A DNA stretch of 44,497 bases from Planctomycetota bacterium (lineage in GTDB: Bacteria > Planctomycetota > B15-G4 > JADJEK01). The DNA lies in NCBI GenBank assembly GCA_016213895.1, contig JACQZJ010000075.1:1-44497 (forward strand), in the 5' to 3' direction. Positions 1 through 44,497 of the stretch are shown here, piece after piece (within the stretch, counting starts at the first letter, position 1; each line of letters begins with the position of its first letter). Both the position numbers and the translations under genes were made by a program. The notes under the pieces are model-generated. The model did not search any database. It saw nothing but the letters and a program-made list of their open reading frames with translations, and had not been told where the DNA came from.

Positions 1-1
1 G

Positions 2-889
2 CTGGCGCGGCACATCGACCTGCCGCTCACCCACGAGCCGTTCCGGCGCGTGCGCGGGTTCCGCATGCTCGAGTCCAAGGTCCGGCGGGAGGACGGGACG
101 TTCGTCGACGTGCTGCTTTCCGGGATCAGCCTCTTCGAGCGCGGGAGGTTCATGGGCAAGGTCTTCTTCCTCCAGGACCTGCGCGAGGTCAAGCGGCTGC
201 GGGAGAACGTGATCCGCTCCGAGCGCCTGGCCGCCACGGGGCAGGCGGCCGCCAGCATCAGTCATGCGGCCAAGAACATCCTCGACGGCTTCCTTGGCGG
301 CGCCTACGTGTTCAAACAGGGGCGGGCGAGCGGCAACCAGCGGAAGATGGACAAGGGGTGGGAGATGCTCGAGCGAAACATGGACATCATCGCCCGCCTG
401 GTGAAGGACCTGCTCCGGTTCGCGGAGGATCGTCCGCTCGACCTGGAGGAGCATGAGCCGGCCCGGCTGATCGAGAACAGCATGGCGGCGGCCGCGATCG
501 GCGGAGACGGGCGGATCGCCGTGGAGATGGCCATCGATGAGCCGCGCCAGTCGGTGCGGGTCGACGCGCGATCGTTCGAGCAGTGCCTCGTCGATCTCAT
601 CCGCAACGCGGCCGAGGCTATCCCCGCCGAGCGCGCGGGACGCGTCACGGTCCGCTTCGGGATGAAGGGCGCGGTGCCGTTCTTCGCGGTCACCGACGAC
701 GGCGCGGGAATGAGCGCGGAGACCATCGAGATGGTCAGGGGGGGGATGTACTCGACCAAGGGGTCGAAGGGCACCGGGCTCGGCCTGCTCGTCGTGCAGA
801 GGGTCGTCGGCCAGCACGGCGGCGTGCTGAGGATCGAGTCGGAGGAGGGCGCGGGCTCGACCCTGCGGATCGAGCTGCCTACGAGTTGA
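2..889 (+). CDS. PAS/sensor histidine kinase, 5' end outside window
   Basis: The reading frame is open from the left edge, so the N-terminus lies upstream; the GTG at 50 is not a convincing start. The first ~60 residues look like the end of a PAS domain (EDGTFVDVLLSGISLFERG). A dimerisation/phosphoacceptor helix follows, with SISHAAKNILDGFLGG holding the probable phosphorylated His. The HATPase domain has an N box (LIRNAAEAI), G1 box (DDGAGM) and G2 box (GTGLGLLVVQ). Known role of the family: autophosphorylation on His and transfer to a response regulator, which is not in the window. The H-box variant HAAKNIL instead of HExxNPL belongs to a PAS-linked kinase subgroup. The TGA stop overlaps the end of the convergent gene at 879 by 11 bases. 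No membrane segment is visible in this part; the signal sensed is unknown. Confidence 0.9.
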   Translation: MARHIDLPLTHEPFRRVRGFRMLESKVRREDGTFVDVLLSGISLFERGRFMGKVFFLQDLREVKRLRENVIRSERLAATGQAAASISHAAKNILDGFLGGAYVFKQGRASGNQRKMDKGWEMLERNMDIIARLVKDLLRFAEDRPLDLEEHEPARLIENSMAAAAIGGDGRIAVEMAIDEPRQSVRVDARSFEQCLVDLIRNAAEAIPAERAGRVTVRFGMKGAVPFFAVTDDGAGMSAETIEMVRGGMYSTKGSKGTGLGLLVVQRVVGQHGGVLRIESEEGAGSTLRIELPTS

Positions 890-1553
890 CCTGCTGGAAG
901 GAGCAGGTGCGCTGCTGCACGAACCGATAGGCCCAGGTGAGCCACACGAGCTTCCCCATGTGCGACTTCGGCTCGACGACGCGGAACAGGTCTTCCGGCA
1001 GGTAGCACACGAAGACGGGCTCCTTCAGTCCCTCCAGTTCCTGCGGCGCAGGGCAGGTCCACGGCGACGCAATGACGCCGGTCGAGTCTGCGAGGAGCGG
1101 CAGGCCTTCACTGTCGTCTTTGGGCGTCAACAGCCGGTCGCCCGCGCGTCCGGCTCGAAACTCGAGAGGCGGCGCGAGGCGGGTCCGGTCCAGCACGGAC
1201 CAGGGCGCAAGCGATCGGATCGTGAGGATGTTCAGGAACTCCCAGGCGAGACAGCCGCGTGCTGCCTGCGGAGAGGCGAGCAGAGCGGCAAGCAGCTGCT
1301 CCGAGCAGGGCGTGGCGCCGTCCAGGTCGATGCCCAGCGAGCAGAGGCTCTGCCGCAGAGCAGTGACCGCCGGGCAGCGATCCAGCCGGCCGCCCGGCAG
1401 GCTGCGGCCGAGTTCGGCGAGAGCCCCCTTGACCGCCGTGTCCATCACGTTGCCCAGGTCGCGGTCCTCCCGCAGCCGCATGTAGGAGACAAGCAGCCGC
1501 CAGCGAGGCACTCGCACCGTGATTGCGTCAACCAGACTCGCTCTGCTCTCCAT
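879..1553 (-). CDS. Hypothetical protein, 224 aa
   Basis: I do not recognise a family. The frame is preferred over competitors because its composition is balanced and it fits between the kinase and the GH38 gene. It begins MESRASLVDAITVRV and ends with an aromatic stretch (VWLTWAYRFVQQRTC). There are five or six scattered cysteines, no signal peptide and no membrane segment, so it is probably cytoplasmic. No clear Shine-Dalgarno sequence precedes the ATG, so a GTG about 12 codons downstream is an alternative start. It lies 56 bases downstream of the GH38 gene on the same strand and could be the last cistron of that unit. A CG-rich palindrome at 1571-1584 sits in the gap. The 3' end overlaps the convergent kinase gene. 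Confidence 0.6.
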   Translation of the reverse strand: MESRASLVDAITVRVPRWRLLVSYMRLREDRDLGNVMDTAVKGALAELGRSLPGGRLDRCPAVTALRQSLCSLGIDLDGATPCSEQLLAALLASPQAARGCLAWEFLNILTIRSLAPWSVLDRTRLAPPLEFRAGRAGDRLLTPKDDSEGLPLLADSTGVIASPWTCPAPQELEGLKEPVFVCYLPEDLFRVVEPKSHMGKLVWLTWAYRFVQQRTCSFQQVNS

Positions 1554-1609
1554 GGCGTCACGTTAGGATTCCCGCGCGCGCGGGAGAAGGGCCGCCTGCA
1601 GGCCGCCGC

Positions 1610-4600
1610 TCAGCCCCGCTCGGCGCGCAGCGTGGCGATGCCGCCCGCGGGCAGGTCGATCGCGCCCGTGACGGGCCGGCCGCGCGACTCGTCCGGGCCG
1701 CTCTCGAACAGATCGCCCGCGGTTCCCGGGGCGAAGCGCAGGCGCACGCTCTCGGGCCGGTCCGCGGCGGCGAAGAGCCGGATGATCCAGGCCGCGCCGT
1801 CCTGGCTGGGCCTGAGCGCGGTGACGAGCACGCCGGCGCTGTCGAGGGTGAAGAGCGCGGGCAGGGCCGGCGGTCCGTCCGGCCGCGCGGGCGTGACGAC
1901 CAGCGGCCGGCAGCGCTCGACGCCGAAGCGCGCGGCCTCGGCTTGGTCGAGAAGTCCGGCGTGCGGCCGGATCGAGTAGCGGAAGACCGTCTCCCCTTCC
2001 TGGTCTGCCTTGTAGTTGGTCTCCCAGTAGTTGTTCATCACGTAGGAGAAGAGCCGCGGCGAGGGCTCGATGTGCTTGAGCCAGACCTCGGGGTTGGAGT
2101 GGGCTTCCGCCACGTCGGTGTGGATGTCGCCGACCTGCACGAGCGGCGCGTCCACGGTCGCGAGCGTGACGCCGTAACCGGCGTTCGACGCGTCCACCCA
2201 GCGCTGCGCGGTGAAGTAGTTGCGGCACGCGCCCGGAAGCTGATCGGCCTCGGGGCGGACCACGGCCCAGGGCGTGTCGACGCGCACTTCGCAGTCCGGC
2301 ACTGCGAAGGCGAAACCGAAGTGCACGCCCTCCTTGTCGCGCACCGGCAGCTTGTCGAGCACGTTCGTGACGTCGAGGCGGTCGATGCCGTCGATCAAGC
2401 GCAGGTCGCGCCGCAGAGCGCGCGCTCCGGGCGCGCTGCTCTCCACGCGCAGGGTCGCGACCAGCGGTCCGGGGTCCTGCACCGTGACGCGCACGGGCCC
2501 GGCGCCCTGGCGCTCTGCCGGATCGCGGCCGGCGACGTACACGTACTCGTTCAGGCCGGGCGGCGCGGCGAGTTCCGCGTCGATCCCGGCCGCGCGCAGC
2601 GCGACGATTGCCCCGCTCTCCGCGTCGACGCGCGCCTCGAGCAGGCCGTTCCTGAGCTCGTTGCCCGCGGCTGCAGCGCGGCCCGCGGGCCGCGCGAAGC
2701 CCCTTGCGACGAAGAAGCGCGCCGAGCCAAACGGCGGCACATCGCGCGCGATGAAGGCCAGCTCGCCGCTGCGCAGGCGCTGCGACGGCACCGCGACGCC
2801 GTCCTCGGTCACCACGACGTCGCCGCACAGCTCCCAGTCCGCGGGCACGAGCACGAGATCGGTGCGCGGCCAGGAGGCGACGTTGAACACCTCGAGCGCC
2901 TGCACGTCGCGGCTCTCCGCGCGCCGGCTGGCGAGGGCCGCGTCGAGCAGCTCGCTCGCCGCGCGCTCCGCGTCCCAGGCGAAGCGGCTCTTCCTCGCGG
3001 CTTGGTCCCGGGCGAAGGCCGAGTCGGGCTCGGAAATGCTGTTCCACGCGCCCCAGGTGTGCTCGTCGTAGAGCACGGCGTCGCGCCAGGCCGCGGCGAA
3101 GCGTTCCGCCGGGAAGGACGCGGGCGCGAGCAACGCGAAGAGAGCCTGCGCCGTGAGCAGCGTCTCGGCCGCGCCGCGGTTTTGCGCCGTGTCGGCCGCG
3201 GTCGAGGCCGCGCCGTCTTCCCAGTATGGGGTCAGGTCGCCGCGCCGTGCGGGCAGGCGATCGCCGTAGCGCTCCTCGAAGTCGTGGAACATGCGGCTGG
3301 TCGTGGCGAGGACGATGCGCGGAAAGGCGTGCTGCTCGTTCCAGCGCCGCACGGAGTCGGCGAGGTGCGGATCGGGCGGACCGTTGTCGCCGTCGATGTT
3401 GCAGCGCAGCTGCACCAGGTCGTACGGGTAGCCCTGCTCCCCGAGTCGGTCGAGAAGCTCGAGGACGCGGCGCTCGCCGAGCTTGTCCTCGCGCTCGTTG
3501 TCCGGGTGGCGCCAGCGGTGGAACGTGGCGTAGCCGTCGCCTCCGGCCTGCCAGAACAGGACCTTGTGCCGGCCGCACGGGGACACCCAGTAGAAAGGCC
3601 GGTCGTCCCAGACGCTGATCCAGCCGCGGCGGTGCGAGAGATTCGGTCCAAGCGAGAGGTAGCGGACGCCGCACTGCGCCAAGACCGGCACCAGGCCCCA
3701 GGAGAGGCCCGGCACGTCGCTGATCATGGCCGAGTCGATCGCGATGCCGTGCTCCTGGCGCAGACGCACCGCGTAGTCGAGCAGGGCGAACAGCTCCTCG
3801 TCCGAGTAGAGGGCGGTGAGCGCGTTGCCGTAGAGCGCGTCGAGCCCGATGCGCCCCGCGCGCACAGCCGCGAGGAAGGCCTCGCGCCGCTCCGCATCCG
3901 CTTGCGCGAGGAAGCTCTCCACGGCGAAGAGTCCCTCCGGCAGCCAGCGGAAGCGCGCCTCCTCCGGGAAGTCGTCCGTGGCGCGGATCAGCTCGAGGGC
4001 CGTGTCGAGGTGGGAAAGCTGCAGCGCTTCCACTTCCTCCTGCGTGTGCGTGTAGCCGATGTCGAGGTGCGTGTGGTGCAAGAGGTAGATGATCCAGCGC
4101 CGCACCGGGCGGATCGTGACCGTGGCGGAGGCGAGCGGGCCGCTCTGAGTCGTGTCGAGCGAGAGAGCGAGCGTTTCCGCGTCTTCCCGCTCAGGGATCA
4201 GCGCCTCGAGCGTGCGCACGCCTGGCTCGATCCGCGCGCTCGCGACGTCCTCTGCGCCCACGCGCAACGTCGCGTCGAGCGGCGCGCCGAAGTGGCGCAC
4301 CTGGATGCGGAGCGGCCGCCAGAGCGCGCCGTCCCGCGCGACGAGCATGGGCGGAGCGCAGGCTTCCAGGACGACGGTGCGGGATTTCGGGGTCGCGAGG
4401 CGCGCGCAAGGCGGCGCGTGCAGGCTCACGGCGTCGTACAGGAACCAGCTCCCCTCCACGCTGGCGATGCAGAGGTCGTTCTCGCCGCGCCGCAGGAGCG
4501 CTCCCGGCACGGGCACGGCGATGCGCCGCGGGATCCCCTGTTGCGGGGCGCCCTCGAGCGAGGCGTCCGACGCGCCGGCCAAGGTCTCGAGCGTGGCGAG

Positions 4601-4981
4601 CGTCTCGCCGTTCAGCGCGATCCTGAGGCGCGGAGGCCTGGCGTAGTGCGTGTCTGCGAGGTCGAGCACGAGCAGTCCGTCCTCCGCGCCCGGCGCTTCC
4701 TCCAGCTCGAAGAGGATGGCGAAGGAGTGCTCGCGGCTGCCGGCCCAGGCATCGGCCGGGCCGGGCTGGACGTAGGGCCAGTCCGCGCGCGCGTCGGAGA
4801 GCCCGACCACGAACAGGCCGTCGTGCTCGAAGCGGCCGTACCCGTCCGGGCCGAGCGCCAGCTCCGCTGTCCCTCGATCCTCCCTGCCGATCTCGAAGAG
4901 CGCCGGCGTCGCGCCGGCCTGCGGCGCCGCCTGGCCCGCGCCAGCCGCGGCCAGCAGCATCGCCAAGAGGATTCCGTTCAT
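1610..4981 (-). CDS. Secreted glycoside hydrolase family 38 (alpha-mannosidase-like)
   Basis: The protein has 1123 aa. The ATG at 4981 overlaps the stop of the upstream regulator (ATGA) and is followed by a short signal peptide (MNGILLAMLLAAAGAGQAA), so I reject longer starts. Residues ~30-290 form a beta-sandwich-like N-terminal region. The GH38 catalytic domain starts around residue 297 with the zinc motif H303-T-H305-L-D307 and continues to a probable nucleophile Asp at ~422 (SDVPGLSWGL), then FYWVSPCGRHKVLFWQAGGDG. The C-terminal half is beta-rich, as in GH38 C-terminal domains. Members cleave alpha-mannosyl linkages using zinc; the exact substrate cannot be read here. Export plus coupling to a GntR-LacI regulator suggests an inducible periplasmic or surface glycan-degrading enzyme. 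Confidence 0.88.
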   Translation of the reverse strand: MNGILLAMLLAAAGAGQAAPQAGATPALFEIGREDRGTAELALGPDGYGRFEHDGLFVVGLSDARADWPYVQPGPADAWAGSREHSFAILFELEEAPGAEDGLLVLDLADTHYARPPRLRIALNGETLATLETLAGASDASLEGAPQQGIPRRIAVPVPGALLRRGENDLCIASVEGSWFLYDAVSLHAPPCARLATPKSRTVVLEACAPPMLVARDGALWRPLRIQVRHFGAPLDATLRVGAEDVASARIEPGVRTLEALIPEREDAETLALSLDTTQSGPLASATVTIRPVRRWIIYLLHHTHLDIGYTHTQEEVEALQLSHLDTALELIRATDDFPEEARFRWLPEGLFAVESFLAQADAERREAFLAAVRAGRIGLDALYGNALTALYSDEELFALLDYAVRLRQEHGIAIDSAMISDVPGLSWGLVPVLAQCGVRYLSLGPNLSHRRGWISVWDDRPFYWVSPCGRHKVLFWQAGGDGYATFHRWRHPDNEREDKLGERRVLELLDRLGEQGYPYDLVQLRCNIDGDNGPPDPHLADSVRRWNEQHAFPRIVLATTSRMFHDFEERYGDRLPARRGDLTPYWEDGAASTAADTAQNRGAAETLLTAQALFALLAPASFPAERFAAAWRDAVLYDEHTWGAWNSISEPDSAFARDQAARKSRFAWDAERAASELLDAALASRRAESRDVQALEVFNVASWPRTDLVLVPADWELCGDVVVTEDGVAVPSQRLRSGELAFIARDVPPFGSARFFVARGFARPAGRAAAAGNELRNGLLEARVDAESGAIVALRAAGIDAELAAPPGLNEYVYVAGRDPAERQGAGPVRVTVQDPGPLVATLRVESSAPGARALRRDLRLIDGIDRLDVTNVLDKLPVRDKEGVHFGFAFAVPDCEVRVDTPWAVVRPEADQLPGACRNYFTAQRWVDASNAGYGVTLATVDAPLVQVGDIHTDVAEAHSNPEVWLKHIEPSPRLFSYVMNNYWETNYKADQEGETVFRYSIRPHAGLLDQAEAARFGVERCRPLVVTPARPDGPPALPALFTLDSAGVLVTALRPSQDGAAWIIRLFAAADRPESVRLRFAPGTAGDLFESGPDESRGRPVTGAIDLPAGGIATLRAERG

Positions 4982-6099
4982 CGCAGCTCCTTGCTTTCCG
5001 CGTCGCCGCGCGTGGACGCGCGCACCACGATCTCGCAGTCGATGACGATCTGCACTGCTCCGGCGGCGGCGTCGCCGATTCTCCGCACCAGCGCCTCGTG
5101 GCACGCGCGGGCGAAGGCGCGCGCCGGCAGGTGGATCGTGGTGAGGGGCACGGGCATGAGCGACGCGATCGGCTCGTCGTCGCAGCCGGCGAGCCGGATG
5201 TCCTGGCCGACGGCCAGGCCCAGGCCCGCGAGCAGGCGGCCGACCTGCGCCGCCGAGCGATCCGTCTCGCAGATGATGGCATCCGGGCGGCCGTGCGTCA
5301 CGAGGTCGCGGCAGGAAGACTCGCCGAAGCGCTCGCTCAGCCGGACGAGCCGCGCGTCCGCGGGAGAGCCGTGCGCGAGATGGGCCTCGCGGAAGCCGGC
5401 GAGCCGCTCGAGGAGCGAAGGCGCTGCCTGCGCGGCGCCGAGGAAGGCGATGCGCCGGCAGCCGAGCCGCAGCAGGTGGTCGGCGAGGAGGTAGCCGCCG
5501 CGGCGGTGGTCGAACGCGACGCGCGTGAACTCGCTGCGCGCGGGGAAGGGCTCGAGGTCCCGGCCCGCGAGCACCACGGCCACGCCGGCGCGCGCGAGCT
5601 GGGTTGCGACCTCGCGGTTCAAGCTGGAGAGAGCAGGGGGCAGCTCGGCCGGGTGGAAGAGCACTCCCTTGACACCGCGCCGGATCAGCTCGTTCACAGC
5701 AGCGAGCGTGCGATCAGCGAGCGGTAGGTCGCCTTGCGGCAGACACTGCAGCAGAAACGGGTTGCCGTCGCGGCCCGCGATCTCAGCGAGGTGCTGCTGG
5801 ATCGTGCCTTCGACGTGGGGGAGGGGAGCGCCGCTCTCGACCCAGGAGAGGAACATGGCGAGCGACGCACGTCCGGCCACACCCTTGCTCTCCCGCACGA
5901 ACGTCCCTGAGCCGCGCCGGCGGCGAATCAAGCCTTGCGCTTCGATGTCATGCATGGCGCGGCTCACCGTTGTGCGCGACGCGCAAAAATGATGCATCAA
6001 TCCTGCTTCGGTGGGCAGGCGGTCTCCAGGCTTGTAGACCCCGGACCTGATCTCGCGCAGGAGCGTGTCAAAGATCTTGCGGTGAAGTGCTTTGCTCAC
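4978..6099 (-). CDS. GntR-type transcriptional regulator with LacI-like sugar-binding domain
   Basis: The 373-aa protein has an N-terminal winged helix of the GntR family (residues ~1-72; PGDRLPTEAGLMHHFCASR, then RRRRGSGTFV). A periplasmic-binding-protein-like sensor follows (residues ~85-360), with the LacI-family signature GCDDEPIASLMPVPLTTIHL near the C-terminus. Such hybrids (AraR type) bind palindromic operators and are released by a sugar. The gene is translationally coupled (ATGA, 4978-4981) to the secreted GH38 enzyme, so I infer that it controls this enzyme and itself. The effector is likely a sugar released by the hydrolase. An AT-rich dyad lies 63-102 bases upstream of the ATG and is a natural operator candidate. 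Confidence 0.9.
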   Translation of the reverse strand: MSKALHRKIFDTLLREIRSGVYKPGDRLPTEAGLMHHFCASRTTVSRAMHDIEAQGLIRRRRGSGTFVRESKGVAGRASLAMFLSWVESGAPLPHVEGTIQQHLAEIAGRDGNPFLLQCLPQGDLPLADRTLAAVNELIRRGVKGVLFHPAELPPALSSLNREVATQLARAGVAVVLAGRDLEPFPARSEFTRVAFDHRRGGYLLADHLLRLGCRRIAFLGAAQAAPSLLERLAGFREAHLAHGSPADARLVRLSERFGESSCRDLVTHGRPDAIICETDRSAAQVGRLLAGLGLAVGQDIRLAGCDDEPIASLMPVPLTTIHLPARAFARACHEALVRRIGDAAAGAVQIVIDCEIVVRASTRGDAESKELR

Positions 6100-6161
6100 G
6101 ACGCTGCCCTCGTCTCTGCCAGGGTTCGCCAGTGAGGACGAGGTTACACGGGAGCTGCCAG

Positions 6162-6203
6162 AAATGATAGGTCAATTACTTCGTTAAACGTCATATCATT
6201 TAA
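6162..6203. promoter_or_regulatory. AT-rich inverted repeats, probable operator/promoter of the GntR-GH38 unit
   Basis: An AT-rich island interrupts otherwise very GC-rich DNA upstream of the regulator gene at 6099. AAATGATA (6162-6169) is exactly complementary to TATCATTT (6194-6201) across a 24-base spacer. A second, imperfect 20-base dyad spans 6184-6203 with TTAAA/TTTAA ends (7 of 10 pairs match). AT-rich palindromes are typical binding sites for GntR/LacI-type proteins. Autoregulation is inferred. No canonical -35/-10 pair is clear enough to name. Confidence 0.45.
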
Positions 6204-6254
6204 GCCGGAGAAGCGACGACGTGAGAAGGGTTGGCCGGCGCCAGAGAGCGGTGC

Positions 6255-6296
6255 GAAAAGAGAAGAGCCGCCCCAGCCGTGAGGCTGGAGCGGCTC
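6255..6296 (-). terminator. Rho-independent terminator of the RRM protein gene
   Basis: GAGCCGC and CCAGCC (6265-6278) pair with GGCTGG and GCGGCTC (6283-6296), giving a 14-position stem with one C/A mismatch and a GTGA loop. On the minus strand the hairpin runs directly into a T-rich tract (TTCTCTTTTC, 6255-6264). It lies 37 bases beyond the RRM gene stop and separates that gene from the regulator operon. Confidence 0.85.
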
Positions 6297-6332
6297 CTCG
6301 TGTCGTGCGTGGTATGAGAGGACTACCCCTGG

Positions 6333-6653
6333 TTACCAGCGACCGCCGCGCTTGCCGCCGCCGCCGCCGCCACCACCACCGCCGCCACCGCTACGCTCCG
6401 GGCGGTTTTCCCTGGGACGGGCCTCGTTCACCTTCAGGCTCCGGCCGGCAAACTCTTTGCCGTCCAGGGCCTCGATGGCCGCCCGCGCCTCGGCCGCATT
6501 CGTCCTCTCGACGAACGCGAAGCCGCGGGACCTGCCGGTTGCGGGGTCCGTAACCACCCGCACGACTCCAACGGAACCGAACTCCTGGAAGAGCCCCTGG
6601 AGGTCCGACTCCTTGGTCTCGTACGGGATGTTCCCCACGTAAATGCGTGCCAC
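6333..6653 (-). CDS. RRM-domain RNA-binding protein with poly-glycine tail
   Basis: This is a 106-aa single-RRM protein of the type common in cyanobacteria, planctomycetes and proteobacteria. The start is a GTG at 6653, preceded by GGAG at 9-base spacing; it gives the typical N-terminus MARIYVGNIPYETKESDL. RNP2 is IYVGNI (residues 4-9) and RNP1 is RGFAFVE (residues ~43-49), both with the aromatic residues that stack on RNA. The fold ends near LKVNEARPR (residue ~81). The tail has 12 consecutive glycines then KRGGRW, like RGG/GAR-type disordered RNA-binding tails. Family members are often cold-induced RNA chaperones. It is monocistronic, with a strong terminator after it. A 213-base leader region follows to the next gene, with no ORF and no clear regulatory element. 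Confidence 0.93.
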   Translation of the reverse strand: MARIYVGNIPYETKESDLQGLFQEFGSVGVVRVVTDPATGRSRGFAFVERTNAAEARAAIEALDGKEFAGRSLKVNEARPRENRPERSGGGGGGGGGGGGKRGGRW

Positions 6654-6866
6654 GACGGAGATCTCCGTTCCCGAAAGCCAAATCCGATCGTGATCTTCGG
6701 GTGGAGAATCGCGTCGGAGACACGGGTCCGCTTCGCCACAGGGCCTCACGGACTCGCGCAATGCTGGAAACGCGGAGCACTCTAGCCGATTCCCAGAGAA
6801 AAGGGCCACGAAAACTCCGCCAGGAATGCGAGTGGCAAGAGGGGCCTCGCGGGCCGCGCGGGACGG

Positions 6867-7895
6867 TCACTCGCCCTCGCACGCCATCGCGGCGTCAAGC
6901 AGCGCCTTCACGGTCTCGAGGGCCTCGAGGAAAGGACACTCCTCCGCCTTGATCTTGAGCATGCTGGCGATCGGCAGGATGGCATCCCGCACGCGGGCGT
7001 TCCTCACCAACACCTTCGCCGGGATGGCGTGCGCTGCCTGCATGGCCGCGAGGAACTGCTCGCGCATGAGGCCTCCGTCGCAGGGCGGTTCAGACACCTG
7101 CGAGTGGACGACGAAGCCCTCGCCGTGGTCGACCGTGAGGGTGAGGATCGCGAAGTACGGGCGCCGCTCGCCGTCGTCGATGATCGCGGAGGCGTGGAAG
7201 AGGTCGAACTCCCACGCGGCGGGCGCTCGTTCGCAGTCCTTGAGGATGCGCTGCAGGCGCACGCGGTCGATCGGCGGAAGGTCGGGCTCGGGCGGGGGCG
7301 GGCCCGGACGCACGTGCTCGTCGGCCCAGCGCGCGTCTCCCCCCTGCTGCAGGGCGCTGCGCACCAGGAACGCACCCGCGCCGGGGCTCAGGAACGCGTC
7401 GGGATCGGCTGCCATCTGGCAGGAGCGCGCGACTACCATGGCCTGGCGCAAGGCAGTGGCGAGAAAGCGCGCCTCGGCGCGCTGCAGGTGCCACGGCACG
7501 TGGTCCGGCCGGCAGGAGCGGAAACGCGGCCACGCCCCGCGGCCGCGGAAGCGCAGCCCCAGCGCCTTGATGACCGCGCGATCCCGCTCGTCCAGCTCCT
7601 CGCGATCGACGAACTCGGCGACGAACCCGCGATGCTGGAAAAGAGCCAGCTCCGGGTCGGTCTATCCCTGGAGGGTGCACCGCAGCAGATCGAATCCGTC
7701 GTCCCCGAGGTGGACGCCGAGGCCAAAGACCTCCCGCCCTCCGCCGAGCACGACGCACCAGCCGACCTCGCCGCCCTCCGGGTCGCGCACGCCGAACAGG
7801 TTGCTGTTCGTCATCCACTCCCAGGCGCCGAGCTGCTTGTAGTCGCGCGCCGCTTCGTAGAGGGAACGCCACTCCTCGATGGTCGGTTCGTCCAT
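6867..7895 (-). pseudogene. DUF7309/DUF6930-like protein interrupted by in-frame TAG
   Basis: Two segments in the same frame (7895-7665 and 7661-6867) form one gene of 342 codons broken only by TAG at 7662-7664 (codon 78). Read through, the product starts MDEPTIEEWRSLYEAARDYK and continues with ALGLRFRGRGAWPRFRS and VPWHLQRAEARFLATALRQA. These resemble the DUF7309 and DUF6930 modules found together in proteins of unknown function in firmicutes and planctomycetes (family assignment from memory). The part after the stop stays coherent with no frame change, so the lesion is a single base change, a recoded codon or a sequencing error. TAG is used as a normal stop elsewhere in the window (9731-9733 and 32804-32806). 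No function is known. Confidence 0.75.
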
Positions 7896-7975
7896 GGCCG
7901 GATCATACCCGCGGCCCGAGAGGCGCCGCAGCAGGCAGGACGACTAGTTTTACGGGCTGCTACACTTCGCGCGCC

Positions 7976-9733
7976 ATGAACCTCGCGCCCATCGACTTCG
8001 TCATCATCGCCGCCTACATGCTGATCGTGGTCCTGATCGGCGTCTGGGTGTCTCGCCGCGCCACGCGCGGGCTCTCCTCCTTCTTCCTCGCCGACAGGAG
8101 CCTCCCCTGGTGGGTGCTCGGCTTGGCCGGGTGCAGCTCGTACATCGACATCGGCGGCACCATGGCGATGGTCGGCCTCATGTACTACCTGGGGCTGCAG
8201 GCGGTCTGGGCCACGCACATCTTCTGGGGTTGGTTCATCATCTGCTTCTACATGGCCTTCCAGGCGCGCTGGATCCGGCGCTCCGGGGTGATGACCTTTG
8301 CCGAGTGGAACGAGACGCGCTTCGGGCAGGACCGCCGCGCCGAGGCGGCGCGCATCGCGGCCGCGCTCTTCCTTCTGCTGCTCATGATCTTCAACCTGAT
8401 GTTCATCGCCGTGGGGGTCGGCAAGTTCGCGGAGGCGCTGCTCGAGGTGCCGCGCTGGCAGGGGACGCTCGCCGTGTTCGTGTGCGTGGGCATCTACACC
8501 ACGCTCGGCGGGTTCTTCGGCGTGGTCCTGACCGACGTACTGCAGACCGTCTTGATCGCGCTCATGGCGTTCCTTCTCGCCTGGTTCGCCGTGGCCGCGG
8601 GCGATCCCGCGCCGCTCTTTGCCGCCAAGCCCGAGGCGTGGAACTCGCTCGCGCCGGCCTGGAGCCTGTGGGAGGGCTTCGCGCAGGAGGCGCCCGGGGT
8701 GTACGCCGACTTCGAGCTGTTCGGTCCGCTGCTCCTCGCGTCGTTCGCCTGGCTCTTGTTCCGCGTGCTCGCCGGCCCGAACGTCTGGGACTTCCAGTTC
8801 TTCCTCACGGCGAAGAGCCCGCGCGATGCCCAGCTCGCCGCCGGGATGTGGACCGTGGGCTACACCCTGCGCTGGATCATCGCCTGCGCCTTCCTCGTGC
8901 TCGGCCTGGAGCACCTGGCGCCGGCCGCACAGGTCGACGGCGAGACGATCATGCCCGTTGTGCTGCTCACCTTCCGCGCCGGCACGCGCGGGCTGTTCGT
9001 CGCGCTCTTGCTCGCGGCCCTCATGTCCACGCTCGACGCCATGATCAACGTCACCAGCTCGGTGGTGGTGAACGATTTCCTCAAGCGCTACGTGAAGCGC
9101 CTGAGCGAGCGCGCCCTGGTGCGGCTCGGGCAAGTCGCGTCGGCAGCGGCGCTGGTGCTCGCCTTCTGGTTCAGCATGCGCTTCGACCAGATCGCCGACA
9201 TCTGGCAGGTGATGATCCTCGTGGTCGTGACCCTGATCCTCGTGCCCGCGACCCTGCGCTGGCACTGGTGGCGCTTCGGCCCGCTCGCCTTCGTGCTCGG
9301 CATGGTGGGTACGCTCGCGGTCACCGTGCTCGGGCTCGTGTTCTTCCGCGACTGGCCGGAGCGCGTGGCGCTGCCGCTGCGCATCGGCTGCTCGCTCCTC
9401 ATCTGCCTGGCCGCGGGCTTTTTCACGCGGCCGGCGCCGCGCGACGTGCTGGTGCGCTTCTACGCCTCGATCCGTCCCTTCGGCTTCTGGGGACCGATCC
9501 GGCGCGCGGCCATCGAGCAGGGGCTCGTGCCGCGCGATGACAAGACGCCCGCCGTGGACCTCTTGAACGGCTTCCTGACCGCGCTCCTGCAGGTGCTCTT
9601 CTGCCTGCTGCCCTTCCTCTTCTTCCTCGGCCGCCGCGGCGACGCGGCCTGGGTCGCCCTGGCGCTCTGCCCGCTCGGCGTCCTGCTCTACTTCACCTGG
9701 TACCGCACGCTGCCGCCGCGCGACGAGGCGTAG
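7976..9733 (+). CDS. Sodium:solute symporter (SSS family)
   Basis: The 585-aa polytopic membrane protein has about 13-15 hydrophobic helices, the normal size for the SSS family (TC 2.A.21). It starts MNLAPIDFVIIAAYMLIV, followed by the basic loop SRRATRGLSSFFLADRS, the usual link between TM1 and TM2. SSS-type helices include SYIDIGGTMAMVG and TTLGGFFGVVLTDVLQT, and later VALLLAALMSTLDAMINVTS, which resembles the sodium-site region around TM8. The family couples uptake of sugars, amino acids or similar solutes to sodium. The convergent neighbours (ribokinase, Gfo/Idh/MocA, GH38) suggest a sugar or sugar-derived substrate, but this is inference. The TAG stop lies 1 base from the end of the ribokinase gene. 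The 80-base gap upstream is shared with the divergent DUF7309 gene and must hold its promoter. Confidence 0.93.
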   Translation: MNLAPIDFVIIAAYMLIVVLIGVWVSRRATRGLSSFFLADRSLPWWVLGLAGCSSYIDIGGTMAMVGLMYYLGLQAVWATHIFWGWFIICFYMAFQARWIRRSGVMTFAEWNETRFGQDRRAEAARIAAALFLLLLMIFNLMFIAVGVGKFAEALLEVPRWQGTLAVFVCVGIYTTLGGFFGVVLTDVLQTVLIALMAFLLAWFAVAAGDPAPLFAAKPEAWNSLAPAWSLWEGFAQEAPGVYADFELFGPLLLASFAWLLFRVLAGPNVWDFQFFLTAKSPRDAQLAAGMWTVGYTLRWIIACAFLVLGLEHLAPAAQVDGETIMPVVLLTFRAGTRGLFVALLLAALMSTLDAMINVTSSVVVNDFLKRYVKRLSERALVRLGQVASAAALVLAFWFSMRFDQIADIWQVMILVVVTLILVPATLRWHWWRFGPLAFVLGMVGTLAVTVLGLVFFRDWPERVALPLRIGCSLLICLAAGFFTRPAPRDVLVRFYASIRPFGFWGPIRRAAIEQGLVPRDDKTPAVDLLNGFLTALLQVLFCLLPFLFFLGRRGDAAWVALALCPLGVLLYFTWYRTLPPRDEA

Positions 9734-9734
9734 C

Positions 9735-10664
9735 TCAGCGGCGGAGCAGCGCGTCGACCTCGGCGCGCCGCGGCAGGGAGGTGCGCGCCCCCGCCCTGGT
9801 GGTGGCGAGCGCGCCCGCGGCGCAGGCGAAGCAGAGCGCCTCAGCGGGCGCTTGGCTCTCAAGCAGGGCAACGGCGAGCGCGGCGGTGAAGGCGTCGCCC
9901 GCGCCCACGGCGTCGACTGTCTCGACCGCGAAGGCGTCCTGGCGCAGGACTCGCGCCCCGTCGCAGAAGAGCGCGCCCTGGTCGCCGAGCGTGACCGCGG
10001 CCGCGCGCGGCCCGAGGCGACGGAGGGCGCGCGCCAGGCCGGAGGGCGCGCCGACTCGGCTCCGCTCCAGGACCGCGGCCGCTTCCACGCGGTTCACGAC
10101 GAGCACGTCGATGAGGGAGAGCAGCGCCTCGGGCAGTTGGCTGGCCGGAGCGGCGTTCAAGAGAAAGCGCGTGCCGGCAGCGTGCGCCAGGCGCGCGGCC
10201 TGCAGCACGGTGTCGAGCGGCACCTCGAGCTGCGCGATGAGCCAGGCCGCCTCCTGGATGGCGCGCGCCGCGCCGCTCTCGGGCGCGAGGTCCTGGGGCA
10301 ACAGCCAGGCGTTCGCGCCGGGCGTGACGACGATGGTGTTCTCGCCCGCGTCGTCCACCGTGATGAGCGCCACGCCGCTCGGGCAGCCTGGCACGGGGCG
10401 CACCTCGGCGTCGCCGACTCCCTCTGCGGCCAGGCCGCGCCTGAGCTCCGCGCCGTACGCGTCATCGCCCACGCGGCCGACCATGGCCACGCTCGCGCCG
10501 AGGCGCGCCGCGGCCACGGCCTGGTTGCCGCCCTTGCCGCCGTGAAACGTCTGAAAGGGCCCGCCGGCGAGGGTCTCTCCCGGCCGCGGCAGGCGCCGCG
10601 CGCGCACTACCAGGTCCATGTTGAGCGAGCCGAGGACAGAGAGCCCTTGCTTCGCGTCAACCAC
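9735..10664 (-). CDS. rbsK: Ribokinase / PfkB-family carbohydrate kinase
   Basis: The 309-aa cytoplasmic kinase has the ribokinase N-terminal signature GSLNMDLVVRA, PfkB signature 1 (GGKGGNQAVAAARLG, substrate binding and lid) and signature 2 (DAVGAGDAFTAALAVAL), where the Asp of GAGD is the catalytic base. Length and order match bacterial ribokinase. The expected reaction is ATP-dependent phosphorylation of ribose or another furanose at C5. The gene is third in a minus-strand operon after GH38 and the Gfo/Idh/MocA gene, overlapping the latter by 8 bases. Its job is therefore probably to trap the sugar released or modified by those enzymes. The true substrate may not be ribose, so the symbol is tentative. 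Confidence 0.9.
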   Translation of the reverse strand: MVDAKQGLSVLGSLNMDLVVRARRLPRPGETLAGGPFQTFHGGKGGNQAVAAARLGASVAMVGRVGDDAYGAELRRGLAAEGVGDAEVRPVPGCPSGVALITVDDAGENTIVVTPGANAWLLPQDLAPESGAARAIQEAAWLIAQLEVPLDTVLQAARLAHAAGTRFLLNAAPASQLPEALLSLIDVLVVNRVEAAAVLERSRVGAPSGLARALRRLGPRAAAVTLGDQGALFCDGARVLRQDAFAVETVDAVGAGDAFTAALAVALLESQAPAEALCFACAAGALATTRAGARTSLPRRAEVDALLRR

Positions 10665-11790
10665 GGCCGAGCCCCACCTGCTCGAGAAGGGGCTGAAGCG
10701 CCACGGGCGCGCCGCTCTCAGCCGAGCGCCGCGCCGCCTCCATGAGGCAGAAGACCTCGACGCCTTCCTCCAGACCGGGCGAGTGCGGCGTGCCCTGGAT
10801 CAACGCGCTGGCGAAGTGCTCCAGGTAGTTGGCGAACTCGCCGTAGTGCATGCCGTGCACCTCGCTGTTGAAGTAGTAGTGGCGCAGGGCGTAGAGCGAG
10901 TCCTCGACCACTTCGCTGCCGTCCGGCGCGGTGTGCAGGTAGCGCATGTCGTGGTACTGGGCGAGGCTCGTGCCGCGCGAGCCGTAGAGCACGAGCTCGA
11001 TGCAGTTGCGCGCGCGCGGCAGCTCGTGGCAACCGTAGTGGCCGAGCGCCCGGCCGAGGCGGCCGTCCGCGGCGCGCACGTTCACCGTGTAGATGTCGAA
11101 CCCGCGCACGCCAAAGCGCGCGCCGAGCGCCGAGCGCTGGCCGCAGGCGCTGACCGACTCGATCGGGCCGAGGTACCAGCGCAAGAGGTCGAGCGGGTGG
11201 CTGAGGCCGAGGTAGACCCAGTCGGTCTCGGTCGCGGCCCAGGGGCTCTTCTCGTAGAACCAGTCCATGCGGTGGATGTAGTGCGCGTCGGCCAGCTCGA
11301 GTTCGCCGAACGCGCCCGCCTCGAAGTCGCGCCGCTGGCGCAGGAAGGGCTCGAAGAAGCGCGTGCTCTGGCCGACCATGAGCTGGCGCTTGGCGGCGCG
11401 CCCGGCGGCGAGGATGCGCGCCGCGTCCGGAAGCGAGTTGACCAGCGGCTTGGTGCAGAGCACGTCCTTGCCCGCGGCGAAGGCGCGCTCGATGTGTTCG
11501 CCATGCTGTTGATCGGGCGTGTAGATGGCGACGATGTCCACGTCGGGCCGCGCGAGCAGCTCGTCGTAGTCGGCGGTGAAGAAGAGGTCCGGCAGCTCGC
11601 GCCGCGCCGCCGCGAGCTTCTCGTCCGAAAGGTCGCAGGCGGCGACCGGCCGGGCGTGGGCCACGCGGTTCATGGCGAGCAGCAGGGTGCGTCCTTCGTG
11701 CAGGCCGACCACGCCGACGCCCTTCTGCACCGGCGCGGGCTCGGCCGGCTGGAAGGGCTGGATGCCGGGAATATGGGTAATGAAGCTCAC
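10657..11790 (-). CDS. Gfo/Idh/MocA-family oxidoreductase
   Basis: The 377-aa protein starts at a GTG at 11790 that overlaps the stop of the upstream GH38 gene (GTGA, 11787-11790) and sits just after a GAGGAGGAGG ribosome site. The N-terminal Rossmann half includes VGVVGLHEGRTLLLAMNR and the family motif CTKPLVNS with the conserved Lys-Pro. The C-terminal half is the usual alpha/beta dimer domain, with YLGLSHPLDLLRWYLGP carrying the HPLD-type catalytic histidine region. Members oxidise or reduce sugars with NAD(P). The nucleotide loop is GVVGLHEG rather than GxGxxG, which is unusual. Its place between a glycosidase and a sugar kinase suggests it oxidises the hydrolysis product or acts in an oxidoreductive cleavage route. 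Confidence 0.9.
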   Translation of the reverse strand: MSFITHIPGIQPFQPAEPAPVQKGVGVVGLHEGRTLLLAMNRVAHARPVAACDLSDEKLAAARRELPDLFFTADYDELLARPDVDIVAIYTPDQQHGEHIERAFAAGKDVLCTKPLVNSLPDAARILAAGRAAKRQLMVGQSTRFFEPFLRQRRDFEAGAFGELELADAHYIHRMDWFYEKSPWAATETDWVYLGLSHPLDLLRWYLGPIESVSACGQRSALGARFGVRGFDIYTVNVRAADGRLGRALGHYGCHELPRARNCIELVLYGSRGTSLAQYHDMRYLHTAPDGSEVVEDSLYALRHYYFNSEVHGMHYGEFANYLEHFASALIQGTPHSPGLEEGVEVFCLMEAARRSAESGAPVALQPLLEQVGLGRG

Positions 11791-14294
11791 GCCTCCTCCT
11801 CGTCTTCCCCGACGCGGTGAACGTTGGCCCAGACGCTGCGGTAGTCGTCGAGGTTGCGCGGGATCTGCCGGCCCAGCTCGAGGTCGAGCATGACCGTGGC
11901 GATCTCGTGGGGCGCGAGCACGAGCCGGACCGCCCACCGGGGCAGGTCGGAGAAAGCGGCGCGGGGCGCCACGGGGAAGGTGTCGAGTTCCTCTTCAATC
12001 TCGCCGAGCAGGTTGGTGCGTGCTGCGCGCGCCGCGCCTGGAAAGGCGAGCATGGCCACGCCGCCTTCGCCCTTGTGTTCGACCACGCGCACCACGAACG
12101 GGTCGCGCACCTCCCGGCCGAAATGGAGCGCGAAGCCCTCGGCCGCGTGGCCGCATTCCCGGTAGCAGGCGGTGATGAGCCCCGCGCCGTCGAGCTCGAG
12201 AAGCCCGAGAGCGGCCGCCAGGTCGCCCGCGTCGTTGTCCTTTTCTGCAACGAGGAGCGAGGTGCGGGTCTCGGCCGCGAGCCGGAAGCGCTCCTGGTGG
12301 TCGAGCGCGCCGTGCGGGAAGAAGATCAGGCGTGCGCCGGCCAGGTCGCCGGTGCAGGAGTCCTCGTCCCACGGGTCGTACATGTGCAGCAGGTTCTCGA
12401 TGCCGTGCTCGGTGCGGAAGAACGCCTGGCTGCCGTTGTGGACTACGAGCAGACCCCTGTCGCCGGAGACCATGTCGACCAGCGAGAGCGCCGAGAAGGG
12501 GCGCCGGATGGTCTCGAACCACTGCTGAGAGGTCATCCACTCGCCCGTGGGGTACTTGCGCAGGTGATCGTGCTCGGCGCGGATCTCGGCAATCGCGTAG
12601 GGCGTGTCGTGGAAGAGCGTGCAGCCGTCGAGGCGCGGCGCGATGGTGGTTCTCAAGCCCGCGTGCATGCCGGGATCGGGGCGGGGCAGCGCGGCCCCGA
12701 GGAACTCCACCTCGACGCGGCGCGGATGCTCGCGGAGCGCGATGGTGTATTCCAGGGAGGCGCTGTCCTGGCCGCGGCGCAGCACATGCACCGAGCCATC
12801 GTCGTGCGCGCTGACCTCGGCAGAGGCGAAGCGGTCCTCGGCGCCGCTATGGCGCATCGCGAACTCCAGCAGCGGGCGCTCGGGGGCGAGGAGCCCGTCC
12901 GGGAAGGAGGCGCACTCGACCTGGCGGATCAGCCCGGCGCGGGAGTCTACAATGACGCGCAGGTCGCCGCGCTCGAGGATGATCGTGCCTCCCTCCAGGC
13001 GCTGCGTCGCGGGCAGCTCCTCGTGGGCCGCGCGCTCCTCGTTGCTCACGAGGCGATAGCCGCAGGCCGGCATCTCGACCGCGAAGCGGCTTCCGGCGTG
13101 CGCGACGGAAACGGTGCGGCGCCAGCCGAGAGGGTTGAAGAGGAGGAGCGCGCCGCGCTCGCCCCGCGCGCGCCGCGCGAACGAGCGCAGGGTGCGGCAG
13201 AGCACGTCGTCTGCGTGGCCGAGAGCCTTCTCGAACTGGCGCTTGCCCACGTAGCCGCACAGCCCCTCGCACTCGTGGTTGTCGTGGTGCTCCGCGGCGA
13301 GCAGCTCGCGCCAGGCCTCTTCTAGTTCCCAGGTCGGGTACACGTCCCACGAGGGATAGGGGCGGCCGCACAGACCGGCGAGGGCGGCGGCGCTCTCGGC
13401 CGCCAGCAGGCGCGCCTCGGTCGCGCTGCTCCAGCGCAGCATGCAGTCGGCGTTCTTCCCCAGGCTCATGCCGTGGAACACGTCGTCCATGCCATAGCGG
13501 CGCACCGGCGCCGAGCCGTCATCGAGTTCGTCGATCAGGCCGGAGAGGGTGCGCGGCCGCACGTCGAAGCGCCGGTCGCGGAACAGGGAATCGAGGCGCG
13601 GCAGCAAGAGCTCGCCGCGGCACATCCAGTCGGGCGAGGGCAAGAGCTCGAGCCACTGCACGATCGCAGGCTTTTCGAGCTGTTCGATGAAAGCCGAGTC
13701 GAGCTTGCCGTCGAAGTCCTCGGGCCACTGGTGCAGGCAAAGGCCGGTCTTGGCGAGGGTCCTGAGGCGCGAGCCGTCGATGCCCTCCCAGAGAATCAAG
13801 GGGACCTGCTCCTCCGGGACCGACGGCGTGTGCCACGTCCACTGGAAGAAGAGCGAGGCGCCGGTGTAGCCGCACTTCTTCAGTATCTGCGGGAGCTGGG
13901 GGAAGAAGTCGAACTCCTCTTCCCAGAAGGCGCGCGGCCGCACGCCGAAGAGGCGCAGCACGGCGCGCACGCCGAAGAGGCGCTGGCGCACGTTCGACTC
14001 GCCGCCGTGGAACAGGCCGTAGGGCTGGCCGTAGGACGCGCCGACCACCTCGACCCGACCGTCCTGCACCGCTTCGCGCAGCTCGGCGAGCGCAGCGGGC
14101 GACTCGGCGGCCAGCTTCTCGTAGCCAACGCCGTCGAAGTTCACGTTGCCGCGCGCGCCCGTCTTGTCGATGAGCCAGAGCATGTCGCGGATCGAGTCGG
14201 GAAGCGTGCGGTAGCCCCAGAGCCACTGCAGGTCGACCCAGTGCCAGTGGTTGCCGAACGTGTAGTAGAGGGGCGTTGGCGAGGGGGAGACCAT
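11787..14294 (-). CDS. Divergent GH38-like glycosyl hydrolase, cytoplasmic
   Basis: The 835-aa protein starts at the ATG at 14294 (MVSPSPTPLYYTFGNHWHW); upstream sequence in this frame is repeat-rich non-coding DNA. No signal peptide is present. The overall order matches GH38: an N-terminal histidine motif, HWHWVD (H16, H18, D21), a helical middle region, then a long beta-rich C-terminus. The canonical motifs are altered. The spacing is HxHxxD instead of HxHxD, and the region that normally carries the nucleophile Asp reads FWEEEFDFFPQLPQILKK. It could therefore be an atypical mannosidase or a hydrolase with a different catalytic residue. First gene of a tightly coupled operon with the dehydrogenase (4-base overlap) and ribokinase. 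Confidence 0.8.
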   Translation of the reverse strand: MVSPSPTPLYYTFGNHWHWVDLQWLWGYRTLPDSIRDMLWLIDKTGARGNVNFDGVGYEKLAAESPAALAELREAVQDGRVEVVGASYGQPYGLFHGGESNVRQRLFGVRAVLRLFGVRPRAFWEEEFDFFPQLPQILKKCGYTGASLFFQWTWHTPSVPEEQVPLILWEGIDGSRLRTLAKTGLCLHQWPEDFDGKLDSAFIEQLEKPAIVQWLELLPSPDWMCRGELLLPRLDSLFRDRRFDVRPRTLSGLIDELDDGSAPVRRYGMDDVFHGMSLGKNADCMLRWSSATEARLLAAESAAALAGLCGRPYPSWDVYPTWELEEAWRELLAAEHHDNHECEGLCGYVGKRQFEKALGHADDVLCRTLRSFARRARGERGALLLFNPLGWRRTVSVAHAGSRFAVEMPACGYRLVSNEERAAHEELPATQRLEGGTIILERGDLRVIVDSRAGLIRQVECASFPDGLLAPERPLLEFAMRHSGAEDRFASAEVSAHDDGSVHVLRRGQDSASLEYTIALREHPRRVEVEFLGAALPRPDPGMHAGLRTTIAPRLDGCTLFHDTPYAIAEIRAEHDHLRKYPTGEWMTSQQWFETIRRPFSALSLVDMVSGDRGLLVVHNGSQAFFRTEHGIENLLHMYDPWDEDSCTGDLAGARLIFFPHGALDHQERFRLAAETRTSLLVAEKDNDAGDLAAALGLLELDGAGLITACYRECGHAAEGFALHFGREVRDPFVVRVVEHKGEGGVAMLAFPGAARAARTNLLGEIEEELDTFPVAPRAAFSDLPRWAVRLVLAPHEIATVMLDLELGRQIPRNLDDYRSVWANVHRVGEDEEEA

Positions 14295-14329
14295 GAAGGG
14301 AAGATACCGGAGGGGGACGAGGGGATGAA

Positions 14330-14422
14330 GAGGAGCGTCGCGGCCGTTTCCCTGGCGTCCGGGGCCGGCTGCGCGACGCCCGGTGCATCGAGTGCGCGAC
14401 GAACGAGCAAGGGCTCGTCGAG
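14330..14422 (+). repeat. 93-bp direct repeat, copy 1
   Basis: Begins GAGGAGCGTCGCGGCCG and ends GGGCTCGTCGAG. By eye it is identical over its whole length to 14657-14749, offset 327 bases. Sequence after the copy (around 14460) is also loosely similar to that after copy 2 (around 14761), as if a longer unit duplicated and then diverged. Confidence 0.9.
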
Positions 14423-14632
14423 GCAGAGGCGAAGCAAGCAGCTCAGCGTGGTGAAGGCACGGGCGGTTTGAAGTGGCGCGGCCTCGCGGGCCGGCCCCTC
14501 CGCCAGGGAAATCGGTCGCTCCGCTCCGCTGGCGTCCCGTCCCGATGTTCGCGGTCAAAGCGGGCCAGCTTGGAACGAGGCACGTGCGGAAGGCGGTCGC
14601 GGGCCGGAGCCCGCTCCCGCCACGGAATGAGT

Positions 14633-14656
14633 GCACGGTGCGGGGACGCACCGTGC
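14633..14656. repeat. Perfect 9-bp-stem hairpin next to repeat copy 2
   Basis: GCACGGTGC (14633-14641) is exactly complementary to GCACCGTGC (14648-14656) around a GGGGAC loop. It ends precisely where the second 93-bp repeat begins. Neither side has a T tract, so it is not a typical intrinsic terminator. It may be the edge structure of a small mobile or REP-like element. Confidence 0.7.
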
Positions 14657-14749
14657 GAGGAGCGTCGCGGCCGTTTCCCTGGCGTCCGGGGCCGGCTGCG
14701 CGACGCCCGGTGCATCGAGTGCGCGACGAACGAGCAAGGGCTCGTCGAG
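14657..14749 (+). repeat. 93-bp direct repeat, copy 2
   Basis: Matches 14330-14422 exactly by eye. It directly follows the hairpin at 14633-14656, a structure not present at the corresponding edge of copy 1. Confidence 0.9.
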
Positions 14750-15234
14750 ATGGAAGCGATGCGGGCGGTTCGGTGGCGTGAGGTACGCGAGGCGAGACCG
14801 GTACGGGCGCCGCGACCCCTGATCCAGCGCTCGCCGGTCCCCCGGCTCGAGCCTGGCCGGTGGACCAGAGATCGTAGGAGGCGCGCCCACCACCTTGAGG
14901 ACAGCCGCTGCCCGAGCGGAGCCCGCGGGCGCAGGCCAGCACGTCCGTGACGAGCCGCAGCCGAGCCCCAACCCTGCGAACGACCCGCGTCGCGGCTCTG
15001 CGCGGCCGTGCCGCCGAAGCCGCGGGCGAAGTGCGATCTGCTCTCGGGCCCGTCGCCGACCGCCGCCCGGTGTGCAGGAGCCCGTCCCTTCGTCCACGTC
15101 TGCTGCCACGTTCCGCTTCCGGAGCTGCGGCTCGTCATTGGAGCGCCTGGCTTTTGCCGGCGGGTCTTGCGATGCGGCGGCGCGGTCAAGTAGGCTGCGC
15201 GTGGTCAGAATCGAAGGGCCCTGGAGGAAGTGTC

Positions 15235-16254
15235 ATGCGCAGAAGCAGCGTTCTTGCCGTCCTCGCCCTCGCGGCGATGACTTCCGATGCGGCGGGAGAC
15301 CTCGGCGTTGGCGACAGCGCGCCGGCGGTCAGCGCCGAGAAGCTCCTGAACACGAAGCTGAAGAGCCTGGACGACCTGAAGGGCAAGCTGGTTCTCTTCG
15401 AGTACTTCGCCTGGTGGTGAGGACCCTGCAAGGGCGCCGTTCCCCACGTCAACCAGTTGGTTGACCAGTTCGAGAAAAAAGGCTTCGTCGTAGTCGGCGT
15501 GACGAACGTCGGTGACAAGGAACCGGAAGACAAGACCAAGGAGTTCATCGAGTCGAATGGGATGCGCGCCGTCGTGGCCCTCGAGCCGGGACTGGCCAGC
15601 ATGGACGCCTACGGCTTCAAGGGCTTCCCTTCGGCGGCGCTGGTCAGTCCCAAGGGGAAGATCGTCTGGACCGGCCATCCCGCCGGCCTGGAAGCGGGCG
15701 TCATCGAGGAGAACCTGAAGGACGTCCAGCCGGGCCGGCCGAGCGGCGACCTGGTCGTGGAGCTGGCTCTGCCCGAGAAGTACTCGGCCACTGCCAAGAA
15801 GCTGAAGAGCGGCAGCCTCGGCTATGCCTTGAATGAGCTGGTGAAGGCCGGGAGCGACAAGAAGCTGTCGCCAAAGGACGCTGCGCGCATCGACGAGGCG
15901 CGCCGCGAGATCGAGGCCATCATCGAGCGCGAGACCAGGAGGGCCGAGGAGGCGCTCGCGGAGAAGCGCTACTTCGACGCCCAGTTCGCCTGGTCGCGTC
16001 TGCTGAAGGCGTTTCGCGGTCACGACGCCAGTAAGAGCGCCGCCGAGCAGCTCGCCAAGCTGAAGGCGGACCCGGCGATCACGAGGGAGATCTCGGCCGG
16101 CGAGCGGATCAACACCGCGCTCGATCAGATTGATGAGGGCAAGACCGACGCGGCCTTGAAGACGCTGCGCTCCGTGACCACGGGTCCGCTGGGCGACACC
16201 GAGGAGGCGCGCCGCGCCGAGGCGCTCGCCGCGAAGCTGGAGTCGGGCGGCTGA
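15235..16254 (+). CDS. Exported thioredoxin/TlpA-like selenoprotein (UGPC active site, in-frame TGA)
   Basis: The ATG at 15235 has a strong ribosome site (GGAGG, 7-base spacing) and a signal peptide (MRRSSVLAVLALAAMTSDAAG). The thioredoxin fold runs over residues ~25-170. At the active site the frame reads FAWW, then TGA (15418-15420, codon 62), then GPCK, so Sec62 and Cys65 would form a UxxC redox pair in place of CxxC. The frame continues without shift through KKGFVVVGVTNV and the cis-Pro region GFKGFPSAALV to a TGA stop at 16252-16254, 339 residues in all. The C-terminal ~160 residues are helical and charged. A hairpin 28 bases after the TGA fits a bacterial SECIS. Likely role: periplasmic thiol-disulfide or peroxide reduction. 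Alternatives are a nonsense mutation or a read error. Conventional gene calling would split it at 15420 and restart near 15457. Confidence 0.82.
15418..15465 (+). promoter_or_regulatory. Sec-coding TGA with candidate bacterial SECIS hairpin
   Basis: Downstream of the TGA (15418-15420), GTCAACC (15448-15454) pairs perfectly with GGTTGAC (15459-15465) around the loop AGTT (15455-15458). The loop begins 34 bases after the TGA and has G as its second base. From memory, the published bacterial SECIS consensus asks for an apical loop about 16-37 nt from the UGA with a G among the first two loop bases; this hairpin meets both. A shorter stem, CCCT/AGGG around GCA, lies at 15424-15434. Confidence 0.7.
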
Positions 16255-16294
16255 GGCGAGGCGGCGTCGCCTGGCGCCAGACTGCAAGGGGACC

Positions 16295-16975
16295 ATGGGC
16301 GGAAGGAGTCTGCTCGCAGGTTTCCTTGCCGGGGCGGCGGTCGCGGCCGCCGCGATCCTGCTGGCCGGGAGTGACGGCCTGGCGGACCATGTCGAGCCCG
16401 TGCGAGCGGACGCGGCCGAGGCGAGCCCTGCCGAATCCGCGTCTGGTGCGCTCCGGCCGCTCGTCGCTGATCCTCACGATCCTCCGACCGTGGCTCGGCC
16501 GGAGGCCGAGCCGCGCGAGGCGGTCGAGACGCGTGCGCCGGCCGGCGCTCCTCCGGGCATACCCTGGGCCTGGATCCGCGGCCGCGCCGTGGACGGAAGG
16601 GGGCGCGGCCTCGATGGCGCGTGGGTCACCGCCAAGCGGCGGCGCGCGGAAGGCGCGGGCGACGCGGCGCGCACTCGATCCGGCAGCGGGGGCCGTTTCG
16701 TGGTCTACGGCCTCGAGGAAGGCGAATCCTACGACCTCTACATCGACGCCCACCCCGCCTCGCTCCCCGCGCTTTCGGCGATCCGGGCCGAGGAGGTTCC
16801 GGCCGCCTTCGAGGTGCTGCCAATGAAGTTGCTCCCGTGCCGGACCTACTCCCTGGGCACGCTCCTCCCCGCCGGCCGCTACGAGCTGGGCATCGGCAGC
16901 GGCGGTCGCGCCGAGCGCCGCTCCATTGTCATCAAGGCGGCGGCGACGACCGATCTGGACTTGCAACGCGCTTGA
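16295..16975 (+). CDS. Membrane-anchored or exported protein with a carboxypeptidase-regulatory-like domain
   Basis: The 226-aa protein begins MGGRSLLAGFLAGAAVAAAAILLAG, one hydrophobic segment that is an anchor or uncleaved signal. A low-complexity Ala/Pro/Glu linker follows to about residue 88. The C-terminal part (residues ~90-220) resembles a CarboxypepD_reg-like beta-sandwich: WIRGRAVDGRGRGLDGAWV, SGSGGRFVVYGLEEGESYDL, and a final strand pattern that includes PAGRYELGIGS. Such domains bind surfaces or glycans and have no catalytic role. It lies 40 bases after the selenoprotein gene on the same strand, with AAGGGG just before the ATG, so the two are probably co-transcribed and both act outside the cytoplasm. 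Exact function unknown. Confidence 0.75.
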   Translation: MGGRSLLAGFLAGAAVAAAAILLAGSDGLADHVEPVRADAAEASPAESASGALRPLVADPHDPPTVARPEAEPREAVETRAPAGAPPGIPWAWIRGRAVDGRGRGLDGAWVTAKRRRAEGAGDAARTRSGSGGRFVVYGLEEGESYDLYIDAHPASLPALSAIRAEEVPAAFEVLPMKLLPCRTYSLGTLLPAGRYELGIGSGGRAERRSIVIKAAATTDLDLQRA

Positions 16976-16993
16976 ACGCGGTCGCCGCGCGCG

Positions 16994-17506
16994 TCAGGCG
17001 GGCCGCGCGGACGGTCTGCTCTCCAGCTCCTCGAAGGTGCCGGTGTTCCGGTTCTTCTGCACGTTGTCCCAGTCGAAGCAGCGTCCGTTCATGGCCACGT
17101 ATACCCCGGGCGAAAGCGTCTGGGCGAAGGCGATGGCGCTGCCCAGGTTGAACATGCCGTCCGAGGAGCCGAAGGTATAGGGGATCATCGCGCCGGTGAG
17201 GACGACGGTCTTGCCCTGGACCGTCTGGCCGAGGTGGCGCGCGGTCTCGGACATGGTGTCGGTGCCGTGCGTGATGACGATGCGGTCCGTGCCGCTCTCC
17301 TGGCAGCTCTTGCGGATGATCTCGCGGTCGATGTCGTTCATCTCGGTCGAGTCGATCATCATGAGGGTGCGCACCTCGAGCTCGAGGCCGCAGCGGCCGC
17401 GACGCAGCATCTCGTGCACGTGGCTGTCCTTGAAGAAGAGCTGCCCGGTGAGCTCGTTGTATTCCTTGTCGAAGGTCCCGCCGGTGACGTAGATGCGAAT
17501 GCGCAT
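16994..17506 (-). CDS. Short asparaginase-like protein (N-terminal domain only)
   Basis: The 170-aa protein corresponds to the N-terminal half of type I/II L-asparaginase, starting MRIRIYVTGGTFDKEYNEL. It has the first catalytic-threonine motif TGGTFDK and the second motif HGTDTM, plus LTGAMIPYTFGSSDG. The second domain of full asparaginases (~330 aa) is absent. I chose the ATG at 17506 because short homologues I recall begin MxIRxFVTGGTFDKEY; an ATG six codons upstream is possible but has no ribosome site. Stand-alone members of this size are known and poorly characterised, so this is a compact family rather than a truncation. It lies 79 bases downstream of the aminotransferase gene, which hints at shared amino-acid metabolism. 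Confidence 0.88.
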   Translation of the reverse strand: MRIRIYVTGGTFDKEYNELTGQLFFKDSHVHEMLRRGRCGLELEVRTLMMIDSTEMNDIDREIIRKSCQESGTDRIVITHGTDTMSETARHLGQTVQGKTVVLTGAMIPYTFGSSDGMFNLGSAIAFAQTLSPGVYVAMNGRCFDWDNVQKNRNTGTFEELESRPSARPA

Positions 17507-17585
17507 GTCCTGGTCTCTCAACATGCCGCGAGCCGCGGCGGCGTGAGATGATAGCGCGCCGAGCCCGCCGCGGAGCGCCTTGCTT

Positions 17586-18773
17586 TCAGGGTGCGACCTG
17601 GGCTCCGCGCAGCACCTCCTCGAACGCCGCGAGGAAGGCCTCGACGTCCGCGCGCGGGACGGTGAGCGCCGGATCGATGCGGAAGACGCTTGAACCCGGC
17701 CGCAGCGCGATGATGAAGCCGCGCCGCACCAGCTCGCGGTGCGTCAGCAGCGCGGCCTGGGCGTCGCCCTCGATCTCGACGGCCAGCATCAGGCCGCGCG
17801 CCCGGATGGCGCGGATGCGCTTCGTGCGCTCCTTGACCGCCTCGAGGCCGGCCAGGAGGAACGCGCCGATCTCGCGGCCCCGCTCGATCAGGTTCTCCTC
17901 GCGGATGGTGCGCAGCACCTCCCGGGCCACCGCTGCGCCGAGCGGGTCGTTCTGGTGGGACTGGGCGTACTTGATGGTGCTCTCGAAAAGGCGCGCGGCC
18001 GCCGCCGGCGCCACGGCCGTTGCGGCGACCGGGTAGCCGTTCCCGAGGCCCTTGCCCAGGGCGACGATGTCCGGGACGAGGTCGTAGTGCTCATGGCCGA
18101 ACCAGCGGCCCGTGCGGCCCATGCCCGTGGTCACCTCGTTCACCAAGAGCAGGCCGCCGGCCTCTTGCACCACGCGCGCGATGGTCTTGATCAGCTTGGC
18201 CGGCGGAAAGCGCACGAAGCCCGACGAGCTGCCCGGCTCGAAGAGGAAGCCGCCGACGCGCGCGAAGGGGATCTGCGCAAAGCGCGGGCAGGCCGCGCCG
18301 CAGGTCTCGTCCGCCGGGCATTCCGCGCAGGACAGCCAGTCGAAGGCGAACCACTCGTCCCGGTGGCGCCGGTTCGCCGAGCCGTAGGCGCCGAAGTAGG
18401 AGTCGCTCATGGTCAGGAGCAGGGGCCGCTCGAGCACCGCCTGGGCGATGCGCACCCCGTACTCGATGGCCTCGCTCCCCGAGCACAGCAGGACGCAGCG
18501 GCCGCCGTCCATGCCCAAGAGGCCGAGGATCTCCCGGGCCGCCTCTTCGACCACGCGGCAGGTGTAGGCGTAGCCGGTGTGGGCGATGCGCGACGCCTGC
18601 TCCGCGAGGGCCTGCACCACGCGCGGGTGCGTGTGCCCGAGCGGCGTGCACCACACGCCGGACTCGAGGTCCACCCAGCGCCGGCCTTCCGCGTCGTAGA
18701 GATGGCAGTTCTCGGCGCGGGCGATGTCGGTGAGGAGCAGCTCGAAGCCGGGGTAGGTGTAGAGGCAGGACAT
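17586..18773 (-). CDS. Class III (PLP-dependent) aminotransferase with Cys4 insertion
   Basis: The 395-aa protein starts at the ATG at 18773 (MSCLYTYPGFELLLTDIARA), preceded by GAGGAG at suitable spacing. Class III features are the N-terminal GVWCTPLGHTHPRVV, SGSEAIEYGVRIAQAVLE, and the PLP lysine K241 in GKGLGNGYPVAAT. The usual DEVxxGxGRTG motif reads NEVTTGMGRTG, so the residue facing the PLP ring nitrogen is Asn212 instead of Asp. A cysteine cluster, SCAECPADETCGAACPRF (C-x2-C-x5-C-x3-C), sits in the middle and could bind zinc or an iron-sulfur cluster. Related proteins with both traits exist in my memory of the family, without a settled substrate. The product is cytoplasmic, and the reaction is probably an omega-amino or ornithine-type transamination. 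Confidence 0.88.
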   Translation of the reverse strand: MSCLYTYPGFELLLTDIARAENCHLYDAEGRRWVDLESGVWCTPLGHTHPRVVQALAEQASRIAHTGYAYTCRVVEEAAREILGLLGMDGGRCVLLCSGSEAIEYGVRIAQAVLERPLLLTMSDSYFGAYGSANRRHRDEWFAFDWLSCAECPADETCGAACPRFAQIPFARVGGFLFEPGSSSGFVRFPPAKLIKTIARVVQEAGGLLLVNEVTTGMGRTGRWFGHEHYDLVPDIVALGKGLGNGYPVAATAVAPAAAARLFESTIKYAQSHQNDPLGAAVAREVLRTIREENLIERGREIGAFLLAGLEAVKERTKRIRAIRARGLMLAVEIEGDAQAALLTHRELVRRGFIIALRPGSSVFRIDPALTVPRADVEAFLAAFEEVLRGAQVAP

Positions 18774-19189
18774 CGCTGTCTCCTCGGGCGCCAGGGCGGG
18801 CAGGGCCGTAGTATCGGAAAGGACCCCGGGGTCGGGCCAGCAGGATTTCGAGCCGCACTGGCAGGCGCCCCGCGCGCGGGCTACCCAGGCCCTGCCGAAA
18901 GGAGCAGCGACGCCCGCTTCAACAACGACTGCCCCTGCCTCATCGGCGGCTGGGACGTGATGGCCCGGCAGGGGAACGACGGCTACTCGTACCGTTTGCT
19001 GTACGACCCGCTCCAGGACAAGTGCCTGGCGACGCCGGTGGCGAGCACGCAGCGGGCGCGCACGGGCGTCATCGCGCCGCGGGGGTAGGCGGCGGCCAGG
19101 GGGGGGGGCCATCATGGCCGATGCGCGAGGCCGCTGGCCGCGGCGCTGCCTGGCCGGCCGTGAGGATCGCTGCCTGGCGCGGCCGGAGA
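18774..19189. other. Intergenic region with a possible gene fragment, a G10 tract and a short repeat
   Basis: On the plus strand, ~18915-19088 reads FNNDCPCLIGGWDVMARQG and GYSYRLLYDPLQDKCLATP before a stop. This looks more protein-like than the surrounding shadows but has no credible start, and may be the end of a decayed gene. A run of ten G lies at 19099-19108. CGCTGCCTGG-GCCG-type segments at 19144-19160 and 19168-19185 form an imperfect 24-base-period direct repeat. The promoter of the aminotransferase gene must lie near its right boundary at 18774-18900. Confidence 0.4.
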
Positions 19190-20029
19190 TCAGACGGGCT
19201 CGGCAGCGGGCCGGTTTGCCTCGTCCAGGGCCGCGGCGCTCTCCAGGAGCAGCCTGACCACGCCCAGGCGCACGCGCTCGTCGGAGAAGCCGCCCTCGTG
19301 CTCTTCGAAGGCGAAGGCGGCGTCGCTGCTGCTCGAGATCCGCTTGAAGACGTGCTGGATCTGGTGCTCGAGGGCCGCGGTGAGCTGCTCCCTGGAGACC
19401 AGTTCCTCCCGTTCCAGCGCGACTCCCAGCCGGCTGATCGAACGGTCGTGGGTCCTGAGGAACTGCCGCAGGCGATCGGGCTCGATGGCGCCCTGCTCCA
19501 CCAGGATCGCGCCCAGGCGCAACGCCGGCGGCGATCTGTTGCTGCTGGCGTGGACCACGTAGCCGTCTTCCATCTGGATGGTGAAGCGCTCCTCGCGCGT
19601 CTCGACGGAAAGCGTCCCGGTCTTGCCGAGGGTCCCCAGGAAGCTCAGGAGTTCGTTCACCGAGACCGACTCGCAGCGTCCGTGCAGCACCGTGGACGGG
19701 GACGTCGGCTTGGACGAAAGGTCCGTCGCATCGACTGCCAGTGCGTCCGTCATGAGGCGGGCCACGTCCCTTGGATCGGGCGTGCCGCGGTCCGCGCCGT
19801 AGCCGCGCTCGTGCGACGGCGCGCTGCGCGACGAGGCGCGCAGGAAGTCGGCGGCGGCGTCGAGGAGCTGGGTCGCCTCGTGAGTGCACTGCGTGAACAG
19901 CGAGCAGGCGCTCCGGCTCCGGCCCATCCTCGCCAGCGCCCAGGATCTGCGCGCGAGCGAGCGTGCCGTCGCGACCAGCTGGTTCGCGTCTTGTTCAGCG
20001 AGCCTCGGTTCGGGCGCCGTCGTGGCCAT
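19190..20029 (-). CDS. DUF4388 (PATAN-like) domain protein
   Basis: The 279-aa cytoplasmic protein starts at the ATG at 20029 (MATTAPEPRLAEQDAN), 8 bases after a good AGGAGG site; an ATG ten codons upstream is less likely. Residues 1-100 are helical with no recognised domain. Residues ~118-270 match the DUF4388 pattern: VNELLSFLGTLGKTGTLSV, a beta segment with EDGYVVHASSN, then LRLGAILVEQGAIEPDRL and SRLGVALEREELVSREQL, the paired LGxxLxxxGxI motifs also seen in type II secretion/pilus ATPase N-domains. DUF4388/PATAN proteins are associated with gliding, pilus and two-component signalling. No partner is visible here. Confidence 0.83.
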   Translation of the reverse strand: MATTAPEPRLAEQDANQLVATARSLARRSWALARMGRSRSACSLFTQCTHEATQLLDAAADFLRASSRSAPSHERGYGADRGTPDPRDVARLMTDALAVDATDLSSKPTSPSTVLHGRCESVSVNELLSFLGTLGKTGTLSVETREERFTIQMEDGYVVHASSNRSPPALRLGAILVEQGAIEPDRLRQFLRTHDRSISRLGVALEREELVSREQLTAALEHQIQHVFKRISSSSDAAFAFEEHEGGFSDERVRLGVVRLLLESAAALDEANRPAAEPV

Positions 20030-20129
20030 GATGCGGACCTCCTGGAAGAACTTCGTCATTCCCGGAGCCCGTCCTGTAGTGCGCGCGGCGGGCGCGCGCG
20101 TCTCGTGCCCGCGGGCGCCGTGCGTTGCC

Positions 20130-20385
20130 ATGAAGGGCGGCCTTCAGCGCACGCCTCTCATCCTCGCGGAGCGAACCACCACGCGCAGCACCCTGCTGCA
20201 TCTCGGCCTCGCCGCGGCCCTCTGCGGTCCGGCTCTCGCGAGCGAGTGGAACAACTACGGCGGCAACGAAGCCAGGAACGGCCGGAGCGACGGCATCGGT
20301 CCGGCGGCGCTCGACCGCGCCCCAGGGCTGCGCCGCGTCGAACACGGTCACGGTCACCACGCCGTGAGCGCGGGCGCCGCCGCTC
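20130..20385 (+). pseudogene. N-terminal remnant of a secreted PQQ/beta-propeller-like protein
   Basis: From the ATG at 20130 the plus strand encodes a signal-peptide-like stretch (TLLHLGLAAALCGPALAS) followed by EWNNYGGNEARNGRSDGIGP. This is very like the start of planctomycete PQQ-like quinoprotein repeat proteins, which read WNNLGGNAxRNGxSxxxGP. After about residue 62 the similarity ends and the frame becomes a shadow, stopping at 20474 inside the next gene on the other strand. The rest of a normal ~400-600-aa gene is missing, so it is probably truncated by a rearrangement. If the frame is coincidental, this 356-base gap holds no gene. Confidence 0.5.
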
Positions 20386-23300
20386 TCACGCGCGCCGGAA
20401 CCGCAAGAGAGCGCGCTCGGCCTCGTCCACCTCGGCGCAGAGCGCGCGGAACTCCGGGAACTCCTGGGCCGTGATGGAGAGGGGCGGCAGCGCGATTTCG
20501 TGGCGCACGAGCCAGGCGCGTTCGCCCGCGGGCGTAACCGAGAGGAGGTAGCTGCCGCCGCGGAAGGAGCGGCGGAGCTCGGCCGGCGGATCGACCAGCT
20601 CGAGGCCCTCGGGCAGCTCGATGCGCGCTTCCGTGCTCTGCACCAGCGGCCCGGACAGGAAGAAGGGGAGCCTGCGCTCGCCCTCGCCGCCGAAGCGCGC
20701 GGACAGCTCGAGGGCCTTGATCGGCAGCCGGCACGACAGGCGCTGGCCGTCGTCGTCGAGGAAGGCCGGCACGGCGCCCGCGACCGTGCCGGAGAGCGGC
20801 GCGTCGTCCTCCAGGCCGGCAATCGCGAACTCCTTGACGTCGATGCCCGGCAGGATCTGGCTGGAGAGCGACACGGCGAGGAACTTGCGCTGCGTCGCCG
20901 GGATCTCGCGGATCTGGCGTTTGAGGAAGTAGCTCAGTCCATCCGGGAAGCGCACGCCGCCATCGACACCGGCGCCGCCCTCCGCGTCCGGCCGCAAGGT
21001 CATGTGCAGGTGGAAGCCGGGCAGGTCCTGCAGCGGCAGGTCGGGAAGCTGGAGCCGCTCGCCGCTCCGCACGGCGAAGGCGGGTGCGGCCGGGGCGTCG
21101 CCGAAGAGCACGCCGTACGGCATGGTCCGCTCCGACAGGTCGCACCAGGCGACCGGGCCGTCCGCGGGGCGGACGCGCACGTAGAGCTTGCGCTTCCAGT
21201 GGTCCGCGTCCAGGAAGGGCGGATCCGGTTCGGGGTCGCCGCCCGGCATGAAGTCCCGCGACCAGATCAGGTCGTGCTCGATGCCGGCGGCCGCGAGCAG
21301 CGCCGCGTAGAGCGTGTTCGGGTTGCCCTCGCGCGCCAGGAGCGCGTGCGTGGCCGAGGCGCTCCAGTCGGGCCAGCGCTGGTCGAGCGTGTCGTTCACC
21401 AGGGCGTGCAGCGCCCGCGCGCGCGCCTCCTCGCCCGCCACGCCGGCGAGAGCCGCGGCCGCCGCCTCCTCGATCTCGGGCGTGACGCGCGCCGGCAGGA
21501 GCGTCTCGAGCGCGAGCTGCGCGAGCGACGCGTCCAGGGCGCGGTCGACGCCGATGCGGAACCAAGGGAGGAACCAGGTCCAGGGCGGCGTCCCCGGCTC
21601 GGGCAGGACCCGTTTCTGGTTCTCGACCTCGAGGACGTGCACCAGCGCGTCCCCGCTGTCGCTCGTCTCGTGCCTGCCGGCGAAGTTGCGGAGCACGAGC
21701 CGGAGCGGCAGCGCCTTGGGCAAGGACAGCACGAACCTGCAGCGATGGACCGGCTGCTCGGTGGTCGCGAGGCTGAGCGCGTTGATGCGCAGCACGCCGT
21801 CTCGCGGGCGGTCGAAGAGCACGCGCGACACGGTCTCGACGTAGTCGCCCGGCTCGAGCGCGGGCATCACGTACTCGCCGTCCACGCGCACCGGCTCGTA
21901 CTCGCTGTTGTCCCGCGCCTTGATGGTGACGATCTTCAAGACGTCGCCGCTGAGTTTGCGCGTGCCCAGGCGCTCGCACCCCTCGAGGTCGCGCGCCTGG
22001 AAGACGTCGTGCTGCAGCGCCTCCAGGGAGCCGTCCGGGAAGACGTGGATCACCGCTATCCTCAGCACGTGCACCACCGAGTCGCCGTAGGCGCCGTCCG
22101 CGCAGGTGCGGAGTGCCTCGTCGCGGTCGGCGCGCCAGCGCTCGCTCAGCTCGGCCGCGCGCGCGGCGCAAGCGTCCGCCTCGTCGCAGCGCTCCTGCCC
22201 GAGCAGGAAGGCCGCCAGATCGCGCGCGTCGTCGGGCTGGCTGGAGCGCGCGGCCGCCTCGCGGTAGAGGTCCTCCGCTTCGGCCACGAGCCCCTTCTGC
22301 GCGCAGACCGCGGCCAGCTCCTCGAGGCGGTCCGGCGTGGCGCCGGCCGCGCGCACGAGGCCCCGGCGCAGCTCCAGGGAGCGCGTCTCCTGGCCGACGT
22401 CCGCGTAGTGCTGGACGAGCGCCGCCAGCACCGCCGGGCTGTCCGGCGCGCGCTCCTCGGCGAGAAAGAGCGCGGCCTCGGCCTGCGCCGTCATGTCCAG
22501 CTCGCGGTAGACGTTCGCCAAGAGGAGCAGGCTCTTGGTCTGGCGCGGCAGTTCGTCCGAGAGGCGCTGGAGCAGCGCGATCGCCTCCTCCTCGCGGTCC
22601 TCCTCGGCGAAGACGGCCGCGAGGTGCAGGCCCATGTCGAGGCGCAGCGCGCCGGCGGCGAGCACCTCCTCGGCGAGCTGGCGCGCGCGGTTCTCGCGCC
22701 AGGTCGCGGGCAGGTAGCCGGCGCCGTCGACATGGCGGGCGAGCAGCGCCTTCAGGCCGAGATCCTCCGGTGCGCGCTCGAGCGCGGCGCGCAGGTGGGC
22801 CATGCCCTCGGGCTGGCGCCGGTCCGCGAAGCGGAGCACGCCGAGCAGGGCCTCGGCGCAGGGGCCGCGCTCGGGCATTCCCGCGAGGAACTCCTCGGCG
22901 CCGATCAGGCCCGGCCCGGCGGCTTCCGCCACGCGCGCCGCGTCTTGCGCCTCGCCCAGCGGCCGGACGTCGTCCGTTTGCGTCAGGCCGGGACAAGGCA
23001 GGCCGTCTCGGCCGAGGACGCGGATCGCGAACTCGACGGGCGCGTCCAGGCTGGAGCGCAGCACCAGCTGGTTGCGCCCCGTTCTCAGCGGCACGAACGC
23101 GCGGAACACGCGCGGGACGTCGGCGCGGAACAGGTCGACGAGCGACGGCTGCGAGCCGTTCAGCGACCAGGCGTACGAGGGATCGTACGTGTTCTCCGGC
23201 TGCAACCGCCCGGACTCGCCGGCGTCGATCTCGAGCCAGCCCGGTCCCCCTTCCGCCAGGTCGAAGCAGGCCGCCGTCATGACGTAGCCGCCGCGCGGGT

Positions 23301-23880
23301 AGAAGGTGATGGCGGGAGCGATGAAGCGCGCCGTGCCCGGCCGGGGCGCGGGGCGCCAGCGCGCCGGGCCGAGCAGCGTCTCGTGCTCGCGCTCGAGGCC
23401 GGGGTCGAAGAAGAGCTCGGGCGCGGCCAGGGCGCCCGCGGGATCGGCGAGCGGAGGCAGCGGGCCGAGCACGAAGAAGCGCGCCAGGAGGTCGGGGTAG
23501 AACTCCGCGGGAAGCTCCTGAAGCAGCGCGAACTCGGCGCGCGCCCGCGCCTGCGCCAGAGCGAGCGCGCGCCGGCCGGGCGGGGCGAAGCCGCGCGCGT
23601 CGAGCCGCAGCAGGCGCTCCGCGGCCGCGCGCGGCGCGGCGAGCGAGGAGAACCTCTCCTCGAGCAGCGCCAGCGCGGCATCCGCGAGCGGGTGGCCCGG
23701 CTCGCGCTCGAGCAGGTCGATCCAGCTCGAGGCCACGGCGTCGTCGTCGCCGCTCGCCTCCGCGGGATGATCCACGAGCAGGCGCGCGTAGGCTTCCACG
23801 TCCGTGTCCTGGCCGCGGGCGAGAGCCGCGCACAGGGCGTACGCGCACACGAGCACGGCAGTGACGTTCAGCGGCTTCAT
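20386..23880 (-). CDS. Secreted TPR/DUF3857 protein with degenerate transglutaminase domain
   Basis: The 1164-aa protein starts at the ATG at 23880, sharing one base with the stop of the upstream paralogue (TGATG). A signal peptide is present (MKPLNVTAVLVCAYALCAALARG). Residues ~30-250 are unique, ~330-560 are TPR-like helices, ~570-780 resemble DUF3857 (RIAVIHVFPDGSLEALQHD), and ~800-960 resemble a transglutaminase core. The catalytic-cysteine segment (GDCKDKSILL in the paralogue) reads REGNPNTLYAALLAAAGI here, so no cysteine nucleophile is present. The C-terminus is DUF3858-like beta structure. Probably an envelope protein acting with its paralogue as a non-catalytic partner. Function unknown. 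Confidence 0.85.
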   Translation of the reverse strand: MKPLNVTAVLVCAYALCAALARGQDTDVEAYARLLVDHPAEASGDDDAVASSWIDLLEREPGHPLADAALALLEERFSSLAAPRAAAERLLRLDARGFAPPGRRALALAQARARAEFALLQELPAEFYPDLLARFFVLGPLPPLADPAGALAAPELFFDPGLEREHETLLGPARWRPAPRPGTARFIAPAITFYPRGGYVMTAACFDLAEGGPGWLEIDAGESGRLQPENTYDPSYAWSLNGSQPSLVDLFRADVPRVFRAFVPLRTGRNQLVLRSSLDAPVEFAIRVLGRDGLPCPGLTQTDDVRPLGEAQDAARVAEAAGPGLIGAEEFLAGMPERGPCAEALLGVLRFADRRQPEGMAHLRAALERAPEDLGLKALLARHVDGAGYLPATWRENRARQLAEEVLAAGALRLDMGLHLAAVFAEEDREEEAIALLQRLSDELPRQTKSLLLLANVYRELDMTAQAEAALFLAEERAPDSPAVLAALVQHYADVGQETRSLELRRGLVRAAGATPDRLEELAAVCAQKGLVAEAEDLYREAAARSSQPDDARDLAAFLLGQERCDEADACAARAAELSERWRADRDEALRTCADGAYGDSVVHVLRIAVIHVFPDGSLEALQHDVFQARDLEGCERLGTRKLSGDVLKIVTIKARDNSEYEPVRVDGEYVMPALEPGDYVETVSRVLFDRPRDGVLRINALSLATTEQPVHRCRFVLSLPKALPLRLVLRNFAGRHETSDSGDALVHVLEVENQKRVLPEPGTPPWTWFLPWFRIGVDRALDASLAQLALETLLPARVTPEIEEAAAAALAGVAGEEARARALHALVNDTLDQRWPDWSASATHALLAREGNPNTLYAALLAAAGIEHDLIWSRDFMPGGDPEPDPPFLDADHWKRKLYVRVRPADGPVAWCDLSERTMPYGVLFGDAPAAPAFAVRSGERLQLPDLPLQDLPGFHLHMTLRPDAEGGAGVDGGVRFPDGLSYFLKRQIREIPATQRKFLAVSLSSQILPGIDVKEFAIAGLEDDAPLSGTVAGAVPAFLDDDGQRLSCRLPIKALELSARFGGEGERRLPFFLSGPLVQSTEARIELPEGLELVDPPAELRRSFRGGSYLLSVTPAGERAWLVRHEIALPPLSITAQEFPEFRALCAEVDEAERALLRFRRA

Positions 23881-26800
23881 CAGTTGCCCTCCGTGGCGAG
23901 CGGCGGTTCGATCGCGATGGTGCGCTTCTCGGCCATCTGGATCTCGCGCAGCGCCTTGCGGAACGGGGCGTAGCCCGCAAGGTCGATGCGGCGCGCCTCG
24001 AGCCGCAGCGTGCGGCTCACCTGCACGCCGTCCTGGGTCTCCTGCAGCTCCTGCGTGTACTTCAGCACTCCCTGCACCTCCACGCTGGCGGGCGGGGGCA
24101 GCCGCGCCACGCGCGCCCCGCGCGGCAGCTTCCAGAGGACCGTGGTCTCCTGGCAGAACGGCCGATCCAGGACCACGTCGTAGGCGCGCTCGACCTCGCT
24201 CTCGCTGGCGATCCCGTCCACCCCGGCGTCGTCGAAGCCGACGCGCAGCCCGAGCTGCCCGCCCTCGGCGGTCCACAGGCCGCGCGCGCGAAAGCGCGCC
24301 TTGAGCCAGGCGGGCAGGGTGATGTCCTCGAGGTCCGAGGTCTCGACCGACTCGATCTCGACCGCGCCGAAGCCGTCGTTCAGGCGGCGCGCGAGCACCG
24401 TCTTGATGTCGCCCTGCTCGCCGCCGTAGAGGCGCCGGAGCAGCACGGCGTACGAGCCGCAGCTCTCGTCGACCAGCTCCACCGCGCCGTTCCCTGACGC
24501 GTCGAGCTCCACCACGTAGCTGCGGCAGAGCGCGTTCTCCTCGGGCGGGGCGTAGGGGATCTCGTGGATCGTCCCGCCCGCCGCGCCGACGTGCAGCACG
24601 TGCGCTCCCTGGTCGTCGGCGCGCAGGTAGCCCACCGGGTTGTGCGCCGCGGTCCCGTCCAGGTAGTAGCCGGGGCGCTCCGCCGTCTGCAGCACGTGCA
24701 CGATGCAGTGGTTGAAGTGGCCGACCATGGCCGCGGCGAGCGGCTCCTCGGGCCGGCTGAAGCCGGTGCGGATCAGGACCGGCACCGCCGCGACGTCGAT
24801 CTCCGCGAGCAGCTGGCACAGCAGGATCGACTTGTCCTTGCAGTCGCCGAAGCGCCGCTCGAAGATGGTCGCGGCCGAGAACGGCTCGTAGCCGTGCGTG
24901 CCGAAGGGCCAGGAGTTGTAGCGGATCTCCTGGGCGACGAAGCGGTTGATCGCCTCGACCCGCGCGCGCTCGCCGCTCCGGCCTTCGGTCAGTTCGGCCA
25001 CCTTGGCCTTCATCTCGGGCGTGGTCACGAACTCCTTCTCGATGAAGCTCCAGTACCAGCGCGCGAAGGCGTCCCAGTCGGCGTAGGTGGTCACGTCCAC
25101 GACCGGCGAGAACTCCTCCTGGTCGGGCATGCGGGACTGCAGCGCCGGGCGCGGCAGGTCGCGCGCGCGCCAGCGCAGCACCTTCATGCCGTTCGCGTCG
25201 CTGCTCTCCGACTTCTCCAGGCCCGCGGCGTTGCGCTCGGCCACGTAGAGCGGCACCTGCGGCGGCGCGAGCACGATCAGCTCGGAGTCGCGCGTGGGCG
25301 CCGCGCCGTCGATCACTTCCGGGTAGAAGGTGCAGCGCGCGCCGAAGTACTCGCCGAAGACGCCGGGCTCGGACTCGTCCAGGCGGTACTCGACGTCCGC
25401 CAGGTCGCCCGCGGCGATCGGCGGCAGGTCGAAGAAGCGCTGCCGGTAGCCCTGGCTGACGCGGTCGCGCGAGCGCGGCGCAGGCGCGCGCTCGAAGGTG
25501 CCGTCCGCGTGGATGACGCGCACGTTGTAGACCTGCAGGCTCGCGTCCTCGGGATAGACGATGGTGTAGGTGTCGAGCCGCTCGATGCCGCCGGTGTTGA
25601 GGGCGCGGAAGACCACGTGCTCGTAGCGGTGCTCGGTGCCGTCCGGGTTGGCCTTGAACACGGTGGTGCGGCGCAGCATCTCCAGCGGCTCGTCGCGGCC
25701 GTCGCCGCCGCGCGCGGCGGCGGCGAGCGTCACCGCGTCCCAGCGGTAGGGATCGTCGAAGTTGTCGCGCGCCTCGTCCGAGATGAGGCGGCGCTGGCGG
25801 CGCGCCTTCTCGTTGCCGGGGTCGAGGCGGATCACCTCGTCCAGCCGATCCGCCGCCGCCGCAATCCGACCGGCGCGCACGTCCATGCGCACGAGCGCGC
25901 TGAGCGCGCCGGTGTGCTCCGGACAGACGGAGAGCGCGCGCTCGCACAGGCGCCGCGCCGCGTCGGGCGCGCCGCCGTATTCGAAGAGCCGCGCCTTGTC
26001 GAGCATGAGGCCGGTGGCGAAGGGGTCGGCGTTGAGCGCGCGCTCGGTGATCTCGACCGCCTCGCCGCCGCGCCCGGAGTCGATGAGCAGCGCGACCAGG
26101 TCGTCGAGCAGGCGGCCGGGCGGGCAGTGCCGGCGCAGCTCGCGCCGCAGCAGGTCCTCGGCCTCGGCCGCGCGCCCGAGCCGCAGCAGGCGGCGCGCCG
26201 CGTCCGCGCGGGCGCTGGCGAGGACTTGGCCGAGCGGCGCGTCCTCGGCCTGGCGCATGAGCAGCTGCGCCTCCGCGCCGCGGCCGCGCTCGCGCAGCAG
26301 GTTGGCGCGCAGCGTCAGCGCGCGATACGAGTCGGGTTCGAGCGCGAGGGCGCGCGCCGTCAGCTCGTCCACCCGGTCCGGCAGGGGATTGTCGCGCGCC
26401 GCGAACTCGGCGAGGTCGAGGATGGCCGGCACGTGCGCCGCGTCGAGCGCGACCACCTTCTTGAGCGCGTGCAGCCGGCGGTTGACCGCCTGTTCCACCT
26501 TGCTCGCGCCGCGCAGCGCGTTCGCCATGGCCAGCAGGTGGTAGCCCGCGACGTGTTCCGGCGCGAACTGGACGGCGCGCTCCGCCGCGAGCCGGGCGCG
26601 GCGCTCGGCCACGTCCTCGGGATGGACGAGGAGGTGGTAGAGGGCGAGCAGGCGCGCGGCGTAGGCGTCCTGGTCCATGCCCTCGAGGATCTGGCGCGCC
26701 TCGGGGGCGGGAGCGGGCGCTGCGCCGGCCGGCTCGGCGGCCGCCGCGCTCGCGACCTGCGCCGAATCGACCTCGAGGTCTTGAAGCGGCCGGCCGTCGA

Positions 26801-27674
26801 GGTCGGTGAAGCGCAGCTCCGCCAGCCAGCCCTTGTCCTCGGCCGCGAGCTTGACCAGGAGCTGGTTCCAACCGGCCTTGAGCGGCAGCACCACGCGCTC
26901 CTGGTCGGCGAAGTGCGGGCGGTCGACCTTGTGCGCGAGCAGGGTCGCGCCGTTCAGCAGCACCTTGACCGAGCAAGGCGAACCGATGCGCAGGACCACG
27001 CTATGTTCGCCCTCGGCGGCGATGGCCGTGGCGAGGTAGGCCACGCCGTGCTCGCTCGGGTTGAGCATGTCTTCGAAGGGGATCGTCCCGGCCGGGCTGT
27101 GCGCGGGCATCTCGCGCCATTCCACGGCGCGCTCCTTGCCCTGGAGCGGCGCTGCGCGGTCGAAGCCCTGTTCCGGCGCGTAGGCCACGTTGAAGCCGCT
27201 GCCGCGCTCGTTGTCGAAGGGGCCGATGAAGAGGAAGTCGGTGACGTAGCCGAGATCCTCGAACAGCGCGCGCGCCTCGCCCGGCCTGCCGATCTGGCGC
27301 AGGGCCTCGCCGAGCAAGTGGTCGAGGCGGAAGGCGAGCGCCGCGGGCGTGCCCTCGGGCCAGGGACGCATGGCCTCGAGGGCCGCGGCCGCCTCCTCGA
27401 ACACGCCGATGTCGGTGACGATGTCGGTGAGCAGGATGGCCGCGACCTCGGCCTCCGCGCGCGCCAGGTCATCGGCGAAGCGTCCGGCGGCGATGGCGCC
27501 AGCCAGGCGTTCGGCCAGGAGCCGCCATTCTTCGAGCGGCCGGTGCGGCCCGAGCAGGCGCCCGTCCCGTTCGACCAGCGGCCCCTCGAGGGCCGCGCCA
27601 GCGGGCGCGAGCGGCGGGGCTGATCCGGCGGCGCCGGACCCGAGCGTGCATGCGAGCAGGATGGCCTGGATCAT
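23880..27674 (-). CDS. Secreted TPR/DUF3857/transglutaminase protein with intact triad
   Basis: The 1264-aa protein starts at 27674 with a signal peptide (MIQAILLACTLGSGAAGSA). Residues ~30-320 include a sandwich-like module (GSPCSVKVLLNGATLLAHK). About residues 335-650 are TPR-like helical repeats. DUF3857 covers ~665-850 (TVFKANPDGTEHRYEHVVF). The transglutaminase core follows with RFGDCKDKSILL (Cys945), GHFNHCIVHV (His989) and YYLDGTA (Asp1006), a complete papain-like triad. A DUF3858-type beta domain ends the protein. Such proteins are common in Bacteroidota and Planctomycetota, and are thought to act on peptides or proteins in the envelope; the reaction is unproven. It is first in a two-gene operon with its cysteine-less paralogue. 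Confidence 0.9.
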   Translation of the reverse strand: MIQAILLACTLGSGAAGSAPPLAPAGAALEGPLVERDGRLLGPHRPLEEWRLLAERLAGAIAAGRFADDLARAEAEVAAILLTDIVTDIGVFEEAAAALEAMRPWPEGTPAALAFRLDHLLGEALRQIGRPGEARALFEDLGYVTDFLFIGPFDNERGSGFNVAYAPEQGFDRAAPLQGKERAVEWREMPAHSPAGTIPFEDMLNPSEHGVAYLATAIAAEGEHSVVLRIGSPCSVKVLLNGATLLAHKVDRPHFADQERVVLPLKAGWNQLLVKLAAEDKGWLAELRFTDLDGRPLQDLEVDSAQVASAAAAEPAGAAPAPAPEARQILEGMDQDAYAARLLALYHLLVHPEDVAERRARLAAERAVQFAPEHVAGYHLLAMANALRGASKVEQAVNRRLHALKKVVALDAAHVPAILDLAEFAARDNPLPDRVDELTARALALEPDSYRALTLRANLLRERGRGAEAQLLMRQAEDAPLGQVLASARADAARRLLRLGRAAEAEDLLRRELRRHCPPGRLLDDLVALLIDSGRGGEAVEITERALNADPFATGLMLDKARLFEYGGAPDAARRLCERALSVCPEHTGALSALVRMDVRAGRIAAAADRLDEVIRLDPGNEKARRQRRLISDEARDNFDDPYRWDAVTLAAAARGGDGRDEPLEMLRRTTVFKANPDGTEHRYEHVVFRALNTGGIERLDTYTIVYPEDASLQVYNVRVIHADGTFERAPAPRSRDRVSQGYRQRFFDLPPIAAGDLADVEYRLDESEPGVFGEYFGARCTFYPEVIDGAAPTRDSELIVLAPPQVPLYVAERNAAGLEKSESSDANGMKVLRWRARDLPRPALQSRMPDQEEFSPVVDVTTYADWDAFARWYWSFIEKEFVTTPEMKAKVAELTEGRSGERARVEAINRFVAQEIRYNSWPFGTHGYEPFSAATIFERRFGDCKDKSILLCQLLAEIDVAAVPVLIRTGFSRPEEPLAAAMVGHFNHCIVHVLQTAERPGYYLDGTAAHNPVGYLRADDQGAHVLHVGAAGGTIHEIPYAPPEENALCRSYVVELDASGNGAVELVDESCGSYAVLLRRLYGGEQGDIKTVLARRLNDGFGAVEIESVETSDLEDITLPAWLKARFRARGLWTAEGGQLGLRVGFDDAGVDGIASESEVERAYDVVLDRPFCQETTVLWKLPRGARVARLPPPASVEVQGVLKYTQELQETQDGVQVSRTLRLEARRIDLAGYAPFRKALREIQMAEKRTIAIEPPLATEGN

Positions 27675-27777
27675 GGGGAGCGCTCCTCGGTGCGGCCAGC
27701 GTAGCGGCCCGGGGAAGGGAAGTCAGGGACGGTCCGCACTTGACGAGTCGGGCGACGCGCGGAAGATGCGCCCTCGC

Positions 27778-28761
27778 ATGAAGCGTGCGAGATGCGCCGT
27801 GCTCAGCGCCGCGGGCTTCTCTTGTCTGGCCTGTCGGGCGAGCGAAGGTCGCTTCGTGCTCGAGAAGGCCGGCCTCGAGCTGCGGCGCTGCCGTTCCTGC
27901 GGGCTCGTGCAGCAGCACCCCGTTCCCGGCGCGGAGGCGCTCAGCGCCATGTACGAGCAGGAGGCGCACTACGCCGGCCAGCTCGTGCGCGGCGAGGCAG
28001 AGGTCCTCGCCCGGGAGCGCGAGGTCGTGGCGCAGCTCGCCGCGCGCGGCGCCTCCGGCCCGTTCCTCGACGTGGGGGCCGGGGCGGGACTGCTCTTGCG
28101 CGCGGCGCGGGAGCGGGGCTTCTCCGGGATCGCGCTCGAGCTGTCGGCGCCGAGCGCGGAGCTCATCGCGCGCACCCTCGACGTCGCGGTGCACCAGGCG
28201 GCCATCGAGGAGGCGCCGCTCGCGCCGGAGTCGGTCGGGGTCGTCGCCTTCTCCCATTCGCTGGAGCATCTCGGCGATCCGGTTGGCGCCCGCGTGCGGC
28301 GCGCGCGGGAGCTGCTCCGTCCGGGCGGGCTCGTCCACGTCGCCGTGCCGAACTGGCGCGCGGCCAAGCGGGTCCTCGCCGGCCGCCACACCCCGTGGAT
28401 CTACGCGCACCACATCTCGTACTTCGAGCGCCGGACGCTGGCCGCGCTGCTGCGGCGCGCGGGCTTCGAACCGCTTTCCTTCACGGTCGGCCGCTTCGTC
28501 GGCCTGGACTACCCCTTCATCCTGGCCTGCCTGCGCCGCTTCCGCCTGGAGCGCTCGCTGCGGCGCTTCCTCAGCATGGGGGAGCGGCCGCTGGAGGAGC
28601 TGATCGCGGACGGCGTGCGCATCGCCTGTCCGGTGTGGCGCTATCGCGCCGTCGTCGGCTGCGCGCGCCTCTTCCTGCGCCTTTGGCCCGAACGCCTGTG
28701 CTGCGCGCTCGGCCGCGGCGAGGAGCTGCGCGCCACCGCCGTCAGCGCAGGTGCTCGTTGA
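27778..28761 (+). CDS. SAM-dependent methyltransferase with N-terminal zinc ribbon
   Basis: The 327-aa protein has an N-terminal four-cysteine ribbon (SCLACRAS and RRCRSCGLVQ) followed by a class I methyltransferase domain. Motif I is FLDVGAGAGLLLRAA, an acidic residue ends the next strand (IALELS), and motif IV reads AFSHSLEHLGDP. This is the Methyltransf_23-type layout often found in sugar, lipid or antibiotic modification. The C-terminal ~90 residues carry basic and aromatic helices. Start: ATG at 27778, with GGAAG 12 bases upstream; an in-frame ATG at 27766 is also possible. The ~100-base gap to the divergent transglutaminase operon is a shared promoter region. The 3' end overlaps the convergent nuclease gene by 20 bases. 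Substrate unknown. Confidence 0.88.
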   Translation: MKRARCAVLSAAGFSCLACRASEGRFVLEKAGLELRRCRSCGLVQQHPVPGAEALSAMYEQEAHYAGQLVRGEAEVLAREREVVAQLAARGASGPFLDVGAGAGLLLRAARERGFSGIALELSAPSAELIARTLDVAVHQAAIEEAPLAPESVGVVAFSHSLEHLGDPVGARVRRARELLRPGGLVHVAVPNWRAAKRVLAGRHTPWIYAHHISYFERRTLAALLRRAGFEPLSFTVGRFVGLDYPFILACLRRFRLERSLRRFLSMGERPLEELIADGVRIACPVWRYRAVVGCARLFLRLWPERLCCALGRGEELRATAVSAGAR

Positions 28762-29620
28762 TGTCGATCACCTGGCGCGCTCCGACGCGTCCCAGGAAGG
28801 CGCGCAGCTCGTCGCCGCTGTTGTGCTCGGAGTAGGGCACGTAGAAGAAGTTCCGTTCGCGCGGCCGCCCGCGCGTGAAGCCCGTGGGGAGAATGACGAT
28901 CGCGTCGCGCGCGTGGTTGGGGAAGCGCTTGGCGAAGTGCTCCTGGAAGAAGCCCATGGCGTAGGCGCGCAGCGGCGTCTCAGCGCGGTCGCGGGTGACG
29001 CACGCGCCCATGCCGATCAGCTCGTAGACGCGATGGAACTCCTCGGTCAGGTAGACGGGGTAGCCCACGCGCTCGTGGATGGCCTGGATCAGGCGGTTCT
29101 TGCCTATGGTGTAGACGCCGAGGAAGACCTCCTTGCGGCGGTGGCGCTCGATCAGCTCGATGACCTGCTGGATGGCCTGCTCCTGCGACGGCAGGGTGCG
29201 GTTGTCCTCGTCGTTGAGGTAGGTGCAGTCGACGAACAGCGTGTCGATTCCGGCGAAGAGATCGGGATGCTGGTCGTGCTCGGCGCAGTAGCGGAAGTCG
29301 CCGGTGTGCAGGCAGCGGCGGCCCGCGGCCTCGAACAGGAACATGAGCGCGCCCGGGCAGTGGTTGGCCTCGAAGGCCTTGATGCTGGCGCCACGCGAAA
29401 GGCGCAGGGTTTCGCCCGGCCGGATGACGGTGATGCGCTCCGGCGCGATGCCCTTCATGGCGACGAGCAGCCGCGCGGTCACGGGCGAGCAGAGGATCTT
29501 GCGCGTGTCCCTGTTCGCGAGGCCCTGGCGGTGGTCCGCGTGGTAGTGGGTCAGGGCGTAGAGCTCGGCTCCCCTCTGCCGGAAGTCGTCCACCTCGATC
29601 TGTGTGTCAGGGATCCTCAC
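28742..29620 (-). CDS. SNM1/Pso2-type metallo-beta-lactamase-fold nuclease
   Basis: The 292-aa protein starts at a GTG at 29620 (VRIPDTQIEVDDF), 6 bases after GAGG; the longer frame upstream has no support. Metal-binding motif HYHADH holds H25, H27, D29 and H30. The SNM1 family signature NHCPGALMFLF follows with H87, then HTGDFR (D108), FVDCTYLN and YTIGKNRLI. Near the end is PYSEHNSGDELRAF, matching the PYSEHSS motif of DCLRE1/SNM1 beta-CASP nucleases. Eukaryotic members are 5' exonucleases for crosslink repair and end processing. Bacterial homologues are sparse and little studied. No repair gene lies beside it, so the substrate (DNA or RNA) is open. The 119-base gap to the divergent GH51 gene holds both promoters. 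Confidence 0.88.
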   Translation of the reverse strand: MRIPDTQIEVDDFRQRGAELYALTHYHADHRQGLANRDTRKILCSPVTARLLVAMKGIAPERITVIRPGETLRLSRGASIKAFEANHCPGALMFLFEAAGRRCLHTGDFRYCAEHDQHPDLFAGIDTLFVDCTYLNDEDNRTLPSQEQAIQQVIELIERHRRKEVFLGVYTIGKNRLIQAIHERVGYPVYLTEEFHRVYELIGMGACVTRDRAETPLRAYAMGFFQEHFAKRFPNHARDAIVILPTGFTRGRPRERNFFYVPYSEHNSGDELRAFLGRVGARQVIDINEHLR

Positions 29621-29739
29621 GAAGCGCCTCGCGCAAGACAGGGAACGGCGCGAGCCTACACCAGAGCGGGCACCCGCACCACGGATTCCGCCGGGCGGGA
29701 GCATTGCGCGGGCGCGGTCCGGCCGGGCAGAATCGCGGC

Positions 29740-31885
29740 ATGCTGCAGCTCATTCTCGCCGCTCTCGCTTCGTTCGGCTTCGAGCAGGGGACCGATCTGC
29801 CTGAGGGCTTCGCGACGCATACCTACAGCGGCGCCGCGGTCTGCGTCTGGGAGGAGTCGGGTCGCGGCGGGCGCTCGGTCTCGATCGCCTCGGACAGCGG
29901 AGCGGACGCGGCCTGGCAGACGCGCCTCGCCGTGCGGCCGGGCGCCGTGTACCGCCTCTCGGGCTGGATCCGCGCCGAGGGAGTGCTCTCCCGGGGCGGC
30001 CGCGGCGCGCTCTTCAACGTGCACGAGATCCCGGGCGCGGCCACGCCCGCGCTCACCGGCACGCGCCCGTGGACCTTCGTCGAGTGCGAGTTCGAGACCG
30101 GGCCGCGCGCCGAGGTCACGGTGAACTGCCTGTTCGGCGGCTGGGGAGAGGCCACGGGGATGGCCTTCTTCGACGACCTGGACCTGGAGCTCTTGTTCCA
30201 GCCCGACCCGGAGCGGCCGGCGGCGATCATCGACCTCGAGCGGGAGTTCGGCGACCTCTCGCCCCACATCTACGGGCAGTTCATCGAGCACCTCGGGCGG
30301 TGCATCAACGGCGGGATCTGGGCCGAGATGCTGGAGGACCGCAAGTTCTTCCATCAGGCCGGCTCCTTCGACTCGCCCTGGCGCCGCCTGGCGGGCGAGG
30401 AGGGCGTGTCCGTGGCCATGGACGTGGAGCGTCCCTGCGCCAACGACTGGTCGGTGAAGCTCACACGCGCCGCGCGCGCGGGAACCGAGCCCTGCGGCAT
30501 CGAGCAGCGCGGCCTGGGCGTGCTCGCTGGTCGCGAGTACCGGGGGCGCTTCCTGCTCGCCGGCCAGGGCAGCGTGGAGGTCGCGCTCTCCTGGGGCGAG
30601 GGCGGAAGCGAGCACCAGGCGCTCGCGTTCGACGTGGACTGCGCGGAGTTCACCGCCTTCTCCGTCGCGTTGCGCGCGGGCGGCGCCTCCGAGGACGCGG
30701 CGCTTTCGATCGACTTGCAGGGCGAAGGCGGGGTCTGGATCGGCGCGTGCTCGCTCATGCCGGCGGACAACGTGCGCGGCCTGCGCGCCGACGTCCTCGA
30801 CCTGCTGAAGCAGCTCGACGCGCCGATCTACCGCTGGCCCGGAGGGAACTTCGTCTCGGGCTACGACTGGCGGGACGGCCTCGGCCCGCCGGACCAAAGG
30901 CCCACGCGCAAGAACCCGGCCTGGCAGGGAATCGAGCCCAATGACTTCGGCGCCTGCGAGTTCCTGGACTTCTGCGCCGAGGTCGAGGCCGAGCCGCTCG
31001 TCGTGGTCAACACCGGCCTCGGCTCGCCCGAGCTGGCGGCCGCTCTCGTCGAGTTCCTGAACGGCCCGGCCGAGAGCCCGCAGGGGCGGCGCCGCGCCCG
31101 GCTCGGCCGGGTCGAGCCGTACGGCGTGCGCTGGTTCGGGGTCGGGAACGAGATGTACGGCGACTGGCAGCTCGGCCACGTGCCCCTCGAGCGCTACGTC
31201 GTGCGCCACCGGGAGTTCGCCGCCGCCATGCGCGCGGTCGATCCCTCCATCAAGCTGGTCGCGGTGGGGGCCTCGGGCGAGTGGAGCCGCCGCATGCTCG
31301 CCGAGTGCGGTGGGGACATGGACCTCCTCTCCGAGCACTTCTACTGCGGCGGCGCGGACGACCTCGAGGAGCACGTCGCCCAGATCCCGCTCGCCGTGCG
31401 CGAGAAGGCCGCCTCTCACCGCCACAGCCTCTCCACGCTCGCGGGCCGCGCCATCCCCATCGCCCTCGACGAGTGGAACTACTGGTACGGGGAACACGTC
31501 TACGGCGAACTCGGAGACCACCGCCCTGCCGCTGCTCCTCTACCGCCGCCACTTCCGCGGCCAGGCGTTGGCGGTGACGGGTCCGGGCGGGCCGCTCGAC
31601 GTGGCGGCCGCGCGGGACGGCGCGCGCCTCGTCATCGGCGTGGTGAACGCGTCGCGCGAGAAGAAGACCCTGCGCCTGGAGACGAAGGGCGGGGCGGGGA
31701 TGTTCCCGCGCGCGCGGCGCTTCACCATCGCGGGCGCCGATGACATGGCCTACAACGAGCCCGGCCAGCCGCCGCGCGTCTGCATCCGCGAGGACGCGCT
31801 CCAGGACTTCGCTCCAGGCGCGCTCGAGATCGAGCCGGTGAGCGTCACGCTGTTCCTCGCCGACCTCATCGTCGTCAGCGCTCTT
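29740..31885 (+). pseudogene. GH51 alpha-L-arabinofuranosidase with internal deletion and frameshift
   Basis: It starts at the ATG at 29740 (MLQLILAALASFGFEQG). Residues ~10-150 form a CBM4/9-like galactose-binding fold. The GH51 region begins at LSPHIYGQFIEHLGRC and carries the acid/base Glu471 (GNEMYGDW) and nucleophile Glu578 (LDEWNYWYG), both intact. After HVYGELG (to ~31515) the expected ~50 residues are missing, and the family motif TTALPLLLYRRHF resumes in the next frame at 31514. The frame-2 part continues through the C-terminal beta domain to about VSVTLFLADL (~31858). Active-site residues survive, but the barrel lacks its last segment, so the product is probably inactive. An assembly join error is the alternative; the break contains no repeats by eye. 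Confidence 0.8.
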
Positions 31886-31978
31886 CCCGAGGGAGTGTTC
31901 CGGGAGAAGGACCCGCGCGACCGCGCCACGGGCGCGGTCTTCCCCACCTTCACTCAGCTCGCGCGCTATGACGCCGGG

Positions 31979-32770
31979 ATGTCCGAGATCTCATTGAGGC
32001 GCCAGGAGTGCCCAGACGAGCAGAGCCACGACTGGCGCTGGTCGGAGAACGCCTACTCCACGCGTCTGAAGATCGTGGCCGTGGACAGCCGGCTCGGCGG
32101 CGGCGAGCTGTTCGTGGCCGGAATCGAGCCGGACACCGAGGCTTCCATCATCGAGAGGTGGGTATTCCCGGTCCGCTCGGGCCGATGGCATCACACGTAC
32201 ACTGGGACGGCGAATCCGATCGGCACGCCGACGGCGGCGTACACGTATCAGAACTCCATCGAAGGGGGCCTCTACCGGCCGCCGCCGGCGCTCTGGTACG
32301 CGCCGGAGCGCACCGTGGTCCTGCGCACCATGGCCTGCGGCTTCGTGCGTTCGCTGGCCTGCGATCCCGAGGGCCGGTATCTCCTCTTCTCGACCTACCC
32401 TTGGGGATACATCTATCAGCTCGACCTGATGGACCCCGGCGCGCCGCTGGCGCGGCTCTTCGGGATCTCCGAGATTGCGGAGCTGGCCGGCGCAAGCTGG
32501 CTGGAGATTCGTCAACACGCCGACCTGGGTCGGGTTTGCGTCGTGTCGCCGCCAGACATCAGTGCGGCTTCGGCGCAGCCTGTTCCGCCGAAGCTCGTGT
32601 ACCTGATCGATGGGAACAACGACGGCGTGTTCGAGGCGCACGTTGCTGTGGAGATCGAGGAAGACAGGATGTCGAGGATGACGGCGGTCGTGGATCCGGT
32701 CACCTTCCAGGTTGTTCCGCTGCCGGAGTCCAAGTGGTCGGCGCCCTGGGCGGGGGGCTTGTGCTTCTGA
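31979..32770 (+). CDS. Hypothetical protein, possible beta-propeller fragment fused behind the GH51 remnant
   Basis: The frame is continuous with the end of the GH51 remnant, so no stop separates them. The protein changes character after ~31860, and from the ATG at 31979 (MSEISLRRQECPDEQ) a 263-aa product is possible. Blade-like strands occur: RSLACDPEGRYLLFSTY, WGYIYQLDLMDPGA, YLIDGNNDGVFEAHV. Codon use is less GC-extreme than in neighbouring genes. I recognise no family. It may be an independent gene, a fusion through lost stop and start codons, or the tail of a transferred gene. No ribosome site is obvious before 31979, so the true 5' end is uncertain. Confidence 0.5.
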   Translation: MSEISLRRQECPDEQSHDWRWSENAYSTRLKIVAVDSRLGGGELFVAGIEPDTEASIIERWVFPVRSGRWHHTYTGTANPIGTPTAAYTYQNSIEGGLYRPPPALWYAPERTVVLRTMACGFVRSLACDPEGRYLLFSTYPWGYIYQLDLMDPGAPLARLFGISEIAELAGASWLEIRQHADLGRVCVVSPPDISAASAQPVPPKLVYLIDGNNDGVFEAHVAVEIEEDRMSRMTAVVDPVTFQVVPLPESKWSAPWAGGLCF

Positions 32771-32774
32771 CGCC

Positions 32775-32792
32775 CGGGCGGCGGGCCGCCCG
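32775..32792. terminator. GC-rich hairpin between convergent genes
   Basis: CGGGCGG (32775-32781) pairs with CCGCCCG (32786-32792) around a four-base loop, 5 bases after one stop (32770) and 12 before the other (32804). No T tract follows on either strand, so it may act as a weak bidirectional or Rho-assisted terminator. Confidence 0.4.
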
Positions 32793-32803
32793 CGAACCCG
32801 GGT

Positions 32804-35800
32804 CTACTCCCCGCGCACCTTTGCCGCCTGAGCCTCCTCGGCCACGCCGCGCCAGTGGGCCGCGCGCTCGTTCTTGCCGAGGCGCTCGGCGGTCGCGATC
32901 AGGAACTCGAGCAGGTCGGGGTGGAGCGTGAACTCGGCCGCGCGCTCGCCGAGTGCGAAGGCGGCGTCGTTTCCTTCGCGCAATGCGACCGCGCGCACCG
33001 TGGCCGGGATACGTTCCACGTCGAGCCGCATCTCCTCGAGCAGGCCGCGCTCCACGTGGAAGGCGAGGTCCTGGTCGCCGAGGAGGCGCGCGGCGTCGCT
33101 CACCCAGAGACAGACCGAAGCCCAGGGAGCGCCGAGCTCGGCGGCGCGCGCCAGGATCTCGAGGCCGCGCGCGGCCGCGCCCGCCTGCCCGAGGCGCGCC
33201 GCGACGATTGAGAGGAGCTCCGCCTGGGCCGCGGCAGCATCTGGCGCGCCAGAAGGCTCGGGCAGGAGGGCGGCGAGCTGCTCGGGCGCGGGCGCGAACG
33301 CCTCGTCCTTCTTGCCGCAGAGAGCGATCTCGAGCGCCGCGATCCCGTTTTCCCAGTCGCCCGCGTGGAAGAAGACTTCGGCCGCGAGGAGCGCGGCGCG
33401 CCTTGGCGGAGACTTGTGCTCCTGCAGCAGGCTGTCGCACAGGCCGCGGTTCCTCTCCAGCACCTCTGCCGGAGCGGCCAGCTCCTTCCACGCCCCGAGC
33501 ACGCGCGCGCCGTAGTCGTCGAGCGCCGCGTCGCCCATGCCGGCCAGTGGGTCAGCGCCGGACGAAACGAGAGCCGGCCGGGCGCGCTCGAGGATCGCCG
33601 TTGACGTGGCGACCTTCAGGTCGCCCTCGAGGACCTCGCGCACTTCGGCGAGAAGCGTCTCTGCCGAGGCGCGGCCGAACCCGGAACGGCCGTCGCCTTC
33701 GCCGAGGTCCACGAGCACCGCGGCCCAGAGGAAGAGGCGCGCCGCCTGGTCCGGCTGGCCGAGGCGGGCGAAGAGGCGCGCGAGCCGCGTCACCTGGGCG
33801 CGGTCGCGCGGGCTGACGGCCGAGAGCAGGTCCGCGGCCACCTGGCCGGCGTTGGGCAAGAGCGCCTCCTGGCCCTGGTTCAGGAGAGAAAGGAGGCGCG
33901 CGCGGTCTACTCTGGCGGCGCGGCCCTGCCGCATGAGCTCGAGGACTTCCTCGACCGCGGCCGCGGGCCCGAGGCGCAGCGCCGCGGCCCGGGCGGCCGC
34001 GTCGATGACGTCGCCGGCCCTCTCGACCTCGTCCGGGGCCATGCCCGCCAAGAGGCGGCGCAGCTCGTCCTCGCCAAAGGGCTTCTCCGCCAGGACGTCG
34101 CACACGCTCGGCTTCTCCTCCTCCCGCGCTTCGCTTGCGCTGCCCTCAAGATCGGGCAGTCCGCCGCGGCGCGGCTCCTCTGCGCCATCCTCGGGCCATG
34201 GCTGCCCCAGCAAGTTGAGCGAGTGGAAGCTGCTCCACTCCTCGTCCAGGCCGCGCCACATCCTGCGCGTCACGCGCCGCGCCTCATCCAGGTCGCCCCG
34301 GTCGATGGCCTCCTTGATCGCGTGCGGCGTGGCGGACGCGCGCGTCTTCTCTTCGACGTTCCGCGCACGTTCCGCAAAGCGCTCGGCGCGCGGTGGGTTT
34401 CGCGCCTGGCGCCAGGCGCGCTGCAGCACGGGCCGGCGCCAGCTCTCGTCCGGGTTCTGCTCCAGCAGGCGTTCTTCCACTTGCAGCCGCTCGAACTCGC
34501 TGCCGGTTCCGGCGAGCAGGTCGCTCAGGAGCGTGCAGAGCGCCGCCTCGCCCGGGAGGCGCTCGATCGCGGCGCGCAGGGAGTCGATGCTTCTTCGCGG
34601 ATCGCTCTCGGCGCGCACGAGGATCTCGGCGCGCGCGAGCGCCGAGAGCGGCGCCGCGCCCTTCTTGCTTTCCCTCTCGTCGATGAGCGCCAGCAGGTCG
34701 GCGTAGTCGTCGCGCCTGTCGAGCAGCGCGTCCAGCGCTCTCTCCGCCTGCCAGGTCAGCTCGCTCTGGTCGAGAATGCGCGCGAGCGCCTCGCCCTCGC
34801 GGCGCCGCGCCTCCTCCGGTTGGCCGGCCTGCGCCAGGCAGAGAGCGTGGCCGGCCAGCACCTCGACGTTCCTGGGATCCTGCTTCTGCGCGGCGGCGAG
34901 CAGGTCAACGGCCAGGTCGAGGTTGTGCTCGCGGCCCAGCAGGTCGCGCTCGATGGTGGAGAGCCGCAGCCCGCCCTTGAGTTCGCCGAGGCTCGCCGCA
35001 AAGCGCTCCTTGATGAAGTCCTTCGACTCGGGCGCCGCTTCCTCTTCGAGCGAGCCGACGAAGTCGAGCAGGAACAGGGCGCGGTGATCCGCCGGCACGT
35101 CCTGCCAGATGGACCGGACCAGCTCGAGGCGCTCCGCCTCGGCGCACAGGCCGAGCAGGCCGGATACGGTGTGGAAGCGCTTGGAATCCAGCGCGGCGAT
35201 GGCCTCCTCTGCCTGCTCGAGCGCGACGAGGCGCTGGCCGAGGACCTCCTGCAGGGTCGCCACCAGCCCCGCGAGCGGCGCGTGCTTCTGCGGCTCCTTC
35301 AGCAGGAGTCTGACCAGGTCGCCGGCGAGGCTGCGTTGCTGCGCCGCGTCGAGCACCGGCCAGACGAGCGCGCAGGCGCGCTCCGCCTCGGCGCGCGCCA
35401 TGTAGCTGTTCTGGAAGCGCACCGCGGCGCTGATCCAGCGCCGTGCGAGCAGGAGCGACGACTCGGCGTCCTGGATGTGCGCGGCGTAGGCGGTCAGCGC
35501 GGGCAGCGCCTCCAGGTCCGCCTCGGCGAGGGGCTCGAAGCCGATCTGCTGGAGCGCAAGGCGGCCCTCCTCGGCGCGGCCCCACGCGATCAGCTCGAGC
35601 AGGCGGCGCAGCGCGTCCTTCTGGCGCAGCGCGCCCGCGTCTGCTTGCGCCGGCCCGCTGGCGAGCAGGCGCCGGACGCGGCCGTTCTCTTCCTCGAGCC
35701 GCGGGGAGCGCTCCACCAGGTCGAGCGCCGCGGCCTCGAAGCCCCATTCCAGGCGCTCTTCGACGAGCTTCGCGAGGAGGTCGCGGTCCTCGCCGAAAGC

Positions 35801-36478
35801 GGCCAGCAGCTCGAGGTCAACGGCGTTGGCGCGCTCGGTCTCGCGGCGCGCGAACGCCAGGCGGCGCAGGTACTCGGCGCGCGCCGCGACCTTCGGAAAG
35901 TCGGACAGCGCGCTCGGCGCGGCGCCGGCCGCGCGCTCGCTCAGCGCCTCGGCGAGGTCTCCTGCGAGCGGCTCGGCCGCGCGCTGCAGAATGTCCCCGA
36001 CCGGCGCTCTTGGCGAAAGAGTGGCCAGGAAGCCGGCGAGCACGCGCTCGTAATACTGGTCGTACGCGTCCACGTTGCGGCCGCCCCAGCTCGGCCTGGG
36101 CCGCGCCTCTTCAGAGCTGGCGCTCTCCTTCGCGGCCGTGACCGGCCGGCGCGCGAACATCAGGTCCAGGGCGCGCGCGTACAGCCCGTGTGCGGCCTCA
36201 TCCCTGCCGAGCTCCTCGTCGAGCTCCGCCACCTTGGCCAGAAGCTCGACGTCGGCTGACTGCGCGGCGAGGAGGCCCTCGTACTGGCGCAGGGCCTCGG
36301 CAACGTAGCCGTGCTCTTCGAAGGAGCGCGCCACGCCGCGCTGGAAGGCGTTGTAGTCCGGCACGTCGCTGGCGCGCGAGAAGGTCTGCGCCGCGGCTCG
36401 CGCCTCGCCCTTCTTGAGCAGCGCCTCGCCGAGCGCCAGGTATACCTCGGGCGGAGCGTGCTCGCCGAGCAGGAAGCT
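32804..36478 (-). CDS. Giant TPR protein, C-terminal part (after frameshift)
   Basis: This frame (about 1225 codons) continues the TPR gene that starts at 38807. Just before it, at 36479, one extra base (or two missing bases) breaks the frame. The 36478 side reads SFLLGEHAPPEVYLALGEALL, continuing the last repeat helix. Helical TPR-like repeats fill the whole length, as in LALGEALLKKGEARAAAQTF and VLAGHALCLAQAGQPEEARR. No membrane segment or catalytic motif is visible. The stop is TAG (32804-32806). Together with the N-terminal part it would make a ~2000-residue solenoid, probably a scaffold in the envelope. Whether the cell makes it depends on whether the frameshift is real. Confidence 0.8.
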   Translation of the reverse strand, partial: SFLLGEHAPPEVYLALGEALLKKGEARAAAQTFSRASDVPDYNAFQRGVARSFEEHGYVAEALRQYEGLLAAQSADVELLAKVAELDEELGRDEAAHGLYARALDLMFARRPVTAAKESASSEEARPRPSWGGRNVDAYDQYYERVLAGFLATLSPRAPVGDILQRAAEPLAGDLAEALSERAAGAAPSALSDFPKVAARAEYLRRLAFARRETERANAVDLELLAAFGEDRDLLAKLVEERLEWGFEAAALDLVERSPRLEEENGRVRRLLASGPAQADAGALRQKDALRRLLELIAWGRAEEGRLALQQIGFEPLAEADLEALPALTAYAAHIQDAESSLLLARRWISAAVRFQNSYMARAEAERACALVWPVLDAAQQRSLAGDLVRLLLKEPQKHAPLAGLVATLQEVLGQRLVALEQAEEAIAALDSKRFHTVSGLLGLCAEAERLELVRSIWQDVPADHRALFLLDFVGSLEEEAAPESKDFIKERFAASLGELKGGLRLSTIERDLLGREHNLDLAVDLLAAAQKQDPRNVEVLAGHALCLAQAGQPEEARRREGEALARILDQSELTWQAERALDALLDRRDDYADLLALIDERESKKGAAPLSALARAEILVRAESDPRRSIDSLRAAIERLPGEAALCTLLSDLLAGTGSEFERLQVEERLLEQNPDESWRRPVLQRAWRQARNPPRAERFAERARNVEEKTRASATPHAIKEAIDRGDLDEARRVTRRMWRGLDEEWSSFHSLNLLGQPWPEDGAEEPRRGGLPDLEGSASEAREEEKPSVCDVLAEKPFGEDELRRLLAGMAPDEVERAGDVIDAAARAAALRLGPAAAVEEVLELMRQGRAARVDRARLLSLLNQGQEALLPNAGQVAADLLSAVSPRDRAQVTRLARLFARLGQPDQAARLFLWAAVLVDLGEGDGRSGFGRASAETLLAEVREVLEGDLKVATSTAILERARPALVSSGADPLAGMGDAALDDYGARVLGAWKELAAPAEVLERNRGLCDSLLQEHKSPPRRAALLAAEVFFHAGDWENGIAALEIALCGKKDEAFAPAPEQLAALLPEPSGAPDAAAAQAELLSIVAARLGQAGAAARGLEILARAAELGAPWASVCLWVSDAARLLGDQDLAFHVERGLLEEMRLDVERIPATVRAVALREGNDAAFALGERAAEFTLHPDLLEFLIATAERLGKNERAAHWRGVAEEAQAAKVRGE

Positions 36479-38807
36479 GATAGAGGTAGGCCTTCTCCGG
36501 ACGGAGCGCGATCCGTTCCAGCACGGCGCGGCTCGCCCACTCGAGGGCAAGGCGCGGCGCGTCGACGTTGAGCAGCCCGTCGATGGCGACCGTGAACAGG
36601 TCGTCCTTGTCCGCGGCCTCGGCCAGCTGCTGGAACAGGCCCACGGCGCGCGGTTTGCCTTCGCCCTCCTCAGCCAGGCAGCCGCCGAGCAAGAGCCACG
36701 CCTCGATTCGATCCGGGTGCAGGACGAGCGCGCGGCGATAGGCGGCGATGGCCTCGTCCCGCAGGCCGGCGAGCGCCAACACCCCGGCCGCGAACTCGTC
36801 GCGCTCGCCCGCCTCCTGCCCCGGCGTCTCCTTCAACTCCTCCAGGGCCTTCTTCGCGTCCTCCGGCCGCGCGCGCTCCAGGGCGCTCATCGCCAGCTGG
36901 GCGAGGTAGTCCTCGCGGCCGGCGGGATCGGCGGCGAGCAGCTGGTGCAGCGTCCTCTCGTAGCTGCGGAAGTCGCAGCAGGTCAGGTAGACGCGCGCCG
37001 TCTCCTTCAGGCTCGCGATCTCGCCGCCGCCGCCGCGGGCGTGCTCGGCCAGGACCTCTGCGGCAGACACCGGGTCGCCGGCCAGCGTGTACAAGTTGAC
37101 CAGCAGGCCGCGCTCGCGCGGCGTGGCCGCGCCCGCGGCGATCTTCTCCTCGAGGTCCACGGCGATGTCCGCCAGAGCGCCGATGCGCGCGGCCACGTTG
37201 AGCAGCCGGTCCTCGGCGTGGCGCTGGCGCGGCAGCGAGGCGGCCGCCTCCCAGATCTCGCGCCAGAGCGCGAGCGCGTCCGCGTCGCGTCCCACTTGCG
37301 AGTAGAGCCAGGCGAGGCGCATGTCCACGTCCTCGGCGCGCTCGTCGGCGCGGAAGCCCTCGAGGACCTGGACCGCCTCCGCCTGGCGGCCGATGCGCTC
37401 GTACGCCTCGGCCAGGCGCACGCGCTCCGGGTCCTCGGGCGCCAACTTCGCGCGCAGATCGTCGAGCGCGGCGCGCGCCGCGTCCGGTTGGCCAAGGCGG
37501 TGCTTGAGGTCGCAGAGGAAGAGGGCCGCGGCCACGGCGCCGCCCTGCTCGCCGGCCTGCCGCGCGAAGCGCTCGGCGAGAGCGGAAAGCCCGAGGCCGG
37601 CGAGCGAGCTGGCGCTGCGCATGAGGCCGCCGGGATCGTCCCGGAGAGACTCGAGCAGCTCGAGCCAGACCGCCTCGGCCGCCTGTCTGTCGCCGCGCTC
37701 GAGGAAGTGGCGCGCGAGCCCCTCGCGCCACTCGAGCATCGCGGGCTCGGCCGCGATGAGCCGCCGGAAGCTCTCCACCAAAACCTCGCCCGCTCCCGCC
37801 TCGCGGCACATTTCGAGCAGCTCGCGGCGCATCTCCGGCGTGAAGCGCCCGTCCGCCGTACTCTCGAACAGGCGCATGGCCTGTTCCGCCTGGCCCAGCT
37901 CGCGCAGCAGGTCGATCCACACCTCGCGCGCCTCGGCGGAGAGGTCCGGGGCAACGGCGAAGCGCTCGCACAGCTCCTCGAGCGCACCACCGGCGCGGTG
38001 CGCCTCGACCAGGACGGCGAGGGCGTAGCGCCGGTCGCGCGGGAGGCGCGCGGCCTCGAGCGCGCGCTCCGCCTGCGCGCGCGCGCCAGCGAGGTCCGCC
38101 GCGGCGAGCGCCCAGGAGGAGAGGCGCACGCTCTCCGCGAAGTCCTCGGCCCCGGCGTCTCGCGCGCGAGCGAGGTTCGCTGCCGCCGCGAACTCGCCCG
38201 TCACGGCCAGCAGGGGCGCGACGCGCTCCGGCCAATCCCCGCCCGCAGCGCGCGCCATCGCGAGGAGCGGCGGATCGCCGCCGCCGTTCCGGTTGCTCCG
38301 CAAGAGGGCCACGCGTAGCTCGGCGCGGCCGCGCTCTCCGGCGTCCTGGCAGAGGTCGAGCAGCCGGGAGTAGGCGGACAGCGCCTCGTCCCTGTCCCCG
38401 AGCATGTCGCGCGCGCAGGCGAGGGCGCGCCAGAGCGCGACGTCCCCCGCGCCTTGCGGCGTGGCGCAGAGTTCGGCGAGGAGGCTCGCCGCTGCCATGA
38501 GGTCTCCCTCACGGGCGAGGAGCAGGGCGCGCAGGCGGTGCTCCGGGAAGGCGGGGCCGGCGGATTCGAGCCGATCGAAGAGCGGCGCGAGCGACCCGTG
38601 GCGCAGGATCGCAGCCGAAACGAGCGCGTCCAGTGCTTCCGGAACAGCCTGCGCCGCGGCCGCGTCCAGCAAGGGCAGGAGCTCGGCGGAGAGCTCCTCC
38701 TGCTTCTTCTTGCGCCCCTCCCGCGGGGAGGCGGCGCTGCAGGGCGCGGGCAAGACGCTGATCACGCAGAGGGCGGCGATGAGGAAGAGCAGGCGGCGCG
38801 CGCGCAT
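36479..38807 (-). CDS. Giant TPR protein, N-terminal part (before frameshift)
   Basis: The ATG at 38807 shares one base with the stop of the VWA gene (TGATG). The N-terminus is a signal peptide (MRARRLLFLIAALCVISVLPA), so the solenoid is exported. TPR-like helical repeats follow, for example LARHFLERGDRQAAEAVWLEL and AAIAYRRALVLHPDRIEAWLL-type units. The last correct residues are ALRPEKAYLY; the frame then shifts at ~36479. If the frameshift is real, the product continues out of frame and ends at 36198 as an 869-residue protein. It is the fifth gene of the MoxR operon. In related clusters the TPR member is thought to assemble with the VWA proteins at the membrane. Confidence 0.85.
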
Positions 38808-41208
38808 CAGTCCGCCTCCGTTCCGCGCGCCCGGCGCGGCAGGCGGCGGTTGACGATGTCGAGCAGGTAGGCGAGCAGCGCCAGGGCGAAGAGGAAGGGC
38901 GCCAGCTCGAGCAGAGCTCGGCGAGATCGAGCCGCCGCTCGGGATCGACCTGCGCCTCGTCCTGGCGGTCCGACCAGGCGGCGAGCACGAGGCGGGCCAG
39001 CAGCCGCTCCCTTGCGCCGCCCGGGGACACGGCGCGCGCCTCGAGGCGGACCTCCTGCGCCGGATCGGCGCGCAGGGTCGCCACGAAAACGCCCGGCGCG
39101 CGCTCGCGGAAGGAGACCTCGGCCGCCTCGGACCCGGGCGCCGCGGCGAGGACGCGCGCCGCGGGCAGGTCCTCGCTCGCGTCCAGGCGCTCGGCGGAGA
39201 TCGTCACCACGTGGTCGCTGCGCTCCGCCTGGAAGCGGAAGGGCGGCCGCGGCGCGCCGAGAGTGCGGCGCAGCGCCTGCGCCAGGAGGGGGCCGTAGCC
39301 CTGCCACTCGCGCCAGCGCTCGGTGCCCGGCCCAGTAGGTTCGGTCAGGAAGGCGCTCACCCGGCCGAGCCCGTAGTGCCAGGACACGAAGAGCGGGCGG
39401 CCGCTCTCGTCCTCGAGGAGCGTGCGCGCGCCGTCTCTGGCGCTCGCCTCGACCAGGCCGAGGAGGGGAGGCGCCTCGGCCACGCGCGCGTCGCCGAGCC
39501 AGGCCGGGCCGGCCCTCGCCCGCACGCGGAACTCGCCCCGGCGATAAGCGGGCAGGCGCGTGCTGGTCGGCCGCTTGAACAGGACCTCCGGCAGGTTGAA
39601 GCGGTCCGGCACCGAGTAGAAGCGCCCCTTGCCCCACTGCGCCAGGCTGACCAGGAACTCGCTGTGCGCCTCGGGGCCCACGAGCACGGTCGAGAGCGTG
39701 ATGCCCTTCTCGGCCATCTTGCGCCCGAGCGTCTCGAAGTCGCCGCTCTCCACTCCGCCGTCGGTGAGCACGAGCACGTGCTTGAAGCGCGTCTCGACGT
39801 TGAGCAAGCCGTAGTACGCCTCCTCCAGAGCCGGCATGATGACCGTGCCGCCGCCCGCGTCGAGGCGGTTCAGCGCCCGCTGGATGTCGATCGAGTTGGA
39901 GGCCGGCTGGATGGGCGCGGCCCAGCGCTTGGCGCCGTAGAACTCGACGATGCCGACCTTGTCGTGCGGCAGGAGGCGGCGGATGGCGAGGCGCGCGACC
40001 TCCTTGGCGAGCTGCACGCGCGTGCCGCCCATGGAGCCGGAGGTGTCGATGATGACGACCAGCGTGGTGCTCGGGTCCTGGCGCTCCTCCTGCTGGCGGA
40101 ACTCGATCGGCAGGATTTCGGCGAGCGGCGCGTCCTGGTAGCCGCCCGGGCCGAAGGCGGCCTCGCCTCCTGCCATGAGCAGGCCGAGACCGCCGTCGGC
40201 CACGCGCCGCGCGACGTCCTGCTGCAGCGAGGCGGCGAGCGCCTTGGCCGGGAGGTCGTCGATCACCAGTACGTCGGCCTCCGCGAGCGCGTCTTCCGCG
40301 CGCGCCGCGCTCACCTCGAAGCCGCGGCCGAGCAGCTGCGCCAGCTCGCGCTCGCCGCCGCGCATGCGCTCTCCCAGGTAGAGCACGCGGAAGGGCGATT
40401 CGATGGCGAAGGTGCGCTCGATGACGTTGTTCGCCTCGGTCGCGTCGCCCGCGGCCTGCACGCGCGCAGAGAGGTGCAGGAAGCCGGCGCCGGGCGCTTC
40501 GAACTCGAGCGGCACGAGCACGCGGCCGGACGATGCGATCCTGCTGGCGCGGGCGAGTTCGCCGTCCGGGCCCTCGAGCACGACCTCCAGGCCGGAGGCG
40601 GCGCCCGCCACGCCGACCTGAAGGCGCGCGCGCTGGCCGGCGCGCAGGACGCCGTCGCTCCGCAGGTCGAAGGGATACACGTCGTTCGCGCGCGCGGCGA
40701 GAGGCGCGACGTTCAGCGGCAGGCCGCGCTCCGTGCAGCGCTGCAGCACCTCGCGCCAGCGCTCGTCTTCCGCCTCGCCGTCCGTGAGCAGGGTGACGGC
40801 GCCGCCCGCGTGCTCGGGCAGGGCGCGTTCGGCCGCGGCCAGGGCGTCGCTGAGCGTGCCGCAGGCGAGGACGCGGGCGCCGGCGATGAGTGGGGCGCAG
40901 GGCGCGCTCGCGAGTTCGATGACGCGTGTTTCCGCCCCGTCCCCTGCGGCCGCGAGGCGGGAAGCGAGCTCGCGCGCGGCGCGCTCGGCTTCCGCCGCGG
41001 GCACGCTGGCCGAGCGATCCAGCACGAAGACGTGGATGCGTTCGTCCGCGCGCAGCGCCGCGATCGGCCGCGCCAGGGCGGCGGCAAGCAGGACCAGCGC
41101 CAGCGTGCGGAGCAGCGCCTGGAAGCGGCTTCCGCCGCGGCCGAGCCAGACGAGCGGCAGGGCGAGCAGCAGCCAGAAGAACGCGGGCGCGACGAACGCG
41201 ACGTCCAT
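38807..41208 (-). CDS. Membrane protein with VWA and GATase-like domains (frameshift near C-terminus)
   Basis: The gene has about 800 codons. The ATG at 41208 shares one base with the previous stop. Two N-terminal membrane helices (VAFVAPAFFWLLLALPLVW, then LALVLLAAALARPIAAL) are followed by a first VWA-like segment (VFVLDRSASV) and a class I glutamine-amidotransferase-like domain (VLYLGERMRGG, AAFGPGGY). A second VWA domain has an intact MIDAS (DTSGSMGG, with LVLTDGGVES). A beta-rich region and a final helix (APFLFALALLAYLLDIVN) end the protein. The frame breaks at ~38914, where one C seems missing in GAGCTC-TGCTC; the correct end then reaches the TGA at 38807 in the shifted frame. Probable role: envelope component of the MoxR/VWA system. 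Confidence 0.85.
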
Positions 41209-42896
41209 CACGGGATCCTCCCGCTTCTCCACAGGCGCCACTCGGCGAGGAGGAGGAGGAAGGCGATGAGCCCGAGCCAGGTGGGGAGGTGGGGGCGCGC
41301 GTCCCCTGGCGGCAGCTCCTCTTCGTCGGCCGCGCCGGCCGCTTCCTTTGGCGCCGCGTCGCTGGGTGGAAGAACGCAGGCGAGCCGCGCGCCGTCCGGG
41401 GCGAAGTACAGGCCGGCGCGCGGCGGCGTGAACAGGCCGCCCGCGGCGAAGAACTCGCGGCCCGGCTCGTCGCGCCAGCGTTCGCTTCCGGTCCGGACGG
41501 GCGCGCCAGCCGCCACGAAGGGGAGATGAGGGTCCGCGCCCGCGAGCCAGCGCAGCGCCGCGCCGAGGAACACGGGGAAGGCCGCGGTTTGGGTGAAGTC
41601 GTAGTCCGCGAGAAGGAGGTCGAGCCAGAGCGAGACGCGCCGGCCGCCGGTTCCTTGCGCGAAGGCCGCCGTGATCTCCTCGTGCGCCGCCGGAGCGCTG
41701 GAAGCGTCCGGCACGCGCTCGATCGCGCCGAGGTCGATCGCGCCGAGCGCTTCCTCGAGCGCGGCGCGCTCTTCCGCGCCGCTCACCAGGAAGGCCGCTT
41801 CCTGCGCGCGTCGCTCCACGAAGTCGAGCGTCGCGGCGGCCGGTCCCGTGCCCGCGCCGCGCAGCACGCAGGCCACGTCCGCGCCGTCTTCCACGAGCAG
41901 CACGGCGGGATCGTGGACGAGGGCGGGCAGGAGACGGGGCCGCAGCTCCTGGGCGACGGACACGCGGATCAGCGCGCGCCGCGGCAAGACGAGCGAGGCG
42001 CGGTCGAGCACGGCGCCGTCCTCTCCAGCGAGGGCGGCGGTGAGCAGGCCGCCCGCAGCCTCGAGATTCTCGATGAGATAGCGCTCGCAGCCGTCGTCTC
42101 GCCCCGCGAGCACGGGAGCGAGCGGCGCGCCCTCGAGGTCGACCAGGAGCGAGGCGCCGTCTCTGGGCCCCTGCACCTCGATCAGGACGTCCGCGCGAGC
42201 GTGCTCGAGGGAGAGCGCCGGCGACGCCCCGAGAGCGCCGATCGCGGGCCGCTCGGCCGCGCTGCCGCAGGGCAAGGCGGTGAGCGTCACGCCCTCGGGC
42301 AAGAGACGCAGGAACTCCGCGGGCGGCTGGGCCGCGCCGACCAGGACCAGCTCGCGCGGCCGTCCGTCCTTGAACGTGGGCAGCAGCTCGCGCACGGTGC
42401 GCTCGATCGCCGGCGCGCATGCCTCCGGGGCGAGCCCTCGGGCGCGGAGCCGCAGGAGCCGCGGGTCCTCGTGGCGCTCGAGCAGCGTGCGCGGCCGCGC
42501 GCCGCAGAAGATGACCGGTTCCGCGCCCTCTTTCTCGAGGTGGCTGGCGAGGCGCGCGAGGAGCTCGCCGAAACGGCCGCGCGCCGCTGTCTGGGCCGAG
42601 CCGTCGAGCAGGTAGATCCTCTCGAGCGCGGGCGCGCCGCGCTCGAGCTCGAGGCCGGCGAGCGCCAGCCAGACGAGCGCCGCGACGAGCGCGACGAGGA
42701 GGAAAGCCAGGAGGTGGCGGAAGCGCTCGACCAGCACGCGCGCGCGGCTCTCCTCGGCTGCCTGCCTCCAGAACATCGTGGTCGGCACGACGCGCTCGCG
42801 GTGTCTCGTGCGCAGGCGCTGCAGCAGGAACAGGCCAACGAGCAGGGCGGCGAGTCCGAGGAGCGTCGCGGCGGGAGAGAGGTGCGCGAGGTTCAT
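41208..42896 (-). CDS. BatA-like protein (aerotolerance-regulator N-terminal domain)
   Basis: The 562-aa membrane protein starts MNLAHLSPAATLLGLAALLV and has the BatA/aerotolerance N-terminal pattern: TM1, then RERVVPTTMFWRQA, then TM2 (LLAFLLVALVAALVWLALAG). A VWA-fold-like but MIDAS-poor region follows (ERIYLLDGSAQTAARGRF, DGSAQ in place of DxSxS). The C-terminus ends in a third helix (LPTWLGLIAFLLLLAEWRLW). The gene overlaps the DUF58 gene by 4 bases (ATGA) and the VWA gene by 1, so the three are translationally coupled. Bat proteins are linked to stress resistance and envelope complexes; biochemical function is unproven. Confidence 0.88.
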   Translation of the reverse strand: MNLAHLSPAATLLGLAALLVGLFLLQRLRTRHRERVVPTTMFWRQAAEESRARVLVERFRHLLAFLLVALVAALVWLALAGLELERGAPALERIYLLDGSAQTAARGRFGELLARLASHLEKEGAEPVIFCGARPRTLLERHEDPRLLRLRARGLAPEACAPAIERTVRELLPTFKDGRPRELVLVGAAQPPAEFLRLLPEGVTLTALPCGSAAERPAIGALGASPALSLEHARADVLIEVQGPRDGASLLVDLEGAPLAPVLAGRDDGCERYLIENLEAAGGLLTAALAGEDGAVLDRASLVLPRRALIRVSVAQELRPRLLPALVHDPAVLLVEDGADVACVLRGAGTGPAAATLDFVERRAQEAAFLVSGAEERAALEEALGAIDLGAIERVPDASSAPAAHEEITAAFAQGTGGRRVSLWLDLLLADYDFTQTAAFPVFLGAALRWLAGADPHLPFVAAGAPVRTGSERWRDEPGREFFAAGGLFTPPRAGLYFAPDGARLACVLPPSDAAPKEAAGAADEEELPPGDARPHLPTWLGLIAFLLLLAEWRLWRSGRIP

Positions 42897-43771
42897 GCCA
42901 GGTACTTCCTGGACTCGAACAGCGCGGCGAGCTGCGCCACCTCGTCCTGCTCGACGTCGAGCCTGAGGAGCGGGGCGCCGCGGCTCCGCGCGCAGGCGGT
43001 GAGCGCGCGCTGGAAGGCGGCGTAGGCCGCGCCGTAGCGCAAGAGCGCGGCGCGGTCCACGGTCACGTCGCGCGCGTCGCCGCTCTCGGCGTCGACGAAG
43101 CGCACCTCGCCCGAGAACGGCGGGCTCTCGTCGCTCGCGCGCACGAGCTGCACCAGGAGCAGGCGGTGGCGCAGGCGGCCGAGCGCGGCCGCGAGCGCCT
43201 CGCCGCCCGCGGGATCGAAGAAGTCCGAAATCAGCGCGACCAGCCCCGGCCGCAGGCCGAGGCAGGAGAAGGCGCGCAGCGCCTTCCGCAGATCCGTTTC
43301 GCCCCCGGGCTCGAGGCGCGCCAGGAAGGAGGCGACGTCCAGCAGGCGGTTCTTGCCGGTCACCGGCCTGAGAGGCGCGAGCAGCCCGTCGGCGCAGGGG
43401 AACACGGCCACGCGGTCGTGCTGGTTCATGCTGATCGCCGCCAGCGCGAGCGCACAGCGCAGGCCGGCGCGCGCGCGCGGCACGTCCTCGACGAACATGC
43501 TCGCCGAGACGTCGGGCAGAAGATAGAGCGGCAGGTCCTCCTGCTCCTCGAACAGGCGCACGAAGACCTTGCCCAGGCGGCGGTAGACGTTCCAGTCGAT
43601 GGCGCGAAACTCGTCCCGGGGCGAGTACTGGCGGTGGTCGTGGAACTCGATGCCCGAACCGAGGTCTAGCGAGCGCTGCTCGGCGCGGCGGCCGCCGCGC
43701 GCCACGCGCCGCGCCAGGATCCTCAGGTTCCTGAGGCGCTCCAGGAACCGCGCGTCGAAGTAGTCGTGCAC
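42893..43771 (-). CDS. DUF58 domain protein of the MoxR operon
   Basis: The 292-aa protein starts at a GTG at 43771 (MHDYFDARFLERLRNLRIL), 13 bases after the MoxR stop, with a weak ribosome site. It is a compact soluble DUF58 member: GSGIEFHDHRQYSPRDEFRA, IDWNVYRRLGKVFVRLFEE and a VWA-like core with LPDVSASM and ALISDFFD. DUF58 proteins are nearly always encoded directly after moxR and are thought to be VWA-type partners or substrates of the AAA+ ATPase. No membrane helix is present, unlike longer DUF58 proteins. Confidence 0.92.
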   Translation of the reverse strand: MHDYFDARFLERLRNLRILARRVARGGRRAEQRSLDLGSGIEFHDHRQYSPRDEFRAIDWNVYRRLGKVFVRLFEEQEDLPLYLLPDVSASMFVEDVPRARAGLRCALALAAISMNQHDRVAVFPCADGLLAPLRPVTGKNRLLDVASFLARLEPGGETDLRKALRAFSCLGLRPGLVALISDFFDPAGGEALAAALGRLRHRLLLVQLVRASDESPPFSGEVRFVDAESGDARDVTVDRAALLRYGAAYAAFQRALTACARSRGAPLLRLDVEQDEVAQLAALFESRKYLA

Positions 43772-43784
43772 GCCCGCCCGCGCC

Positions 43785-44497
<713 letters not shown>

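Follow-up and report, generated by a model that had tools for sequence, protein, structure and literature searches.

A predicted exported UGPC thioredoxin-like selenoprotein with a helical C-terminal domain in a planctomycete genus carrying two Sec gene sets

The window, i.e., the whole stretch of 44,497 nt that was analyzed, contains an open reading frame at 15235-16254 (+) with an internal TGA at 15418-15420 (Table 1), and its translation reads MRRSSVLAVLALAAM...FAWW-U62-GPC65-K.... The frame is closed by its own TGA at 16252-16254, and 277 sense codons lie between the Sec TGA and this stop. GC by codon position is 0.64/0.44/0.87 on the 5' side of the internal TGA and 0.66/0.45/0.90 on the 3' side, and the third-position values thus indicate that the TGA is flanked by coding sequence on both sides. 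This bears out an earlier note on this DNA, which had described in-frame coding for 277 residues past the TGA, and the coordinates in that note were all correct when re-checked. The window protein is probably exported, judging by an N-terminus with a basic start and a hydrophobic stretch. The N-termini of relatives are hydrophobic too; as far as can be seen by eye, the N-terminus resembles the signal peptide proposed earlier. The upstream neighbor is a glycoside-hydrolase-38-like gene, and a CarboxypepD_reg-like protein and an asparaginase-like gene are encoded downstream. Across relatives, no functional neighbor was conserved past the near relatives, and the neighborhood therefore gives no clue to function.

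Table 1. Coordinates of the selenoprotein gene and its features in the window.
Feature	Position	Strand	Basis or remarks
Selenoprotein gene	15235..16254	+	339 residues plus TGA stop
Shine-Dalgarno-like GGAGG	15223..15227	+	sequence; 7 nt 5' of ATG
Probable signal peptide	15235..15300	+	~residues 1-22: RR, hydrophobic core VLAVLALAAM; by eye
Thioredoxin-fold domain (Redoxin/AhpC-TSA, ResA/DsbE-like), residues 25-148	15307..15678	+	Pfam, Foldseek
UGA read as Sec62, the first redox residue in the WUGPCK active site	15418..15420	+	TGA or Cys codon, 80/80 relatives
Resolving Cys65	15427..15429	+	invariant in sequence sets A1 and A3
bSECIS hairpin, 7 bp, loop AGTT	15448..15465	+	published rule, synonymous reshuffles, covariation
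cis-Pro132 (GFP loop)	15628..15630	+	invariant in sequence sets A1 and A3; cis geometry by analogy with thioredoxins
All-helical C-terminal domain, residues 172-339, 8 predicted helices	15748..16251	+	AF2

The homologue search covered 58 genomes (the window's and 57 relatives) and gave matches in 53. Among 80 fetched related loci, the U62 column held TGA in 31 and a cysteine codon (TGC/TGT) in 49, and TAA, TAG or another residue in none. This agrees with the earlier note, which had placed the TGA at the first Cys codon of an otherwise intact W-C-G-P-C-K motif (Sec62/Cys65) and had named Cys or TGA there in homologues as support for the call. All TGA forms with a placed organism belong to Planctomycetota, and the identical TGA is present in independently assembled genomes. 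Within the genus, the other genome encodes full-length TGA-bearing proteins 83% and 73% identical to the window protein, and TGA-bearing full-length copies elsewhere in the phylum share 45, 41, 34 and 33% identity, the first two being from other families. In a protein tree computed without the U62 column, the window protein falls in a clade of 23 sequences that all carry Sec (SH-aLRT 92), and the tree as a whole requires at least seven Sec/Cys switches, three of which are forced by well-supported branches. Compared with the relative L054, dN/dS is 0.21 and 0.51 on the two sides of the TGA, i.e., purifying selection acts on both.

Among the homologues, the redox motif is degenerate in L043 (WSERC) and L047 (HKQSC), which have kept the C-terminal region, and the sequences suggest that redox function has been lost or changed in these two. 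In one TGA-bearing relative (L122:6295-6585), the helical region is replaced by a hydrophobic segment and, C-terminal to it, a zinc-ribbon-like CxxC...CxxC terminus. The 73% homologue in the genus (genome G001) is a second full-length copy (L204, contig C35), and a separate fragment at ~10122-10313 of L203, near the collinear copy on contig C60, matches the C-terminal residues 284-339 only.

Downstream of the UGA lies a perfect hairpin, GTCAACC-AGTT-GGTTGAC, whose apical loop has G at position 2. The published rule for bacterial SECIS elements asks for 4-16 bp, a loop of 3-9 nt with G in the first two loop positions, a distance of 16-37 nt past the UGA and an MFE of -7.5 kcal/mol or lower (PMC13188914). 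The window hairpin satisfies this rule with 7 bp, the AGTT loop beginning 34 nt past the UGA and -9.0 kcal/mol when folded alone. Against 300 synonymous-codon reshuffles the hairpin has a p of 0.02, and the 61-nt region as a whole shows no unusual folding (z -1.07), which places the SECIS signal in the hairpin itself. Covariation was examined with 500 shuffles in nine sequences (eight distinct) that share the register of the window hairpin. Stem cells were paired in 94.6% of cases compared with 79.1% after shuffling, both sides had changed in 4/7 stem pairs, and the covariation score was 0.408 vs 0.112. None of the 500 shuffles matched the observed pairing percentages or covariation scores, and slid registers came nowhere close. 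The AGTT loop is invariant in this group, with stems gtcaacc, ctcaacc, ctcaatc and ctcgtgc. Since compensating stem changes coincide with amino-acid changes (GTC/GAC to CTC/GAG exchanges Val for Leu together with Asp for Glu, and AAC/GTT to AAT/ATT pairs a silent change with Val to Ile), the need to pair at the RNA level seems to limit the protein sequence. The earlier description of a 7-bp hairpin at bacterial SECIS spacing is thus in line with both the published rule and the covariation in relatives.

Family-wide, SECIS-like hairpins score higher in TGA genes than in Cys genes (p=2.4e-6), and 10/32 TGA genes vs 0/49 Cys genes have a hairpin with p <0.05; these rank controls, like the shuffles above, leave shared ancestry in. 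The hairpin of L058 reaches -6.9 kcal/mol alone, slightly short of the published -7.5, and in several more distant TGA relatives no rule-fitting hairpin was found. Within the family, the best SECIS-like hairpin lies either ~17 nt (L076, L077, L080, L083, L066) or ~34 nt (the window, L056-L058, L060) past the UGA. As several relatives have their hairpin at ~+17 rather than +34, the SECIS element has apparently changed position in the course of the family's evolution, the Sec column staying fixed.

The window's genome (G000; 95.5% complete, 0.74% contamination) holds two selA, two full-length selB, two selD and two tRNA-Sec genes, all above curated cut-offs. The selA, selB, selC and selD genes, the search for which was proposed in the earlier note, are thus all found. 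Both tRNA-Sec genes have a UCA anticodon and score as tRNA-Sec, and one selD (C64, L194:7145) itself carries a TGA in the motif YSSCAG-U-AAK, with a ggacctc-GTC-gaggtcc hairpin. The machinery is spread over contigs C64, C82, C214 and C88 (native set and selD) and C97:39338-42868 (second set), at loci L193-L197. The native set is dispersed and comprises selA, the Sec-containing selD, selB and selC; its selA on C64 (bootstrap/SH-aLRT 100/99) and selB on C82 (SH-aLRT 100) group in trees with the same planctomycete family, their own, and both are therefore taken as native. The second set consists of clustered selC-selA-selB genes on C97, and its SelA branches with that of G266, a genome of another planctomycete family (62% identity, 100/100). 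The nearest SelB to its SelB is also from G266 (54%), and SelB identity between the native and second sets is 37%.

That the second set stems from contamination of the draft assembly was considered and is disfavored, because both sets and their flanks are collinear with the other genome of the genus over 7.2 kb (second set), 5.0 kb (native selB) and 2.5 kb (native selA) at 88-90% identity, and GC is similar (0.69-0.73). These comparisons support the view that two phylogenetically distinct Sec gene sets co-reside in the genus. Among planctomycete genomes, selA was found in 241/392, with two selA matches in each of the two genomes of this genus and in five further genomes; the majority of these five have low best scores or partial hits, which suggests split genes. 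Five genomes (G024, G045, G047, G176 and G204) have at least two SelB-like proteins and one selA match each. According to Secmarker, two tRNA-Sec genes occur in eight bacterial genomes (PMC5330540), and in the open-licence literature we found no published report of two complete Sec sets in one genome.

The thioredoxin part of the window protein scores 56.4 against Pfam Redoxin (PF08534, gathering cut-off 26.6) and 54.1 against AhpC-TSA (PF00578, cut-off 26). AlphaFold2 with 32 homologues predicts a thioredoxin fold over ~residues 25-160 followed by the helical domain (pLDDT 89.6), and with a pTM of 0.60 the relative placement of the two domains is unsure. In Foldseek, the thioredoxin part matches DsbE/ResA structures at E ~1e-8, the nearest PDB entries being 3gl3, 1st9 and 4nmu. 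The protein resembles ResA, TlpA and DsbE (CcmG) in its fold, probable export, W-x-G-P-C-type motif and cis-Pro, but differs from them in having Sec for Cys and an extra 168-residue helical domain. It stays below the cut-offs of the ResA (NF002854, 67.8 vs 170 bits), TlpA (NF047696, 39.9 vs 230 bits) and DsbE (TIGR00385, 32.0 vs 123.15 bits) models, and since the ResA and TlpA cut-offs are not reached, the substrate of those proteins is not transferable to it. The ResA-like WAxxUGC motif-containing protein (NF041054) is likewise a ResA-like selenoprotein of similar length; however, it has a UGC motif in place of UGPC, and its thioredoxin part lies at model positions 76-206. The window protein scores 32.8 bits against this model (cut-off 300), and all 32 members of A3 match it weakly (best E 2.6e-16).

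The helical domain gives a pLDDT of 96.5 and a pTM of 0.86 when folded alone with AlphaFold2. Its classification by Pfam or fold gave no significant match: in Pfam no family exceeded its cut-off, with TPR_6 weak in 2/27 members, and Foldseek against the PDB returned nothing better than E 0.3. The best of these weak matches, the TPR domains of BamD and YbgF, are also all-helical, but with E 0.3 and a TM of ~0.3 no family relation to them is established. The extension is present in most full-length planctomycete relatives. The helical C-terminal extension that the earlier note did not recognize is thus real and conserved, but this protein is not alone in having it.

An error in sequencing, or a recent nonsense mutation that made a pseudogene of a Cys-type TlpA gene, could in principle account for a single TGA in a draft genome, the more so as over half of the fetched relatives have Cys at this column. 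We rejected this explanation and give it almost no probability, because the same TGA recurs in 31 fetched relatives where TAA and TAG never occur, dN/dS is below 1 on both sides and the SECIS element covaries. It is likewise very improbable that the UGA is read as another amino acid through general reassignment, a near-cognate tRNA or a SelB-star/tRNA-Cys system. SelB paralogues with a special tRNA-Cys have been described in some Desulfobacterales and Syntrophobacterales (PMC7609411). However, both special tRNAs of this genome score as tRNA-Sec with a UCA anticodon, each of the two Sec lineages has its own SelA, and UGA still terminates the window gene; this reading was rejected on these grounds. 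The sequence evidence strongly supports the call that TGA 15418-15420 encodes selenocysteine in a ResA/TlpA-like thioredoxin.

The selenoprotein might instead be a peroxidase of the peroxiredoxin type, as its best domain matches are Redoxin and AhpC-TSA. We consider this unlikely, since the UxxC motif with W before it and PCK after it, together with the cis-Pro, fits a TlpA-like oxidoreductase, the nearest structures and profiles are ResA/DsbE, and the Sec peroxiredoxin in a review table has TxxU (PMC13188914). Very probably, the product is an exported thiol-disulfide oxidoreductase of the ResA/TlpA-like type, with Sec, decoded from UGA 62 through SelB and the AGTT hairpin, in place of the nucleophilic Cys of W-C-G-P-C.

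Decoding would proceed by SelB binding the AGTT-loop hairpin and bringing tRNA-Sec(UCA) to UGA codon 62. For the function past that of an exported selenol-thiol oxidoreductase, we infer that the Sec62 selenol could attack disulfides or oxidized substrates outside the cytoplasm, probably envelope disulfides, and that Cys65 might resolve the mixed intermediate. A DsbD/CcdA-type donor in the membrane may supply the electrons for re-reduction, and the helical domain could serve in protein-protein contact or in attachment to the envelope, and so place the redox domain on a partner.

UxxC selenoproteins described as "Redoxin family protein" (PF08534) and "Prx-like thiol:disulfide oxidoreductase" (PF00578) share domain families, first-position Sec and UxxC with the window protein, and are a class already catalogued (PMC13188914). 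Selenoproteins and Sec genes were also known earlier in Planctomycetes (PMC4807772), and the class of the window protein is therefore expected. Judged by the table description, the protein is set apart in that no UxxC form there is named with a C-terminal helical domain. Our results add a planctomycete-wide selenoprotein family that combines a thioredoxin and a helical domain, is probably exported and shows Sec/Cys exchange at a single catalytic column. TGA-blind annotation would probably truncate its members, and the loss or splitting of the gene in ordinary annotation that the earlier note foresaw is plausible. Besides the Sec-containing SelD, three further likely selenoproteins were seen in the same genome: a protein sister to that of the window, with T-UPPC and a tgtggc-AGTT-gccaca hairpin (C211:41227, L242), a protein with a UPAC TlpA-like domain (C97:18676, L235) and one with a UPSC Prx-like domain (C59:63314, L237).

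The surprising part is the dual Sec machinery in the genus. It is conceivable, but rather doubtful, that two complete Sec systems operate in one cell, with putative SelB/tRNA-Sec/SelA sets splitting the UGA codons between them, e.g., by SECIS type, and the window gene belonging to one. If the two machineries were orthogonal, they would offer a natural test case for the choice of SECIS by SelB and for the tolerance of a cell for two UGA-recoding systems. Loop type did not serve to assign the window gene to either SelB, because AGTT is likewise present in G002 (L050), a genome in which a single SelB over the cut-off was found, of the native type, and because both SelBs of the window's genome retain TRKY and TVRR in their final winged-helix portion. 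In G266, the genes at L256:4074-9272 form a selA-selD-selB cluster whose selD is fused to a carboxymuconolactone-decarboxylase (AhpD-like) domain. A Fer4_5 ferredoxin-type gene follows this cluster, and in the window's genome a Fer4_5 gene (L193:12894-13781) also lies 3' of the second selB.
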